In this document: positions 1 through 64,000 of the stretch, in pieces
How positions within the stretch are numbered: the stretch's first letter is position 1
Layout: each line of letters starts with the position of its first letter
Assembly: GCA_016744995.1 (NCBI GenBank)
Contig: JADGDG010000001.1
Coordinates: forward strand, 350,011 to 414,010
Direction of reading: 5' to 3'
Origin: Gammaproteobacteria bacterium
GTDB lineage: Bacteria > Pseudomonadota > Gammaproteobacteria > GRL18
DNA length: 64,000 bases
Made by a program: the position numbers and the translations under genes
The notes under the pieces: model-generated
The model's input: the letters and a program-made list of their open reading frames with translations, nothing else
Databases searched by the model: none
Told to the model about the DNA's origin: nothing

Positions 1-268
1 CCAAAAAGAAAACAAAGGATCCTCCTGTAATAAGAAGATCACCCGTGAGTATAAAAAAAATAAATGGCATTACAGCCAACACACCCAGGTTATACAAAAA
101 TAACTTGGAAGGTTCAATAAACATAAACATATCAGCCATATTCATATCAGCAGATTCTTCAAAGGTATTTTTGTACTCACCAAAAAATTGCTTAAAATGA
201 CTTATTACGACATAAGCAAGCAACATAGCTGAGAACGAGCCACAGACAAGAGCCAGAATCCAAATCAC
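1..268 (-). CDS. tadB: TadB-like inner-membrane protein of Tad pilus (partial, N-terminus only)
   Basis: The minus strand after the TadA stop reads GTG ATT TGG ATT CTG, and stays open to the window edge for about 89 codons. The translation begins with a hydrophobic helix (MIWILALVCGSF), then a short polar stretch containing ADMFMFIEPSKLF, then a second hydrophobic region. This is the usual N-terminus of TadB, the GspF-like inner-membrane platform protein of Tad/Flp pili. The GTG lies two bases after the TadA stop, so it is probably translationally coupled. The rest of the gene, and any TadC, lies outside the window. The identification rests on position and the DMFxFIxP-type motif. Confidence 0.75.
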   Translation of the reverse strand, partial: MIWILALVCGSFSAMLLAYVVISHFKQFFGEYKNTFEESADMNMADMFMFIEPSKLFLYNLGVLAVMPFIFFILTGDLLITGGSFVFFL

Positions 269-270
269 GT

Positions 271-1923
271 TTAAGAAGCTCCATTACTAAACAAACTCAT
301 ATCAACATCAATACCCCGTTCAGATAGTGTTTCATAAAAATAGGGGATCAAACCTGTGGCAGCAAATTTTCCTGCAACATTCCCCTCATCATCATAGCCT
401 GATTGTTTATACAAAAAGATATCCTGCAAGGAGATCTTGCCGCTTTCAACACCGGTTATTTCTGAAATATGAGTAATTTTTCGACTGCCATCAGCAAAAC
501 GAGTTTGTTGAACAATAATGTCAACTGCTGAACCAATTTGTTCTCGTATGGCAGATATGGGCAGCTCCATTCCGGACATCATAACCATAACTTCAAGACG
601 TGACAGTACATCTCGTGGAGAGTTTGCATGGGCAGTCGTTAGTGAACCATCATGGCCAGTATTCATTGCCTGTAACATATCCAGAGCTTCTCCACCTCGA
701 CACTCACCAACAACAATACGGTCAGGACGCATACGTAAACAGTTTTTCACCAATTCACGAATAGGGACTGCTCCCTTACCTTCCAGATTAGGAGGTCTGG
801 CTTCCAGTGAGACCAGATGAGGCTGGCTAAGCTTAAGCTCAGCGGCGTCCTCCACTGTAACAACTCGCTCACTATGAGGAATGAAATTTGACATCACATT
901 CAGCAGCGTGGTTTTACCCGAACCCGTGCCGCCTGAAATCACAATATTACAACGCTCTTCTACTGCTTTTTGTAGAAAAGCAACCATATTGCTATTAATG
1001 GAGTTAAAACCAATTAAATCCTCACCCGTTAATTTTTCTTTGGCAAACTTTCGAATAGTGATACAAGGGCCACGTAATGCCAGGGGTGGAATAATAGCGT
1101 TTACCCTTGAGCCATCTTTGAGTCGGGCATCGACCATAGGTGAGCTTTCATCAATACGTCTTCCTAATGGCGACACAATTCTTTCTATGGAGGAAAGAAC
1201 AGCATGGTCATCACTAAAAGTCACATTTGTTTTGACCAGTTTGCCTAATTTTTCTACATAGATATCATCAAAGCTATTAACCATGATTTCAGATACGTCA
1301 TCATCTGCTAACAAATCTTCCAGAGGCCCAAGCCCAACCGCTTCATTCAAGACCTCTTTAGCCAATTTATCTTTTATTATATGTTCCGGAATACTAGCAG
1401 ACATACCCTCAATGATCTGGTCAATATATTTAGACACACTTTTTCGCAGCTCAGCATCATCCATGTCTCCCACATCGGTACGGCGGATATCCATCAGCGT
1501 CAACAATTCACCATGTACCTGCCGTCGCCATTTAATATTATCCTTATTAAATTTTTGCTGATCCAGATCATCTGAATCTAATGTAATTTGTTCAACACTT
1601 TGAGTCTCATTGGCATCATTAAGAATGACATCATCAAGACTAAAAGTAATGATATAAGCACCAATGCTCAACTCATCTTTTTCCAGGAGAGGACCATACT
1701 GCTGAACAATTTGACCATTGACTTTTATGCCATCACTATTACTGATATTGTTCACAAACAATCCATTTGGGTTGAGTTCAATCTCAGCATGATATTGAGC
1801 AATTTTCCAACCTCTCAGGACAACTAAATTTTCTCTGGACTTACCTATTGTGCATTTATTAACTAAACAATGTGTTTTATTAACAGGTTTTCCGTTATTG
1901 GTTTCAATGACAATCTCAAACAT
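271..1923 (-). CDS. tadA: Tad pilus assembly ATPase (TadA/CpaF) with N-terminal FHA domain
   Basis: This is the cytoplasmic hexameric ATPase that powers Flp pilus assembly. The first ~95 residues look like an FHA phosphopeptide-binding domain (IGKSREN, a YH pair, then SDGIKVNG). The TadA/CpaF ATPase core follows, with Walker A GGTGSGKTT near residue 331-339, a Walker B/His-box stretch RIVVGECRGGEAL, and TTAHANS. I choose the ATG at 1923 because AGGAA lies 8 bases upstream; an ATG at 1941 would overlap the rcpA stop and lacks a clear site. It sits between rcpA and tadB, as a Tad operon expects. The FHA fusion suggests control by Ser/Thr phosphorylation or by an FHA-bound partner (inference). 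Confidence 0.93.
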   Translation of the reverse strand: MFEIVIETNNGKPVNKTHCLVNKCTIGKSRENLVVLRGWKIAQYHAEIELNPNGLFVNNISNSDGIKVNGQIVQQYGPLLEKDELSIGAYIITFSLDDVILNDANETQSVEQITLDSDDLDQQKFNKDNIKWRRQVHGELLTLMDIRRTDVGDMDDAELRKSVSKYIDQIIEGMSASIPEHIIKDKLAKEVLNEAVGLGPLEDLLADDDVSEIMVNSFDDIYVEKLGKLVKTNVTFSDDHAVLSSIERIVSPLGRRIDESSPMVDARLKDGSRVNAIIPPLALRGPCITIRKFAKEKLTGEDLIGFNSINSNMVAFLQKAVEERCNIVISGGTGSGKTTLLNVMSNFIPHSERVVTVEDAAELKLSQPHLVSLEARPPNLEGKGAVPIRELVKNCLRMRPDRIVVGECRGGEALDMLQAMNTGHDGSLTTAHANSPRDVLSRLEVMVMMSGMELPISAIREQIGSAVDIIVQQTRFADGSRKITHISEITGVESGKISLQDIFLYKQSGYDDEGNVAGKFAATGLIPYFYETLSERGIDVDMSLFSNGAS

Positions 1924-1933
1924 TATTTCATTC

Positions 1934-3409
1934 CTAGTCAATAATTTCTTTTAAGCCTGTTGCTGATTTAAAGCTGGCAATCATTGCTCTTTGACGTTCA
2001 ACCTCAGCTTTATTCAGCTCAGAATCAGCATCATAAATTTCAGGGGTAACAAAAATAACTAATTGTGACTGGTTATTGCGAAAACTATTCGATTGAAACA
2101 AATGGCCTAAAATAGGAATGCCATCAAAGGCATCGCCCAGTATGGGCAATCCATTTTTATCTTTTGCAACCTCATTGCTGATTAGCCCGGAAAGCACCAA
2201 AGTTTGTTTATTGCGCATGCGCACATCAGTATAGGTTTTTCTGGTTTTAAACCCTGGAACACCATTAACTGAAACAGATTGATCGACTGAACTGACTTCT
2301 GTTTCAACATGCGCACTGATATTCCCCATATCATCAGCAATAGGGTTTATTTTTAAAATAATCCCATACTCTTTAAATTCAACTGATATTGAGCCATCAG
2401 CATTGGTAAAAGGGATCGGCAACTCCCCTCCAGCCAGAAACTCAGCTTCACCGCCGCTGGCAGCACTTAAGCGGGGCTCGGCCAATAAAATAGCAGCCCC
2501 ACTTGAAACCAGAAGATTAATACGAGAAGTAATTTCGGTTGCAATACCAAAATATCCACCTTTAGCAATATCAGCTGCAAGGCGGCTACTACCATCAAAT
2601 GTAGTTAACCCAGCAGGAGTTCTATTGCCACGAGCTGTGCCTGCAAAAGGACCAGCAATATCAGAACTCCAGTCTATGCCCAGCTTATCTAAATCACTAT
2701 TTGAAAATTCAGTAATTTTTACATTCATATAAATCATTTTGTTTTTTATGACTGTGGGAATATGAGTCATATTTAAAATACTTTCATTGCCAAAAGCAGA
2801 CAACACCGCTGCAATTATATTTTTATATTTTTCATCCACATCCCCTTCCAAGAGAATACGATCACCTAAGCGTCTCACCGTAAGCCCTGGTACCATTTCT
2901 AGAGCAGACTGTAATTCATCAAAATCAACACCCAGAAAATCTCCATATTCAACCAGATTGATAATGCTTTCATATTTTTTCCCGACTTCTTCTATAGTGA
3001 CTTTATATTTTGTCTCAACTTTTCCTTCCAGGACAATAAAATCACCTACCTGCCTGATTTTCAGATCCTTAACTGAAGAAAGTGCTTTTCTTAATTCAGA
3101 TGAAACTCGTTTGGTATCTTTTTCTGAGACATAGACCTTCAAACGATGCTCATTACCGTTTTTCATCCAGATATGAATATTGGTGTCACCTTTAGATTCA
3201 GCAATTAAAATCAATTGTCCTGTTTCTGTAATTGAAGTGCTTAGTAATTTTCCATTACCAACAGCCACCCGCTCAACAGGCTCATTGACCTGATAAATTT
3301 TAACTTCACCAACATACATGAAGTAATTATTCTTGCCTGCGATTAATGACTGACAAATGAGCAGTCCCATCAGGAGAAATATAATTTTTGTTATGTTTTT
3401 CATACTCAT
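1934..3409 (-). CDS. rcpA: Flp pilus outer-membrane secretin RcpA/CpaC
   Basis: A 491-residue secretin forming the outer-membrane channel of the Tad apparatus. A signal peptide covers about residues 1-25 (hydrophobic IIFLLMGLLICQSL, then AGKNN). A pilus-formation N-terminal domain follows, then two BON-like segments that repeat a similar pattern (VGDFIVLEGKVE and LGDRILLEGDVD). The C-terminal secretin core contains VPGFKTRKTYTDVRMRNKQTL-type residues and ends in the typical QLVIFVTPEI. It starts two bases after the cpaB stop and its own 3' end overlaps the extended tadA frame, so the three genes are surely cotranscribed. A second ATG at 3403 is an equally possible start. Confidence 0.93.
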   Translation of the reverse strand: MSMKNITKIIFLLMGLLICQSLIAGKNNYFMYVGEVKIYQVNEPVERVAVGNGKLLSTSITETGQLILIAESKGDTNIHIWMKNGNEHRLKVYVSEKDTKRVSSELRKALSSVKDLKIRQVGDFIVLEGKVETKYKVTIEEVGKKYESIINLVEYGDFLGVDFDELQSALEMVPGLTVRRLGDRILLEGDVDEKYKNIIAAVLSAFGNESILNMTHIPTVIKNKMIYMNVKITEFSNSDLDKLGIDWSSDIAGPFAGTARGNRTPAGLTTFDGSSRLAADIAKGGYFGIATEITSRINLLVSSGAAILLAEPRLSAASGGEAEFLAGGELPIPFTNADGSISVEFKEYGIILKINPIADDMGNISAHVETEVSSVDQSVSVNGVPGFKTRKTYTDVRMRNKQTLVLSGLISNEVAKDKNGLPILGDAFDGIPILGHLFQSNSFRNNQSQLVIFVTPEIYDADSELNKAEVERQRAMIASFKSATGLKEIID

Positions 3410-3411
3410 CT

Positions 3412-5394
3412 CTATTTAGTTTCCAACACAGGTAGTTCACTAACTTCAGCCACACCATCCTTACTATTGCCGCCCGCAAGAAATTCAATACCCTGCTTAT
3501 CATTATTTTGGGCAACTGCTCTGCTTAAACTATTAGCAATGGATTTTTTATCGGCTTTAAGACCCGATATTATTTCACCATTTTTAGTCATGATAGTGCC
3601 ATCAGCCATTACAACAATATCTTCTGGATTAACCACCATGCCATCTTCAGTGATAAGCTGGCCTGCACTCAGATGTGTCACGTCATTTTTATTGATAACA
3701 CGACCATCCTTAGTGATATAGTTACCATTTTCATCCATTGTATAAGAGCCTTTTTTTAATACCGTTCCATCAGCCAAAAGAATATCACCATCCTCAGCAA
3801 CTATTGGTCCACCACCCGAAATAACCTGCCCAGCTATGAGTTTTGTGACTTCAGATTTTTCAATTAGCTTGCCATCTTTGGTAATATAATTACCATTTTC
3901 ATCAATCGTATAATCACCTTTTTTCAACACTGTTCCATCGGCTAAAAGAATGTCTCCTTCTTCTGCAATTACAGCTTTCTTCCCGGTCTGAAGTACGATA
4001 CCATCCTTTGTCACCAACTGGCCTGCAACAAGTTTGGTGACATTATTTTTATCAATAACAGTACCATCCTTAGTGACAATATTACCGTTTTCATCAATCT
4101 TATAGTCACCTTTTTTCAGAATGGTACCATCTGAAAGTAAAATATCACCTTCTTCAGCAGCAATAGCCCCACTACTGGAAGCAACCATTTTTTTGCTTGA
4201 CAAAACAATTCCATCGCTCGTCACAAGGGAGCCATCGGCAGAAACTTTTAAACCATCGGTATCCACTACATTGCCATGTTCATCGACCAAATCACCATTT
4301 TCATTGACTGATAAACCACGCCCGGACAAAATAATACCGTCTTTGGTCATAATGACACCATTTTTAACAATAAGGTTTTTGTCATCAAGAACTTTACCAT
4401 TTCCTGTAACAATCTGACCCGCTTTGAGCTTTGTGACATTATGTTTATTGATAACCTTACCGTCTTTGGTCACAATATTGCCATTACGATCCACAGTGTA
4501 CTCACCTTTTTTCAGAACAGTTCCATCCGCCAGTAAAATATCACCTTCTTCTGCAACTACTGCCCCCTTTAGATCATTTTGTTGATCTCTCAGTTTATTT
4601 TCATCAGCCAGAATTACTGCATTATTAAGAAGATCGGCCACTTCCACTGAAGTAAAGGTTGCACCACTTTTATCATCACGATTTCTAAGCAAGGCAATTA
4701 AGTCCCCTTTATCCCGAGCAGTGGCCAATAGAGCTGCTTGCCTGGGAGTCACATTGACCGTGAGTGAGGTGTATTTTTTTAACCCGACTCGTTGACCACG
4801 GGACATTAACAATAGTTGTTCTTCATGCTCTTTGGATGAACTATCACCTGTAGCCAGAACCTCAAGATTTTGCAATACCGGTATCACTGCATCCTGCGCA
4901 CTTCCGGGAAGATCCTTACTAGTAAACAAAGCAAAAATATCAATAAAGTTCCCAGGGCGAATCAAACCCGCAATAGAATTGAGATCATCAACCTGAACAG
5001 TCATAGCTCTTCTTTTGACTGGAATTGTGTCAGAAAAATCTTTCGGAAAGGTTTTGGATACAAAGCTGGCTAACAAAGGTTTTCCTGCTGGCAAGTTTTC
5101 AGTTAAAACCTTGCCGTCATATTGATCAAAGTTTGCCAGTGTAATTGCAGAAGGGTGTACAAATTCTATGGGAACCACTCGTGTCATCATATTATGATAG
5201 CCTATCTTCACCCCTCGGGGCAGATTTTCTTTAGCTACTACAACTTCTTTTTTATCAACCTTGGGTCCTCTTATGCTCAGCCTGAGTTCATCTTCTTTAT
5301 TTTCGATGTAGGTAAACATTGCAACAATGGCTACCACACCAAAAAATACAGCACCTGCAAGTAGAAACACCGAGTTTATTTTTTTCGTGCCCAA
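3412..5394 (-). CDS. cpaB: Flp pilus assembly protein CpaB/RcpC with large repeat-containing C-terminal domain
   Basis: Residues 1-265 are an ordinary CpaB/RcpC: one N-terminal membrane helix (VFLLAGAVFFGVVAIVAMF), a SAF-like domain (VVVAKENLPRGVKIG at 51-65; LPAGKPLL) and a C-terminal core ending near NAVILADENK. Family members usually stop near 250-350 residues. This protein continues to 660 because residues ~280-612 are made of repeats built on EEGDILLADGTVLKKG / DENGN / TKDG / VTKLxAGQ. The repeat region is probably periplasmic because it follows the SAF domain. CpaB is thought to act with the RcpA secretin, whose gene follows after two bases. The function of the extension is unknown. Confidence 0.9.
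   Translation of the reverse strand: MGTKKINSVFLLAGAVFFGVVAIVAMFTYIENKEDELRLSIRGPKVDKKEVVVAKENLPRGVKIGYHNMMTRVVPIEFVHPSAITLANFDQYDGKVLTENLPAGKPLLASFVSKTFPKDFSDTIPVKRRAMTVQVDDLNSIAGLIRPGNFIDIFALFTSKDLPGSAQDAVIPVLQNLEVLATGDSSSKEHEEQLLLMSRGQRVGLKKYTSLTVNVTPRQAALLATARDKGDLIALLRNRDDKSGATFTSVEVADLLNNAVILADENKLRDQQNDLKGAVVAEEGDILLADGTVLKKGEYTVDRNGNIVTKDGKVINKHNVTKLKAGQIVTGNGKVLDDKNLIVKNGVIMTKDGIILSGRGLSVNENGDLVDEHGNVVDTDGLKVSADGSLVTSDGIVLSSKKMVASSSGAIAAEEGDILLSDGTILKKGDYKIDENGNIVTKDGTVIDKNNVTKLVAGQLVTKDGIVLQTGKKAVIAEEGDILLADGTVLKKGDYTIDENGNYITKDGKLIEKSEVTKLIAGQVISGGGPIVAEDGDILLADGTVLKKGSYTMDENGNYITKDGRVINKNDVTHLSAGQLITEDGMVVNPEDIVVMADGTIMTKNGEIISGLKADKKSIANSLSRAVAQNNDKQGIEFLAGGNSKDGVAEVSELPVLETK
3560..4554 (-). 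repeat. In-frame repeat array inside cpaB (about 55-residue units)
   Basis: Four good copies begin at residues ~281, 413, 477 and 533 of CpaB. A divergent stretch (337-412) holds degenerate half-units. Each copy contains EEGDILL(A/S)DGT(V/I)LKKG, then (D)(E/R)NGN, TKDG, and VT(K/H)LxAGQ. The near-identity of several copies at DNA level suggests recent duplication. Units are made of short strands separated by DG/NGN turns, which suggests a beta-rich elongated fold (inference). Confidence 0.85.
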
Positions 5395-5506
5395 AATTTA
5401 TTTCCTAATATTATTGTTATCAAACTCATCACATAAAATGAGGCTAACAAGTTGATTTTTAGTTTATAACTACATATACCAGCCATTATTATGAACTGGA
5501 TATAAT

Positions 5507-5914
5507 TTAAATAAAATTTCTTAAAATCTTGCTAAGATCTATATCCGGCATACCATTAGCATTAAAACTATCAGGCAAATCAATTTCACCTTTGGAGAGT
5601 GCATCAATTCTATCGCGAGTATCTGTTACTTTATCAATCTGTTTTTGAATCTTATCCCGACGATCACTCAAAGCTGGATAATGGTTAATTAAATCATTGA
5701 CATTTTCTGCATCCGGGTAATCTGACAAAGAAATACCATACGCATATCCTTTTGACTTATTATTTATTGCTGTTTCCAGGTTACTAATTTCATCCTTCAT
5801 CGGTGTTAAGGCATATAAACCCAGGATTGCAGCTAAAACAATAATATACTCTGTCATACTCTGACCCTGCTGCCTGCCGCGATGTTTAAATTGCATTTTT
5901 TTTCTATTTACCAA
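5507..5914 (-). CDS. Pilin-like (Flp/TadE-type) small protein with GQSMTEY processing motif
   Basis: A 135-residue protein whose N-terminus RQQGQSMTEYIIVLAAIL matches the Flp prepilin processing site: cleavage after Gly17, with Glu at +5 and Tyr at +6, then a hydrophobic helix. The rest is a polar, helical region (about residues 45-115) unlike a normal Flp pilin, which is only ~50-90 residues long. I infer a minor pilin or pseudopilin. The TTG at 5914 is favoured because AGGGGGTGAT lies just upstream, an almost perfect Shine-Dalgarno; an ATG at 5896 has no close site. The start overlaps the stop of the upstream gene by 7 bases. Confidence 0.75.
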   Translation of the reverse strand: MVNRKKMQFKHRGRQQGQSMTEYIIVLAAILGLYALTPMKDEISNLETAINNKSKGYAYGISLSDYPDAENVNDLINHYPALSDRRDKIQKQIDKVTDTRDRIDALSKGEIDLPDSFNANGMPDIDLSKILRNFI

Positions 5915-6597
5915 TTTATCACCCCCTTTTTAACCAGATTTGCAACAACATTAGTTTTTCCTCCACTCCTGGAAATCACCAGATTAATTAATTTCCGGTC
6001 TTTGGCAAATACCAAAGTATGAGGCGCACTAAAACCTGAGGATTGGTCGACTCTGGTTTGCCAATCTCGGCTTTGATAATAATTTTTGTAATAATTAATA
6101 TTGCTGGCGATAGAAAATTTATTAGTCAGTAAAATAACCTGACCTTTTTTACCTGGATCATCCATTTTCATATCAGATTCAATTTGACTGCCCTGCATTT
6201 TAGGAAAATTTTTAGCCAACTCTTTTAGAACATCATCCGATAAAAGCTGCTTGGGTATATCACTCACACCCAGGATGCCAAAAGAGCCGTTACCTCCAGT
6301 GGAGGCTTGTACCTGGACGGTATACATCAGATCATCATTTTTAGCACTGATCAAACGCCATGGGCCATAATCAATTTCAGCAAAATTACCTTCCCAGAGA
6401 GTTCGATAAAACTGTAAAATATTTTCCATCCCTTGTTGACTTTGAAACTTTCTCGCTTTGATATTCAGATTGTTCACTTGTGCACTGGATGTAACCCATT
6501 CAACCGTTGCCCCCCTTGGAGCAGGAAAAGACCACTCAGCAGCATCAGCATTAAAAAAAATAATTGAAAAAACAATTAATATGAAAAATTTAATCAT
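5908..6597 (-). CDS. Unknown secreted/periplasmic protein encoded in the Tad operon
   Basis: 229 residues with a clear signal peptide (FFILIVFSIIFFNADA, then AEWSFP). I do not recognise the mature domain. It is soluble-looking, mixed alpha/beta, with no cysteines I could use and no known catalytic motif. The gene lies two bases after the tadE-like stop and overlaps the following pilin-like gene, so it belongs to the same transcript and probably the same envelope machine. It is not one of the standard rcpB, tadD or tadZ proteins as far as I can tell. It could be a lineage-specific assembly or minor pilus component (inference). Confidence 0.7.
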   Translation of the reverse strand: MIKFFILIVFSIIFFNADAAEWSFPAPRGATVEWVTSSAQVNNLNIKARKFQSQQGMENILQFYRTLWEGNFAEIDYGPWRLISAKNDDLMYTVQVQASTGGNGSFGILGVSDIPKQLLSDDVLKELAKNFPKMQGSQIESDMKMDDPGKKGQVILLTNKFSIASNINYYKNYYQSRDWQTRVDQSSGFSAPHTLVFAKDRKLINLVISRSGGKTNVVANLVKKGVINW

Positions 6598-6599
6598 TA

Positions 6600-7565
6600 T
6601 TAATAACCACAGTAACCATCACCATTACATTCCGTTGCATTCGTATTTTCATCATAATCACTCATGTACTCAGGTGGAATTGCTTCAGAATCAGTGTGTC
6701 CCCATTCAAGAGACTGTAACTCCCCCGCAGGGATAAAAGGTATAAAATTTAAAATATCCACAACAAAATCAAAGGGCTCCCTAAGCAATCGGGTAGGAAC
6801 CAGACCTTCAGCTTCTGTTTTAGCATGTTCACGCCCTCCCGCATTCCAGCCATCTGAAAGAACTGCTGCCTGTGCGGTAAACTTGAGATCCAGATCTGTT
6901 TCAAATAAAGGCTTACTTGACTTGATATCAGTATAATGAGGCGCATTTCGAACAGAAGTCGTTACTGAAAAAGTATTCAACCCCTCATTATTCAGTATCG
7001 TAAAATCAGGAGTAAACCGACCGATACCTGGAATTCTAGTAATAAAATTAGGCACAGCTGCAACTAAATTCGACAAACTGCTTATAACACCTCCTGTTGC
7101 ATCTGGAGTATTGCTATTGTATGAATAGCTGCCTTCAACGGCACCGTTATATAAATCATTATTCTTGTGATCATGCCAGGCATTATTTTTGCTTCCATTC
7201 GACCAACCAGTTTTATCCATATCAGACAGAATTGTATTTGTATCAGAAAAAAAACGTTGCCGACTTTCATTGCGCACATCAGTAATAGTTTTCACTGGTT
7301 CTATTACAGAGACCACATTAAAATTATTTGCAATATCGTTTGAATTATTAAACCAGGCAGTATATTCCCAGGCTTCATATCGTGCTGCCTGTATTGTGCT
7401 ATGTTGAATATCTGTATATCTGGCTAACAAAGGTATGATTAAAAAAAGTGGCACTAAAATAAAGGAGGCCACAACAATAAATTCAGTCATGGCTTGTCCT
7501 TTCTGCGTAAAGTGATTTGCTTTGTCGAAAGAACAAATTATGTTCTGTGCAGAATTCCCCATCAA
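6600..7565 (-). CDS. TadE-like pilus assembly protein
   Basis: 321 residues. Near residue 23 the sequence QKGQAMTEFIVVASFIL gives a Flp/TadE-type processing motif (G, then Glu at +5 and an aromatic at +6) followed by a single membrane helix. A long periplasmic domain follows (ARYTDIQHSTIQAARYEAWE, common in TadE-like proteins). TadE/TadF are pseudopilins needed for Flp pilus formation. The start overlaps the tadG-like stop (TGATG), which indicates coupled translation. It is longer than many TadE proteins, which are often under 200 residues. Confidence 0.8.
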   Translation of the reverse strand: MMGNSAQNIICSFDKANHFTQKGQAMTEFIVVASFILVPLFLIIPLLARYTDIQHSTIQAARYEAWEYTAWFNNSNDIANNFNVVSVIEPVKTITDVRNESRQRFFSDTNTILSDMDKTGWSNGSKNNAWHDHKNNDLYNGAVEGSYSYNSNTPDATGGVISSLSNLVAAVPNFITRIPGIGRFTPDFTILNNEGLNTFSVTTSVRNAPHYTDIKSSKPLFETDLDLKFTAQAAVLSDGWNAGGREHAKTEAEGLVPTRLLREPFDFVVDILNFIPFIPAGELQSLEWGHTDSEAIPPEYMSDYDENTNATECNGDGYCGY

Positions 7566-9343
7566 ATCAACCCCAATTTACGCAACTGAGCATTCAAATC
7601 AAATGGCCCCAGAACAGGTATCGTAAAAGTAACACCATCCAGAGCCCATAGTTGTTTTTGTTGAAACAGCATGGCAATAACTCGTTCTGAAATCGTAGTA
7701 TCAACTAAACGTGCCTGCCAGAAAGGATTATAAGTACTGCCGTATTCAGTTCGACCATCATTCCGATTAAAGTGCGATGCCAGAGGGTCCGTTGGTCGGC
7801 TGAAATAGACTTCTGATTTGGCAATTCCAGCCATTTCACTATCTTGTAAATCATTATCTAAATGGATTTTTCTACTGGCATTAGAATTTAGGATATCATC
7901 CGTCGTTCTGATATCCGCTTGCTCTTTAACCAGGCCAATAACCAGATAAGGAGCCATAAATCCCAGGTCTTCAGCAAATTCAAATGTAGGGTGAGCAGCC
8001 TTTAATTCAGCTCTTTTTTCTACTGGCAGGACACTATTGAACGCTGGCAGTCCTCTATGTCCATCAAAAATCAGTGAGTTTGTCTGGGCCATATTTCTTG
8101 GTACCCCAAAGTCAGGTGTCAGAAGTGGATAATAATAGGCTGTTGACAAATCTCCTGGAGCACCACCATAAGCATCACCCTCAACACCGCTCATATCACC
8201 TGCTTCCATCACACCCTGGCTTGATGCAATTTGACCAGCTCCAACCCCCAGAGGAAATTGAAAAGGAGGATTTAGATTTATTGGAAAAAATGGTGCATCA
8301 AACCAGCCAACGATAGGAAGCCAGAATTCAACCATTACTCTTAAATCAATCCAGAAATCCAAACCAATGAGATCAACTCCAGTCCAGCTATAATGTTCCT
8401 GACCACCATCTTTTTTGAACCTTAAATCGGTTCCACCACGACGGAGCAAATCAATACCCAAATCAAAAAAAATAGTAGCTCGGGCTATAAGGAGGTTAAC
8501 AGTAATATCAATTTCAGGAAAAGGTAATAATTCTGCTTGAAATCCACCATCACGATCCACACTAAAGTCATCTCGGCTGCCATTAATAGTAGCGGCATAT
8601 TGATGACGCATAAATAAGCCTAAGTCATCATCCGCATTAGCTTTATTATGTTTGACAAAACTCATTGGGTTTTTAGGATTGGCATAATACGTCCCGATAT
8701 GCGCACCTAGAGCAAAAAAACCAAAATCAGATAATTTTGCTCCAGGAGCATTTGCTTTAATTACTTCATCAAGAGTTGAGACCGACAGGACAATGGTTGA
8801 ATAGTGCATCCCTCGCTGGGCTAAACTATAAGCCTGATTAATTGCAGCTATTACTTTACTTGCAATTGGAGCAATGCCAGAGATGCCTCTTTGAACAGCA
8901 TCCACACCTCTTTGCAATGTTTGACTTGTAACCCTCAAGGCGGCGATAATTCCTACAGCAACAGGCCCAAATGTACCACCAGAGCCACCTATAACAGGTA
9001 CAAAAATTTGTTGTAGTCGATTAATCACAAGTTCATCAAAAAACCTGAGTGATGACCCCCATAAATCAAGCCAGGAGTATAAACCAACTAATTGGGCTAT
9101 TGCGATCTCATTACCAATCATGGCTCGGTTGGTATAAGCGGTAAAGTTCAGATCACGGGCTTCTAAAACAGAAATACTATAAGCAGTAGCATCCGCTGCA
9201 TTTTGCAGTTTCATTTTCTCGCTGGTCAATTTTCCTGAGTTATAAAGCATTAAAACAGAGAGCAAGATGACAACGGTAAAAATCAACGTATAGACAATGG
9301 CTTGCCCCTGTTGATTTTGTATATTAATACCATTAGACATCAT
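7562..9343 (-). CDS. TadG-like pilus assembly protein
   Basis: A 593-residue membrane-anchored protein. The N-terminus QQGQAIVYTLIFTVVILLSVLMLYN has one helix, followed by LQNAADATAYS, the signature of Tad-domain (TadG-like) proteins. The remainder is a large, probably periplasmic region with several hydrophobic helices. The Glu+5 of true Flp motifs is replaced by Tyr, so prepilin processing is doubtful. I place the start at ATG 9343 (or 9340), where GGGAG lies 4-7 bases upstream; a longer TTG-started frame from 9361 is less likely. Downstream genes are tightly packed, so it is within the tad operon. Confidence 0.78.
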   Translation of the reverse strand: MMSNGINIQNQQGQAIVYTLIFTVVILLSVLMLYNSGKLTSEKMKLQNAADATAYSISVLEARDLNFTAYTNRAMIGNEIAIAQLVGLYSWLDLWGSSLRFFDELVINRLQQIFVPVIGGSGGTFGPVAVGIIAALRVTSQTLQRGVDAVQRGISGIAPIASKVIAAINQAYSLAQRGMHYSTIVLSVSTLDEVIKANAPGAKLSDFGFFALGAHIGTYYANPKNPMSFVKHNKANADDDLGLFMRHQYAATINGSRDDFSVDRDGGFQAELLPFPEIDITVNLLIARATIFFDLGIDLLRRGGTDLRFKKDGGQEHYSWTGVDLIGLDFWIDLRVMVEFWLPIVGWFDAPFFPINLNPPFQFPLGVGAGQIASSQGVMEAGDMSGVEGDAYGGAPGDLSTAYYYPLLTPDFGVPRNMAQTNSLIFDGHRGLPAFNSVLPVEKRAELKAAHPTFEFAEDLGFMAPYLVIGLVKEQADIRTTDDILNSNASRKIHLDNDLQDSEMAGIAKSEVYFSRPTDPLASHFNRNDGRTEYGSTYNPFWQARLVDTTISERVIAMLFQQKQLWALDGVTFTIPVLGPFDLNAQLRKLGLI

Positions 9344-9509
9344 TATTCTCCCGGAACACAAAAGGCTCCAGACTCTGGTTAATTATTATTTTTTTATTGT
9401 TTTAAATAAAGATGCTCACAGACCTGTTTATTTAAACCCACTAAACAAACCAGGAAATCATCCCAGACTTCAAAGGCTGTAAATATTTTTATCAATAAGC
9501 TTTAGTTCA

Positions 9510-9770
9510 TTACTGAGCGTTAGTATAAGTACCCATTTTCTTCGCTGTCGACCCATCAGTAACAACCGTAGTAGCCTGACCTTGAGAGGCTGATATTGCA
9601 CCAGAGCCATCTGCTCCGGATAATTCAGTAGCAATACCACCCAATTGTGTGCGCATGGATTGACCAAAAAAGGAATAAGCGGTAATTGCTGCAACTGCAA
9701 TGAGTGCCACAATGATGATGTATTCCGTCATACCCTGGCCAAGTACGCGTTTGTTATTTAACTTATTCAT
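9510..9770 (-). CDS. flp: Flp family type IVb pilin (major pilin)
   Basis: 86 residues. The prepilin site is G11|QGMTEY, with Glu at +5 and Tyr at +6, followed by IIIVALIAVAAITAYSFF, the classical Flp pilin hydrophobic segment. The short C-terminal region is rich in Ser, Thr, Ala and Gly. It is the first gene of the tad run and is separated from tadG by about 165 bases, which fits separate, stronger expression of the major pilin. AGAGGAAAAATC precedes the ATG. No prepilin peptidase (TadV) gene is in the window. Confidence 0.92.
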   Translation of the reverse strand: MNKLNNKRVLGQGMTEYIIIVALIAVAAITAYSFFGQSMRTQLGGIATELSGADGSGAISASQGQATTVVTDGSTAKKMGTYTNAQ

Positions 9771-9862
9771 GATTTTTCCTCTGTTTTGTTGCTTTTTTTA
9801 AAAAAAGATGGACTATTAATATGAGTCTTTGTATCAGAAAATCGTCTGACACACTGTTTAAA

Positions 9863-10732
9863 TTAATTTTCAGGCAATTCAAACGTCATTCCAAGTAATT
9901 TTGGTACATTATCTTTAGCTGTTAAAGAACGCAGCTTTCGAAATGATATCCCTTCTTTAATATGAGCTTTAAATCGAAACCTTTCAGGCTGTTTCAAAAA
10001 TTGAACCCATTTTTCAAGTACAGATTGTTGCCATTTACTCTTTTCATCTTCATCTTTCATTTGATGTTGATAAAAATTCATTTTTGCTTCTATTTCTTCA
10101 AATACATCATCGGTTGTTTGATGATTCATCTTTGCCACGGTCTTAATAATATTTTTTACCAGCGTAACATCCTGATAATCCAGTTCAGCCCTGACCAGCA
10201 AAATGGAGCTGGGATCACGCAGATAATAACGCCACTGCTCAGGATCCACATTGGCAAATTCCAGTTTCAATGCACCATTTCCTATGCCGGCAAATTTTGC
10301 ACTTATATTCAGAAATAAGGTCTTTGAAAATTCGCTATACTGATAACCCAATCGCAAGTCTGAAGTAATTTCATAATAACCAAGGTTATAAAGAGTATAA
10401 GGGTTAGCTGAAATGCTTTTGCTTGCCTTAAAATGCAACTCTTTCAATTCAATATCTAACCTGGAATCAATGCCCTTTCTTTGCTCATAATCATGGATAA
10501 GCACTTCTTTAAGTTTCATTAAAGGTTTGCCTTCCAGGCTATTAACGGAAACATCTTGTAATAATACATTTCCATTTAATTCCACATCCAGATCCAGATA
10601 TTTTATCTGTACAAATGATGCTGCCTTATTAATTATCTCCTGCACCTGTTCTTGAGCCTGAAGGTGAAAATAACTTTTGGCCAGCCCCAAAATCAGCAAA
10701 ATAAAAATAAAAGGGTAAGCAAATTTTTTCAA
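9863..10732 (-). CDS. Unknown membrane-anchored protein, paralogue of the next gene upstream
   Basis: 289 residues with an N-terminal signal-anchor (FAYPFIFILLILGLAKSYF), then a domain I do not recognise. It is clearly related to the product of 10754-11668. Both share a hydrophobic anchor, a (Y)LRDPSSILLVRAELDY versus YWQNPDEILLMKAKFDY block, and a C-terminal GISFRKLRSL versus GLSFRRIKKL block. The alternating beta pattern after the anchor vaguely resembles periplasmic AsmA/YdgA-like proteins, but I see no decisive motif. It lies 92 bases upstream of the Flp pilin gene, same strand, so a link to the pilus is possible but unproven. Confidence 0.65.
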   Translation of the reverse strand: MKKFAYPFIFILLILGLAKSYFHLQAQEQVQEIINKAASFVQIKYLDLDVELNGNVLLQDVSVNSLEGKPLMKLKEVLIHDYEQRKGIDSRLDIELKELHFKASKSISANPYTLYNLGYYEITSDLRLGYQYSEFSKTLFLNISAKFAGIGNGALKLEFANVDPEQWRYYLRDPSSILLVRAELDYQDVTLVKNIIKTVAKMNHQTTDDVFEEIEAKMNFYQHQMKDEDEKSKWQQSVLEKWVQFLKQPERFRFKAHIKEGISFRKLRSLTAKDNVPKLLGMTFELPEN

Positions 10733-10753
10733 AATATTCTGTATTAACTCTTT

Positions 10754-11668
10754 TCAGTTGAGCACAATATTGAAATTCATAAGAGAGGCCAGCATTTCTC
10801 TATCTATATTATTATTAATCAGCTTTTTAATTCTCCTGAAAGAAAGCCCTTCCGTTCTGGAAATACTAACCATTAACTGTGTTTCTTGTTGTTTGGGATT
10901 GATTTGCTGTAAAAATTGCTGCCAAGTCTCATAAAAATCAGCAATAAAATGGTAATTTTTATCACTGGCCTCCAGTCTTATTTTCTCTAATCGATTATTT
11001 AGCTGTTCCATAAATTCAGCTTCCTGCAAAAGTTTTTGATTTGCCTGATATTTAATATATCGAGAAAGCAAGTTTTTTTCTGTGTAATCAAATTTTGCTT
11101 TCATCAGTAATATTTCATCTGGATTTTGCCAATAATATTTCAACTGCTCAATATCTATATTAGCTAACTGAAAAGATAATCCGATATCTGCAATTTTATC
11201 CAGCTTTAGTTGTGTAACACAAAAAACCTTTCTGCTTAAATCATCATAGTGGTATTTAAATTTTACAGAAACTAATAGTTGCTTTATACCCAATTGAGTA
11301 AAACCTATCATACCGTCAGTGCTATTTTTATTGGGTACAATCGGGATCTGCAAGCCTTCAATTACAACTTCAATTTGTTGAGGTATTGAATTGGCAGAAT
11401 CATATTTATTTATCTTGAGTAAATTTGCCTGTATTTTCCTCCCTGTTTTCAGGTTCATTACCCCTGGATGGGTTATTGTTACCACACCATTAAAATTTGC
11501 ATCCATATCCTCATATGAGATTTCTCCCCATGGGAACAACTTTGCAATCTGTGCCACTTCTTTTTGAACAAGCTCCTCAACTTTATTGGTATAGATGATT
11601 TTTGCAACCAATAAGACCATTATCACTATCACTGAAAATCCAGAAAGCAACCAGTATTTTTTTTTCAT
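10754..11668 (-). CDS. Unknown membrane-anchored protein, paralogue of the adjacent downstream gene
   Basis: 304 residues. The N-terminal anchor is KKKYWLLSGFSVIVIMVLLVAKIIY. The following ~270 residues are probably periplasmic and align by eye with the product of 9863-10732 (ILLMKAKFDY, GLSFRRIKKL). The two genes are 21 bases apart in one orientation and look like a tandem duplication that has since diverged. No catalytic motif or named domain could be recognised. The 313 bases upstream probably contain its promoter, though I could not pick one with confidence. Confidence 0.65.
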   Translation of the reverse strand: MKKKYWLLSGFSVIVIMVLLVAKIIYTNKVEELVQKEVAQIAKLFPWGEISYEDMDANFNGVVTITHPGVMNLKTGRKIQANLLKINKYDSANSIPQQIEVVIEGLQIPIVPNKNSTDGMIGFTQLGIKQLLVSVKFKYHYDDLSRKVFCVTQLKLDKIADIGLSFQLANIDIEQLKYYWQNPDEILLMKAKFDYTEKNLLSRYIKYQANQKLLQEAEFMEQLNNRLEKIRLEASDKNYHFIADFYETWQQFLQQINPKQQETQLMVSISRTEGLSFRRIKKLINNNIDREMLASLMNFNIVLN

Positions 11669-11920
11669 TCTCAGCCATTTTCAATTATTAAAGATATTAT
11701 CATTTAAGGAATTTCATTTGTCATGTCAGGTAAATACCCCACACATTAGTTTTAACGGACTATTAAAAAGAGGAAACCTGGGGAAAGTAAAAAAAAGAGG
11801 AAAGAGTTTTTTATAAATCATTAAAAAAAACAATGAGTTATCAAGACACATCAATTGAACTTTATATCGTTCTATATTTTAAAAATTGGACTGTGGCTTT
11901 TTCTATTTATGACAATTATT
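11669..11920. other. Intergenic region, A+T rich, no gene seen
   Basis: Together with the terminator beside it, this separates the paralogue pair from the kinase operon (313 bases in all). It contains purine runs such as AAAAAAGAGGAAAGAG near 11790-11808. No convincing ORF, RNA gene or consensus promoter was found. By position it must hold the promoter of the minus-strand gene starting at 11668. Confidence 0.5.
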
Positions 11921-11943
11921 AAAAAAAGCGATGTGAATCACAT
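11921..11943 (-). terminator. Possible intrinsic terminator of the RR-binding protein-kinase operon
   Basis: On the minus strand, about 40 bases past the kinase stop, ATGTG-ATT-CACAT forms a short hairpin. It is followed by CGC and seven T. The stem is short and A+T rich, so termination may be weak. The core ATGTGA-A-TCACAT could also be read as a small operator palindrome. Confidence 0.45.
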
Positions 11944-11981
11944 AATTATGAGGTTTGACAAGAAATATTGAATTAAATATT

Positions 11982-13442
11982 TTATTTTTCTATATCCAAA
12001 TTAATCGATATCTGTATATACGCTCCAGTTTTTATTGATGACTTTTGCGTAAAATGGCCATCAATAGATCGAATGCGCTCCGCCATTAAACGCAGCCCGA
12101 GACCTGAATCAATATTTGAGGGTTCTTGAGGATCAAAACCAATTCCATCATCTGAGAGTACAACCACTAACAGGTCTTTCTCCTGGAAAAGCTTGATGCT
12201 CACACAGTCTGCATTGGCATGTTTAATAGTATTATTAATAAATTCCTGGATAACAAAAAAAAGATTTTTCTTTTTTGAGTCATTAAGCTCATAACTTGAC
12301 TGTTCATGTTCAATATTGAATTTTAAGGCCGTTCGCCCCCCCATCCTCTGACAATGAGAATGAATAGCTTTAACGATATTTACACCATCCTGATAAGCAG
12401 GCCGGATATCACTACTGATGCTGCGTACTTGTTGAATTGTTTCAGAGGTATCTGCAATCAACTCATTGAGCATTTTAGTCCCGGATTGAGATTGCTTACA
12501 ATTTTTTGAGCGGAGAAATTGTAAGCCTAATTTAATTGCCTGCAGATTTTGACCGATTCCATCGTGGAGTTTTTCTGAAACATGCTGCCTCTCCTTTGTT
12601 TCAACTTCATCACGAATATTAAGTAACGCCTTCTGCTGCTCCTGCCTCAGCTCACTCTCTTCAGCAATACGTTTATTCTGCTCTCGCAGTCTTGTGTGTT
12701 GTTGTTCCAACTCTAATGACATAGAATCAAAGGTATCAATTATTTCCATAATTTCCTCTGCATAATGATTATGAATCTTGTTATAAACCTCTAAAGTTGG
12801 TTCAGAAGTGACGCCGATTTTAGTATTCTTCATATTATTACGTAACAGATGAATCGGTAGAATAACATCTCTATTCAGCATTTTTTTTAGCAATAGCTGA
12901 GTAATCAAAATAATGATCAATATAACGAGAAAACGCAATGAATAGATAATAATGGCATTTGTCTCAATTGCTGATAAGTCATAATGAATAACCAAAATGC
13001 CATAAATTTCATTATTCACATCAATTCGGTCAATATAAGATGCAATCCACTGGCCCTGATATTCCCAGCGAATGAATTGAGATTCTTGTTTGCTTAGGGT
13101 GGATACTTTCTCTTTCAGTTGTGAGCTGATGAATAAGCCACTGAAAGCAATGACATTACCTTTTTCAGTTAAGACTTCAGCCCCAATAATACGTTTATTT
13201 AAAGAAATATCTTCTAATGATTGTATAATGGCCTTCTTTTGAAAAGAAAATAGTTCATTAGCCAGAATTAATTTTTTTTGCCCTGAAATAACATCAAGAA
13301 GCTCCTGGACAGCATCAAGCCGACTTTGGTTAAAATAACTTTCAAAAGAATAAAATGCCAGTGAAAATATCACCAGCATAATTAGGTTAAAACTAATAAT
13401 TAAGGAGGAAACTTTTTGATGGATTTTCATTCTGCGCTTCAT
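11982..13442 (-). CDS. Membrane sensor histidine kinase, NarX/NreB-like (HisKA_3 type)
   Basis: 486 residues. Membrane helix 1 is at ~12-32, an extracytoplasmic sensor covers ~33-165, and helix 2 is at ~166-188 (RFLVILIIILITQLLL). A HAMP-like linker and coiled coil follow. The HisKA_3 dimerisation/phosphoacceptor site is EKLHDGIGQNLQAIKL, where His is in the usual HDGIGQ context. The ATPase domain has FVIQEFINNTIKHANA and DDGIGFD, then GLGLRLMAERI. Kinases of this class phosphorylate LuxR-type regulators, and one is encoded two genes upstream in the same operon. A periplasmic binding protein lies between them and may present the ligand to this sensor (inference). Confidence 0.88.
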   Translation of the reverse strand: MKRRMKIHQKVSSLIISFNLIMLVIFSLAFYSFESYFNQSRLDAVQELLDVISGQKKLILANELFSFQKKAIIQSLEDISLNKRIIGAEVLTEKGNVIAFSGLFISSQLKEKVSTLSKQESQFIRWEYQGQWIASYIDRIDVNNEIYGILVIHYDLSAIETNAIIIYSLRFLVILIIILITQLLLKKMLNRDVILPIHLLRNNMKNTKIGVTSEPTLEVYNKIHNHYAEEIMEIIDTFDSMSLELEQQHTRLREQNKRIAEESELRQEQQKALLNIRDEVETKERQHVSEKLHDGIGQNLQAIKLGLQFLRSKNCKQSQSGTKMLNELIADTSETIQQVRSISSDIRPAYQDGVNIVKAIHSHCQRMGGRTALKFNIEHEQSSYELNDSKKKNLFFVIQEFINNTIKHANADCVSIKLFQEKDLLVVVLSDDGIGFDPQEPSNIDSGLGLRLMAERIRSIDGHFTQKSSIKTGAYIQISINLDIEK

Positions 13443-13482
13443 TACATCAAGACCTCAAAAAAATACCTCAAAAATAGAATAA

Positions 13483-14619
13483 TTAATTATTGTGTAAATA
13501 GCTTTCAAAATATTGCTTTTTCCCATGCTCAAAAACTGTCATTATGAGTTGCTTGTGGTTTGGATCACCAAATTCATTAAAACTGAATTTCCCTGTAACG
13601 CCCTGAAAGTCTTTTGTATTTTTCAATGCATTGCGAATACTCTCACTATCCGTTTTTTGGGAGCGCTCAATTGCTTGTGCGATGAGCATAATTGAATCAT
13701 AAGCCAGTGCCACCCCTGTACTTTCTAGAAGCAGGCCATTAAATTTTTTCTGATATTGCTCTAAAAAGTCTTTATTTTCATTGCTGAGCATAGAGAAATG
13801 CCAGTGATCAGCACTATAGGTATTTTCAATTGCAGAGCCACCAAACTGGTACATAGACAGTCCCATTCCATCGCCTCCTAAGAAAAGTCCCTGTATACCA
13901 TTTTTTCTGGCTTGCTTTATGATCCAGGCGCTACGTTTTGAATAGCCCGGCAAGAAGATAAGCTCAGGTTGTAAGCTTTTTATTTTATCAATGAGTGCAG
14001 TAAAGTCCATAGAGTAATTTTTGTAGTTACCTTGAAAGATAATTTCCCCACCATTTTTTTCATAAGTGTCAGTGAAAAATTTAGCCAGAACCTGACTATA
14101 ACCTTCGCTGATATTGACTAACACAACTGCCTTTTTCTTTTTTAATACTTTTGAGGCAAAATTTGCCAGCATGTTTCCCTGAAATTCATCGGTAAAACAT
14201 GCACGGAAGATATAATCGCCTATTTGAGTAATTTTGGGGCTTGTTGAGTAAGGGCTAACCATCAAAATGCCCGCTTCCTGAAATAAAGGGGCGATAATTA
14301 AAGATTGGGAACTACGCCCTGCCCCAATAACAGCTGAAACACCTTTGTCTATAGCTTGTTTAGCTGCCACTTTGGCTCCAATCATACTGCTTTGGTTATC
14401 TGTAACAAACAGCTCTAGCGGCTGTCCCAGTACACCACCTTGTTGGTTAATGACGTCTACAGCGAGCTGTGCCCCATCTAATATTCCTTGATCACTTTCA
14501 TAGTGAATACCACTGGTGGCGATATTAACTGCAATGAAGATTGATTTTTCAGCTGATGCCTGTATTGGTAAGACACACGACAGAAAAATAAATAAGCATA
14601 TAAAACTACGAATAGCCAT
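13483..14619 (-). CDS. Periplasmic ligand-binding protein, branched-chain amino acid ABC type
   Basis: About 378 residues. It has a signal peptide (RSFICLFIFLSCVLPIQASA) and a type I periplasmic binding fold of the Leu/Ile/Val family: GAQLAVDVINQQGGVLGQPLEL, a GAGRSSQSL serine loop, and VSPYSTSP. No permease or ATPase genes accompany it. It is sandwiched between a LuxR-type regulator and a kinase, so a sensory role is more likely than transport (inference). I choose the ATG at 14619, which shares a base with the TGA of the regulator gene (TGATG); a TTG one codon earlier is possible. Confidence 0.85.
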   Translation of the reverse strand: MAIRSFICLFIFLSCVLPIQASAEKSIFIAVNIATSGIHYESDQGILDGAQLAVDVINQQGGVLGQPLELFVTDNQSSMIGAKVAAKQAIDKGVSAVIGAGRSSQSLIIAPLFQEAGILMVSPYSTSPKITQIGDYIFRACFTDEFQGNMLANFASKVLKKKKAVVLVNISEGYSQVLAKFFTDTYEKNGGEIIFQGNYKNYSMDFTALIDKIKSLQPELIFLPGYSKRSAWIIKQARKNGIQGLFLGGDGMGLSMYQFGGSAIENTYSADHWHFSMLSNENKDFLEQYQKKFNGLLLESTGVALAYDSIMLIAQAIERSQKTDSESIRNALKNTKDFQGVTGKFSFNEFGDPNHKQLIMTVFEHGKKQYFESYLHNN

Positions 14620-15224
14620 CAAACCAAGCCCATCTTAACTGCATATTTAATTAGGCCTGCCATGTTATTAACCTGCAATTTTTTCATCAAGCGAGCACGA
14701 TAGGTTTCAATGGTTTTAGGGCTGATATTGAGAAATTTGGCAGTTTCCTTATTAGTTTTGCCATCAGAAATACAGATAAGAACCTGCTTTTCTCGCTCAG
14801 AAAGAAATTGGACATCATTGGTATTGAAATTATTGCGCAGTTGCTGACTAATAAATATTTTATCTTGCTGAACTGCATAAATCGCACTCACTAGTTCATC
14901 ATAGGTATTGTCTTTAAGAATATAAGCTGAAGCTCCAGATTGTATCGCTTCGTTGACAAGAGCACCTTCATTGTGCATGGTTAAGATTATAATTTTAGTC
15001 GGATTGTTCTCAGATTGAAGCTTACGACATAATTCAAGTCCATTTAATTTCGGCATGGTAATATCAATGATAGCAATTTGTGGTTTAAAGGCCAAAATTT
15101 TATCATAAGCCTCTTCCCCATTACTTGCCTCAGCAATAATTTTTATTGCTGAGTCACTTTTCAATAAAGCACTGAGGCCATTACGAAACACAGAGTGATC
15201 ATCTGCCAGTACAACGTTAATCAT
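14619..15224 (-). CDS. NarL/FixJ-family response regulator (REC-LuxR HTH)
   Basis: 201 residues. The receiver domain is at ~1-118, with acidic pocket DD at 8-9, phosphoacceptor in PQIAIIDITMP, and the conserved Lys in YILKD. The C-terminal LuxR-type HTH contains LSEREKQVL, NKETAKFLNISPKTIETY and KLQVNNMAGLIKYA. It would bind DNA as a phosphorylated dimer. It is the first gene of the operon with the binding protein and the HisKA_3 kinase, its probable cognate partner. Targets are unknown; the nearby tad operon is one candidate (inference). Confidence 0.92.
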   Translation of the reverse strand: MINVVLADDHSVFRNGLSALLKSDSAIKIIAEASNGEEAYDKILAFKPQIAIIDITMPKLNGLELCRKLQSENNPTKIIILTMHNEGALVNEAIQSGASAYILKDNTYDELVSAIYAVQQDKIFISQQLRNNFNTNDVQFLSEREKQVLICISDGKTNKETAKFLNISPKTIETYRARLMKKLQVNNMAGLIKYAVKMGLV

Positions 15225-15438
15225 CTTTTTACTTATTACCGAAAGGGAACATCATTTAAAACGAAAATACTAACACTTTTTCTTAGTCATTTCCATATAA
15301 GTAAACAGGAACCAGTTAAACCCGGTAAAATAATTTATTCCTGATAAAAACATCATATTTGCTATAACCAGGATGATTATTCAATTCTGCTTTAAGGGTC
15401 GCTTCTACAGTGAATTAATGACTTGGTGCTGAGGAATT

Positions 15439-18400
15439 TTATGCAGCTAATACTGAAATAGCCATATCAAAATCAAAGCTTTCTATTGCCAGGATTAATT
15501 TATTTAATTGTTCTTTAGACAAGCCTAATTGTTGATGATTTGATATAGAGCGAACCAGGTCAAGCGCCTTGGTATCAGATTCTTGTAATAATTGTTGTAG
15601 CTGAGCGATTAACTTCTTATCAGCTGTATATTCAATATTTTCACCGGAAGCATTTTCAATCGCAGATGAATCAGGGGCAAGAAAAAAAGCATCTAATTCA
15701 GATTTTAACTGTATTAATTCTTGATTAAGCTGAATAATTTTTTCTTGTCTGTCATCCTTATCTATTTCAATATCTGTACATAGTTGAAATATAATATTTG
15801 CACCAATATTGCCTGATACCCCTTTGAGAGTGTGAAGATAATGCTCAACTTCATCTTCTTCAGCAGTACCATTTAATATCACTTCATCAATACCTGGATA
15901 TTTGCCTTGAAAACTCTTAAGCAGTGTTATATATAGCTTTGTATTTTGATTAGCAACTTCCAATCCAGCATCCGTATTTAGGCCATTAATTACAGGCAGG
16001 AGTTGAACATTTAAATCTGTTGATGTTTTTATGCTGTGCTGCTCAAATGAATTTTCTAATGCTTTTGGTTTTCCAGAAATCCATTTGGCCATAATAGAAA
16101 ACATACTTGCAACATTGACAGGCTTACCAATCAGATCATTCATTCCGGCCTCTAAGACTTTTTCTCTGGATCCCACCATAACATTGGCAGTCATGGCAAT
16201 AATAGGTATATTTACATCTTTTATAATCGTTCTGATATGTTTTGTAGCCTGATAGCCGTCCATTACTGGCATTTGACAGTCCATTAAAATACCATCAAAG
16301 TTATTCTGTGATAGTAATTCTATTGCTTGCTGACCATCACTGGCTATTGTTACTTTAATCCCTTTACTTTCTAATAACTCTTTTGCCAACTCTTGATTTA
16401 TATCATTATCTTCTACTAATAATATTTTAGCCTGGAATAATGTTTTTATATTTTCTTGAAGCTCATTGTCTTTATGATCACCTCTGATCGCCTCAATATT
16501 TTTAATTCCTGAAACAGATAAAATTTTATCGTAAAGTTTGGAGGGGGAAACTGGTTTACTTAATATGCCATCAGCACTCACATTTTTTTCTTTAAGCTCT
16601 TCCCTCATTTCATGCTGACCAAATCCAGTTAACATAATAACAAGGAGATTCTCATCTCTGTATTTGTGTTGTTCAATCAGCAATAGCATTTCAACCCCAG
16701 AAATATCCGGCATTTGCCAGTCAATAATAAGCAGTTGATAAGGGGCTGCTTTTTCATTGGCTTGTTGTATCAGTTCGAGACCCTGTTTTGCTGAACTGGC
16801 CACATCAACAGTAAATTTTAATGAACTTAACTGCTCGAATAATATTTCTCTGGCACTTTTGTTATCATCTACTACTAATATTTTTTCAATTTTTATTTCT
16901 TTTATAGACAACCTGTTTTTAACTTGTTGAGTTAAGCTTTTCTCTAAATCGACTGTAAAACTAAAGATTGAACCAACATCAAGCTTACTTTTTACTTTTA
17001 TACTGCCATTCATTAGTTCCGTTATTTGTTTAGATATTGCAAGACCAAGACCCGTGCCGCCATACTTTCGAGTTGTTGAGCTATCAGCCTGTGAAAATGA
17101 CTGGAACAACTTATTACTTTGCTCCTCTGTCATGCCTATGCCCGTATCTATCACATCAAATTGAAGCGTGACTTTATTCTGTTGTTGTTCAATTAAACTC
17201 ACAATAACTTTTATTTCACCATGCTCGGTAAATTTAACCGCATTATTGCCTAAATTAATTAGTATTTGACCAAGACGCAGAGGATCTCCTACTAATCGTG
17301 TTGGGACATTATTTTCAATATGGATAAGTAGTTCTAAATTGTTATCTTGTGCCTTTAAACTAATTAGATTGGTAAACTCTTCTAAAACATTTTCCAGTTG
17401 AAATTCTATTTTTTCAAGCTCAAGCTTTCCTGCTTCAATTTTTGAAAAGTCTAAAATATCATTAATGATATTCAATAGTGATAATGCAGCCTTACTCACT
17501 TTGTCCGCATAATGATATTGTTTTGAATTAAGTTCAGTTTCTAATAATAAATAACTCATACCAATAATAGCATTCATTGGCGTTCTTATTTCATGACTCA
17601 TATTAGCTAAAAAATCAGATTTTGCTTGATCAGCATCCTGAGCTTTTTTTACAGAATTCTTTAATTGACTGGTTAGTTTAACCAGGGATTGTTGAGATTT
17701 ATTAATTAAAAAAACTAATGAAAAGATACAGAAAACAAAAATCATTGCAATATAAATCACATTATTGGCAAGTTCTCTGGACTGCTGCATATCATTTAAT
17801 CTAGCCTGGCGAATGGAAGATAAAATATTATTGGAAGCCAGAGCCAGTTCATTCATTATGGCAACGGTTTTTTGGCTTTTAAAAAAAAGTTGGGTAACTC
17901 TGGAAAAGTTTGTTTTATATAATAATAGATTAGTATTAAGAAGCTTAAAAATATCCTTTTCATCTTGCTCAATTAAATAACTTTCTACTTCTTTCATACG
18001 AAAAGAAATGCTTTCAATATTAGCTAAGACTTCATTTGCACGTGTTTTTTTGTCTTCTATGGAATTTGCAAGTAAAAAATCACGATCCTGTTGCCTTACA
18101 TTATTGATACTGGATAAAATATTGATAATTTTTTTTGATAAAGAGAATCGATTCAACATACGATCCTGAGTTGCTTTTTTTTGTGCTTTTATATCATTAA
18201 ATACTTTATTTTTATTTATTATCAGATCCAGGAGTGATTTGATTAAGCCTGACGATATATTACTTATTTCTCGAATAATAGGTTTATTTATATCAATAGT
18301 ATGCTGTGGGTTTTCTTGATGTAATTTATTTTCTATTTGTTCTAAATCAACCAGTATAGCGTGGTATTCTTTTCTATACTGTTCTATATAGCCGAGTTTT

Positions 18401-19116
18401 TTAATACTCAATTGATGATCTATAGAATTTAATAATTGCTCTATATCAACGGCCATTCTGAGAAGATTATTTTGAGCTGAGCTTAAGTTATACTTATCAT
18501 GTGAAAATACAAAATTTTTAACAGAGCTGTTAATTTTTTCTGCATCTAATACTAACTGGTATAGTTTAGATAGCACTATAGAAACAGTACCAATTGAAGT
18601 CTCATACTTGTCTATTTCCTGTCTGGCTAAGTTAATATGTTTTTGTTGAATCGTATTTAAGTTATTGACACTTGACGTTAACTGTCTTGCTGAAGAAAGC
18701 ATTTTGTTTTTACTTAGATAACTTCCTGTTTCTAATTCTACATAAATGTTAAAGCTTTGTTGATATTCTTCAATATGCTTTACCAGTGCAGAGGTATCAA
18801 CGTCTTCAATGGTTGATGCTTCATTAAAGTTTTTGACCAGAACAAAGGAGTGTTGTAATAATTCTTTTGATCTTTCTGCATCTTTTAAGCTATGATCGCG
18901 AATAAAAATTAATTCATATAAGCGCGCATCCTTTAAAGCAATTAATAATTGAGTCGAAGTAGAATAGCGTTTTATTGACTGGAAAAGCTCACTAATGCTA
19001 TACGATCCACTGACACCAGCAAAAAATAATAATAACATCACCAAAAAAAAGCCAAACATTATTTTTTTGTATTCGCTCGAAATTTTCAGACCTTTTTTAT
19101 TTAATTGATTTAACAT
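15439..19116 (-). CDS. Hybrid sensor histidine kinase (HisKA-HATPase-REC-REC-HPt)
   Basis: About 1225 residues. Membrane helices lie near 20-40 and 455-475, bounding a long helical sensor region. The HisKA site is [17 protein letters not shown], the ATPase has [10 protein letters not shown] and [10 protein letters not shown], and two receivers follow ([27 protein letters not shown]). A C-terminal HPt contains [12 protein letters not shown]. This is a complete internal phosphorelay of BarA/ArcB style. I choose ATG 19116, three bases past the HD-GYP stop with AAAGG upstream; the longer frame from 19140 has no ribosome site. The output is unknown, and the adjacent HD-GYP regulator is a likely partner. 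Confidence 0.93.
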
Positions 19117-19120
19117 AAGA

Positions 19121-20161
19121 CTAGTTGCCTTTATCACCATATAAGGTTTTTATTTTTAAAATTTCAGGCATACATTCTAAGAACAAAGGAACTAAATCTG
19201 GATCAAAATGTTTGCCGGATTCTTCTTTTATTAAATTGACTGCATCTTCAATTGCCCAGGCTTTTTTATAAGGACGCTCACTGGTTAGGGCATCAAAGAC
19301 ATCAGCTATGGCCACTATTCGAGCAGAAAGAGGGATGCTTTCACCCGCTAAGCCATTGGGATAACCCTGTCCATTGTATTTCTCATGATGGTTTATTGCT
19401 ACTTCAACGGCTAATTTTAATAGCGGAGAATTATCTTGCCCAAGGATCTCTCCACCTATTGCAGCATGGGTCATCATTACCTGCCATTCATCCTTGTCTA
19501 ACTTACCGGGCTTGCACAAAATATTATCGGGTATGCCAATTTTTCCAATATCATGCATAGGGGCCGCATTATATAAAAGTTCTACCCATTCTGAATCTTC
19601 TGATATTTTTTCAGCCAGAAGTTTAGTATAACAGGCCATACGTATTACATGCATGCCAGTTTCATTATCTTTATATTCAGCGGCTCTTCCAAGTCGCTGA
19701 ATAATAGACAGGCGTGTTTCTTCAATTTCTCTGGTGCGTTGTTTGACTAGTTCTTCAAGGTGTTTGCTCTGCTCATATAAGGCTAATTGTGATCTGACCC
19801 GAGTTTTAACAATGGGAGGAGAAAAAGGTTTGGCAATATAATCAACAGCACCTAATTCAAAGCCCTGCTTTTCATCTGCTATTTCTGTTTTTGCAGTAAT
19901 AAAAATAACTGGAATTTTAGCTGTATCAGGATTGTCTTTAAGCTTTTGGCAGACTTCAAAACCATCCATTTCTGGCATCATGACATCTAAAAGAATAAGA
20001 TCAGGAGGCGGGGTGCTGGCTGCAATTTCCAATGCTTTTTTACCGTTATTTGCTGCTTTTACCCGATAGTCAGCAGATAATAATCCAATTAATATTTGTA
20101 TATTTTCAGGCGTATCATCCACGATGAGAACTGTTGAATGAGATTGAGCTGTATAATCCAT
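19121..20161 (-). CDS. Response regulator with HD-GYP domain (cyclic-di-GMP phosphodiesterase)
   Basis: 346 residues. The receiver at ~8-130 has VDDTPEN, phosphoacceptor in LILLDVMMP, and the Lys in YIAKPF. The HD-GYP domain at ~150-340 contains [25 protein letters not shown] and [10 protein letters not shown], so the metal-binding HD pair and the GYP loop are intact. These enzymes hydrolyse cyclic-di-GMP, in this type usually under control of the receiver. AGAGGTAAAACC precedes the ATG. It is followed directly by a hybrid kinase gene, whose HPt could feed its receiver (inference). A second protein of the same design is encoded at 45151-46266. Confidence 0.94.
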
Positions 20162-20394
20162 GGTTTTACCTCTTAATCATTCTTAAAATTTTGGCTCTAT
20201 TCCATATAAGAAGGGTAGGCAATTCAACTGCACTTTTCAATCAATAATTCTATATCTTAGCATTTTTTTGTGTGTTAGATGAAAGGCAATCCGGAAAAGA
20301 TAAGTAAAGGTCTGAAAATGATTGTTTTGAATGATCGGTTTACATCTGAAACATTTCAAAAATAAGAAGTTGTTATTGAGTTAATCAGGTAAAT

Positions 20395-21705
20395 TTATAA
20401 CGGTAGCGTATCTGTCAAAAATGGCAGACTGATATAAAAGTGTGTACTCTGAGATTTTTCACTGGAAACACTAATCTCACCTCCCAATTTATTAGTTATC
20501 AGATTGTAAATAATGTTCAATCCCAAGCCACTACCGCCCTGATTTCTTTTAGTGGTAAAAAAAGGATCAAAAATATGAGCCTGATTTTCCTTCGCAATTC
20601 CAATACCATTGTCACTATAATGCAACAGAATTCGATCTTGATCGCAGCTTACTTCAATTTTGATCAAGCCTTCTTCAATACCCTCAAAACCGTGAGTTAT
20701 TGAATTGATGATCAGGTTATTAATGATCTGAGCAAAAGCCCCGGGATAACTTTCAAGATCAATATCCTCTGGGCAAATGAGTTCAAATTTGTGTGATGTT
20801 TTTCGCAGCCTGGGTTGTAAGCTGATTAATAGCTCTTCAATATAGCTTTTCAGATTAATATGGCGTCGCTTATCACTGGTTTGATCCACGGCCAATTGCT
20901 TAAAACTACTCACCAGATCTGAGGCACGGCCAAGATTGCCTAATATAATGCTGGAGGACTCCAGCGCCACATCAAAGAAAGCTTCAAAATCCTGACGAGT
21001 GAGCACACCATCATTGTAAAGTCCGTGATATTGATGAACTTGCTCTTTCAAATATGAAGCAGCGGTAACGCAGACACCAACTGGTGTATTGAGTTCATGA
21101 GCAACCCCGGCAACCATTCCCCCTAACGAGGCCAGACGCTCAGTACGTACCAGATGTTCCTGAGCACTTTTTAATTCTTTAAAAGAACGACTGAGATCAT
21201 TGTTCGCCTTTTCCAGTTCATTGGTCCTATCCCTGACCCGCTGTTCAAGATCCTGGTTTAACAGGCGAACTTCCTGCTCTGCACGTTGCCGTTCACCAAT
21301 TTCTCGCTTTAACAGCCCAATCTTTTCATTGAGTGTGACAAACACTGAAGTAGATTGATGCTTATCAACACAGTTCATCATAATCACTGCAGGATCATGG
21401 TTAAGGGCTGGCCTTATAACACTGCCTTTACATAAATAATGGGTGGGTTTATCACTATCAGTTTTGAATGCAATACTGGAAGGCAGTGGTGATTTACTGC
21501 GTGACCACATTTGTAACAACGGCTTCAGTTTCGTTAATTTCTCCACCACCAAATCATCAAGATTCAAACTCTCCGCAGAAAAATCACACACAGGGAATTT
21601 TTTTTTCACCGCCTGATTTATAGCGATAATAGTACCGTCATGGGTCAATAGAAAATATGGATCAGGCAAGGCATTAGTGATCTCAATAAAGTTTTCTGGC
21701 AACAT
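20395..21705 (-). CDS. Cytoplasmic PAS histidine kinase
   Basis: 436 residues without membrane helices. A PAS-like region covers ~5-120 (DPYFLLTHDGTIIAINQAV), then a coiled coil (~135-195). HisKA has LASLGGMVAGVAHELNTPVGV, where the His is in a relaxed HELNTP form typical of this subgroup. The ATPase domain has NNLIINSITHGFEG, YSDNGIGI and GGSGLGLNIIYNL. The gene begins immediately after the stop of the MetOD1-like gene (TAAATG), so the two products probably work together. No receiver is fused; the REC-PAS-GGDEF-EAL protein two genes upstream is a plausible acceptor (inference). Confidence 0.9.
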   Translation of the reverse strand: MLPENFIEITNALPDPYFLLTHDGTIIAINQAVKKKFPVCDFSAESLNLDDLVVEKLTKLKPLLQMWSRSKSPLPSSIAFKTDSDKPTHYLCKGSVIRPALNHDPAVIMMNCVDKHQSTSVFVTLNEKIGLLKREIGERQRAEQEVRLLNQDLEQRVRDRTNELEKANNDLSRSFKELKSAQEHLVRTERLASLGGMVAGVAHELNTPVGVCVTAASYLKEQVHQYHGLYNDGVLTRQDFEAFFDVALESSSIILGNLGRASDLVSSFKQLAVDQTSDKRRHINLKSYIEELLISLQPRLRKTSHKFELICPEDIDLESYPGAFAQIINNLIINSITHGFEGIEEGLIKIEVSCDQDRILLHYSDNGIGIAKENQAHIFDPFFTTKRNQGGSGLGLNIIYNLITNKLGGEISVSSEKSQSTHFYISLPFLTDTLPL

Positions 21706-22251
21706 TTAAACATCTCCAGCCTGATAATATTCTCTGCCATCAGCCTGATTTGCCTCCTCGGTTGCTTTGAAATAAACAGTAACATGGCACCCCATATCAC
21801 CCTGTGCAATGGTTTTACCCAATACCACCTTGGCATAACCAATATTGTCAGCAGCAATAGTACCAAATACATTAGAAGTCATCATACAAAGCGATGGACG
21901 ATCTTTGACTTTATCACCGAAAGGGCAAACATTATTCCCCATCACCACCTTGTTTTCATCCATTTCAATAATGTAAAAGTCTCCCTGGATACGGGTCTTA
22001 AGATCCACCAGTACATCACTGATCTGCTGCTGGTTGAGTCTGGAAACCTGAAGTGCCTCTTTGTAATAGCTCCCTATTTCAGTTCCAATACGCTGGCCCA
22101 CAACACTGATAAAACCTGATGCCTCATCAAGTCCGATCATCTCTTCCAGCAGGCCGCTCAGTTCACGGATAAGGGAACGTGAGAAGCTATCTCTTTCCAA
22201 TGGAATATCCAGATTTTTTACTGCTATGTCTTGTAGTTTAGTGTGATTCAT
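21706..22251 (-). CDS. MetOD1-like (metanogen output domain 1) sensor protein
   Basis: 181 residues with no membrane helix. The C-terminal half has the pattern of the metanogen output domain 1 family: VCPFG, then [42 protein letters not shown]. Three cysteines (in VCPF, SLCM, MGCHV) are placed as in that family, which suggests metal or cofactor binding (inference). The N-terminal half is helical. It is translationally linked to the following histidine kinase and preceded at 24 bases by the GGDEF-EAL gene. AAGGAG precedes the ATG. The assignment is from memory of the family pattern. Confidence 0.7.
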
Positions 22252-22275
22252 GAGCGTTTCTCCTTTGAAGTCAGG

Positions 22276-25002
22276 CTATTTTCCGCTGTGATTTAAGAGA
22301 TCCTTCCAGGTATGGTAAAGATCATCTTCCATCGAATTAAATGAATCTGCTGGTAACGGAGGACTACACAGATAACCCTGAATAGAGTCACAACTGAGTT
22401 TATCAATAAATTGCAGCTGCTCCATGGTTTCCACGCCTTCGGCAACGACCTCAAGACCAATGGAATGTGCCAGGGTAATGATGGCCGCTATGATGGCGCC
22501 GTCTTCACTATTGGTAGTGATCTCATTAACAAACGAGCGGTCGATCTTCAGTAAATCAAATGGTAATCGCCTGAGATAATTCATCGAGGAATAGCCCGTA
22601 CCAAAATCATCAATAGAAAGAGATATTCCCATGCTGTGCAGTTCCTGCAATTTTGCTGCAGTTTCGTCAATATCATCTATCAACACACCTTCAGTGACTT
22701 CTAATTCAAGATATTGCGGCGCAAGCCGGGTATTTTTTAAGGTATGTTCAACCATCTGAATGAAATCTTTCTGTCTGAACTGGAGGATAGAAATATTAAC
22801 AGCCACTTTTTTGGCAGAGTGACCTGCCTGCTGGTTTTTCTTTTCCTGAGCACAGGCCGTCTGCAAAACCCATTTGCCGACATCAATGATCATGCCTGTC
22901 TCTTCCAGCAGAGGAATAAAGTGAATGGGAGAAACAAGACCATATTCCGGGTGCTGCCAACGCAACAGCGCTTCATAACTCTCAACCTGACACGAAGAGA
23001 GACTGAGCTGAGGCTGGTAATAAAGTATAAATTCACCACGTTCCAGTGCCCGTCGCAGACTTGACTCCAGGGTCAGGCGTTCTATTGCCTGTTGCTCATC
23101 TTCAGCAGTGTAAAGCTGAAAAGCATTTCTGCCCTTACGTTTGGAGTGATACATGGCCGCATCAGCTTTTTTCAATAGTGTCTGGGCATTGTCACCATCA
23201 TCGGGAAACAGGCTGATACCAATACTGCTGGTGATAAATAATTCGCGCCCTTCACAGTCGAAGGGTACAGCAAGATCCATAAGCATTTTTCTGGCAAACC
23301 CGGGGATATCACTTTCTGCGGTGATATTATTGAGGATGACACAAAACTCATCGCTGCCAAAACGGGAAACAGTATCACCCTCAGGCAGACAGTCTGATAG
23401 CCGCATAGCTATATCTTTAAGCATTATATCACCGATATTGTGACCCAGACTGTCATTGATAACCTTGAAACGATCAATATCAAGGTATAATATTGCAATT
23501 TTACGCTTCTGCAAGCGCGCGCGTGGTATTGCCTGGGCAAGACGATCTTCAAATAGTATTCTGTTTGGCAGCCCTGTTAGAAAGTCATGATGGGCAAGAT
23601 GATGTAAGCGCTCCTGGGCTTCCATACGCTCGGTGATATCTTTGCCGCTGGAAATGAAGCTAATAATTTCACCACTGGAATTTTTCTGTGGTGTTATGGT
23701 TTTTTCTTCGAAATAAAACAGGCCGTTCTTTTTTTTGTTAATAACAACTTCATTGAACACTATACCTTGCAAAATAGTTTTCCACAGTCGTTGATAAAAA
23801 GCACCACCCTGTTTACCTGATCTCAGTACCCTGGGCGTCTTGCCAATCAACTCTTCCTGACTATAACCAGTTATTTCCGTAATTGCAGGATTTACATATT
23901 CAATAATGCCCTTAGGATCAGTGATCATAATGCCATCAGCAATTTGCTCAACCACTGTTGATAGCTTACGCATTTCAATTTCTGCCAGACGCTGAGCAGT
24001 AATGTCCTGCAGGGTCCCAACAATACGTTTCATATCACCATTTGTATCTATCGAGACATCACCCTGCTGACGCACGTAACAAATATTTCCAGATGCCTGT
24101 TGCACACGAAGTTCAATGTCATAAGGTTGCCGCTCCTCAATAGCCCTTTGCATAGTTTTCACAACTAAATCTTGATCCTCAGGCACAATAAAATCCAGAA
24201 ATTCTGTCAGCGTATGCTGACTCGTTGTCACAGAGGCTGTCAGGATACGACAAACCTGTTCAGACCATGTCATACTGCCATTGGAGCTGGACCATTCAAA
24301 GTGACCAATGCGAGCAATACGCTGGGCCTCAGCCAGTTGTGTCTCACTTCTTTGCAGTGCTTCATGAGCCAGTGCCTGATTTTTTATTTGCTGTTGCAGC
24401 ATGGCATTGGCAGCAGACAAATCTTGAGTGCGAACTTTGATAATAGAATCCAGATTGTCATTGTCAGCCATGAGCTGGCCGATAGTACAGATGTCATCAT
24501 ATGATCTAAGCGAAGTGATTAAAGCTAGCTCGAGATAGAGTGAAGTTAGTTTGCTTTTTTCAAGATAGTCATTAATGTCATACATACGCACTACTGTGTG
24601 CTCAGGTGCCTGTCCAGGCTGACCCGTGCGTAGAATTATTCTGACGGTTCTATTATGTAATTTCTCCCGGATATATTTCACTGTATCCAGACCTGCGGTA
24701 TCAGTTTCCATCACCACATCCAGTAACATAACCGCAGTATCAGGATGTTCTTCTACTAATTTACAGGCCTCTTCACCAGAATAACCATGGATAAATTCAA
24801 GTCTGCGTTCCTTGTAAGAAAAATTTTTCAGCACCATCTGAGAAACATCATGCACACTTTTTTCATCATCAATGATCATAACTTTCCAGCATTGGTGATC
24901 AAATGATATTTGCTGGTTGTCCTTGTCTGCATTATGTTCTGCACCATCAAACAGCAGGTCGCTTTTGTTTTCGACTTCTCTATCATGTTTGTTGCTTATC
25001 AC
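22276..25002 (-). CDS. REC-PAS-PAS-GGDEF-EAL cyclic-di-GMP signalling protein
   Basis: 908 residues. The N-terminal receiver (~40-165) has MIIDDEKSVHD, AVMLLDVVME and a Lys in YLEKSK. It resembles the receivers that precede DUF3369 or PAS modules. Two PAS/PAC modules follow (~215-465), with LRVQQASG and ITGYSQEEL. The GGDEF domain has FGSDEFCVIL, so the first Gly-Gly is Gly-Ser. The EAL domain has YEALLRWQHP, DDFGTGYSSM and VAEGVET, and appears complete. Phosphodiesterase activity is therefore likelier than cyclase activity. The start is GTG, with AGGAAG six bases upstream. It is the first gene of a three-gene run with the MetOD1-like protein and kinase. Confidence 0.93.
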   Translation of the reverse strand: MISNKHDREVENKSDLLFDGAEHNADKDNQQISFDHQCWKVMIIDDEKSVHDVSQMVLKNFSYKERRLEFIHGYSGEEACKLVEEHPDTAVMLLDVVMETDTAGLDTVKYIREKLHNRTVRIILRTGQPGQAPEHTVVRMYDINDYLEKSKLTSLYLELALITSLRSYDDICTIGQLMADNDNLDSIIKVRTQDLSAANAMLQQQIKNQALAHEALQRSETQLAEAQRIARIGHFEWSSSNGSMTWSEQVCRILTASVTTSQHTLTEFLDFIVPEDQDLVVKTMQRAIEERQPYDIELRVQQASGNICYVRQQGDVSIDTNGDMKRIVGTLQDITAQRLAEIEMRKLSTVVEQIADGIMITDPKGIIEYVNPAITEITGYSQEELIGKTPRVLRSGKQGGAFYQRLWKTILQGIVFNEVVINKKKNGLFYFEEKTITPQKNSSGEIISFISSGKDITERMEAQERLHHLAHHDFLTGLPNRILFEDRLAQAIPRARLQKRKIAILYLDIDRFKVINDSLGHNIGDIMLKDIAMRLSDCLPEGDTVSRFGSDEFCVILNNITAESDIPGFARKMLMDLAVPFDCEGRELFITSSIGISLFPDDGDNAQTLLKKADAAMYHSKRKGRNAFQLYTAEDEQQAIERLTLESSLRRALERGEFILYYQPQLSLSSCQVESYEALLRWQHPEYGLVSPIHFIPLLEETGMIIDVGKWVLQTACAQEKKNQQAGHSAKKVAVNISILQFRQKDFIQMVEHTLKNTRLAPQYLELEVTEGVLIDDIDETAAKLQELHSMGISLSIDDFGTGYSSMNYLRRLPFDLLKIDRSFVNEITTNSEDGAIIAAIITLAHSIGLEVVAEGVETMEQLQFIDKLSCDSIQGYLCSPPLPADSFNSMEDDLYHTWKDLLNHSGK

Positions 25003-25139
25003 AGTCCACTTCCTATTTTCTCGGCAAATGCTCTTATTTAAATATAGACAACTAATTGAAAAAAAGAAAAAAATTTGTGTATCTGTATTAAACTACTGAT
25101 CAGCATAATATAAATCAAAAATAGTAATTGGTTTTTTAA

Positions 25140-25148
25140 TGGTATAAT
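25140..25148 (+). promoter_or_regulatory. Extended -10 promoter upstream of rsmA
   Basis: TGGTATAAT is a perfect -10 box with the TGn extension. No -35 at 16-18 bases could be recognised, but extended -10 promoters can do without one. Transcription would begin near 25155, about 110 bases before the rsmA ATG. Confidence 0.5.
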
Positions 25149-25204
25149 CAGCGATGTAATTACTAATGAGAATTATGGTTGCACTCTTATTAGAATCTAA
25201 CTCG

Positions 25205-25232
25205 GTGGTTTCTGTTAATAAAACCACTTTTT
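25205..25232 (+). terminator. Terminator-like hairpin in the rsmA leader
   Basis: GTGGTTT, a 9-base loop, then AAACCAC and five T. It lies between the extended -10 promoter and the rsmA ATG on the same strand, and no upstream plus-strand gene exists that needs terminating. It may act as an attenuator, or end a short leader RNA. Confidence 0.5.
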
Positions 25233-25266
25233 AATATTTTAACCGTTTGAAAATAAAGAGTTTTAT

Positions 25267-26112
25267 ATGGGTAAGCCATTGAAGCATAAGGCCCCTCATG
25301 TTGCAAGAAAGCGATTTGGGCAAAATTTTCTCCATGATCCTAATATTATTGAGCGGATTATTAGTGCCATTGCTGCGACTGAAGCACAACATCTGGTTGA
25401 AATTGGCCCTGGAAAGGGTGCATTAACCGAGCATTTAGTGAGTCACGCAGGAAAGCTGGATGTGATTGAACTTGACCGGGATTTGATTCCTGTTCTTGAG
25501 GAAAAATTTTTAACCTGCTCTAATTTTACTATTTACAGCAGTGATGCTTTAAAATTTGATTATGGCTCTTTATTGGCTGAAGGCTCCCAAAAACTCAGAT
25601 TAGTGGGTAATTTGCCTTATAATATTTCAACACCACTCATTTTTCATTTACTGGAGAATGTTGAAATTATTGAAGATATGCATTTTATGCTGCAGAAGGA
25701 GGTGGTGGAACGTCTGACTGCGAGTCCGGGAACAAAAACTTATGGCCGCTTAAGTATTCTGGTTCAATATCTCTGTCATGCAGAACAACTGTTTATAGTG
25801 CCTCCCGGGGCATTTAATCCACCTCCTAAGATTGACTCAGCAATTGTGCAATTAACGCCTAGAATTCAATTGAATAAGTCCAGTCAATCTCACATACAAC
25901 AACTGAAAAATGCACAACTTGCCGATCTTTCATTTATTGCTAAAGCTGCATTTGCCCAGCGCCGCAAAACTTTACGCAATAATTTAAAAAAGATTTTAAC
26001 TTCTGAACAAATTACTCAATGTGATATCGACCCTGTAAGACGTGCTGAAACTCTCAGCATCAACGAATTTGTTGCTTTGACAAATCAATACGTGCAATCT
26101 CTTGAAGTTTAA
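25267..26112 (+). CDS. rsmA: 16S rRNA dimethyladenosine transferase RsmA/KsgA
   Basis: 281 residues, the usual family length. It dimethylates two adjacent adenosines near the 3' end of 16S rRNA, using S-adenosylmethionine. Visible motifs: RKRFGQNFLHD at the N-terminus, the SAM-binding VEIGPGKGALTEHL, VIELDRDLIP, the catalytic NLPYNISTPL (NLPY), and the C-terminal FAQRRKTLRNNL. The gene stands alone with its own leader; there is no pdxA or surA upstream and apaG lies 1.3 kb downstream rather than adjacent, so the usual surA-pdxA-rsmA-apaG order is only partly kept. Confidence 0.97.
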   Translation: MGKPLKHKAPHVARKRFGQNFLHDPNIIERIISAIAATEAQHLVEIGPGKGALTEHLVSHAGKLDVIELDRDLIPVLEEKFLTCSNFTIYSSDALKFDYGSLLAEGSQKLRLVGNLPYNISTPLIFHLLENVEIIEDMHFMLQKEVVERLTASPGTKTYGRLSILVQYLCHAEQLFIVPPGAFNPPPKIDSAIVQLTPRIQLNKSSQSHIQQLKNAQLADLSFIAKAAFAQRRKTLRNNLKKILTSEQITQCDIDPVRRAETLSINEFVALTNQYVQSLEV

Positions 26113-26269
26113 GCTTTTCCACTTGAATTTGTGCATACTGAGTATTAAGCCGAATTAATTTTTTTGCCGTATCATCCGTGTGATTGACAATAAAAAAGTG
26201 GCTGAAAATTACACCGGAAACAACTAGCACAGATAATAAGAGTAGAAAATCAGGTTTCTTCCTCATCAT
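26060..26269 (-). CDS. Small single-helix membrane protein, convergent with rsmA
   Basis: 69 residues (or 68 from the second ATG). One hydrophobic helix (FLLLLSVLVVSGVIFSHFFIV) is followed by an amphipathic, Leu- and Gln-rich tail. AAGGT precedes the tandem ATGs at a good distance, which supports real translation. Its last 53 bases overlap the 3' end of rsmA on the other strand. No family was recognised. Confidence 0.5.
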   Translation of the reverse strand: MMRKKPDFLLLLSVLVVSGVIFSHFFIVNHTDDTAKKLIRLNTQYAQIQVEKLKLQEIARIDLSKQQIR

Positions 26270-26352
26270 TCTTACCTTAAATTTTATTATGTAATATTAT
26301 GTTAAAAGTCGATAAAATAAGCCTGAAGGCTACTACCTGAAAATATTTTATA

Positions 26353-26430
26353 AAACACTCTTTAATTAAACACACTCTACTAAACACATTTTAGCAAATA
26401 CTTTTAGTAAACACTTCTAGTAAACAAGAG
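26353..26430. repeat. Degenerate short tandem repeats (AAACACTTTTAGT-like)
   Basis: Six units beginning AAACA/AAATA start at about 26353, 26368, 26382, 26396, 26409 and 26422, so spacing runs from 15 down to 13 bases. They fill the intergenic region before the HExxH gene. Otherwise the 26270-26529 gap holds no gene that I can see. They could be protein-binding iterons or a decayed minisatellite. Confidence 0.6.
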
Positions 26431-26529
26431 GTTACAATAAACTCAGCACATTTTAAATTAACTTTAACCTGTATCTTACTTTAGAATAATACAAAATTCT
26501 AAAAATGCCACTTTTTTTGGAAAAAAATA

Positions 26530-27012
26530 ATGTTTTTATGTAATTTTGATCAAAAATCAACCTTAGAAGCACTTTTAGCCCGTTACAGACTTCAAATCAA
26601 CTGGCTTAATGAGGGTGCAGTTATTTCCGGAAGCTGGTTTGGTGAGCCTGAAGCCGGTATTATTAAAAATCAGCTTTATGTTCGCCCGGACACTCCGATT
26701 CATTCTGCACTGCATGAGTCCTGTCATTATGTCTGTATGGATAGCTTCAGACGAGAAAATTTAAATACCGATGCTGCAGGTGGTTATGATGAAGAAAATG
26801 GCGTGTGCTATCTGCAGATCCTGCTTGCTGATTATTTACCTGAGATGGATCAGGCGTTAATGATGAAAGATATGGATGAGTGGGGTTATAGCTTTCGACT
26901 CGGATCAGCTAAACGCTGGTTTGAAGAGGATGCAGAAGATGCTCAGCAATGGCTGCTCAAACACCAGCTAATCGATTTCAATGATAAGCCCACCTTCCAA
27001 TTACGACAATAA
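26530..27012 (+). CDS. Conserved hypothetical protein with HExxH zinc-type motif
   Basis: 160 residues, soluble. Residues 62-66 read HESCH within HSALHESCHYVC, an HExxH motif typical of zincin-type metal sites. A following DAAGGYDEENGVCYLQILLAD could provide the third ligand (Glu or Asp). I do not recognise a named family, and proteolytic activity is only a possibility. A GGAAA lies about 7 bases before the ATG. It is followed after 84 bases by the ComFB-like gene in the same direction. Confidence 0.7.
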   Translation: MFLCNFDQKSTLEALLARYRLQINWLNEGAVISGSWFGEPEAGIIKNQLYVRPDTPIHSALHESCHYVCMDSFRRENLNTDAAGGYDEENGVCYLQILLADYLPEMDQALMMKDMDEWGYSFRLGSAKRWFEEDAEDAQQWLLKHQLIDFNDKPTFQLRQ

Positions 27013-27096
27013 ACTTGATTTTCAGGTATTTACTACTAACCTCATATTACAAGATAGAGTTATAGTATTAAACAATAAAATCCAGTTGGAGTTATT

Positions 27097-27393
27097 ATGC
27101 GCTTTGATTCAATCCACAATTATTACGAAACTCTCGTTGTCAGAGAACTCATTGATACTTTTGTTAATGACATTAAGAATATGGATGAGGATTATTTACA
27201 GGATATTGCCTGTATTGCATTAAATATGCTGCCTTCAAGATATGTTCGCCACGATGTGGATATGGCTTTTTTTCTAACAACAGATGAACGTTCAGAAATG
27301 GACAATTCTGTAAAAAAAGCTGTTCTGCAGGCAAAAGACCATGTTGATAATCAGAAAGATGAAGACGTCAGGCCAAATACATTTCAACAATAA
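27097..27393 (+). CDS. ComFB-like late competence family protein
   Basis: 98 residues. The pattern DYLQDIACIALNMLPSRYVRH matches the ComFB domain (D(V/I)xxIALNxLPPxYV). Family members are small helical proteins; some cyanobacterial members are reported to bind cyclic nucleotides such as cyclic-di-GMP, which would fit this window (established for other organisms, inference here). The CxxC pairs that some members use for zinc are not present. GGAG sits five bases before the ATG. Confidence 0.75.
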   Translation: MRFDSIHNYYETLVVRELIDTFVNDIKNMDEDYLQDIACIALNMLPSRYVRHDVDMAFFLTTDERSEMDNSVKKAVLQAKDHVDNQKDEDVRPNTFQQ

Positions 27394-27423
27394 ATCAGAT
27401 TGCAACTTTTAACAGGGTAAAAC

Positions 27424-27813
27424 ATGCCACATCTTCATGACACAAAATATAATATTTCTATTGATGTCAAAGTACAATATATAGAGGAACAGTCAGCCCC
27501 CAGTGACAACAGATATGTTTTCTCATATACCATCAATATGCTTAATCGGGGAACAGAAGTAGCACAACTCATCTCCCGCCACTGGATCATTACCGATGCC
27601 GAGGGTAAAACACAGGAAGTAAAAGGGCCTGGAGTCGTTGGCGAACACCCACTATTAAAACCAGGTGAAGACTTTACCTATACCAGCGGTACAATTATTC
27701 ATACACCAGTTGGCAGCATGCAGGGAAGTTATCAGATGAAAGCTGGTGATGGCCAGATGTTTGATGCTGAAATCCATCCCTTCACCCTGACAAAACCCCA
27801 GTTCCTTCATTAA
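27424..27813 (+). CDS. apaG: ApaG protein (Co2+/Mg2+ efflux-associated, ApaG domain)
   Basis: 129 residues, the normal family length. Characteristic blocks are VFSYTINMLNRGTEVAQL, SRHWIITDAEGK, EVKGPGVVGEHPLLKPGE, FTYTSG and GSMQGSYQM. The fold is an immunoglobulin-like beta sandwich, and the family has been linked to cation resistance and diadenosine tetraphosphate metabolism, but the biochemical role is not settled. It lies 30 bases after the ComFB-like gene, so the two may share a transcript. Confidence 0.96.
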   Translation: MPHLHDTKYNISIDVKVQYIEEQSAPSDNRYVFSYTINMLNRGTEVAQLISRHWIITDAEGKTQEVKGPGVVGEHPLLKPGEDFTYTSGTIIHTPVGSMQGSYQMKAGDGQMFDAEIHPFTLTKPQFLH

Positions 27814-27850
27814 GCCTGCTTGCCTGCCGCTGCACTACTTTGAGACTACT

Positions 27851-27879
27851 TTGAGAATAGTATTATTTTAGGCTATACT
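27851..27879 (+). promoter_or_regulatory. Sigma-70-type promoter before the small membrane ORF and lptG
   Basis: TTGAGA (27851-27856), 17 bases, TATACT (27874-27879): each box matches consensus at five of six positions. The -35 lies in a tandem 11-base duplication, ACTACTTTGAG at 27834 and 27845. Confidence 0.65.
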
Positions 27880-27925
27880 CTAAAGGACAAGTCAAGTATT
27901 AGTATTCCTGATTATTGGAAATTAA

Positions 27926-28120
27926 GTGAGAAGCACTGTGGCAAACAAGGTAAAAAATGTCGGTCAATTTATCATTAACTTTTTTGCTATGATTGTTTCT
28001 CTATTGTCTTTTTTACTGCTCTCTGTGCAAATTCTTTTTATCAGCATTGTCTGGATACTCACCAGCTTCATCAGCCATTTAAGCTATAAGCTGTCCAGCT
28101 TAAGTTACAAGTGGAATTAA
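27926..28120 (+). CDS. Possible small membrane protein upstream of lptG
   Basis: 64 residues from a GTG (or 60 from GTG 27938). A long hydrophobic stretch (FIINFFAMIVSLLSFLLLSVQILFISIVWILTSF) would make one or two helices, and the C-terminus is polar. It lies between a good promoter and lptG, in the same direction, with 28 bases to lptG. The ribosome-binding site is weak and no family was recognised, so it could be a non-coding leader. Confidence 0.4.
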   Translation: MRSTVANKVKNVGQFIINFFAMIVSLLSFLLLSVQILFISIVWILTSFISHLSYKLSSLSYKWN

Positions 28121-28148
28121 CAGACAGGTTTCCTGCTCAGCACGTTTT

Positions 28149-29213
28149 ATGAACATACTTGATCGATACCTTATTAAAACAGTTATTACTTCAACCCTTT
28201 TGTTTTTGCTCATTATTTTGGCACTCTATGGCTTTATAGCTATGGCTGAAAACTTCAAATATGTTGGCAAGGGTAGTTTTGAAATCGTTGATGCTTTTTA
28301 TTATACTTTTTTGAGCCTGCCCCGACGTATGTATCAATTGTTTCCATTTTCAGTACTGCTCGGTGCCATGATGGGCTTAGGCACCTTAAACAGCAACCAT
28401 GAACTTGTTGCCATACGTGCTGCCGGGGTAGCCACCGCACAAATTGTTTTTTCTGTTATGAAAGCGGCTCTTATTCTAGCCTCATTTATTTTTATTGTGG
28501 GTGAGTATATTGTCCCAGTCACTGAAAAAATAGCATTAAACCACTGGACAACCCAGACTCATGGTACATCCAGCACAGTTTCAGATAAGGCAATATGGGT
28601 AAGAGATGGTGATACTTTCACTAAGATACACGCCATTACCTCTGATAAAACCCTGGGTAATGTCAGTATTTTTACTTTTGCTGAGGATAAATCACTCAAA
28701 GTCAGCACTCTGGCTAGCAGCGCCCATTACGATGGTAGTGACTGGATATTAAAAGGCATTAAACAGACCTTTATTACTGAAAATAAAGTCATTTCCAACC
28801 GAATTGACCAGGCTCGCTGGCCCACTTTACTGGATCTGGAACTTGTAGATGTGATTATTTCAAATTTAGAGTATTTATCAGCATTCGGCCTGTATCGCTA
28901 CTCAAGCTATCTGGATGCCAACAAGCTGGAAAGTAATCAATACTGGTTAGCATTCTGGAACAAGCTGATCCAACCCTTTTCAATTGCTGCAATGCTCCTG
29001 CTCTCTGTGCCATTTGTGTTTAGTTCATCACGCACAAGCAATGCCGGCAGCCGCCTTATGATAGGGGTATTTATTGGAATTGTATTTACCATTGCCAATA
29101 AAATCACCGCCCAATTTGGTCTTGTTTATAATATCAGTCCCTTACTCAGTGCCAGCTTCATAACAATAAGTACATTTTTAATTGCCTCTATTATGATCCG
29201 CCGAATGCCCTAA
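28149..29213 (+). CDS. lptG: LPS export permease LptG
   Basis: 354 residues. It is an inner-membrane subunit of the LptB2FG transporter that extracts lipopolysaccharide. N-terminal helices include LIKTVITSTLLFLLIILALYGFI, and the conserved FLSLPRRMYQLFPFSVLLGAMMGLGTL block and the NHELVAIRAAGV coupling segment follow. A periplasmic beta-jellyroll spans ~130-270 and three C-terminal helices follow. lptF, its usual neighbour, is not next to it in this window. Confidence 0.95.
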   Translation: MNILDRYLIKTVITSTLLFLLIILALYGFIAMAENFKYVGKGSFEIVDAFYYTFLSLPRRMYQLFPFSVLLGAMMGLGTLNSNHELVAIRAAGVATAQIVFSVMKAALILASFIFIVGEYIVPVTEKIALNHWTTQTHGTSSTVSDKAIWVRDGDTFTKIHAITSDKTLGNVSIFTFAEDKSLKVSTLASSAHYDGSDWILKGIKQTFITENKVISNRIDQARWPTLLDLELVDVIISNLEYLSAFGLYRYSSYLDANKLESNQYWLAFWNKLIQPFSIAAMLLLSVPFVFSSSRTSNAGSRLMIGVFIGIVFTIANKITAQFGLVYNISPLLSASFITISTFLIASIMIRRMP

Positions 29214-29290
29214 AGCTTGCTCAGAAGCATTCCCTAAACCAATTATTTTAGACTTAAGTCGCAGAATATTGATATTTCATTAAATTCTAA

Positions 29291-29319
29291 TTAACTATTT
29301 TAAAAGAAACGTCTATAAT
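29291..29319 (+). promoter_or_regulatory. Sigma-70-type promoter for the secreted protein gene
   Basis: TTAACT (29291-29296), 17 bases, TATAAT (29314-29319, perfect). It lies 72 bases before the TTG start of the next gene. Confidence 0.6.
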
Positions 29320-29390
29320 GTTGGATCGGATTTACACTAAAAAGACAATTCTCGGACAAGCACCTGGTTCAGGATTAACAGGACTAATAT

Positions 29391-30074
29391 TTGAAACACC
29401 TAATCGCCAGTTTATTACTGTGCTTTTGTCTCACCACCACATCAGCAGCAGCCAGACATTACAATAACGATTGGCGCTCTATGCCGTTTATTGAGATGAT
29501 GGTGACAATGATGAAGGTCATGAACCAGGTTCTTGGCGGCAGCAACTCGTTTAGTGGAATGAATGCTCTGCCATATTCTCCTGCTTTTATGCCTGGAATG
29601 ACTAATGGTATGAACAGCTTAGGTGTCTTTAATAATTTTCCAATGTCACCTGGCGGGAGTAATTCACTACCCCTGCGCAATACAGTCAATCCCCTGCTTG
29701 ATAGTTTTCAAACAGGTCAAAACAGTCGCACATTCAGTTCGAATAGTCCCAGCAATTTCTGGGATCCCAATCAACGCAGCAACAGCTCTGTGTCTACGAC
29801 TAATTCTGTGGCAATGATAGACAATAATTCAATGAATGGGATCTGGCAGGCTATATCGGGTGATGTGATTGCTATTTATAATAACAATCGCTTTATCTGG
29901 TCAGATGGTGGTGCTAAAAATCTTGCCGGTCATCTGGCCATCAAAGGCAATAACATGATTGCTTATATACCCTCAAAAAAAATTACCCTGTACTTCCAGT
30001 TCTATATGGAGCCAGGACAATTTGTCGTCCGGGATCAAAATGCCCGAATTTATACTTTTAAGCGTATTCATTAA
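29391..30074 (+). CDS. Secreted protein of unknown function
   Basis: 227 residues starting from TTG with AGGA upstream. A signal peptide (LIASLLLCFCLTTTSAAA) is followed by a Met-, Asn-, Gly- and Ser-rich low-complexity region (~35-140), then a compact C-terminal domain (~145-227) with NGIWQAISGDVIAIYNNNRFIWSDG, which looks like a small beta barrel. No family was recognised. Its stop is one base from the stop of the convergent RAYT-like gene. Confidence 0.7.
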   Translation: MKHLIASLLLCFCLTTTSAAARHYNNDWRSMPFIEMMVTMMKVMNQVLGGSNSFSGMNALPYSPAFMPGMTNGMNSLGVFNNFPMSPGGSNSLPLRNTVNPLLDSFQTGQNSRTFSSNSPSNFWDPNQRSNSSVSTTNSVAMIDNNSMNGIWQAISGDVIAIYNNNRFIWSDGGAKNLAGHLAIKGNNMIAYIPSKKITLYFQFYMEPGQFVVRDQNARIYTFKRIH

Positions 30075-30075
30075 C

Positions 30076-30909
30076 TCAAAATCCCGATTTTTTCACGGTA
30101 CGACTCACAGTACTATAGTGAACACCAAAATGGTTGCCAATCTGATCCAGCGTATAGTTTCCTGTTTCATAGGCTTTAACCATTGCAGTTTTAACATTTT
30201 TAAAGCGCTTACCAAAATCTGACAGAGGTTTAACTTTTTTGGCTTTTCGCTGCCTGGCTTTATCCATCACTTTGCCGCTGGCTAATTGCTTTTTCCACTT
30301 AGCCACAAAACTATCACTGCCTAATAAAATCTGTCCCTGGATCGCAGCGGTAATATCATCATCTTTATCCATTGCTGCAACCGCTTTAGCAAAAGCAGTC
30401 TGCGCACGCTTTTTCTGTTTGCCATAGTGGCTCAGAACTTCAGAAATGTTAAGCCATTGTGATCCCTCTACAAATCCCGCAATTGCCTGATAACTGCTCC
30501 ACTTCCATTTATCTAATTTACGCGCCTTACGTTTAAGAACAGGCACATGTACAACATGTTGCACCAGTTCTGAAAATGATTGCTCTTCAACTAAAACCGC
30601 CTTAAAACGACCATGAAAAATATTACCCTGAGTTTCATATTTGACATTATAACGCTGTGTATAAATGCCATTAAGCTGCCGCATACCTTTTGATAAATTA
30701 GGTTTAGGTGTTTTAATGAAAAGCTGGAATGAATCAGGCATCAGGTTGTATGCAAAAACATCCCATTGCATACGCCCGATCACTTCCTGTAATATGGTTA
30801 AAAACTCCTGCCGATCTTTAATATCTTTAAAGATTGGGTTTCCTTCAATTCCTTTTGAAGAAATATAATAATAGGCACCTGAATATTCTATACGTACTGG
30901 TCTGGCCAT
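30076..30909 (-). CDS. RAYT-like (REP-associated tyrosine transposase) homologue lacking HUH histidines, with C-terminal HTH
   Basis: 277 residues. It follows the RAYT/Y1_Tnp layout: ARPVRIEYSGAYYYISSKG at the start, MQWDVFAYNLMP, then NLSKGMRQLNGIYTQRYN, a GNIFHGRFKAVLV block, and KWSSYQAIAG. Active members carry NHYHLL after MP; here residues 59-62 are DSFQ, so both HUH histidines are gone. The candidate catalytic Tyr83 remains. The last ~30 residues are a helix-turn-helix (DQIGNHFGVHYSTVSRTV). I infer a domesticated DNA- or RNA-binding protein. The frame is intact, so this is not simple decay. Confidence 0.85.
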   Translation of the reverse strand: MARPVRIEYSGAYYYISSKGIEGNPIFKDIKDRQEFLTILQEVIGRMQWDVFAYNLMPDSFQLFIKTPKPNLSKGMRQLNGIYTQRYNVKYETQGNIFHGRFKAVLVEEQSFSELVQHVVHVPVLKRKARKLDKWKWSSYQAIAGFVEGSQWLNISEVLSHYGKQKKRAQTAFAKAVAAMDKDDDITAAIQGQILLGSDSFVAKWKKQLASGKVMDKARQRKAKKVKPLSDFGKRFKNVKTAMVKAYETGNYTLDQIGNHFGVHYSTVSRTVKKSGF

Positions 30910-31127
30910 AAAAATACACCTTTTTCACTTTACCTGTTCATGTCATTAAATACTTTCTTTTATTTTTGAGCTGACTTAAAGCTCATTTAAGGAAATGACA
31001 TGGTTTTTATTAATTTATATTAAAGTTATACTTATAATTTATAGACGCTTTTTTTCAATTGCGCTATTTTTAAGCACATTTTTTTCTTTTTATTTTTTTT
31101 TATGACATCATTCTGACAAATAAACCT

Positions 31128-31553
31128 ATGAGCAAGCACAAAAATAACTCAGAAAATACACATAACAATAAAATTCGCCTGGATAAATGGCTCTGGGCTG
31201 CCCGTTTTTACAAAACACGTGCTCTGGCCACCGAAGCCATTCGTGGCGGCAAGGTACATTTGAATGGGCAACGTTTCAAACCCAGTCATACAGCAGAAAT
31301 TGGTCATACCATCCGAATAAAAAAAGAGTCTATCGAGCAAACAGTGATCATCCTGAATTTATCAGGTAAACGTGGCCCTGCCAGCGTTGCACAGACACTT
31401 TATGAAGAAACACTGGATAGTATAGAGCTCAGGGAAAAACGGACCCAGGAACATAAGGCAATATTTGCAGGCATGCCGCAACACACAGTGAGGCGACCCA
31501 GTAAAAAAGACCGACGTAAAATTATCAGCTTTAAGCAAAGAGCAGCAGAATAA
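31128..31553 (+). CDS. hslR: Heat-shock protein 15 (HslR), S4-domain ribosome rescue factor
   Basis: 141 residues. The S4 RNA-binding domain is at ~15-80: IRLDKWLWAARFYKTRALATEAI, GGKVHLNGQR and IGHTIRI. A basic C-terminal tail follows (RRPSKKDRRKII). HslR binds 50S subunits that carry a stalled nascent chain with tRNA. Length and motifs fit the family. It is followed directly by the nested palindrome. Confidence 0.93.
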   Translation: MSKHKNNSENTHNNKIRLDKWLWAARFYKTRALATEAIRGGKVHLNGQRFKPSHTAEIGHTIRIKKESIEQTVIILNLSGKRGPASVAQTLYEETLDSIELREKRTQEHKAIFAGMPQHTVRRPSKKDRRKIISFKQRAAE

Positions 31554-31556
31554 CAG

Positions 31557-31708
31557 CTAAATAACTATTCCTGAATAGTCCTCACTGAGTATTAGCTCCT
31601 ATTGTTTGTTATTGTGTGATTTGACGCAGTCCGAGCACAATAACAAACAATAGGAGCTGATACGGTCTCTCGGTAAAGAATATTCACCATTCAGGAATAG
31701 TTATTTAG
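31557..31708. repeat. Nested palindromic element (outer 20-bp and inner 23-bp perfect inverted repeats)
   Basis: Outer arms 31557-31576 and 31689-31708 are perfect 20-base inverted repeats (CTAAATAACTATTCCTGAAT and its complement). Inner arms 31594-31616 and 31636-31658 are perfect 23-base inverted repeats starting AGCTCCTATTG, with a 19-base loop; a few more outward pairs extend the inner stem. The whole 152-base unit fits exactly between the hslR stop and the mshQ-like stop, which converge. It could be a MITE/REP-type mobile repeat or a bidirectional terminator. There is no long T run after either stem. Confidence 0.9.
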
Positions 31709-31745
31709 TCGATGATCGGACAATATCCTCAAGCACAGATACTCT

Positions 31746-34700
31746 TTAATAAACCTCACGGGTAAAGATTAACCGATTGGAACGATTATACTGCCCAAAA
31801 CTGGCACGTCCTGAGGGGGCATCATCATAGCTGCCGCCATTATCCCAGTCGTAGAGCAGCCAGTTATCAATATTGATTAACTGAATATCAGTATAGCCGG
31901 TATTATTTTCCCCCGGAGCACTAAAACTCAAACCAGCCATGCCGGAAACCAGCGGATTATTGACCAATGTCGGTATCGTTGAATAACTACCGTTTATAGT
32001 GGTATCACTAAGCGATAAATTAACAATTGTTAAAGAAGAACAGGAATCAGCTGAATTCACCACAAAACCTGTACCAGTATAATATTCACTAAAAAGAGGG
32101 ACAGGAAGAGCAACCAGTTCACTGCCAAAGGCATTTTTAATCCCTAAACGCCCCATTCTTTGTTCTGCCAGTGAATTGATCGTGAATGAATAATTTAAAC
32201 AACTGCCTGCAGCATTTAATTGATAGCAAACATTATCACTATCAGTGAGGGAGGCCTGACTCAGGGTCAGATCAAACTGACTATTGAAGGGAGCCGTTAA
32301 TAGCCGATCATATTTTAGATAGTCACCAGTTATGGTTAATACTGCATTGCCATCAAAAGCATTTTCACGGGTGTCAACACTACTGATAGGTTCCAGAAAA
32401 CTGGCCAGACCAATGGGTGAAAGTTCATCACCACTCAAAGCATTAGAATTATTTAAACCGGCATTACCACTGGAATCACTATAGGAACGCCCTGAAGCAG
32501 AAGGAGTTCCAAGTTTCCAAAAATTATCACCACCTCTATTGGAGTAGTTCAAGACAGTATTATCATTCATGCTTTTTGCCGTAATGGTCAATTGCGGCAT
32601 CACACTGAAGCCAAAAGCCTGCCCCATATAGGTAAATGAGGTACCGCCAACACAGGCATCCTGAACAACCGGCATATTAGCTGTAACCCCGAGATAAGCA
32701 GGATAAAAACGACCGGTATTTCCACTACTGCCACTGATATTAACATTTTCACCCAGATAGTTGCCGGATAAAGAAGCCGTAGTTTTAATAATACCCGCAT
32801 CATTAAAACTCTGGGAAATAGTTTCCTGACCAGCATTGATATCACTGAATGAAGTGTTACTTATATTGCCTGAACCCAATGCTGGCATAACCATAGTCGA
32901 ACTTAGATTAATGTTACCGGCATAATTGAAATTAGGCGTTATACTATTATCTGCACACGCTGCTCTGACAGTTTGATAAAAACCTTCCTCAGCCCGCTTA
33001 AACTTACTACAAGACGTACCCGCACAATTTGCACTGGCATCGGCTGCACCAGAATTATCACTGGCATAGACAAAGAGTTTTTCTGGCTTAACAACAAAAA
33101 GATTGCTATCTGAAAACATAGCCTGATGCGGATCACCATCATAAGGATCTCTGTCATACTTGAAATGCAGGCGTATTTGCCCCGCATCAGGATAGTTCAG
33201 TTGATAATTGCTGCGGCCGCTTATAAAGTTTAAAGCCGTAGTACCTGATTCACTGTCAGGTATATCAGTACCATTAATTTTTACCAACGAACTGCCAGAT
33301 GAGGGAGCTTCATAATCAAACCATATTTTTACATTTTTATTGCCTGAGAAATTCGTGATCACATCACAACCGGGGTTCCCCTGAACTTTACCCAGCGCCG
33401 TCAGTTGATAAGTTGCACTATTGACACAGGAGGTCTGCACATCAATAGCAGCTGCACTAAAACCAAAGGCTCTGAAATCCGTTGCATTACCAATACTGCT
33501 GACATCCGGATTAGGAAAGCTGTCAACACCGTTTACTTGAACGCTCTGTTCCTGATCATGGTATAGATAAACTGTCTTTGTGCCACTATCAGAAGCCTGA
33601 AAGCTGATACTATTAATACTGCTTCCCCCTGATGCCGATGCATAAAAAATCGAACCAACCTGGTTAGTAGTCAGGTTAATAGTACCGGCATAATCGGTTT
33701 TTAAAACATTGCCCGCACATTGTGCCGCAATATCAATCGAAGCACGGGCTTGCGGGCAGGCAAGAGAATGCTCAGCCTGTTCAATATTAAAGCGTACCAG
33801 TTCACATGACCCCCCACACAATCTTTGAGTACCATCCCAGTTATTCCCAATGCGTTCATTATTAACAATAGAGGTGATCTCAGGCTCAGAAAGTGCCTTG
33901 CTGAAGACTTTAATTTCATCCAGATAACCATCAAAGCGATTGCCTTCTTCACCACTGCCATTCACCTCACCCCCAATTGCCGCACTGCCTGTTGCTGCCT
34001 GCATGGCATTATTAACAGTCGCAGTGACATGGGCAATCTGAGTGCCTGAAGTATTATAGAGATAAACCTCTTTGACTGCCTGATCACCCGGTAAAACAGT
34101 CAGCACTGCCGCAGCAAAATACCATTGATTATTGACCAGTACACTGGCGGTATCAAGACTGACAGGACTCAAACTACGATGATAAAATCGCATCCTGCCG
34201 GAACCGGCATCACCCAGACTTAATGCATAACCTCCACTATTATTATTTTCATCATCGACAAAAAGTCGCTGGCCTCGTTTGCGAACATCATTACTATTAA
34301 ACCAGCCAGTTATAGTAAAACTATCCGTCATATGAGGAATTGCTGCACTGCCGACATAACCATCATCCGAAAATTCCCCCACACGACAGATCCCTCCTCC
34401 CGCAGAAGTATCAGAGAGAGTATTCACACCATTTTTTGACGTACCATGATAACCATTTGAGGTATTATCAGTCACTTCATTAATGGTGCCATTCCATGAA
34501 GCTTCATCCAGACGCCATTCCGCAATCAGGCAGCCATTGGCTCGCATATCAGCCAGCACCTGATCTTCTGAAATAATCCCGGCATAGACTTTGACATCAT
34601 CTAATTTTCCTCGAAACCGATAACCATCGGACCGCCACCAACCACCCAGACGCAGATGAGATGCAACATAAGCATTTGAATTAATAATGCTGCCTCTGCG

Positions 34701-36560
34701 CAGAGATAGATTTTGTTTAACACCATCCAGATAAAAATCATTACCTGTCACACTACCATTGGTAAACACAACAGCAATATGGTGCCAGCTGTTCGCCAGG
34801 CCGGCTGATGAAATACCATAAACATCGCCACCACCCGTGTTAAAACCAAAAGAACCACTGGAAAACCAGAGATCATGAGCATTCCAGCCTAAGGGCATTA
34901 AGCCATCATTACCATTCCAGTACATCCAGAAGCTGATAGAATTTTTTTCACCAGAGCTTACTGATAATGGTAAGCCATTGATATCTATCGCACCACCATT
35001 AAATGAGGCCGCATAGCAGGTATCCCCTTTTAAACCACTGCCCCCGGACAAAACCCTGGAAATATCACCAGAGACGGCACCACTATGATTGCCGATCACA
35101 TCTCTGACTGAATTACTCCAGTTTTCATTAAAGCTGAAATAGGATTTGAGAGCCGCTGGCGGCGGCGGGCAATTAACACAGCTGGAATTATTATAAGCAC
35201 GATCCGCATCTACTTCTGTTTGTGTCACTGTGCCATTATAAACCTTAAGTTCATCAATCCGACCGGAAAAGCGATAGCCATCGGTCCACCCCCAACCACC
35301 AATTCTCAGGTGAGGATCCACAAAAGCAACACTATTAGAAATCGTGCCCCTCAGATGGGTCAATATTTGTGCAACACCATCAATATAAAGTTCATTGCTT
35401 CTCACACTGCCATTGGTAAACACAACAGAAATATGATGCCAGCCATTAGCCAGTCCGCTTGATGAAATACCATAAACATCTCCCCCTCCCGTATTAAAAC
35501 CAAAGAAACCACTGCTAAACCAGAGATCATGTCTATTCCAGCCTATGGGCATAATACCATCTGTACCATCCCAGTACATCCAGAAGGTCACTGAAGTTTT
35601 AGCACCTGCTGTTTGTGAAACTGGCAGCCCGTTAATCTCAATGGTACCACCACTAAAGACCCCATCAGTGCAGGTTTCAGGTTTACCCGGTGGTGGCGTT
35701 TTTCCAACAATGACACCTCCCGAATTGATACCATCATGCAGACCCAGCGTATCCTGTCCTAAATCAGAAGAAGTACAGGTATCAAATTGATAATGGCCAA
35801 TCAGTACTGGTGGTGGGTCAGGCGGGCACACAACACAATTTAATTCATTATAGGAAAAGTCCGCATTGACCTGTAATTGCGTCATTTCACCATTATAAAT
35901 TTTAACTTCATCCATGTGCCCCGAAAAACGATAGCCTGAATTCAATGACCAGCCGCTTATTCGCATATTGGACTGAACCACTGCACCAGCATTATTAGGT
36001 GTATTTCTACGCTGACTCAAGGCTTGAGACACACCATCAATATACAGCTTGCTAGCCTGAACATTAGCATTAGTAAACACCGCAACTACATGATGCCAAC
36101 CATTACTGAGTCCCGCCGAGGAAATACCATAGAGATCACCATTGGCGCTATTAAAACCCAAATTACCTTCGTAAAACCACAGATCATACCGGTTCCATCC
36201 AATAGGCATCATATTATTGGTACCATCCCAGTACATCCAGAAGCTGACCGAGGTTTTATCGCCGGCATTAGTTGATACCGGCAAACCAGAAATGCTGATC
36301 GTTCCCCCGGAAAATGTTGATGCTGAACAGGTTTGCTTGCCCGGAGGGGGTGTTTTATTCAAGGCAACAGCTCCGGAGACTGAGCCATTTTGATTGCCGG
36401 TTGAATCATTGCCTAAATCACTGCTGGAACACACATCAAATTGGTATTGTCCAATTAATGTGCCGGCAGAATACGCCATACTTGAGACTAACAACAGCAC
36501 AAAAACAATAAGGAACCTGCCTGCTGTCAAAAAAAAGTCTCTATTATTAACTGCCGTCAT
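31746..36560 (-). CDS. mshQ: MshQ-like MSHA biogenesis protein with four LamG-type domains
   Basis: 1604 residues with a signal peptide (FLIVFVLLLVSSMAYSAG). Three strongly similar LamG/concanavalin-like modules lie at ~34-237, 252-456 and 472-675, each with SFWMYW, GWNxxDLWF, YGISS, GWHH and YRFxG blocks. A divergent fourth spans ~679-900. The C-terminal ~680 residues are of MshQ/DUF6701 type with many paired cysteines, ending near NRLIFTREVY. It closes the minus-strand msh run (C-D-O-P-Q) and overlaps mshP by 14 bases. A large surface or tip adhesin is inferred. Confidence 0.85.
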   Translation of the reverse strand: MTAVNNRDFFLTAGRFLIVFVLLLVSSMAYSAGTLIGQYQFDVCSSSDLGNDSTGNQNGSVSGAVALNKTPPPGKQTCSASTFSGGTISISGLPVSTNAGDKTSVSFWMYWDGTNNMMPIGWNRYDLWFYEGNLGFNSANGDLYGISSAGLSNGWHHVVAVFTNANVQASKLYIDGVSQALSQRRNTPNNAGAVVQSNMRISGWSLNSGYRFSGHMDEVKIYNGEMTQLQVNADFSYNELNCVVCPPDPPPVLIGHYQFDTCTSSDLGQDTLGLHDGINSGGVIVGKTPPPGKPETCTDGVFSGGTIEINGLPVSQTAGAKTSVTFWMYWDGTDGIMPIGWNRHDLWFSSGFFGFNTGGGDVYGISSSGLANGWHHISVVFTNGSVRSNELYIDGVAQILTHLRGTISNSVAFVDPHLRIGGWGWTDGYRFSGRIDELKVYNGTVTQTEVDADRAYNNSSCVNCPPPPAALKSYFSFNENWSNSVRDVIGNHSGAVSGDISRVLSGGSGLKGDTCYAASFNGGAIDINGLPLSVSSGEKNSISFWMYWNGNDGLMPLGWNAHDLWFSSGSFGFNTGGGDVYGISSAGLANSWHHIAVVFTNGSVTGNDFYLDGVKQNLSLRRGSIINSNAYVASHLRLGGWWRSDGYRFRGKLDDVKVYAGIISEDQVLADMRANGCLIAEWRLDEASWNGTINEVTDNTSNGYHGTSKNGVNTLSDTSAGGGICRVGEFSDDGYVGSAAIPHMTDSFTITGWFNSNDVRKRGQRLFVDDENNNSGGYALSLGDAGSGRMRFYHRSLSPVSLDTASVLVNNQWYFAAAVLTVLPGDQAVKEVYLYNTSGTQIAHVTATVNNAMQAATGSAAIGGEVNGSGEEGNRFDGYLDEIKVFSKALSEPEITSIVNNERIGNNWDGTQRLCGGSCELVRFNIEQAEHSLACPQARASIDIAAQCAGNVLKTDYAGTINLTTNQVGSIFYASASGGSSINSISFQASDSGTKTVYLYHDQEQSVQVNGVDSFPNPDVSSIGNATDFRAFGFSAAAIDVQTSCVNSATYQLTALGKVQGNPGCDVITNFSGNKNVKIWFDYEAPSSGSSLVKINGTDIPDSESGTTALNFISGRSNYQLNYPDAGQIRLHFKYDRDPYDGDPHQAMFSDSNLFVVKPEKLFVYASDNSGAADASANCAGTSCSKFKRAEEGFYQTVRAACADNSITPNFNYAGNINLSSTMVMPALGSGNISNTSFSDINAGQETISQSFNDAGIIKTTASLSGNYLGENVNISGSSGNTGRFYPAYLGVTANMPVVQDACVGGTSFTYMGQAFGFSVMPQLTITAKSMNDNTVLNYSNRGGDNFWKLGTPSASGRSYSDSSGNAGLNNSNALSGDELSPIGLASFLEPISSVDTRENAFDGNAVLTITGDYLKYDRLLTAPFNSQFDLTLSQASLTDSDNVCYQLNAAGSCLNYSFTINSLAEQRMGRLGIKNAFGSELVALPVPLFSEYYTGTGFVVNSADSCSSLTIVNLSLSDTTINGSYSTIPTLVNNPLVSGMAGLSFSAPGENNTGYTDIQLINIDNWLLYDWDNGGSYDDAPSGRASFGQYNRSNRLIFTREVY

Positions 36561-37074
36561 AGGACACCGTTACCTGAATTGTTCGATTAACCTGATAAGT
36601 ATCATTTCCCCCAGCTGCCGTCACTGTAATTTCTGAGACTCTGGGAGATAGTTGACAATCAACAACATTATGACAACAGTTAGCAGCATTGCTGCAGGTA
36701 CTGCTGCAGGAAAAACTCAAAGTAAATCCCTCAGCAACAAAAGAATGTCCGCTCACCCCAATGCAGCTATTATTATTTACTGCAAAATTGTCATCACTGG
36801 CAGCAACTGTCGCTATAGCCCATTCAGAACCACTAAGTGCCGTATAATAAGCTCTGCTCTGCTGAACATTCAAGGCCGATGTACTGCTGGTTGTGGTATT
36901 TAAAGTCACCATAGCCACACCAATGCCAGCTAAAGCCACCATGATAAATATGGCCCCCGGAAGAGAAAAACCATGGGAATTTTTAATGGGTCGCCATCTA
37001 TTAATAGTTGCAGATTTTTTTACCTGTGCCTTTTTAAAAAGAGGGCTGAGATATTCAGTTTTAATTGCTTTCAT
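36547..37074 (-). CDS. mshP: MSHA biogenesis protein MshP
   Basis: 175 residues. The prepilin-like GFSLPGAIFIMVALAGIGVAM segment lies at ~35-55 after a basic leader. YYTALSGSEWAIA resembles the MshP/PilX ArAGxEW block. A cysteine-rich central part (CSSTCSNAANCCHNVVDC) and an antiparallel C-terminus follow. Processing would need PilD-type peptidase, not seen here. The start shares the ATGA overlap with the mshO stop, and its end overlaps mshQ. Confidence 0.82.
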   Translation of the reverse strand: MKAIKTEYLSPLFKKAQVKKSATINRWRPIKNSHGFSLPGAIFIMVALAGIGVAMVTLNTTTSSTSALNVQQSRAYYTALSGSEWAIATVAASDDNFAVNNNSCIGVSGHSFVAEGFTLSFSCSSTCSNAANCCHNVVDCQLSPRVSEITVTAAGGNDTYQVNRTIQVTVSYDGS

Positions 37075-37904
37075 GGCTGATTCTCAACAAAAGCCTGCTG
37101 TAATAAATTCACCCTTTCACCCTGAGCACTGATTTCTATCTGCAATGTCACTAATGCCGGGCGAGTTAAGGTACCGGGGTTATAAGTAAAGCGGCAATTG
37201 GAAATATGATTAGCAAGCAAATGATCCCCACTAAATACAGGAGGCTCATTATCTGTATCACTAAAATTGTAATTCTCACTTAACCACAATTTACCTGTCC
37301 CTAAATTACAGCTGAAAATCTGTGCTTTATCAACGATCATAAACCGCTGCTGGGGTGAATTCAGAGTAAAATGATGGTCAACAAAGGTCAACTGAGTAGC
37401 ACTTTTTGTTTTCAGAGCTGAAATATTACCACCTCTATAAGCATCGGCATCATTAATACCATTACCCAGATTATAAACAACCAGACAATTTGATTCATTC
37501 AATCGACCGCAGCGAGTATTATTAGTTTCTCCCGCATCCACGCTGATATCTGAAAGATTACTCAGGGGTTTAAGAGGATCGATAAAAGCGGTTGTCTGGG
37601 TAATATCAAAGCTATTTTTGTCATAACGACCACCGGCAATGGTATGTAATAATTCAATGGTACGGGCATCAGAACTGATGCGAATGCTATTTGGCAAGGC
37701 ATGATGAATTGCCCGATTCATGCGATGCAGAGTCAGTTCGGCAATATCAACCAGCTCTGCCCGTCGCTTCATATCACTAAATGATTTCATTGGTGTGGTG
37801 ATAATATTCACCACCAGCATAGAAATAATTCCAGTGATCACCATGACGGTTATCAGTTCAACCAGAGTAAATCCATTGTTATAATTATTGTTATTTTTCA
37901 TCAC
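37071..37904 (-). CDS. mshO: MSHA biogenesis protein MshO-like prepilin
   Basis: 277 residues. The prepilin cleavage site and helix are NGFTLVELITVMVITGIISML. The mature part has the MshO-type RRAELVDIAELTLHRMNRAIHHALPNSIR block and a C-terminal beta region. It acts as a minor pseudopilin for MSHA pilus assembly or tip formation. It lies between mshD and mshP in the canonical order. Confidence 0.85.
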   Translation of the reverse strand: MMKNNNNYNNGFTLVELITVMVITGIISMLVVNIITTPMKSFSDMKRRAELVDIAELTLHRMNRAIHHALPNSIRISSDARTIELLHTIAGGRYDKNSFDITQTTAFIDPLKPLSNLSDISVDAGETNNTRCGRLNESNCLVVYNLGNGINDADAYRGGNISALKTKSATQLTFVDHHFTLNSPQQRFMIVDKAQIFSCNLGTGKLWLSENYNFSDTDNEPPVFSGDHLLANHISNCRFTYNPGTLTRPALVTLQIEISAQGERVNLLQQAFVENQP

Positions 37905-37913
37905 TGGCAGCCC

Positions 37914-38387
37914 TTAATAATTCGTTCGATAGGCTATGATGGGTATATCTGTCCCTAAACCAGCATGACTGACCACAATAGTGATTTTTTTGGCTGCTCT
38001 ATTGCTTAGCTCAGCAGCGCAGATAATATTGGTACACAGAACAACCGTTACTGCAACCGTATAACCCGGCATATCAATCATATTACCAAATTGATCCTCA
38101 ATACTGCTGCCTGCAGTAATGGCATTATAATCATCAACATCATTATAGTTACTTCGGCCTGAGGCCGAACCTGTCGGTGTATAGGCCTGCATCATAATTT
38201 CATCCATATAACTCTGGGCTATTGCCAGAGACTGCGCTCTTACCATTGGATCAGCACTGGTTCTGGTGGTGCCGAGAAATAAAGCCATCACACCGCCAAC
38301 CGCAATCGTAATGATCACCATTGAAACCACTAATTCAATAATAGTAACACCTCGGCAAAGAGTGTAGGACATTCTATTCATGCACAT
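37914..38387 (-). CDS. mshD: MSHA minor prepilin MshD-like
   Basis: 157 residues. The motif RGVTIIELVVSMVIITIAVGGV is a type IV prepilin site, followed by AQSLAIAQSYMDEIMMQAY, typical of MshD/PilV-type minor pilins. It overlaps the end of mshC by 14 bases and is followed after nine bases by mshO. Several ATGs crowd the start (38387, 38381, 38372), so the leader length is uncertain. Confidence 0.82.
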   Translation of the reverse strand: MCMNRMSYTLCRGVTIIELVVSMVIITIAVGGVMALFLGTTRTSADPMVRAQSLAIAQSYMDEIMMQAYTPTGSASGRSNYNDVDDYNAITAGSSIEDQFGNMIDMPGYTVAVTVVLCTNIICAAELSNRAAKKITIVVSHAGLGTDIPIIAYRTNY

Positions 38388-38820
38388 AGCCCGTTACCTG
38401 TTCTACCACCACATTATATCCACCCACTGAAAAAGAATAAGCTCCGGTTGATATGGCCTCACCACTAGCCTTATAGGTAAAATTTTGCACCGGAGTAATC
38501 TCAGAAATATCACTATCCTGATAATTAACCTGCCCGACAGGATGCTTCACAGGAGTCCCGGAACAAGTTAAAGAAGAGTAATACAGCTCATAGCTATCAG
38601 CAGTCAGACAAATAGTGACATCATTTTGACTGGCAATAGCAATTTTTTGGGCAAAGCGGAAGGCAGAAAGTACTTGCTGATGATATTGAGTGTCCCTAAA
38701 GGTAGCATTATTAAAGAACTTTGCAGAGCCCACTGCTGCCAGAATGCCCAGAATGACGATAACCGTCACCAGTTCGATCAGTGTAAACCCCTGATTGTAT
38801 TGATGGCTTTTAGATTGCAT
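38374..38820 (-). CDS. mshC: MSHA minor prepilin MshC-like
   Basis: 148 residues. The prepilin site is NQGFTLIELVTVIVILGILAAV, followed by AKFFNNATFRDTQYHQQVLSAFRFAQKIAIAS, the usual MshC/GspH-like sequence. It is the first gene of the C-D-O-P-Q run. The genes that normally precede it (mshA, mshG, mshE) lie 10 kb away beyond an oppositely oriented signalling block. Confidence 0.83.
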   Translation of the reverse strand: MQSKSHQYNQGFTLIELVTVIVILGILAAVGSAKFFNNATFRDTQYHQQVLSAFRFAQKIAIASQNDVTICLTADSYELYYSSLTCSGTPVKHPVGQVNYQDSDISEITPVQNFTYKASGEAISTGAYSFSVGGYNVVVEQVTGYVHE

Positions 38821-39035
38821 ACCGATTGAACCAATTGCTATGATTGTTTAATTCTAGCATTAAATAAGAATTTTACCGTGTTGCCTGTCAATCTAATGCA
38901 AAAATCTGCAATAATTTCTTTTAAGCTGTACGGCAATCCCCACAACTTCTGCACCTGCTTTATAATCTGATACAAGTAATATAGAATTAATTAATTTTCA
39001 ACGCATAAAACTGAATGAACAGGTGATGCTTAATA

Positions 39036-39707
39036 ATGAAACCAACCGTCTCAGAACTTTTTTTAAAACATGTGCATTTATTTTCATCCATACCTGATGA
39101 ACATTTAAAAGAAATTCAAAAACTTACAACAATTCGAAGCTTCAAAAAAAACACCTTCATTGTCACTCAAGGGGACGATTCTCAATCTTTGTATCTAGTC
39201 TTAAGCGGGCATCTTAAAGTGATTGTCAATGATGAAGACTCTGGTAAAGAAATTATTCTTAAATTTTTACACCATAATGATTATTTTGGTGAGTTGGCTT
39301 TATTTGATTCCGCACCACGCTCGGCATCCGTCCTGACGTTGGAAGAAACTCAGGTCGTTCTGCTGCCGGCCGGTCATTTTATGGCTTATCTGAATAAACA
39401 TCCGCAAATTGCCCTGTCCATATTGCCCTCACTGGCAAATCGAACCAGAATGTTATCAGAGCACATATACAAACTGGCTTCTTTAGACACCTATGGCAGA
39501 GTCGCAGATTTATTGAGAGATCAGGCTAAAAAAGATGCAGCAGGTATTTATAAAACACCTAAAATGACTCACCAGGATATCGCCAATGCAGTAGGAGCAT
39601 CCAGAGAAATGGTGACCAAGATACTTAAAGAATTAAAAGTTGGAAAATATATTGATATCGTTAATAAACAGATTATTGTGAACCGTGATCTGCCTAAATA
39701 CTGGTAA
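39036..39707 (+). CDS. Crp/Fnr family transcriptional regulator
   Basis: 223 residues. The cyclic-nucleotide-binding-like domain at ~10-130 has FIVTQGDDSQSLYLVLSG and YFGELALFDSAPRSASVLT. The GELALF/RSA phosphate-binding cassette is intact, so a nucleotide ligand is plausible. There are no N-terminal cysteines for an iron-sulphur cluster, so it is not Fnr itself. The HTH at ~165-210 contains MTHQDIANAVGASREMVTKILKEL. It is divergent from mshC with 215 bases between, so it may control the msh run. A TATAAT at 38961 lacks a matching -35. Confidence 0.9.
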   Translation: MKPTVSELFLKHVHLFSSIPDEHLKEIQKLTTIRSFKKNTFIVTQGDDSQSLYLVLSGHLKVIVNDEDSGKEIILKFLHHNDYFGELALFDSAPRSASVLTLEETQVVLLPAGHFMAYLNKHPQIALSILPSLANRTRMLSEHIYKLASLDTYGRVADLLRDQAKKDAAGIYKTPKMTHQDIANAVGASREMVTKILKELKVGKYIDIVNKQIIVNRDLPKYW

Positions 39708-39844
39708 CTTTATTAAAATATCCTAATCGGTAATAGCTCCTCAATTAAATGGTATTTTTTCACAGAAACAGAGTTTGGTTTTAGTTAATATAATAGACAA
39801 GAAATTAACCAAACAAGCTATTAACTCACAGGGAGAGAGCTATT

Positions 39845-40021
39845 ATGAACCAGCTTGATATTGATATTAGACGGTATGAAGAAAGGCTATTCAGCGCAGT
39901 GAAAAATAACTTACCAGAAGTGGTTATTCAGCAATATAATTGTTTTTTAGGGCAGAAACTTTCTGAGAAAGAACATCTCAGAATTAGTGTTAAAAATGCT
40001 CATTGCAGAGACAATCATTAG
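39845..40021 (+). CDS. Small ORF of unknown function (58 residues), intact copy
   Basis: ATG at 39845 with GGGAGAG about nine bases upstream. The product is polar, without a membrane helix, and contains RYEERLFSAVKNNLPEVV and FLGQKLSEKEHLRIS. A frameshifted relative of this gene lies at 48388-48572 and keeps the same residues, which supports a real coding sequence. Nothing is known of its role. A 7-base inverted repeat (TTTGGTT/AACCAAA at 39774 and 39807) brackets a TATAAT just upstream. Confidence 0.6.
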   Translation: MNQLDIDIRRYEERLFSAVKNNLPEVVIQQYNCFLGQKLSEKEHLRISVKNAHCRDNH

Positions 40022-40102
40022 AGATTGAAATGAACCTTAGCATACTCATCAATAATAGAGTTTTTTCTCTTAAGCACCAATCTATGGTTAGGTTTTAAAT
40101 AA

Positions 40103-40154
40103 CAATAGTCTTTGTTTGGAAATAATAGCAATAGTCTTTGTTTGAAAATAATAC
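40103..40154. repeat. 26-base tandem duplication in the leader of the REC gene
   Basis: CAATAGTCTTTGTTTG plus ten more bases at 40103-40128 is repeated at 40129-40154 with two mismatches. It lies in a 277-base gap (40022-40298) that otherwise shows no gene. Confidence 0.85.
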
Positions 40155-40298
40155 CAACACAGACAAGTTCTCAGATGACCACTATTAAAAAAAATTAATG
40201 AATTTATCAGCTATTTATTCTTTGACCTTGCAGAATAATATACTGTCAGCTATTTTTAATTGACATAGGTTATTTTGCACAGACTAAAGGATTTATTA

Positions 40299-41423
40299 AT
40301 GAGCAGCAAACCCTGTTTATTAGCAGTTGATGATGAAGAGATGAATTTAAACATCATTAATGATTTACTTGGAGATAAATTTAATATTCATCCTGTCAAA
40401 AATGGCCAAAAATGTCTTGATAGTCTGCAGGAAAAAATTCCGGATATTATCTTACTGGATGTTATGATGCCGGTTCTGGATGGCTTGGAAACCTGTAGAA
40501 AAATACGAGCTAATCCTTTATTTCAAGATATTCCTGTTATTTTTGTTTCAGCTTTAGCATCACCGAATGAACGAATGAATGGCTATGAGGCTGGTGGAGA
40601 TGATTATCTTCTCAAACCCTTTGATGAAGATGAGCTAGTTGCTAAAATAAATTTATTACTCAAAAATAAAATACAAATAAAAAAGGAAATTGAACAAAAG
40701 GACTACGCAACAAAAACAGCAATGACCTCTATGGTGAGTGCTTCTGAAACAGGACACCTCATCTGTTTTATGCAATCAATTTTAACAATCAATAATATTG
40801 AAGCACTGCATAAGTTAATCTCAGATACCCTGACTCAATATGGCCTGGAAGGCTGCGTGATGTTAAACCACTTAGAGGCTCCTGATTTCTTCTTTTCAGA
40901 TAGTAGGATCCGACCCATTGAACAGGACATTCTCAAAGAAGCCTCGACCCATACAAAAAAAATTATTGAATTTTCAGGGCATGCAATTTTTAATACAGAA
41001 CATGTCAGTATTTTGATCCGGGGAATGCCCGGTGATAAAGAAAAGGCGGGGAGGTACAAAGATCACCTGGCAATGTTAATTGATTCTATAGAAGCAAAAC
41101 TCATACAATTTATTGCTGACAATAATGAACGCCAACATTATCAGACATTAAGACAAACGGTTGAGTCGGTTTCAAAAGAGTTGGAAATGGTCAACCAATC
41201 TACTCAGGAACAGCGAAGACTTAATACTATTGTCCTTGGAAATCTGATTCAAAATGTTGAAGGGTCATTTCTAAATCTAGGTCTTGAAGGTTCCCAGGAA
41301 GATGAATTAATTGGATTAATCACTGATGCTGAAACAGAAAGCGACCAAGTGTATAAAAATGGAGAACAATCAGCAAAAACATTTGAACGAATTATCATTA
41401 AGCTCAATCAGCTTTTAAATTGA
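40299..41423 (+). CDS. Response regulator (receiver plus unknown C-terminal helical domain)
   Basis: 374 residues from the ATG at 40299, which has AAAGGA at good spacing; a longer TTG frame lacks one. The receiver at ~5-122 has [16 protein letters not shown] and a Lys in YLLKPF. Residues ~145-275 form a domain I do not recognise, and ~280-374 is helical or coiled-coil. There is no DNA-binding, GGDEF, EAL or HD-GYP output. Such proteins may act through protein contacts. The binding-protein gene follows after 16 bases and the whole run to 48271 is in one direction. Confidence 0.85.
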   Translation: MSSKPCLLAVDDEEMNLNIINDLLGDKFNIHPVKNGQKCLDSLQEKIPDIILLDVMMPVLDGLETCRKIRANPLFQDIPVIFVSALASPNERMNGYEAGGDDYLLKPFDEDELVAKINLLLKNKIQIKKEIEQKDYATKTAMTSMVSASETGHLICFMQSILTINNIEALHKLISDTLTQYGLEGCVMLNHLEAPDFFFSDSRIRPIEQDILKEASTHTKKIIEFSGHAIFNTEHVSILIRGMPGDKEKAGRYKDHLAMLIDSIEAKLIQFIADNNERQHYQTLRQTVESVSKELEMVNQSTQEQRRLNTIVLGNLIQNVEGSFLNLGLEGSQEDELIGLITDAETESDQVYKNGEQSAKTFERIIIKLNQLLN

Positions 41424-41439
41424 TTGTGGACAAGATGGA

Positions 41440-42735
41440 ATGAATCGTTTTTACCATGATCTTCAAGATCTTTCAATCATCAGATCTCTTATTTTTATTT
41501 TGATGCTGCTAGGCAGCATACTGCTTATCTATTCAATGCTATCACCCCAGGAAGTGATACGAGTGGGTGTTTTGCACTCACTGACAGGCACAATGGCTAT
41601 TTCAGAAAAACCAGTAGCTAATGCCACATTATTAGCCATTAAGGAACTCAATGCCAATGGTGGCTTATTAGGCAAAAAAATTCAGCCCATCATCGTTGAT
41701 GGCCAATCAAAAGATACTACATTTGCCAAAGAAGTTAAGCGACTGATAACTGAAGAAAAAGTAGATGCCATATTTGGTTGCTGGACTTCATCGTGCCGGA
41801 AAACAATTAAACCCATTGTGGAAAATTATCAGCATATTTTTTTCTATCCCGTTCAATATGAAGGCCTGGAACAATCCAGTAATATTATTTATACTGGGGC
41901 TGTCCCCAATCAACAGATCATTCCTGCTTTACGATGGTCAATGGATAACATCGGACAACGTTTCTTTCTTGTCTCATCAGATTATATTTTCCCCCGCGCA
42001 GCCAATCAAATTATCCATGATGTTGTTAAAAAAAATACAGCAGAAATTGTAGGTGAAGAATACATTCCTTTGACTCCACTGAATGATCAAGAACAAATTA
42101 TCAATATAAAAAAAATGGTTCAGAAAATTATCAAAGCGCAACCTGATGTTATTATTAATACAATTAATGGTAACAGCAATATTCACTTTTTTGAACAGCT
42201 ATTTTCCGCAGGCATCAGTGCAGATAAAATACCGGTGATCTCATTGAGTATTGGTGAGAGTGAATTACAATATCTTGATAAAACAATAATGAAAGGACAC
42301 TATTCCGTATGGAATTATTTCCAAACGATCAACAGCGAACAAAACTCTAAATTTATTGCTGCCTATCAACAAGAGTTTGGCCATAACAGTGTCACCTCTG
42401 ATCCCATGGAGTCAGCGTATTTTAGTGTCTATCTCTGGGCAGCAGCAGTCAAAGCTGCACATAGTAGTCAGCCAATCTCGGTTGTAGAAGCGATAAAAGG
42501 TCATGGATACTATGCACCTGAAGGTATGGTCACTATAGACAAAAAAAATCTGCATACCTGGAAAACAGTTAGAATTGCTCAGATTAATAAAAATGGGCAG
42601 TTTAAAATCATCTGGGATTCCATACACCCGGTCAAACCAAAACCCTATCCGGCAAGTCGAACAAAAGCTGAATGGCAAGAATATGTAGAACAGTTGTTTC
42701 AACAGTGGAACAGTCATTGGGTGGCGCCTCAATGA
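41440..42735 (+). CDS. UrtA-like periplasmic binding protein (amide/urea type)
   Basis: 431 residues. An N-terminal signal-anchor (IIRSLIFILMLLGSILLIYSML) is followed by a type I binding-protein fold of the UrtA/AmiC kind: VGVLHSLTGTMAISEKPVANA, ELNANGGLLGKKI, DAIFGCWTSSCRKTI, YPVQYEGLEQS, YIFPRAANQI. No transporter subunits accompany it. Its stop overlaps the start of a sensor kinase (ATGA), so it very likely serves that kinase as a ligand-sensing partner (inference). The uncleaved anchor, if real, would keep it on the inner membrane. Confidence 0.85.
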   Translation: MNRFYHDLQDLSIIRSLIFILMLLGSILLIYSMLSPQEVIRVGVLHSLTGTMAISEKPVANATLLAIKELNANGGLLGKKIQPIIVDGQSKDTTFAKEVKRLITEEKVDAIFGCWTSSCRKTIKPIVENYQHIFFYPVQYEGLEQSSNIIYTGAVPNQQIIPALRWSMDNIGQRFFLVSSDYIFPRAANQIIHDVVKKNTAEIVGEEYIPLTPLNDQEQIINIKKMVQKIIKAQPDVIINTINGNSNIHFFEQLFSAGISADKIPVISLSIGESELQYLDKTIMKGHYSVWNYFQTINSEQNSKFIAAYQQEFGHNSVTSDPMESAYFSVYLWAAAVKAAHSSQPISVVEAIKGHGYYAPEGMVTIDKKNLHTWKTVRIAQINKNGQFKIIWDSIHPVKPKPYPASRTKAEWQEYVEQLFQQWNSHWVAPQ

Positions 42736-45122
42736 CCACATTCAACTGGATAAATAACCTACCTCAACCCAAAAAAATGCATCATCGTATTTTATTGTGG
42801 CTTTTGATAGTTGCAAGTATTCCCTTGCTGATCAGTAATTTTTTAGGTTTACAAGAATCTATTTCAATGGTTAAAGCACAATCATTACAGCGAATGGAAC
42901 TTTTGGCGAAAGAAAAAACATATCGCATAGAAAAAGTTTTGGATGAGACAGTAGAAAATCTAAAAATGTTATCTGAAAATCAGATAATTATTGATACTCT
43001 GGGTCATTTGAATCGCCATTATAAGCTTGAGGAGCCTCTTAAAATACGTCACAATGATCCAGTAGTTGCTTATACCAATCAATATCTTTCAAATATGAAA
43101 AATCATCATTCTGAATTTTATGATATTTTTATTGTCACCGCAAAAGGAGATATTGCTTTAACTGTCAGACATGAATATGACCGGAATATCAACCTGTTCG
43201 ACACAAGATATTATTCAGGGGGGATCAGTCAGGTCTTTAGATTATCAAAGATCCTGGATAATGTAGCAATATCAGATTTTAAGCGTTATCCTCCTTCAAA
43301 AATTCCTTCACTTTTTTTAGCCCATTCTGTGTCTTATGAAAAAAAATATTCTGGAACAATCATTATTCAGCTAAACCCCAATTTTCTACAGGCAATAACC
43401 TCTGACTATGCTGGACTGGGTAAAACTGGAGAAATTATTCTTGCAAAAAAGAGTGAAAAAAATGCACTATTGCTTATTCCCATAAGATATAACCAAAAAT
43501 CAGCATTTAATCAACAAGTAGTTTTTCAGAAAGACAATATTAAACCAATTATCCATGCTTTAAATGGAAGTCATGGCAGTGGAGTTTTTAAAGACTATCG
43601 TGATGTGGATGTTATTGCCGCATGGAATTATATCCCCAGTCTTCGCTGGGGGATTGTGGTCAAAATTGATGTTTCAGAAGCTTTAGCACCAATAGAATAT
43701 TTAAAAAACAAATACGCAATTATTGTGCTCATCACATCAATAATGATTATTTTTAGTGCAATTTTGCTGGCACAGAGTTTGTCTCAGCCAATTAAAAGAC
43801 TTGATCATTCCATTCGAAAAACATTGAAATATGGATGGAAAAAAGGAGATGAAGTAGAACTTTTAAGTAATAATACCAATGAAATAAATGCTCTGTCTCA
43901 ATCATTTAACTTACTAATGGAAAAAAATGCAGAGAGTGAGCTGCAACGTAATAATACCGATATTGAAAAAGAAAAAATTAACCGAACATTAGAGACTATC
44001 GTGACACATGCTACAGATGGTATTTTTATAATTAATGAAAATCATATTATTACTTTTTTCAACCCTGAAGCAGAACAACTCTTTGGTTATAAAGCAGAGG
44101 AAGTATTAGGAAAAGATATGAATATTCTGCTTCCAAAACCAAACCATAAAAATCATAAAGTCTATGTTCATGGCTTCAGGAATGCAGCAAGTAACAACAT
44201 AAAAAAAATTGTCTCAAGACGCAATATGCCTATTATGGGGCAGCATAAAAATGGACACATATTCCCTGCTGATGTCGGTATTTCAAAAACCTATTCAGAA
44301 GATGGTCAATGGACATTTACTGCATTTATTCGTGATACCACGGATCAACATGCTATCGAAGAAGCCTTGAAAGAAGCTAAAGATAATGCAGAAAAAGCTA
44401 ATCAGGCAAAGTCAACATTTCTTGCCAATATGTCTCATGAATTGCGTACACCCATGCATGCTATTTTGAGTTATGCTCAAATGGGCTTTAAACGAGCGGA
44501 TAAGGTCAGCATTGATAAGCTCAAATATTATTATGAAAATATTGATATCAGTGCACGGCGTCTGTTAATACTTCTTAATGATCTATTAGACCTGTCAAAG
44601 CTTGAGTCAGGAAAAATGGAACTTAATATGGCAGAACATAATATTAAGGATATTGTTAATGCCTGTCATTCAGAACTTTCAGCTAAATTATCTGAATACC
44701 ATTTATCTTTAGTGGAGACATTAGTGGATGGTGAGACTTTTAAGCTAATGATGGACAGCCAAATGATAGTATTATGTGATGGTCAGCGCATCCACCAGTT
44801 AATTATCAATTTACTTTCCAATGCCATTAAATTTTCACCAGAAGGCAGTCAGATAACTGTGGTTTATTCAATTGTTGAAAATAAATACATTAAACTGCAG
44901 TTCATTGATCAGGGTGTTGGTATTTTACCTCATCAGCTGGAAACAATCTTTGATAAGTTTATTCAGAATGACAGGCAGAGAAATGGAACAGGTATGGGCA
45001 GCACAGGTTTAGGTCTGGCTATTTGTAAAGAAATAATCAGCCTTCATCAAGGTAAAATTTGGGCTGAACATAGTGGTGCTGCAAACAAAGGTGGGGTTGT
45101 TTGTTTTACACTACCCATTTAA
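42732..45122 (+). CDS. Membrane sensor histidine kinase (dCache-HAMP-PAS-HisKA-HATPase)
   Basis: 796 residues from ATG 42732, which overlaps the previous stop by four bases. Helix 1 lies near 20-40, an extracytoplasmic Cache-like sensor covers ~45-345, and helix 2 with HAMP follows (AIIVLITSIMIIFSAILLAQ, then SQPIKRLD). PAS lies at ~420-545. The HisKA site is [20 protein letters not shown]. The ATPase has LLSNAIKFSPEGS, DQGVGILPHQ and STGLGLAICKEI. Its HisKA region is closely like that of the kinase at 46283-48271, so the two are paralogues. It may respond to the ligand of the UrtA-like protein. Confidence 0.92.
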   Translation: MTTFNWINNLPQPKKMHHRILLWLLIVASIPLLISNFLGLQESISMVKAQSLQRMELLAKEKTYRIEKVLDETVENLKMLSENQIIIDTLGHLNRHYKLEEPLKIRHNDPVVAYTNQYLSNMKNHHSEFYDIFIVTAKGDIALTVRHEYDRNINLFDTRYYSGGISQVFRLSKILDNVAISDFKRYPPSKIPSLFLAHSVSYEKKYSGTIIIQLNPNFLQAITSDYAGLGKTGEIILAKKSEKNALLLIPIRYNQKSAFNQQVVFQKDNIKPIIHALNGSHGSGVFKDYRDVDVIAAWNYIPSLRWGIVVKIDVSEALAPIEYLKNKYAIIVLITSIMIIFSAILLAQSLSQPIKRLDHSIRKTLKYGWKKGDEVELLSNNTNEINALSQSFNLLMEKNAESELQRNNTDIEKEKINRTLETIVTHATDGIFIINENHIITFFNPEAEQLFGYKAEEVLGKDMNILLPKPNHKNHKVYVHGFRNAASNNIKKIVSRRNMPIMGQHKNGHIFPADVGISKTYSEDGQWTFTAFIRDTTDQHAIEEALKEAKDNAEKANQAKSTFLANMSHELRTPMHAILSYAQMGFKRADKVSIDKLKYYYENIDISARRLLILLNDLLDLSKLESGKMELNMAEHNIKDIVNACHSELSAKLSEYHLSLVETLVDGETFKLMMDSQMIVLCDGQRIHQLIINLLSNAIKFSPEGSQITVVYSIVENKYIKLQFIDQGVGILPHQLETIFDKFIQNDRQRNGTGMGSTGLGLAICKEIISLHQGKIWAEHSGAANKGGVVCFTLPI

Positions 45123-45150
45123 TTGATGGGCAGGCACTAACTACAACAAT

Positions 45151-46266
45151 ATGAGTATCAATCATGGGCAATACAAGAGTATGAAAATATCTTCTCAAAA
45201 TGAATTAGAAGGTCAATCAATAGAACTCTATCAGTCACAAATTTTAATTATTGATGATGAACCTATGAATGTGGACATAATGACTGATTTGTTAGAGACT
45301 GAAGGTTATGAAAATATTACCAGTGAAACCAACCCTATTAAAGGCTTAAATCTCTATGAAAAGAGAAGCTTTGATATTATTTTACTTGATATTAATATGC
45401 CGGAGTTAGATGGTTTTGGTGTCATGAAAAAAATTAAATTCATGAATAAACCATTGGTACCTCCCATACTTATTTTAACCGCTTTACACCGACAGGAGAT
45501 TTGTAACCGGGCATTAGAAAGTGGTGCGACAGATTTTATTAATAAACCCTTCAATTCAGATGAAGCACTCAATAGAATAAAAAATTTATTAAACAGTTAT
45601 CATACAAAAAAACATTTGATTGAAATAAATGATAATCTGGAAAACCTGGTTAATATTCGAACTAAAGAATTAATAGAATCAAAATTAAAGGTCATCCAAC
45701 ATCTTGGTTTTGCTGCAGAGTATCGTGACACCGAAACTGCAGCACACACCATCCGGGTTGGTGAATATTCACGATTGCTGGGAAAAAAACTGGGGCTGGA
45801 AAATAAAATGGTGGATTTACTGCATCAAGCTGCTCCCCTGCATGATATCGGTAAAATTGGCATTCCAGATGCTATTTTACTTAAGCCTGGAAAATTTGAA
45901 CCCGATGAGTGGAAAATTATGAAAACTCATACCAGTATCGGAGCAGAAATTTTAGAAAATGATAATGATCCTTTAATTGTTATGGCTCGAAGTATTGCTT
46001 TGAACCATCATGAAAAATGGAATGGCAAGGGGTATCCCAATGGCTTGTCAGGAAATAATATACCCATAGAAGGTCGAATTGTTATGTTAGCTGATGTTTA
46101 TGATGCTCTAACGATGGTCAGACCCTATAAAGCTGCATGGACAACTGAAGAAACTATTGCTTTTATTAAAAAAGAGTCCGGTACTTCATTTGATCCTGAT
46201 ATTGTTCATCTGTTTCTAGGCATAATCGATGATTTTTTAACCATACGTCAAGAATGTTTGGATTGA
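45151..46266 (+). CDS. Response regulator with HD-GYP domain (cyclic-di-GMP phosphodiesterase)
   Basis: 371 residues (361 from a second ATG at 45181). The receiver at ~30-150 has IIDDEPMN, IILLDINMP and a Lys in FINKPF. The HD-GYP domain at ~175-360 has [25 protein letters not shown] and LADVYDALTM, so all metal-binding signatures are intact. It sits between two paralogous kinases, either of which may phosphorylate it. In the msh context it would lower cyclic-di-GMP, which MshE senses (inference). Confidence 0.94.
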   Translation: MSINHGQYKSMKISSQNELEGQSIELYQSQILIIDDEPMNVDIMTDLLETEGYENITSETNPIKGLNLYEKRSFDIILLDINMPELDGFGVMKKIKFMNKPLVPPILILTALHRQEICNRALESGATDFINKPFNSDEALNRIKNLLNSYHTKKHLIEINDNLENLVNIRTKELIESKLKVIQHLGFAAEYRDTETAAHTIRVGEYSRLLGKKLGLENKMVDLLHQAAPLHDIGKIGIPDAILLKPGKFEPDEWKIMKTHTSIGAEILENDNDPLIVMARSIALNHHEKWNGKGYPNGLSGNNIPIEGRIVMLADVYDALTMVRPYKAAWTTEETIAFIKKESGTSFDPDIVHLFLGIIDDFLTIRQECLD

Positions 46267-46282
46267 ACATCAATTTTATAAA

Positions 46283-48271
46283 ATGAAAATCAATAGATAT
46301 TTTATTTTTTTTATTGTTTTTATTCTTCTCATTGGTGGAACATTTGTTAGTGTCATGAAGGCACAAATTCAAGTCCATAAACTTGAAAAAGAAGCCTATG
46401 ATAAAAGTCTGATGTCATTTAATTTAACCAGACAGAAAATTGAAAGCTATTTAAGCAATCTACAGGATAAAATTACAATTAAATCTTATCAGTATCAGGA
46501 TGAACTAATAAAAATATTTCAAAATGCCGATGATAATGACGAGTTACTAGAGGAAATACAGCATAAAATAAAAAAAGAACTTCCTAATGTCAATTTAACA
46601 ACTCTGGCTGATGAAAATGGTGAAATGATTATTACTGACTTTGATGGTTATATTAATGATATTTGCCAGAAGAATTTAGTTGATTTTTCCAAATCTAATC
46701 GCTTTGAAATCAGGATCCATCCTAACTCACTTCAATATCATTTTGATATCATGGTTCGATATAAGATCCCAAAGAAAAATATCTCTGGAATATTTTTTAC
46801 CTCATTTGTTTCTGATGGCTTAAAAGAGATATTAAAACAGGGTGAAATTGCTCAAAACAAACTATTATTAATGTTTAATCCAATTCCTGACTTGATTGAA
46901 GTGGACTCAAGTGGCAACCGTCAACAACTTAATCGTGAAATAAAACTCAGTGCCAGTGAGATTAATCGAATTTCTATCCGCGAGACTATAAATAATACCT
47001 CATGGACATTGGTGAATTTGCCAGCAGAGGATCTTCTGGTAAATGAAAAAATGAGAATTTATGTTATTAGTTTTTTTGAAACATTATTTTTATATATTAT
47101 TTCAGGAATATTATTTTATATTATTTATAAAGAGATAAAGAAAAATAAGAAAATTTCTGAGCGCTATCTTTTATTTTTAGAAAAAACAGATATTGCCTTT
47201 CTGATTGTTAATAATAAAGGCGTGTTAAAATTTGCTAATGCTGCATTAAAAAACATTTCAGAGCTTAAGAATATAGAAAACATGATTGGGAAACATGTTT
47301 TACAATGGATGAATCATGAAGTTTGGGAAAAAATCAATGGCAGTATTCAAGAGGCTGATAAAAAAGCTAAGGTGATAGCACTGCCCATTAAACTGCAAAG
47401 AGAAAATGGAGAGGTGCAATTATTATTGGTGGATATTTTTGCTGACTATAGTGAAAAACAAACATTATATGCTGTTTATTGTAAAGATGTCACCAAGGTT
47501 AACCAAATTGAAAAACTCAAAATTGAGCGACAGGCAGCAATTTTGTCTGAGAAAGCAAGCACTGAATTCCTGGCTAATATCTCTCACGAATTACGAACTC
47601 CAATGCATGGCATATTGAGTTATGCGGCAATAGGTATTAGACGTGTCAATAAAGCCCCTTTAGAACAATTAGAAAAATATTTTACGAATATAAATATCAG
47701 CGGTACACGATTATTAGGCTTACTCAATAATTTGCTTGATTTATCAAAACTGGAAGCTGGTCAAATGCCAATGGATTTTATGGCATGTGATTTAAAATCC
47801 ATTGTCAAAGACAGTATTATGGAGCAGAAAAGTACAATTGATGAGCTGGAGCTGCAGTTGCTTGTTAACTATGATGAAACGATTGATACCAAAGCTGAGA
47901 TGGATGCAATTCATATTTCACAAGTTATTGCTAATTTATTATCAAATGCCATTAAATTTACCCGTGAAAAGGGGGCTATTAAAATTTCATTTTTCTCTGA
48001 TCATCTAATGCTTCAAGATAGAAAAATTGCTGCCATTTCTTTTAGTATAACTAATGAAGGTGAAGGGATTTCTAAAAGTGATTTAACTCTTATTTTCGCT
48101 AAATTTAAACAAAGCAGTGATTTGTCTGCCGGAACTAAAATGGGCAGTACAGGACTCGGGCTATCAATTTGTAAAGAAATCATACAGGCACATCATGGTG
48201 TCATCAGTGCACAGTCTGAACTGGGAAAAAACACCACATTAATTATGACTATTCCCAAAAAGCAACCTTAA
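46283..48271 (+). CDS. Membrane sensor histidine kinase (PAS-HisKA-HATPase)
   Basis: 662 residues. Helix 1 is at ~5-25 (YFIFFIVFILLIGGTF), an extracytoplasmic region covers ~30-255, and helix 2 is ~262-285 (FFETLFLYIISGILFYIIY). PAS spans ~300-410. The HisKA site is FLANISHELRTPMHGILSYA. The ATPase has LLSNAIKFTREKG, NEGEGISKSD and STGLGLSICKEI. It is a paralogue of the kinase at 42732 but has a different sensor. The gene is the last of the plus-strand block. Confidence 0.91.
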   Translation: MKINRYFIFFIVFILLIGGTFVSVMKAQIQVHKLEKEAYDKSLMSFNLTRQKIESYLSNLQDKITIKSYQYQDELIKIFQNADDNDELLEEIQHKIKKELPNVNLTTLADENGEMIITDFDGYINDICQKNLVDFSKSNRFEIRIHPNSLQYHFDIMVRYKIPKKNISGIFFTSFVSDGLKEILKQGEIAQNKLLLMFNPIPDLIEVDSSGNRQQLNREIKLSASEINRISIRETINNTSWTLVNLPAEDLLVNEKMRIYVISFFETLFLYIISGILFYIIYKEIKKNKKISERYLLFLEKTDIAFLIVNNKGVLKFANAALKNISELKNIENMIGKHVLQWMNHEVWEKINGSIQEADKKAKVIALPIKLQRENGEVQLLLVDIFADYSEKQTLYAVYCKDVTKVNQIEKLKIERQAAILSEKASTEFLANISHELRTPMHGILSYAAIGIRRVNKAPLEQLEKYFTNINISGTRLLGLLNNLLDLSKLEAGQMPMDFMACDLKSIVKDSIMEQKSTIDELELQLLVNYDETIDTKAEMDAIHISQVIANLLSNAIKFTREKGAIKISFFSDHLMLQDRKIAAISFSITNEGEGISKSDLTLIFAKFKQSSDLSAGTKMGSTGLGLSICKEIIQAHHGVISAQSELGKNTTLIMTIPKKQP

Positions 48272-48387
48272 TGCATTAACTGTTTTAGTCTGTAACTCAG
48301 GGGAATCAAGCCCACCTCTCTCTGCTGTTTTTAGCTATTATTTTCAAAGATCAGGAGCGGCAATATACACCCCCCTTAATTAAATGC
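48272..48387. other. Intergenic region, no gene seen
   Basis: Short region between the last kinase and the decayed small ORF; the whole gap to mshA is 329 bases. It includes a C-rich tract near 48370-48375. No promoter or RNA gene is evident. Confidence 0.4.
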
Positions 48388-48572
48388 TATGAAGAAAGAT
48401 TACTCAACGCAGTAAAAAACAACTTACCAGAAGTGGTTACTCAGCAATAAATTATTTTTTAGGACAGAAAGTTTCTGAGCAAAAGCATATCAGAGTTAGT
48501 ATTAATGATGCTCAACAGATGTATGGCGGGACAAGACAAGGAAAGGACAATAAAAAAAGATGGAAGAATTAA
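48388..48572 (+). pseudogene. Decayed, frameshifted copy of the small ORF at 39845-40021
   Basis: YEERLLNAVKNNLPEVVTQQ is read in frame from 48388, then a stop. After a one-base deletion relative to the intact copy (CAATATAATTG versus CAATAAATT), the frame resumes as FLGQKVSEQKHIRVSI. The 5' end and start codon are missing. The C-terminal tail differs (NDAQQMYGGTRQGKD), so the copies were not identical at first or have recombined. It is in the same orientation as the intact copy. Confidence 0.75.
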
Positions 48573-48590
48573 TAATTAATTCTTCCATCT
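48551..48590 (-). terminator. Intrinsic terminator of mshA (perfect 16-bp palindrome)
   Basis: AGATGGAAGAATTAAT-A-ATTAATTCTTCCATCT at 48558-48590 is a perfect palindrome, ten bases past the mshA stop. On the minus strand it is followed by seven T. It overlaps the end of the decayed small ORF on the other strand. Confidence 0.8.
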
Positions 48591-48600
48591 ATAATGATAT

Positions 48601-49128
48601 TTAAGGCGCAACCGGATCAGTAATCGTTATTGTTCCTGTAGAAGACTCATACCTCATAAGTCCCCTGGTACCACCGGTATTCCATGTAAATGTACCGGTA
48701 GAATAGTAATCACAACGAGTGCCGCTTGTCCTCCAGACCCAGTCAGAATCTGAAGTCTGGCTACCCGTAGCATCTGCATGAATACTGGGTGCATTGGTTA
48801 ACAACCCATTCCATAAATCAATGCAATTGAGCGTTGCACTGGTATTATCAATCGGCCAGCCATCAGCATTAGCATAAACATCTCCTGCAGCCGTACCATA
48901 ACCTTGTACACGTCCAGCACTTCCTGTGCTATTTGCAATCCACTGTGCATGGGCTAATGCAATCCCAGAACCAAAACCACCTGTAACGCCTTTAAAGGCA
49001 GAAATATGAGCATCATCAGTGACATCAATAAATTTAGGTAAAGCAGTTGCTGCCAGGATCCCTAAAATCAGAATGACTGTAATTAATTCAATCAAAGTAA
49101 AACCGGCACTGGACTGTATCTTCTTCAT
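48601..49128 (-). CDS. mshA: MSHA major pilin MshA-like
   Basis: 175 residues. Prepilin site [28 protein letters not shown], followed by [27 protein letters not shown], the MshA pattern. Two cysteines (in LNCIDLW and TRCDYY) probably form the C-terminal disulphide loop. It follows mshG on the same strand after 200 bases and ends in its own strong terminator, as expected for a highly expressed pilin. mshF and mshB, usually present between mshG and mshA, are absent. Confidence 0.88.
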
Positions 49129-49328
49129 TAAAAACTACCTCTTTATTATTCGTTTGTAATCATTCCAGTTAATTAAAACGGTAACGTAACTTTAATAATT
49201 ACCTTTAATAAGTTGTTATTCACCCCTAATAGCGTCAAATAACTTAAAAACTTTATGGTTTTTTAAATATAGCAGTCAATTTTTAAAAAGCCAATTTTTC
49301 AGAAAAGACTAGTTGAGCATCCATCCAT

Positions 49329-50546
49329 TTATTGCATCTTGCCAATTAAATCCCACATCGGCATAAAAATACCCAAGGCCATAACCAAAACCATACCAGC
49401 AATCGCCAATATGAGAGCCGGTTCTATTTGAGAACTTAAGAATTTAATCTCATAGTTCACTTCATCTTCATAAAATTCAGCAACTTTTATCAGCATTTCA
49501 TCCACCTGACCCGTTTCTTCACCCACAGCAATCATTTGCAGTACCAGGGGTGTAAACAAGCCCGTTGCCGTCGCAGTATTGGTCAGATTATCTCCCCGTT
49601 CAACACCACTTCTCATGCTTTTCACTCGATCAGCCACAAACACATTGCCCACAGCATTAGCCACTAAATTCAGCGCCTGAACTAAGGGTACACCTGCCTG
49701 CTGGGTCAGAGCAAAAGCACGACAAAAGCGTGCCAGAGTTGCCTTGCGTATAATTTCACCAATATAAGGTATTTTAAATTTTGCTTTATCAAAGAAAAAA
49801 TGACCTGATTCCGTACTGATATATTGTCTAAGGGCAATAATAAAAATTGCCACAGAGACCAGCATCCAGGGCCAGTAATTGACAAACAGATTGGAGGTTG
49901 CCAGCAAAATCTTGGTATAGATGGGCAGCTCCAGACTCATTTTAGAAAACACACCGGCAAATTTGGGGATCACAAAAATATTTAAAGCCACAAAAGCAGC
50001 CGTAAGAAAGAGCAACACAAACGTAGGGTAGCGGGTTGCTTCCTTAATTTTATCTTTAATCATTTTATCCCGCTCCAGATAAAATGATAATTGTTCAAAT
50101 GCATCATCCAGACGCCCGGTACTTTCCCCAACTTTCATAACACTGAGAAATACGGGAGGAAAAACCTCTGGATATTTTCCAAGTCCCTTTGACAGAGGCT
50201 GCCCGGATTCCAGTTGCTTAATGCTGTACTCCAGGATTTCTTTAAGGTATTCATTCTGAGTGGTCTGAGCCAGACTACTCATTGCCCGGGTAATTGGGAT
50301 ACCGGCTTTAAACAAAGTACTCATTTGCTTAGCGAATAAGATTAGTTCTTCTATTTTCGGCTTGCCCATGCCAAGTTGGCGCTTAAGGCTGATAGTTTTT
50401 TCTACAACCTTTGTAGGACTGATCTCAATGGGTGTAATACCACTATTCATCAGATGAGTTGCCAGCTCATCCTCTGAATTTGCTTCGACAGTATTTTCAA
50501 CTGCTTCTCCGCGAGCTGTGCGACCTTTATAAAAATATCTTGCCAT
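49329..50546 (-). CDS. mshG: MSHA biogenesis platform protein MshG (GspF/PilC family)
   Basis: 405 residues, the normal family length. Two GspF domains are at ~65-190 and ~265-395: FAKQMSTLFKAGIPITRAM, LKEILEYSIKQLESGQPLS and the second FCRAFALTQQAGVPLVQAL. Three membrane helices include FVLLFLTAAFVALNIFVI and ALILAIAGMVLVMALGIFMPMW. It is the inner-membrane platform that couples the MshE ATPase to pilus growth. It lies 60 bases after mshE. Confidence 0.93.
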   Translation of the reverse strand: MARYFYKGRTARGEAVENTVEANSEDELATHLMNSGITPIEISPTKVVEKTISLKRQLGMGKPKIEELILFAKQMSTLFKAGIPITRAMSSLAQTTQNEYLKEILEYSIKQLESGQPLSKGLGKYPEVFPPVFLSVMKVGESTGRLDDAFEQLSFYLERDKMIKDKIKEATRYPTFVLLFLTAAFVALNIFVIPKFAGVFSKMSLELPIYTKILLATSNLFVNYWPWMLVSVAIFIIALRQYISTESGHFFFDKAKFKIPYIGEIIRKATLARFCRAFALTQQAGVPLVQALNLVANAVGNVFVADRVKSMRSGVERGDNLTNTATATGLFTPLVLQMIAVGEETGQVDEMLIKVAEFYEDEVNYEIKFLSSQIEPALILAIAGMVLVMALGIFMPMWDLIGKMQ

Positions 50547-50606
50547 AGCTTAATGTAATTTAAAATGTTTAATATTAATGTTTAATACAACATTAATCAT
50601 TCACAA

Positions 50607-52361
50607 TTAAATATTATCCTTATCATGTTCTTCAATAGTACCCGCCAGTTTCAGAACTTCTTCGATTGAGGTAATACCCTGAATGGCCAGGGCCAGAGCA
50701 CTATTTACCAAAGGTTTATATCCAGGGGCTGTTCGTGCTTTTTGTACAAATGCTTTAGCATCATCGGCACGGAATGCATCAGCCAGTTGTTCATTGATCT
50801 CCAGAATTTCATGCACGCCCTTTCGGCCTTTATAGCCTGTATTGTTACAAAGATGACAACCATTTCCCTGAAAAAACTGATTGTTCTCGATCCGTTCACT
50901 AACTGCACCCTGCAGCCAGCTCATTTCATGCTCATCTAATACATGCTCTATTTTACAGTTTTCACATATTTTACGCACCAGCCGCTGTGCCACAATTGCC
51001 TGTAATGATGTGGCAATCAAATAACCTTCAATTCCCATATCCTGCAAGCGATAGACTGAGCTGATGGCATCATTGGTATGCAGGGTTGACAGCACCATGT
51101 GTCCCGTCATCGCCGAACGGACGGCAATATCAGCTGTTTCAGCATCTCGCATTTCACCAATGAGGATAATATCTGGATCTTGTCTTAAGGCCGTTCTCAG
51201 GACATTGGAAAAGCTCAGTCCAATTTTAGTATTGATCTGTACCTGACTGATCCGTTCTAAACGATACTCAACCGGATCTTCTGCAGTAATTATTTTCTTT
51301 TCACTGCTGTTAAGTTCATTTAAAGCTGCATATAAAGTAGTAGTCTTACCACTACCTGTTGGTCCAGTCAGCAAAACCAGACCATGAGGTCGATGAATTG
51401 ATTTTCTAAAGCGCTCTAAAACGGCTTCATTCATACCAATATCATCCAGATTTAAAATGCCGGCACTTTGATCCAGCAAGCGCATCACCACTGACTCACC
51501 ATGCTGAGTTGGCATGGTAGACAGACGTACATCGATAGAATGATTTTTTATTTTAATATGAAAACGTCCATCCTGAGGCAATCGTCTCTCTGAAATATTC
51601 AGCCCGGACATTAATTTTAAACGTGAAACAAGCGCCGCAACAATCCGTTTTTCATTCATCACCTGCTCATTAAGCACACCATCAATACGCATGCGGATGC
51701 GTAATACTCTTTCATCAGGTTCAATATGGATGTCAGATGCTTGAACCTGCAAGGCATCTTCAAAAATAGTCTGCAACAGACGCACTACCGGCGCATTATC
51801 CACATCATCACTTTGAGCCAATTGATCCAGATCAATATCCGTTTCAGATAACTCTTCATCCAGTTCCTCAACCAGCGAAGTAATTTCTTCTTCCCGACGA
51901 TAAACCGTGTCCATGGCAGCCAAAAGATCCGCTTCACGGATCAATGCCAGACTCATTGGACGTTTTAATATTTTATGAATATCATCGTAGGCAAAAATAT
52001 CAGAGGGATCAGCCATGCCGACCAGAAGACCCGTTTTTCTATCTGCCAGAACAATCGCACGATAACGTCTGGCCAGTGTTTCCGGTAATAAACGAATAAC
52101 ATCTTTTTGATACTTATAATGTTTTAAATCAATGAAGGGTACATTAAGCTGACGGGATAAAAAATCCAGAAATTTTTCTTCACTTATATAGTCATTTTCA
52201 ATCAGCACCTGCCCAAGTTTTCGACCGGAGGATTTCTGATCAGCCAGAGCTGCACTTAACTGCCCCTCGGAGATCAGCTTATGATCAACCAGCAAATCAC
52301 CGATTCGTATTCTTTTTTTAGGGTGTTCCAATGGCTTTAATTCCTTATTTTCACGACTCAT
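50607..52361 (-). CDS. mshE: MSHA extension ATPase MshE with cyclic-di-GMP-binding MshEN domain
   Basis: 584 residues. The N-terminal MshEN domain (~17-170) has RIGDLLVDHKLISEGQLSAA, then Q-KSSGRKLGQVL, matching the known cyclic-di-GMP-binding pattern of V. cholerae MshE. The ATPase core has Walker A GPTGSGKTTTLYAALNEL, DPDIILIGEMRDAETA and TLHTNDA, and a C-terminal four-cysteine zinc motif (CENC and CHLC pairs). Pilus extension should therefore respond to cyclic-di-GMP. The upstream genes (mshH-N set) are not present here; a DUF455 gene lies directly upstream. Confidence 0.94.
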   Translation of the reverse strand: MSRENKELKPLEHPKKRIRIGDLLVDHKLISEGQLSAALADQKSSGRKLGQVLIENDYISEEKFLDFLSRQLNVPFIDLKHYKYQKDVIRLLPETLARRYRAIVLADRKTGLLVGMADPSDIFAYDDIHKILKRPMSLALIREADLLAAMDTVYRREEEITSLVEELDEELSETDIDLDQLAQSDDVDNAPVVRLLQTIFEDALQVQASDIHIEPDERVLRIRMRIDGVLNEQVMNEKRIVAALVSRLKLMSGLNISERRLPQDGRFHIKIKNHSIDVRLSTMPTQHGESVVMRLLDQSAGILNLDDIGMNEAVLERFRKSIHRPHGLVLLTGPTGSGKTTTLYAALNELNSSEKKIITAEDPVEYRLERISQVQINTKIGLSFSNVLRTALRQDPDIILIGEMRDAETADIAVRSAMTGHMVLSTLHTNDAISSVYRLQDMGIEGYLIATSLQAIVAQRLVRKICENCKIEHVLDEHEMSWLQGAVSERIENNQFFQGNGCHLCNNTGYKGRKGVHEILEINEQLADAFRADDAKAFVQKARTAPGYKPLVNSALALAIQGITSIEEVLKLAGTIEEHDKDNI

Positions 52362-52411
52362 TAGAGTATAGGATAAATTATGAGAAGTACCAGAGATTTA
52401 GAACCTGAGGT

Positions 52412-53251
52412 TCAGGTCGCCTTCTTGCTCTTTTTATACTGCGCATCCAGACGTTCCAGTTCCTGCATTTCTGCAAGGCTAAAGCCGGCTTTCATCCTGG
52501 CCTCTCGATTGAAAGGGCCTTTGGGGGTTGATTTAAGGTATTTCTGCATCAGAGTAAAAAACATTTTATCCGGATCAACCCGTTCCTGTTCACAGCGATA
52601 ACGAAACCAGCGTGAGCCGGAGTTAACATGACCAATTTCATCATTCGCTATAATTACTAAAGCATCCGCTGTCTGACTATCACCAATACTACGGAACTTA
52701 GCCTCTGAAAACGGCACCACATCTAAGGCCCTGGCCTCCAGAACCCGGTGTACTATCGCCATACGAGCCATCAGATCATCCGCCGTGTCAACTGCCATTT
52801 GCCACAATTCATTATGAACAGGAAAATCACCATAGTCATAGCCCATATCTCTCAACCTCTGGCGTAATAAATAAAAGTGCTGTGACTCTTCTTTAGCTGT
52901 CTGCACCCAGTCAGCATAATAATCTTTGGGCATGTGGCGATAACGATAGATACTATCCCATGACAGATTCACTGCAGTTAATTCTATATGTGCAAGTGCA
53001 TGGATGAGTGATGCTCTTTGCTGAATCGATTTAAAACCTCTGTTTTTTACTTTGTGGACATCAACATAAACAGGTTTATCCAGGCGGCCTGGTTGATTCA
53101 GCAACAAAGGTTGTTGTATCAGTGGATCAGCTTCTTGCCACTCCAATAAACCACCATCCCAGGCACCGACAATTTCCAGGCTGAGCTGTAATTTCTCATC
53201 GGGATCGACGGTTAGAAAGCAGTCCTTTGCTTGTTCATATAAATTTTTCAT
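52412..53251 (-). CDS. DUF455 family ferritin-like protein
   Basis: About 279 residues. The helical ferritin-like fold shows the likely diiron ligands in HALAHIELTAVNL, TAKEESQHF and ANDEIGHV. The family is conserved in bacteria, with no proven substrate. I choose ATG 53251; a TTG at 53269 would add six residues without a ribosome site. It lies 50 bases before mshE in the same direction and just after the YdcF-like gene. Confidence 0.85.
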   Translation of the reverse strand: MKNLYEQAKDCFLTVDPDEKLQLSLEIVGAWDGGLLEWQEADPLIQQPLLLNQPGRLDKPVYVDVHKVKNRGFKSIQQRASLIHALAHIELTAVNLSWDSIYRYRHMPKDYYADWVQTAKEESQHFYLLRQRLRDMGYDYGDFPVHNELWQMAVDTADDLMARMAIVHRVLEARALDVVPFSEAKFRSIGDSQTADALVIIANDEIGHVNSGSRWFRYRCEQERVDPDKMFFTLMQKYLKSTPKGPFNREARMKAGFSLAEMQELERLDAQYKKSKKAT

Positions 53252-53273
53252 AAAACGGCATTGCCTCAATGAA

Positions 53274-54044
53274 TCAAGTAATTCTAGACTGGCTTTTTTT
53301 ATTACCAGTTAACAGAACCCATAGTTTACCACTCCAATACCAGTGCAGGTAGTATGCCTCTTTAAACAAACGCAATAGGTTGCTTAATGACAAGTTAAAT
53401 TTATCTTCGGCAGCAACAGCTGTCAGAGCCAGATTCAATCCTCTACCAAGGGTCATAATGCGATAAAGGTGATAGCGGCTGGAAATGATTGCCACGGATA
53501 AGGCTGGTGAACGATTGGCCTCACTATTCAGTGATAAATTCAGCAGTAATTTGCGCGCATTTTGTAAATTCTCCAGAGTGTGTCTTGAATGATCTTCAGT
53601 CATTATCTGTTTTTCATCAACTCCCTGAGTGATCAGATAGTCCGCACCCGCTTGAGCTTCCGAAATATAATTATCCCCGGTTATTCCTCCCAGAATAATG
53701 ATCTTAATTTCATCTCCAGCCGAATTAGCCTGTTGGGATAAACAAAGTACTCGATTCAGACGGCTAATAAATTCTTCCGCTGGCTGCTCATTATCCAACC
53801 GCAAGCCGGCAACCAGACAAGTCTTGTTTGTCACCAGGGATGTTTTTGTTGTATAGGCAACCATTAAGGTTTTTAAAAACAAATAGAGAAACCCCAGACC
53901 CAGAGTGGCAAGCAATAAAATATTGGAAACAATAAAGGTAGATAAACCATCCCAGCCAAATGCACTGTCTTTAAATGATATTTTGGGAGAAATGATTTTC
54001 AGAAACTTAAAAATAGCCATAAAAATGAGTCTAACCCAGACCAT
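53274..54044 (-). CDS. YdcF/DUF218 family membrane-anchored protein
   Basis: 256 residues. A helix near 38-62 (NILLLATLGLGFLYLFLKTLMV) anchors a DUF218 domain: IIILGGITGDNYISEAQAGADYL, MTEDHSRHTLENLQNARKLL and AIISSRYHLYRIM. SanA/ElyC/YdcF proteins are linked to envelope and peptidoglycan precursor metabolism. The gene is followed after 22 bases by the DUF455 gene. An internal ATG at 54020 is an alternative start. Confidence 0.85.
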   Translation of the reverse strand: MVWVRLIFMAIFKFLKIISPKISFKDSAFGWDGLSTFIVSNILLLATLGLGFLYLFLKTLMVAYTTKTSLVTNKTCLVAGLRLDNEQPAEEFISRLNRVLCLSQQANSAGDEIKIIILGGITGDNYISEAQAGADYLITQGVDEKQIMTEDHSRHTLENLQNARKLLLNLSLNSEANRSPALSVAIISSRYHLYRIMTLGRGLNLALTAVAAEDKFNLSLSNLLRLFKEAYYLHWYWSGKLWVLLTGNKKSQSRIT

Positions 54045-54328
54045 GACTCAGGTAAATAGATTTAAAATTAGCAAGAGTGACATTCATCCATCAATGCCTG
54101 AATTGACATAACACATAATTCTATTGGTAGTGATTCTTGTCACTTAATAAATGTCAGTTATCAATTATTATGGCAAAAAAATAATCTATAAGATATGAGC
54201 TAATAAGCCTGATAGAAAAACCCAATTGAACTAGGGCATTATTATATATCACATAATTATTAATATTCATCCAGATAGAGTAAAATTCAGTTCTTTCACC
54301 TCGGTGATCAATATAAGGAATCTCATTA

Positions 54329-54778
54329 ATGCAAAAATCTCTTTTACTTTCCAGCCTTTTAGCATTCGCCTTTATCAGCACGATTGCTCAGGCAGAAGTT
54401 ACAGGTATTCCCACAGGGTTTCAGTTACAGGCTGAAGCCGAAAAAAATACCACAATGATCAGCACTCCTGAGTTGGCAAAAATGCTTAATGATGAGCTGG
54501 ATATGATCCTGATTGATATTCGTACTGCCACTGAAATCCAAAATATGGATGGTAAAATTGATGCACCACAAAATGTGAATATTCCCAGAGGCTGGCTTGA
54601 ATTTCGTGTACAGCGTGTTGCTTTAAGTAAAGACATTCCTATTGTTGTGTATTGCGGCGGTGGCCTAAGAAGTCCTTTTGCTGCAGAAACTTTACAGAAG
54701 ATGGGATATACCAATGTAAAAAATTATTCTGAAGGTTTTTTTGGCTGGAAAAAAGCAGGCTTAGCCATTAAACCTTAA
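54329..54778 (+). CDS. Secreted rhodanese-domain protein
   Basis: 149 residues. A signal peptide (SLLLSSLLAFAFISTIAQA) is followed by one rhodanese domain. The active-site loop is VVYCGGGLRSPFAAETL, with the catalytic Cys and a GGGLRS loop, and the domain ends in FFGWKKAG. It probably transfers sulphur or acts on a thiol in the periplasm. AAGGAA precedes the ATG. The ppnP gene follows after 29 bases. The 284-base upstream gap shows no clear promoter. Confidence 0.9.
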   Translation: MQKSLLLSSLLAFAFISTIAQAEVTGIPTGFQLQAEAEKNTTMISTPELAKMLNDELDMILIDIRTATEIQNMDGKIDAPQNVNIPRGWLEFRVQRVALSKDIPIVVYCGGGLRSPFAAETLQKMGYTNVKNYSEGFFGWKKAGLAIKP

Positions 54779-54807
54779 TTTTTTTATTTCTAAGGAAAGG
54801 AGCTACA

Positions 54808-55089
54808 ATGTTTCAAGTAAATGAATATTTTGACGGCAAAGTAAAATCAATTGCTTTCAAAGGTGTTGATGGAGATGCCACTGCAGGCGTCATGAAGGCA
54901 GGTGAGTACACATTTGGCACATCAAGTATTGAGTTAATGACCGTGACCAGCGGCCAGATGCAGGTCAAACTCCCGGGAGAAAATAACTGGAAAACTTATC
55001 TATCAGGTGAAACCTTCAGGGTAGAAGCCAATCAGTCATTTGACGTCAAAATGAATACCGACACGGCTTATCTGTGCATTTATAAATAA
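54808..55089 (+). CDS. ppnP: Pyrimidine/purine nucleoside phosphorylase PpnP
   Basis: 93 residues, the usual length. Small cupin of the former DUF1255 family: NEYFDGKVKSIAF, AGVMKAGEYTFGTSS, MTVTSGQMQVKLPG, and FRVEANQSFDVKM. The family phosphorolyses several nucleosides. A strong AAGGAG precedes the ATG. Confidence 0.93.
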   Translation: MFQVNEYFDGKVKSIAFKGVDGDATAGVMKAGEYTFGTSSIELMTVTSGQMQVKLPGENNWKTYLSGETFRVEANQSFDVKMNTDTAYLCIYK

Positions 55090-55130
55090 GAGTTCTTCAC
55101 ATATTTGAGAGCTTCATGTTTTTACATACT

Positions 55131-55233
55131 TTTACCGGATTCTGAGCAAAGCGGTAAGTTTGAATTTTGAATGCTTAATTCAACGTTATCACCTATACTT
55201 AAATTAGACTTAAAATAAAACGTATCCGGTAAA
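55131..55233. promoter_or_regulatory. Widely spaced 10-bp inverted repeat before the GGDEF-EAL gene
   Basis: TTTACCGGAT (55131-55140) and ATCCGGTAAA (55224-55233) are perfect complements separated by 83 bases. They bracket the likely promoter region, where a TATACT lies at 55194. A two-site operator is one possible reading. Confidence 0.4.
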
Positions 55234-55240
55234 CAGTTTT

Positions 55241-58200
55241 ATGCGCCTGCAAACAAAAGTTTTTGTCATCACGGCAATTATTTTCCTCATACACTTTTCT
55301 GTAGATACCTATGTGGGTCAGCGTCAGATAAAAGAAGAAGTCATTGCCAATATTAAAGATAATGCTCGCAATATTCGCAGTATACTAATGGCCTATCGCA
55401 CAGTTTATCAAAAGGCATTCATTAAACATAATGTACCAATAAATAATCAAACGATTGAATTCTTACCCGCTTATGCTCTGAGTCGAATATCCAATGAGTT
55501 CAACCACTGGATCGATAATGGCCTGAGCTTTAACAATGTATCTGACAAGCCCAGAAATCCTGATAATCAGGCCGACGCCATAGAACTGGAAGCCATACAG
55601 TTTTTTCTCCAGAATGATAATATAACGGAACGCTTTGTTCCCTTTGTCAATGCATCCGGTGAAAATTTTTATCATTTCAGTCAACCGATTTATATTAAAC
55701 CTCGTTGTATGACTTGCCATGGCAAAAAAGAAGATGCCCCTATCAGCATTCAGAAACGTTATAATACTTCTTACAATTATAAAATAGGTGATTTACGTGG
55801 TTTGATGAGCATCAAACTGCCGGCAAGAATTATCGAACAACGTTCCATTGCACTTTTCCAAAGTAATCTTATTATCCATCTTCTGGGCATGCTGCTTTCT
55901 TTTTTTCTTATCGCTTTATTATTAAATAAAACCGTACTCTCAAGAATAAAAAATCTGCAAAACAGTTCAGTTAAACTAGCTGCCGGAGATTACAACGCAC
56001 AGATTGAGCTTTCTGGTAATGATGAAATAACAGCTATGGGCCATGCATTTAATTATATGGCACAAACTATTTCCCAAAGAGAGCAGGCATTATTAAAGCA
56101 GCAGTCTCTTTATTATGCCCTGAGCCAGACTAATAAAAGTATTGTTCAACTGGAATCAATTGACAGGCTGTATGAGAGAATATGTGAGATCGCAACCAAT
56201 CAAAACCACCTTATTCTGGCCTGGGTAGGTCTGGTCAATACAGAGCAAACACAGATAAAAGCTATATCTAGTTCAGGCCAGAATAGTTGCCTTGATAAAT
56301 TAACATTCTCACTCTCAACTGACTCAGAGCAACATTTCAGTCCAGTAAATCAGGCATATCTTAAGCAGCAAAAAGTGATCAGCAATGATTATTTGAATGA
56401 TGTTAAAACTCAATTTTCACTCACAGAAGCTCAGCAGATTAATGTTAAAGCCTGTGCTTCGTTTCCTATTAAAAAAAATCATCAAATCATTGGAGTTTTT
56501 TCTGTCTACGCCGATCAAATCAATTATTTCAGTGATGATATTGTCAATTTATTTCTGGAGATGACTGGTGATGTAGAATACGCAATCAAACATTATGGCC
56601 TTCAGGAAGAGCATAATAAATCCCTGAAACAACTGGAACAATCTTCCAAAGAACTGAAAGAGATTAACGATTTAATGAGTATGCTGCTGGAATCAACCGG
56701 TGAAGGTATTTTCGGCGTTGATAGAAACGGCCTGTGTACTTTTGTCAACCATGCAGCCCAGGAAATGTTCGGTTACACCTTAGCCGAATTAAAAGGTCGC
56801 TCTATGCATCAATTGACACACCATAGTCACAAGGATGGTTCTTCCTATTCTCAGGCCAGCTGCCCTATTTACGATGCTTTTTATACTGGTAAACCCCGTT
56901 ATATTGACAGTGAAGTATTCTGGCGAAAAGATGGCAGCTCCTTTCCAGTCCAGTACTCTTCGTATCCTATAAATGATGAGAAAAAAGGCATTACCGGCTC
57001 AGTTACAGTGTTCCGTGATGTTACTGAAAGCCGGGCAATGACCCAGAAGATGCATTACCTGGCTTCACATGATTCTCTTACTTCACTGCTTAACCGATAC
57101 TCATTTGAACAGCGGCTTAATTCAGCTCTGCAATCATCTCAAAGAGAAGGAATTAAGCACACCGTCTGTTACCTGGATCTGGATCAGTTTAAAGTCATTA
57201 ATGATACATGCGGCCATCTTGCAGGTGATGAAATGCTCAAGATGGTTGCCCTCCTACTTAAGCAAACCGTTAGAAACAATGACGTACTGGCACGCCTTGG
57301 TGGTGATGAGTTTGGATTGTTATTAGAAAACTGCACCATAAAACAAGCCAGTGAAATTACCCAGAAAATATGTCAATCAATTAAAGATTTTCGCTTTATG
57401 TGGGATGAAAAAATATTTAATACCGGTTGCAGTATCGGCATGTCAGCAATTACAGATGAGACAGAATCTGTCCAGACCATCATGAGCAAAATTGATGCTG
57501 CCTGCTATGTCGCCAAAGATAAGGGCAGAAATCAAGTCCACATCAGTTCTAATGATGATACTGATACTGCTCGACACCAGGGAGAAATGCAATGGGTTTC
57601 TGAAATTAGAAAATCCCTGGACAATGATCACTTTCTTCTCTATAAACAAACCATTCTTCCCTCAACTCCCTTGAGTCAGGAAGGCCAGCATTTTGAAATT
57701 TTAATTCGCATGCTGGATAGCCAGAACAAAATTATCCCTCCCGGAGCCTTCCTGCCTGCCGCAGAACGTTATGACTTAATGGCTGATCTGGATCGCTGGG
57801 TGATCCGCTCTACCTTTAAATGGCTGGCCTCAGAAATTGAGCAAAATAAAAAAATTGATTTTTGTTCCATTAATTTATCCGGCCAGTCCATTGGCGATAA
57901 GAAACTGTATCAGTTTATCATTGAACAGCAGCAGAACTATCAGCTAAACCCTGCAATAATTTGCTTTGAAGTCACTGAAAGTGCTGCTGTAATACATCTT
58001 GGGCAAGCAGTCAGCTTCATGAAACAACTACGGGAGCACGGCTTCCTGTTTGCGCTTGATGACTTTGGTACAGGCATGTCGTCATTTGCTTATTTAAAAA
58101 ACCTTCCCGTTGATTTTCTTAAAATTGACGGCAGTTTTGTCAAAGACATTTTAGATGATCCCATTGACCGTGCCATGGTGAAATCCATTAATGAGATCGG

Positions 58201-58330
58201 TCATATTATGGGTCTTAAAACCATTGCCGAGTACGTTGAAAATAAAGCTATTCAGGATGAATTGATCCATATGGGTGTCGATTATCTGCAGGGTTATGGT
58301 ATTGCCGAGCCAAAACCTTGTGAAGACTAA
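55241..58330 (+). CDS. Membrane sensor with haem-binding CxxCH, HAMP, GAF, PAS, GGDEF and EAL domains
   Basis: 1029 residues. Helix 1 is ~7-22. An extracytoplasmic Tll0287/DUF3365-like domain follows, with CMTCH at 156-160, a c-type haem site. Helix 2 is ~209-229, HAMP ~230-285, GAF ~300-450 and PAS ~485-605. The GGDEF domain has LARLGGDEFGLLL, an intact active site. The EAL domain has FEILIRML (EIL in place of EAL), DDFGTGMSSF, FLKIDGSFV and GVDYLQGYG, mostly intact. It is likely a redox- or gas-responsive cyclic-di-GMP enzyme (inference). Confidence 0.92.
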   Translation: MRLQTKVFVITAIIFLIHFSVDTYVGQRQIKEEVIANIKDNARNIRSILMAYRTVYQKAFIKHNVPINNQTIEFLPAYALSRISNEFNHWIDNGLSFNNVSDKPRNPDNQADAIELEAIQFFLQNDNITERFVPFVNASGENFYHFSQPIYIKPRCMTCHGKKEDAPISIQKRYNTSYNYKIGDLRGLMSIKLPARIIEQRSIALFQSNLIIHLLGMLLSFFLIALLLNKTVLSRIKNLQNSSVKLAAGDYNAQIELSGNDEITAMGHAFNYMAQTISQREQALLKQQSLYYALSQTNKSIVQLESIDRLYERICEIATNQNHLILAWVGLVNTEQTQIKAISSSGQNSCLDKLTFSLSTDSEQHFSPVNQAYLKQQKVISNDYLNDVKTQFSLTEAQQINVKACASFPIKKNHQIIGVFSVYADQINYFSDDIVNLFLEMTGDVEYAIKHYGLQEEHNKSLKQLEQSSKELKEINDLMSMLLESTGEGIFGVDRNGLCTFVNHAAQEMFGYTLAELKGRSMHQLTHHSHKDGSSYSQASCPIYDAFYTGKPRYIDSEVFWRKDGSSFPVQYSSYPINDEKKGITGSVTVFRDVTESRAMTQKMHYLASHDSLTSLLNRYSFEQRLNSALQSSQREGIKHTVCYLDLDQFKVINDTCGHLAGDEMLKMVALLLKQTVRNNDVLARLGGDEFGLLLENCTIKQASEITQKICQSIKDFRFMWDEKIFNTGCSIGMSAITDETESVQTIMSKIDAACYVAKDKGRNQVHISSNDDTDTARHQGEMQWVSEIRKSLDNDHFLLYKQTILPSTPLSQEGQHFEILIRMLDSQNKIIPPGAFLPAAERYDLMADLDRWVIRSTFKWLASEIEQNKKIDFCSINLSGQSIGDKKLYQFIIEQQQNYQLNPAIICFEVTESAAVIHLGQAVSFMKQLREHGFLFALDDFGTGMSSFAYLKNLPVDFLKIDGSFVKDILDDPIDRAMVKSINEIGHIMGLKTIAEYVENKAIQDELIHMGVDYLQGYGIAEPKPCED

Positions 58331-58636
58331 ACCTATAAAGACAGCAATTAACGACAATGTTTAACTCGAAGGTAAAATAATACTTTTCGCACTGATTTTC
58401 CAATCAAAAAAATGTGAATAAAAATTTTTTAACTTTTTCACAAGCCACCATTCAGATCAGTATACTCATAATAAATTGATAAGGTTTAAATAACTTCACT
58501 GATTTTTGCTATTGTGTGCTGTGGTGTGTTGAAAAATGACTGCCGTTCAAGTATGCTCTGCCATAGCGACTATCACAGGAAAGTGACATCAGGGCCTCAG
58601 AATTTTTTCAAGCCCTTTAAATACAGGAGTTCAAAT
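58331..58636. other. Intergenic region before the type VI module
   Basis: 306 bases without a supported gene. A TGTGAA/TTCACA inverted repeat (58413-58418 and 58437-58442) and a promoter candidate are the only structures seen. A longer reading of the PAAR frame into this region (from 58514) has no ribosome site and unlikely residues. Confidence 0.5.
58437..58466 (+). promoter_or_regulatory. Candidate promoter of the type VI effector module
   Basis: TTCACA (58437-58442), 18 bases, TATACT (58461-58466); each differs from consensus at one position. It would give a leader of about 165 bases. The -35 is also the right arm of the TGTGAA/TTCACA repeat, so a repressor or Crp-type protein could act here. 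Confidence 0.45.
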
Positions 58637-59101
58637 ATGCCAAAAGCAGCACGTCTTAATGACATAGGAAGTGGCCACGGCTGTTTCCCGCCAACCAATA
58701 TCATTGCAGCAAGCCATAACGTTCAAATCAATAATCGACCCGCTGCCCGTAAGGGTGATGCCCTGGCGACTCATGGCTGCAGTAAATGCTCACCACATGC
58801 CCGTGCAATTGCCGCCGGCTCCCCCAGTGTGTTTATTAATGGTATCCCAGCAGCCAGACTGGGCGATCCGATCACTTGCGGCGGCGCCATCATAACTGCC
58901 TCCAGTGATGTCTTTATTGGTGACTTTGCTGCCGGTAATTCCGGGGGGATCTTTCAACAGGCACTGGGGTCAGCCAATGGCAGCGCCAAAATGCTGCAAA
59001 GCATGCGCAGGACATTATTAAAAGCCCGTCAGCAGGGGCAGCCATTCTGCCTTCCCTGCCAGCAGGCAAAAGCCAAAGCTGCTGAACTGGCAAATACATG
59101 A
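58637..59101 (+). CDS. PAAR-domain protein (type VI secretion spike tip)
   Basis: 154 residues from ATG 58637, which has AGGAG nine bases upstream. The PAAR domain at ~1-100 contains AARLNDIGSGHGC, RPAARKGDAL, SVFINGIPAARLGD and TCGG. PAAR proteins cap the VgrG spike and carry effectors. The C-terminal ~50 residues are short and basic, with no toxin domain, so the cargo is probably supplied in trans by the following genes. It overlaps the DUF4123 gene by four bases (ATGA). Confidence 0.92.
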   Translation: MPKAARLNDIGSGHGCFPPTNIIAASHNVQINNRPAARKGDALATHGCSKCSPHARAIAAGSPSVFINGIPAARLGDPITCGGAIITASSDVFIGDFAAGNSGGIFQQALGSANGSAKMLQSMRRTLLKARQQGQPFCLPCQQAKAKAAELANT

Positions 59102-59628
59102 AAACCAGCAACATGAAGCAGAGCCTTCACCTCTGGCTGGATCAACACCAAAATGAGAAGCGCAAGCTGTATTATATTCTGGACAGTGCTGCTGATGAAC
59201 AATTTCCAGACCAACTGGAGCAGCTGAAAGACACAGAAGCCATTAGCTCTCTTTTTGTCGGCACACCACAGGAAAGCCTCACAGATGTGGCCCCTTACCT
59301 CATCATGCTGACCTCCCGTGAAAGTGCCCTTTTTGAGCTGTTGACCAATGACGCTAAGAATAAAAACTGGGGCTTTTTTATCCTCTCAGAGCAGCCCTTT
59401 TATGAATTGCTGAAACACTGCCAGAGCCACTTGTCTGCGCAACTGCCCAATGGAGAAAACACCTATTTTCGTTACTATGATCCCCGGGTGCTGCTGCATT
59501 TTTGTCAATCATCTAACCAACAAGCCATCTGTGAATTAAAAGGCGCTGAAAACCTTTGGTTTATTGGCACACAAAATCCCGCCAGCTCACTGACTGTTTT
59601 ATCTGATGGTCATTATGAAATCACTTGA
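59098..59628 (+). CDS. DUF4123 type VI effector adaptor/chaperone
   Basis: 176 residues. The DUF4123 pattern is YYILDSAAD near the start, then VAPYLIMLT, GFFILSEQPFYELLKH, YFRYYDPRVLLHFCQ and WFIGTQN. These proteins load effectors onto VgrG or PAAR, and the gene order PAAR-DUF4123-effector fits. Its ATG overlaps the PAAR stop. Confidence 0.92.
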   Translation: MKTSNMKQSLHLWLDQHQNEKRKLYYILDSAADEQFPDQLEQLKDTEAISSLFVGTPQESLTDVAPYLIMLTSRESALFELLTNDAKNKNWGFFILSEQPFYELLKHCQSHLSAQLPNGENTYFRYYDPRVLLHFCQSSNQQAICELKGAENLWFIGTQNPASSLTVLSDGHYEIT

Positions 59629-59637
59629 AAGGGAGCA

Positions 59638-60042
59638 ATGATGCTAAGCTTAAATGAACAACAACTCACAGCATGCCAGCAACATAATATGAATCATTTC
59701 AGAGATAAAATGATTCAGTTTCTCAGAAGCAGCCACCCTGATCAGATCTTTAACATTGTTGATGAACAACTGCAGCAATACGTTCAGTCCGGCATCATTA
59801 ATGCCATGCAATACCATATAAAAATGGAGCAGGATATCTGCCGATATCTAGAATATTCACTTTTTTACGGCTGGGATTTTGAGCGTAGCCCATCCACCTC
59901 CTGGATAACAGAGCTGTTAATGAATCATCATATTAACGGCACAACAAAAATGGATAAAATCGAACTCTCGATGGAGTCCCACTCTAACGCAAGGATGCAC
60001 ACCAATGACCATACAAAACACTCATACAGTCAATACCCATAA
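59638..60042 (+). CDS. Small protein of unknown function in the type VI effector module
   Basis: 134 residues, soluble and helical in the first ~100 residues (FRDKMIQFLRSSHPDQIF; YLEYSLFYGWDFERSP). I recognise no domain. Its end overlaps the effector gene by 38 bases, so translation is coupled. GGGAG precedes ATGATG. It may assist loading or folding of the effector. Confidence 0.7.
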   Translation: MMLSLNEQQLTACQQHNMNHFRDKMIQFLRSSHPDQIFNIVDEQLQQYVQSGIINAMQYHIKMEQDICRYLEYSLFYGWDFERSPSTSWITELLMNHHINGTTKMDKIELSMESHSNARMHTNDHTKHSYSQYP

Positions 60043-63000
60043 AGAAACAACAACCGGACAGCTAGTGCTGGACAGTCTCTGGAAAATAGCCAAACATCAT
60101 AAGGTCTCCTATCAAAAGATAAAACAGCTCAACAAAGGCAAAGGGGCTGGCAATGGACTGTCTGCATACGAGCAGCGCCAACCGCCCTATGGGGTTCAGG
60201 ACGGTGATATTATCCTTTTGTCGCCGCCAATATCGATTGAAAGAAATACCCAAACAGGCGCTCTCGTGGTCAATGATCCATTAGCAGACCTGCCTGTTTT
60301 CAGAGATGCCGAAGTGGGTGATCCCTTTGAAAGGTGCCCGGACATCACACTTATGGTCGCCGTACTGCCGATCCGCTACGCCATAGCCAAGGTCTCAGAA
60401 GCCGCAACCATGCCGTCTGCTTCACCCAGAAAACAACTGGATCAGCAATTCCCTACAATCAAAACAGCCCGCTATATCCTGCGCCTGCTCAGAGAGGGTC
60501 TGGTGTATCTGTATATCGACGGGCAAATGGAGATCTATCAGCACAGCAATGGTCATTTTAGCCCTTTCACCGATGCACAAGCCAGGACAGACGCTAAATC
60601 CCCCCTGACCCAGAGTGCCGGCGGCTACCTGCTTATTCCAGAAAATAAATCTGTTTATTTTGCTTTTAGTGAACACCAGTGGACGGCCTGGCAGTACTAC
60701 AAAATAGCCTGCAATATTGACGGCGCCCGCGACCAGCAAATGCAGCGCCTCACCACCAACGGCAGTGCACAGCACAATACCCTGCCACTGTCTCAACTGG
60801 AACAACAGGTCATGGATTTTATCGGCGCTGCTGACGGTTTTCCCTGGAGTGATACCCCGGTCAAAGGCCCGCATTATGCCGCCCCCCTGCAGCAGGAAAT
60901 GACAGAGCACATCCATCAGCAGGTCGTGGCATTGCACGATCCCATAGCGATCGTACATGATTTCAGCGCCCTGCTGGAACAACAGCTGGATGAGCTGCAG
61001 ACATACACCACCAGCCCTGAACAGGGTAGCAGGGATGGAGAACAGCGATTTCGCAAAAAAATCATTTCCGATATTATTGAAGGCTTATACCGCAGCGGCT
61101 TTAATGCTGAACAAAATCTGCAAGCCAGAGAGAGCAACACAGAGGCACGCCAGACACCTGGGAGTATTGCAGTTAACAGAAAACAACATCATGATGCCAA
61201 TGACGTACGCATTCACCATCGCCCGCCCCGCAGTGTCGAGCAATTTTCTTATGAAGTACTACTGGAGGAACAATTCAATCCCCGGGGCCGTGCCTTGAGC
61301 CAGTTTATCGATGAATACGCACGTAGAAAATTTGCCGAAAACTATAAACAACAGGTGCAGCAGTTTCAAACCAGACTGTTCAATATCAAGCAGGATCGCC
61401 ATCTATGGCTCTCACAATGGGATAAAACCGACGATCCGAGCACCCTGGGCACCGCCTGGTCAAGCTATGATATGCATGATCTGGATGACTGGAACCAGTA
61501 CGGTCTCAGCGTCACCCGTGCCAGCACCCTGATTGCCGGCTGTGGCCTGCCCGCAGCATTAAAACAACAGGATCAGGAACCGATATTATTTAATCGCTGG
61601 CTGACAGCCGGCGTTGACACTCCAGTGCATTTAGCCCTGTCCGGTTTCCCTGAACTGCGCCAGGCCGTGCTCAAAATACAGCTTAATCCGGCAATCAAGC
61701 AACAGATGCAGTCATCGGACAATGGCTATTTTCCACAAGCAACCCATCTCTGGGATCGCGAAGCGGCCGGTACCGACAGCCTCGCCACTCTCATTGATAC
61801 GATTTACACAAAGTTTCCCCTGATCGGCACCCTTCAGCAAGAGCTGGTGACCAATGTGACCACAGCGGCTTTTTCCAACCTCCAACTCAAGGGACATCCG
61901 ATGACACAGATTAACAAGGCATTGGATGGCATTGTCAATAATCAAAACATTGAATTACTCTGGAAAACCATTCAAGCCCGTGGAGGTCATTACAATCTGA
62001 AGGTTGAAGATATCCCTGTAGAAAAGGTCATTCAGTATATTAAAGGCACCGCTGATAAAATAGGGATGTCCTTCAGCACACAAAACCTGTCAAGCAACGA
62101 TATTGTGGGACTTAAAAAAACCACCGTCGATGGCCAGCCTGCCGCTAAAGCCACCAGTCACATTCGGCTGTTTACCATCACTGATGAGGCGTACTCCTAT
62201 AAATCAGCCACGCTGGGAGATGCACGTCCCAACCCCTTTGGCGGCTATGCTTCTGGAGCCGTATCGGTGTTTGTACTGCATTTAACATTTTTGAATCTGC
62301 ACAGTGCGCTTACAACATTTGATAGAAATGAGTTTCAAGAATCAACTTCAAATATAGGTGCCGCCCTTATGGCCATAGGCAGTGCCACAAATGGCTTGCT
62401 CATGGCACTAAAATCGGCAGCGCCGGTATTTTACCGCAAGATCACCGCATATATGATTGTTAATCGACTTGCCCGCACTTCTGCCCTGAGAGTCTTTGGC
62501 TATCTCGGTGCCATTTTATCCGGACTCACCGATGCCATCCGCTCCAATAAACGCTTTACCGCTGGCGACGCTGATGCCGGCAGCTATTATGCCTTATCCG
62601 CCGCGACCGTGCTGGCCGGCGGTTCTGCAATGACTCATGGGGCCGTACTCTTAGTTACCGGCGCTGGTGCTGCCATACCGGTTATCGGCTGGCTGGTTCT
62701 GGGCATAAGCCTGGTCGGTGTCAGTATCTGGGCTACAACAGAAGCTCTTGACAGTACCGACGGCCCGCTGGAACTGTGGCTGGACGCCTGCATTTTCGGG
62801 CGAAAGCAATTACCCAATAATCCGCCATACAGTAATCTAATAGAAGAGCAACAGGCCTATATTAAAAAAATGCTGCAGCCGCAGCTAATAAGCAAAGAGC
62901 TAAGCCGCTCCGACACTTTCTGGCAGGCAAAGGAATACACCGCCGCTCTGGAATTGTATCTGCCCTCCTATGCTAATAGCAGCAAACTCTCGGTCTCTTA

Positions 63001-63223
63001 TGATTTTGAACAGACCAATAGCGCCATAGCAGGGATACGCACCGCAGAGCAGCCTATGCCGTCACCTGAACTCAGTGCTCATCTGCAGGGGGTCAAGGCC
63101 CTGTATGAAGTAACTATTGCGTTGCGCCCCCTCAGTGAAATCCATTTCACCGTCAACTATCAGGCCAGCCCGAATTCCGGTGAAGCCATACAGCAAACCT
63201 ATACCGCCCTGGCGCAGCAATAG
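60005..63223 (+). CDS. VasX-like pore-forming type VI effector with N-terminal LysM domain
   Basis: 1072 residues. A LysM-like domain is at ~15-73 (DSLWKIAKHHKVSYQKIKQLN, GVQDGDIILLS). The VasX N-terminal region follows (FERCPDITLMVAVLPIRYA; ARYILRLLREGLVYLYID). The middle is helical. Several hydrophobic segments lie between ~740 and 915, including VFVLHLTFLNLHSAL, IGAALMAIGSATNGLLMAL and AAIPVIGWLVLGISLVGVS, consistent with membrane insertion. VasX from V. cholerae kills by disrupting membranes, so a similar role is inferred. The LysM could hold peptidoglycan. The codons are clearly more G+C rich than in the rest of the window. Confidence 0.85.
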   Translation: MTIQNTHTVNTHKETTTGQLVLDSLWKIAKHHKVSYQKIKQLNKGKGAGNGLSAYEQRQPPYGVQDGDIILLSPPISIERNTQTGALVVNDPLADLPVFRDAEVGDPFERCPDITLMVAVLPIRYAIAKVSEAATMPSASPRKQLDQQFPTIKTARYILRLLREGLVYLYIDGQMEIYQHSNGHFSPFTDAQARTDAKSPLTQSAGGYLLIPENKSVYFAFSEHQWTAWQYYKIACNIDGARDQQMQRLTTNGSAQHNTLPLSQLEQQVMDFIGAADGFPWSDTPVKGPHYAAPLQQEMTEHIHQQVVALHDPIAIVHDFSALLEQQLDELQTYTTSPEQGSRDGEQRFRKKIISDIIEGLYRSGFNAEQNLQARESNTEARQTPGSIAVNRKQHHDANDVRIHHRPPRSVEQFSYEVLLEEQFNPRGRALSQFIDEYARRKFAENYKQQVQQFQTRLFNIKQDRHLWLSQWDKTDDPSTLGTAWSSYDMHDLDDWNQYGLSVTRASTLIAGCGLPAALKQQDQEPILFNRWLTAGVDTPVHLALSGFPELRQAVLKIQLNPAIKQQMQSSDNGYFPQATHLWDREAAGTDSLATLIDTIYTKFPLIGTLQQELVTNVTTAAFSNLQLKGHPMTQINKALDGIVNNQNIELLWKTIQARGGHYNLKVEDIPVEKVIQYIKGTADKIGMSFSTQNLSSNDIVGLKKTTVDGQPAAKATSHIRLFTITDEAYSYKSATLGDARPNPFGGYASGAVSVFVLHLTFLNLHSALTTFDRNEFQESTSNIGAALMAIGSATNGLLMALKSAAPVFYRKITAYMIVNRLARTSALRVFGYLGAILSGLTDAIRSNKRFTAGDADAGSYYALSAATVLAGGSAMTHGAVLLVTGAGAAIPVIGWLVLGISLVGVSIWATTEALDSTDGPLELWLDACIFGRKQLPNNPPYSNLIEEQQAYIKKMLQPQLISKELSRSDTFWQAKEYTAALELYLPSYANSSKLSVSYDFEQTNSAIAGIRTAEQPMPSPELSAHLQGVKALYEVTIALRPLSEIHFTVNYQASPNSGEAIQQTYTALAQQ

Positions 63224-63235
63224 CAGAGAAACTTT

Positions 63236-64000
63236 ATGGCAAAAGCAAAACTTTATTTAAACCCTCGTCTGCCATCAGGTGCAGAGCCCTGCGCCGATCT
63301 CAATGCCGATAAAGCCGGCGATTGCTGTCTTGATGTGCACCTTAAGAATTATTCAGGCTTAATCGGCAGAGCTAGGTTTTCCTGGCTGGTTATCTGGGGG
63401 GGAGTTTTTGTTTTTCTTTTATATTTGGTCATAGGAGTCCTTATTGATGCAAGTATACGGGAATTTCTGGAATTACTGCATTGGGCATTAATTTGTGCTT
63501 TGTTACCCGCCGCACCCATCCTGTTTATTACCTATAGAGTCAGCAAAAATCAAAGCCCTTTACGTTTCTGCCGTAAAAACCGCAAGGTCTATCTTTACCT
63601 TAAAAAGAAATTCTATACCTTTAACTGGGACACGATCCACGCCTATACCCAGACCATTGCCATGATCACACCCACAGGCACACCCTATTCTGAGCCGCAT
63701 TTAATTATTGAACTGGATGATAATAAAGATTCGCCCACCTGGGTACTTATCTCAGGCTCTGAAACCTGTAAAAAACCGGTGCCGGCACATTTAGAGTCAT
63801 TAGCCATCTGGGAATACATCCGAGTTTTTATGGAATACGGCCCCGACCATCTGCCTGATCCCGATCCCGATAGCCCTTTGGTCAGCCTGGAAACATTAGT
63901 AGCAACATTACATAAAGAGATAAGCCCTTTTCCCATAGCAGGCAACGGCAATTGGTTCTGGCAAATAATGGCTACCCTGTTTTTCCCTGTGCGAGTGGTT
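63236..64000 (+). CDS. Membrane protein, possible immunity protein of the VasX-like effector (partial; DUF6708-like)
   Basis: The frame is open from ATG 63236 to the window end (255 codons). Two helices lie at ~50-68 (WLVIWGGVFVFLLYLVIGV) and ~80-99 (WALICALLPAAPILFITY). A soluble part follows with RFCRKNRKVYLYLKK, FNWDTIHAYTQTI and a Pro-Asp-rich stretch (LPDPDPDSP). This layout resembles DUF6708 proteins that neighbour VasX-type effectors. The C-terminus lies outside the window. It starts 12 bases after the effector stop, as expected for an immunity gene (inference). Confidence 0.6.
   Translation, partial: MAKAKLYLNPRLPSGAEPCADLNADKAGDCCLDVHLKNYSGLIGRARFSWLVIWGGVFVFLLYLVIGVLIDASIREFLELLHWALICALLPAAPILFITYRVSKNQSPLRFCRKNRKVYLYLKKKFYTFNWDTIHAYTQTIAMITPTGTPYSEPHLIIELDDNKDSPTWVLISGSETCKKPVPAHLESLAIWEYIRVFMEYGPDHLPDPDPDSPLVSLETLVATLHKEISPFPIAGNGNWFWQIMATLFFPVRVV

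Follow-up and report, generated by a model that had tools for sequence, protein, structure and literature searches.

Five consecutive plus-strand genes (40275-48271) appear to form a self-contained co-receptor two-component module that likely changes c-di-GMP breakdown, and their position inside the msh pilus operon is likely a lineage-specific insertion; we give this reading a probability of about 0.7. The genes encode, in order, a receiver protein (REC protein), a UrtA-like binding protein (UrtAL), a dCache kinase (HK1), a predicted c-di-GMP phosphodiesterase (REC-HD-GYP), and a second kinase (HK2). They lie in a window of 64,000 nucleotides, the whole stretch of DNA analyzed, from a Gammaproteobacteria bacterium (GCA_016744995.1, contig JADGDG010000001.1, positions 350,011-414,010 of the forward strand). 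Gene order, domains, catalytic motifs, the pairing of UrtAL with receptors across the phylum, the location of the same unit in a related genome (G005), and the dCache fold modelled for HK1 are what is shown directly.

The genes of UrtAL (41440-42735, plus strand) and HK1 (42732-45122, plus strand) overlap by four bases, with the HK1 start at 42732 and the UrtAL stop ending at 42735. The original prediction had read this overlap as a sign that ligand capture and kinase are coupled; the overlap is real, and the coupling is supported by a pairing kept far beyond the genus. The phylum was found to hold 50 UrtAL places at E<=1e-100, and in 40 of them the next gene downstream codes for a dCache receptor (34 kinases, 2 GGDEF-EAL proteins, 2 chemoreceptors, 1 nucleotide cyclase, and 1 that is cut off). 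The remaining places have urtBCDE (4/50) or other contexts (6/50). The exact four-base overlap was seen in 13 of 35 related pairs, the G005 copy included, where 36 loci were tried, one gave none, and start codons were chosen by script.

Distance matrices gave a rho of 0.64 over all 36 pairs. For 22 kinases, the value was 0.40 between UrtAL and the dCache domain versus 0.37 between UrtAL and the kinase core, which does not single out the dCache domain, and co-evolution was dropped as proof of docking. The sensor-type UrtAL proteins were not retained as one clade either: their split from transporter UrtA is weakly supported (76/85), and two kinase-linked rows (L011 and L161) group with transporter UrtA in the tree. 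An HD-GYP gene lies within 6 kb of UrtAL in 5 of the 50 places, in stretches that are often shorter, and two of these five are this cassette. A site picked at random in the genome would have an HD-GYP gene this near in about 5% of cases (21 matches x 12 kb / 5181 kb), and the observed share is close to this chance level. The HD-GYP step therefore does not generally accompany the pair, and HD-GYP was ruled out as a general UrtAL partner.

HK1 has the architecture TM - dCache - TM - PAS - HisKA - HATPase, with the periplasmic sensor domain, at about residues 40-325, between the two TM segments. Its match to Pfam dCache_1 (34.6 bits, E 1.8e-8) is below the curated cut-off of 45, which is exceeded by the UrtAL partners at L046 (51.7) and L086 (58.1). 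The modelled sensor matches solved tandem-Cache domains, which points to a Tandem Cache fold; a sequence search of the PDB with the sensor returned nothing below E 0.8. The score of HK1 against the LuxQ model NF041947 was 148.5 bits (cut-off 1200), so it does not belong to the LuxQ family proper. HK2 (46283-48271, plus strand) is composed of two TM segments, a rare sensor domain, HisKA, and HATPase. Its sensor region gave nine matches among 4265 candidates, of which three are the window's own protein and three are attached to GGDEF outputs. Both kinases retain their H, N, and G2 boxes, and Pfam found no receiver domain inside either.

REC-HD-GYP (45151-46266, plus strand) carries Response_reg and HD_5 (110.7 bits), and the HD-GYP catalytic motifs are present, namely a ten-residue motif and HH..KGYP. 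Its score against the NosR-family model was 159.5 bits (cut-off 400). The combination of REC and HD-GYP with catalytic motifs is that of RpfG-type phosphodiesterases; the difference here is that a binding-protein/kinase pair provides the input from upstream. The REC protein (Response_reg, plus strand) has a listed start at 40275 and ends at 41423; its database copy has 374 aa, which corresponds to a start at 40299. The AF2 model (pLDDT 88.2, pTM 0.56) predicts a receiver, a long helix, a small alpha/beta domain, and coiled coils. No output domain was recognised in this protein, and the Foldseek and VIA-align lists for its second half were filled by the receiver domain. Orthologues occur in G005 (73%) and in another relative, G006 (69%), and a paralogue in its own genome (61%). 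The receiver aspartates of the REC protein and REC-HD-GYP are both present.

We infer the ligand class, the docking, the phosphotransfer partners, the direction of the c-di-GMP change, and the mode of insertion. UrtAL is likely to capture a small solute of the urea or amide type outside the inner membrane and would dock onto HK1 at its dCache domain; HK1 would in turn phosphorylate REC-HD-GYP, and this phosphorylation would likely alter c-di-GMP breakdown. HK2, with its different and rare sensor domain, is a predicted second input; for the REC protein, the predicted role is that of a phosphate sink or of an output that binds other proteins. By analogy, the best reading is that the module works like LuxPQ and likely ends in c-di-GMP degradation. 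It is a real possibility, at less than even odds, that the operon holds two systems, joined by chance or for integration, with UrtAL-HK1-HD-GYP as one pathway and REC protein-HK2 as another. The genome of G006 has the REC orthologue followed by HK2 (62%) at another locus without UrtAL, HK1, or HD-GYP, and the neighbourhood of the own-genome REC paralogue, compared by eye, is similar and lacks HK2. Against this, G005 has the five genes in the identical order, which means that the two parts have not separated in either genome with the complete set.

The five genes lie in a plus-strand run between minus-strand msh genes on both sides. A domain and ORF check confirmed all genes named in the original prediction, with their claimed order and strands. 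On one side are the MshE ATPase (50607-52361, T2SSE and MshEN domains), MshG (49329-50546, T2SSF, 93% in G005), and an MshA-type major pilin (48601-49128, prepilin N_methyl), and on the other are mshC, D, O, P, and Q (38820 down to 31746), with N_methyl in mshC, D, and O. The C-D-O-P order is kept in six relatives with contiguous intervals, and mshQ matches are partial or on the opposite strand in some relatives. The msh names were given by order and domain type, with Pfam run on seven of the eight genes (mshQ left out); mshP had no Pfam match, and no msh-specific model came up when MshE, MshA, and MshC were scanned against NCBIfam.

The plus-strand run itself is two things, a site consisting of a Crp/Fnr-family regulator and a 58-aa ORF, and the five-gene unit as the extra. 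The regulator (39036-39707, plus strand, cNMP_binding and HTH_Crp_2) adjoins the intact left copy of the ORF (39845-40021, plus strand, no Pfam match). In G006 and G012, the same regulator gene (87%) and the 58-aa ORF occupy the mshA-mshC interval without the signalling genes, and Crp was therefore ruled out as a member of the cassette. A copy also adjoins mshC in G005 (89%); in G003, for which no mshE or mshO match was obtained within the limits used, Crp occurs elsewhere. At its right edge, the five-gene unit is bordered by a decayed second copy of the ORF (48388-48513, plus strand, two in-frame stops), which is identical to the intact copy at 108 of 126 bases and is absent from the original prediction. 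Within the family, 6 of 24 genomes have the ORF, with three copies in G003. That the five-gene unit ends beside the decayed copy suggests insertion, and its place inside the msh operon is likely lineage-specific. The mshA-mshC junction is shown to collect unrelated genes.

In the original prediction, the cassette may act as a local switch dedicated to the MSHA pilus, and the HD-GYP protein would lower the c-di-GMP that MshE needs. The MshE of the window does carry the c-di-GMP-binding domain it named (69.9 bits against the motif model NF053729, cut-off 38), and the HD-GYP motifs are intact. A study of Vibrio cholerae reports that MshE binds c-di-GMP and that MshA pili on the surface increase when c-di-GMP is elevated (PMC4624765). 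However, the five-gene unit is missing from the mshA-mshC interval in all six relatives in which this interval is unbroken and has no N (G004, G006, G009, G012, G014, and G019). In G005, the closest of the relatives compared, the five genes lie between formate-dehydrogenase (fdh) and V/A-type ATPase genes; its mshA-orf58 gap is split between contigs, where a second cassette copy is possible. Around the other 49 UrtAL places, the stretches fetched, which reach 6 kb on both sides in only 20 of 49, had no mshE or mshG matches (E<=1e-4) except PilT/PilU-type ATPases at L150. Together, these three findings answer to the genomic half of what the prediction had named as speaking against it. In addition, the cassette is on the strand opposite to the msh genes, and one HD-GYP gene near msh is weak evidence because the genome has 21 HD_5 (HD-GYP-type) matches. 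A conserved linkage of the cassette to msh genes was thus not found, and the local switch, now unlikely, was dropped as the leading reading after the relatives were compared. The link to the pilus is likely incidental because of the G005 location, and an effect of the cassette on MSHA through c-di-GMP in trans may still occur. A tempting but weak causal story is thereby removed from the msh operon.

UrtAL matches Peripla_BP_5 at 494 bits and has an N-terminal hydrophobic segment, with hydrophobic windows beginning at residues 8-19. A membrane anchor is not certain from this segment; some sensor-type relatives (L142, L152, L154, and L159) look like they have ordinary cleavable signals, and the transporter UrtA of the same genome has a plain signal without RR. 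The best PDB match of UrtAL was 8tg1 (E 1.5e-119), an entry with no name beyond extracellular ligand-binding receptor, and urea-binding proteins 7s6e, 8hic, and 7s6f followed at E 1e-87 to 1e-85. That UrtAL is a stray urea-transporter binding protein with the kinases as mere neighbours is very improbable: its database relatives, where named, mostly carry the label urea ABC transporter binding protein and the urea UrtA model TIGR03407 gives it 462.6 bits, but this is below the cut-off of 492.75, no urtBCDE genes are beside it in the window, another gene of the genome codes for a separate transporter UrtA (39% identical) that passes the cut-off as a control (570.7 bits) and is followed by urtB, C, D, and E, and most UrtAL relatives sit before a dCache receptor. 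UrtAL shares its family with the urea ABC transporter protein and has no adjoining permease or ATPase genes. It is also related to AmiC of the amidase operon (PDB 1pea, 187 bits), which is used for sensing, not transport, and acts in the cytosol on an antiterminator; UrtAL differs by its hydrophobic segment and by the membrane kinase gene that comes next.

Among known systems, LuxPQ and TorT-TorS are binding-protein/sensor-kinase couples in which the binding-protein gene adjoins a kinase with a two-TM periplasmic sensor, as in UrtAL-HK1, where transporter genes are likewise absent. In contrast to these couples, UrtAL is a UrtA/AmiC-type binding protein, HK1 and HK2 show no receiver of their own, and the output includes a separate REC-HD-GYP. 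NspS-MbaA and ScrB-ScrC are GGDEF-EAL systems in which a binding protein controls c-di-GMP turnover; here, control would run through a kinase to HD-GYP. Binding-protein-activated kinases are a known kind (PMC9602780; PMC11113362), 10 of 11 characterised couples have adjacent binding-protein and kinase genes (PMC11113362), and binding-protein control of GGDEF-EAL systems is a stated mechanism class (PMC9602780). The claim that no system of this form had been described was therefore too strong. The mechanism is known, and the titles and abstract openings searched held no description of a UrtA-family protein paired with receptors, or with such varied dCache receptors; one table row lists Peripla_BP_5 among chemoreceptor domains (PMC8547431).

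We tentatively suggest, with a little less than even confidence, that urea-transport binding proteins gave rise to a large membrane-tethered co-receptor family that plugs into dCache receptors whatever their output (kinase, GGDEF-EAL, chemoreceptor, or nucleotide cyclase), with the dCache domain here as a docking platform, not a ligand pocket, and the window cassette as a mobile copy wired to c-di-GMP degradation. Records of the UrtAL group mostly say urea transport, and the closest relatives whose neighbours were read have mostly receptor partners. If the co-receptor reading is true, many genes of environmental bacteria that are annotated as urea transport would have to be re-annotated, and screening a single binding protein for ligands could be informative for kinases, chemoreceptors, and c-di-GMP enzymes at the same time. 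Direct UrtAL-dCache-GGDEF-EAL pairs occur at L046 and L158.

The cassette is a plus-strand run of five genes (40275-48271), encoding a REC protein, the UrtA-like binding protein (UrtAL), a dCache kinase (HK1), a REC-HD-GYP protein and a second kinase with a rare sensor domain (HK2). ORFs, translations and Pfam/NCBIfam scans of this region (G000:C35:350011-414010; genome of 5.18 Mb in 65 contigs) bore out the gene list, strands and order of the original prediction. The successive gaps are 16, -4, 28 and 16 bases, the UrtAL and HK1 genes sharing an ATGA overlap, and with this spacing the five genes look like one transcription unit. The HD-GYP motifs, receiver aspartates and kinase H, N and G2 boxes were all found in the cassette proteins.

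A comparison of msh loci, proposed with the original prediction, was performed within the family. Searches detected mshE (E<=1e-150) in 12 and mshO (E<=1e-15) in 11 of the 24 genomes, G000 counted; matching loci were compared in nine genomes besides G000, with the G020, G021 and G022 matches outside the comparison and G017 (MshE 57% only, no further msh match) left out of the counts. The mshA-mshC interval was contiguous, without N, in six relatives, and the cassette was missing from all six. G006 and G012 hold a Crp gene (87%) and the 58-aa ORF, both on the opposite strand, with no other gene, G004 and G019 have gaps of just 82 and 64 bases, respectively, and G009 and G014 contain, respectively, a 413-aa AAA_14/DUF4143 protein and a 586-aa ORF with no Pfam match; a contig break splits the interval in G011 and G005. 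Since Crp and the ORF (39036-39707 and 39845-40021 in the window) occur in G006 and G012 without the cassette, they are part of the site in some members of the genus; the five-gene unit is extra and was seen there in the window alone. The junction (window 38821-48600; loci L049, L051, L052, L053 and L048) varies by species, containing Crp with the 58-aa ORF, AAA_14/DUF4143, the 586-aa ORF, hemerythrin-LuxR plus transporter-like genes, or none. At the G004 msh locus (L054, 10301-13540), about 1.5 kb separates two fragments of mshE, a layout resembling an interrupted gene.

Of the relatives examined, G005 is the closest (MshG 93%, MshO 90%, MshA 87%; G006 MshE is equally close, with MshG 84%, MshO 47% and MshA 65%). 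It carries all five cassette genes in identical order at C127:2122-10066, with formate-dehydrogenase-type genes (Molydop_binding, FdhD-NarQ) on the 5' side and a V/A-type ATPase block (ATP-synt_D, ATP-synt_ab) on the 3' side, and 17 window proteins searched against this contig (41,919 bases) gave no match outside the cassette. In G000, flanks of this type are on contigs C6 and C12, and msh is on C35. The C12 ATPase block (L096, 5371-8982) adjoins a phage-type tail-sheath gene (Phage_sheath_1, Phage_sheath_1C). Because the cassette was seen at msh in the window alone and the same genes lie elsewhere in G005, its proposed role as a c-di-GMP switch of the flanking minus-strand pilus operon is unsupported. 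Higher c-di-GMP is reported to give more MshA pili in V. cholerae, where MshE binds c-di-GMP (PMC4624765), so the cassette could lower piliation in trans, as could any HD-GYP protein of the genome.

The cassette is bracketed by the intact 58-aa ORF and, on the other side, a decayed copy with two internal stops (48388-48513), which was also recovered by an independent protein search. The copies share 108 of 126 bases; matches to G005 are 105/127 (left) and 99/126 (decayed), both somewhat below the mutual identity. Judged from sequence, this direct-repeat bracket suits either recombination-driven integration at the ORF or a tandem duplicate of it that took up the cassette. G003 has three copies of the ORF, and no msh gene matched there at the limits used. 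The ORF family (39845-40021, 48388-48513; L162, L163) has no Pfam match and adjoins Crp in several species. By eye, an inverted element, GGCGACAACTAG, is common to both contig ends at the G005 gap, and one of these ends resembles a transposase tail.

Between the window and G005, the synonymous-site difference is 0.64-0.71 for four of the five cassette genes and 0.56 for the REC gene, 0.47-0.59 for ten neighbours (Crp, 58-aa ORF, mshA, C, D, O, P, Q, G and a DUF455-like gene named by eye), and falls to 0.16-0.38 in four fdh and ATPase genes. The cassette genes show non-synonymous distances of 0.136-0.258, versus 0.036-0.135 in the ten neighbours. The REC protein is closer between G005 and G006 (77%) than between the window and G005 (73%), opposite to the MshG order. 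These distances and the conflicting order fit a cassette history separate from that of its neighbours, via transfer or old duplication. Fast evolution of the cassette genes is a live alternative, least set aside for the REC gene.

The first ATP-lid box of HK2 (46283-48271) reads NEGEGI (NEGKGI in G006) versus DQGVGI in HK1, the usual form being DxGxG, and ATP binding by HK2 may be altered. Its sensor domain had only 9 matches, three being the window's own protein and three on GGDEF proteins; at E<=1e-120, HK2 was found in G000, G005 and G006 only among the 24 family genomes. In G006, a REC gene followed by HK2 lies at another locus without the rest of the cassette, a pairing that suggests the REC protein as the HK2 partner. 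A long inverted-repeat-like stretch is seen by eye 5' of this REC gene (L050, 8220-8900).

With a hydrophobic segment in its N-terminal part and no lipobox visible by eye, UrtAL may be tethered to the inner membrane beside HK1. Ligand-bound UrtAL would close on the HK1 dCache domain, and its docking would move HK1 between kinase and phosphatase states, altering REC-HD-GYP phosphorylation and hence c-di-GMP; HK2 would provide a second sensory input. Binding proteins are described as activating receptors that are kinases, chemoreceptors, c-di-GMP enzymes or Ser/Thr kinases (PMC9602780), and characterised binding-protein/kinase couples are reported as gene neighbours in 10 of 11 cases (PMC11113362). 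As both features are already described, the system is a known kind of signalling, a receptor activated by a binding protein, and the earlier statement that no such form had been described goes too far. Searches of open-licence papers gave no account of interchangeable dCache receptors served by a UrtA-family protein; we regard the cassette as a variant of binding-protein co-receptor signalling that is apparently new in its use of a UrtA-family protein with a dCache receptor. At locus L161, a single 913-aa frame without an N-terminal hydrophobic segment joins a UrtA domain directly to kinase and receiver domains.
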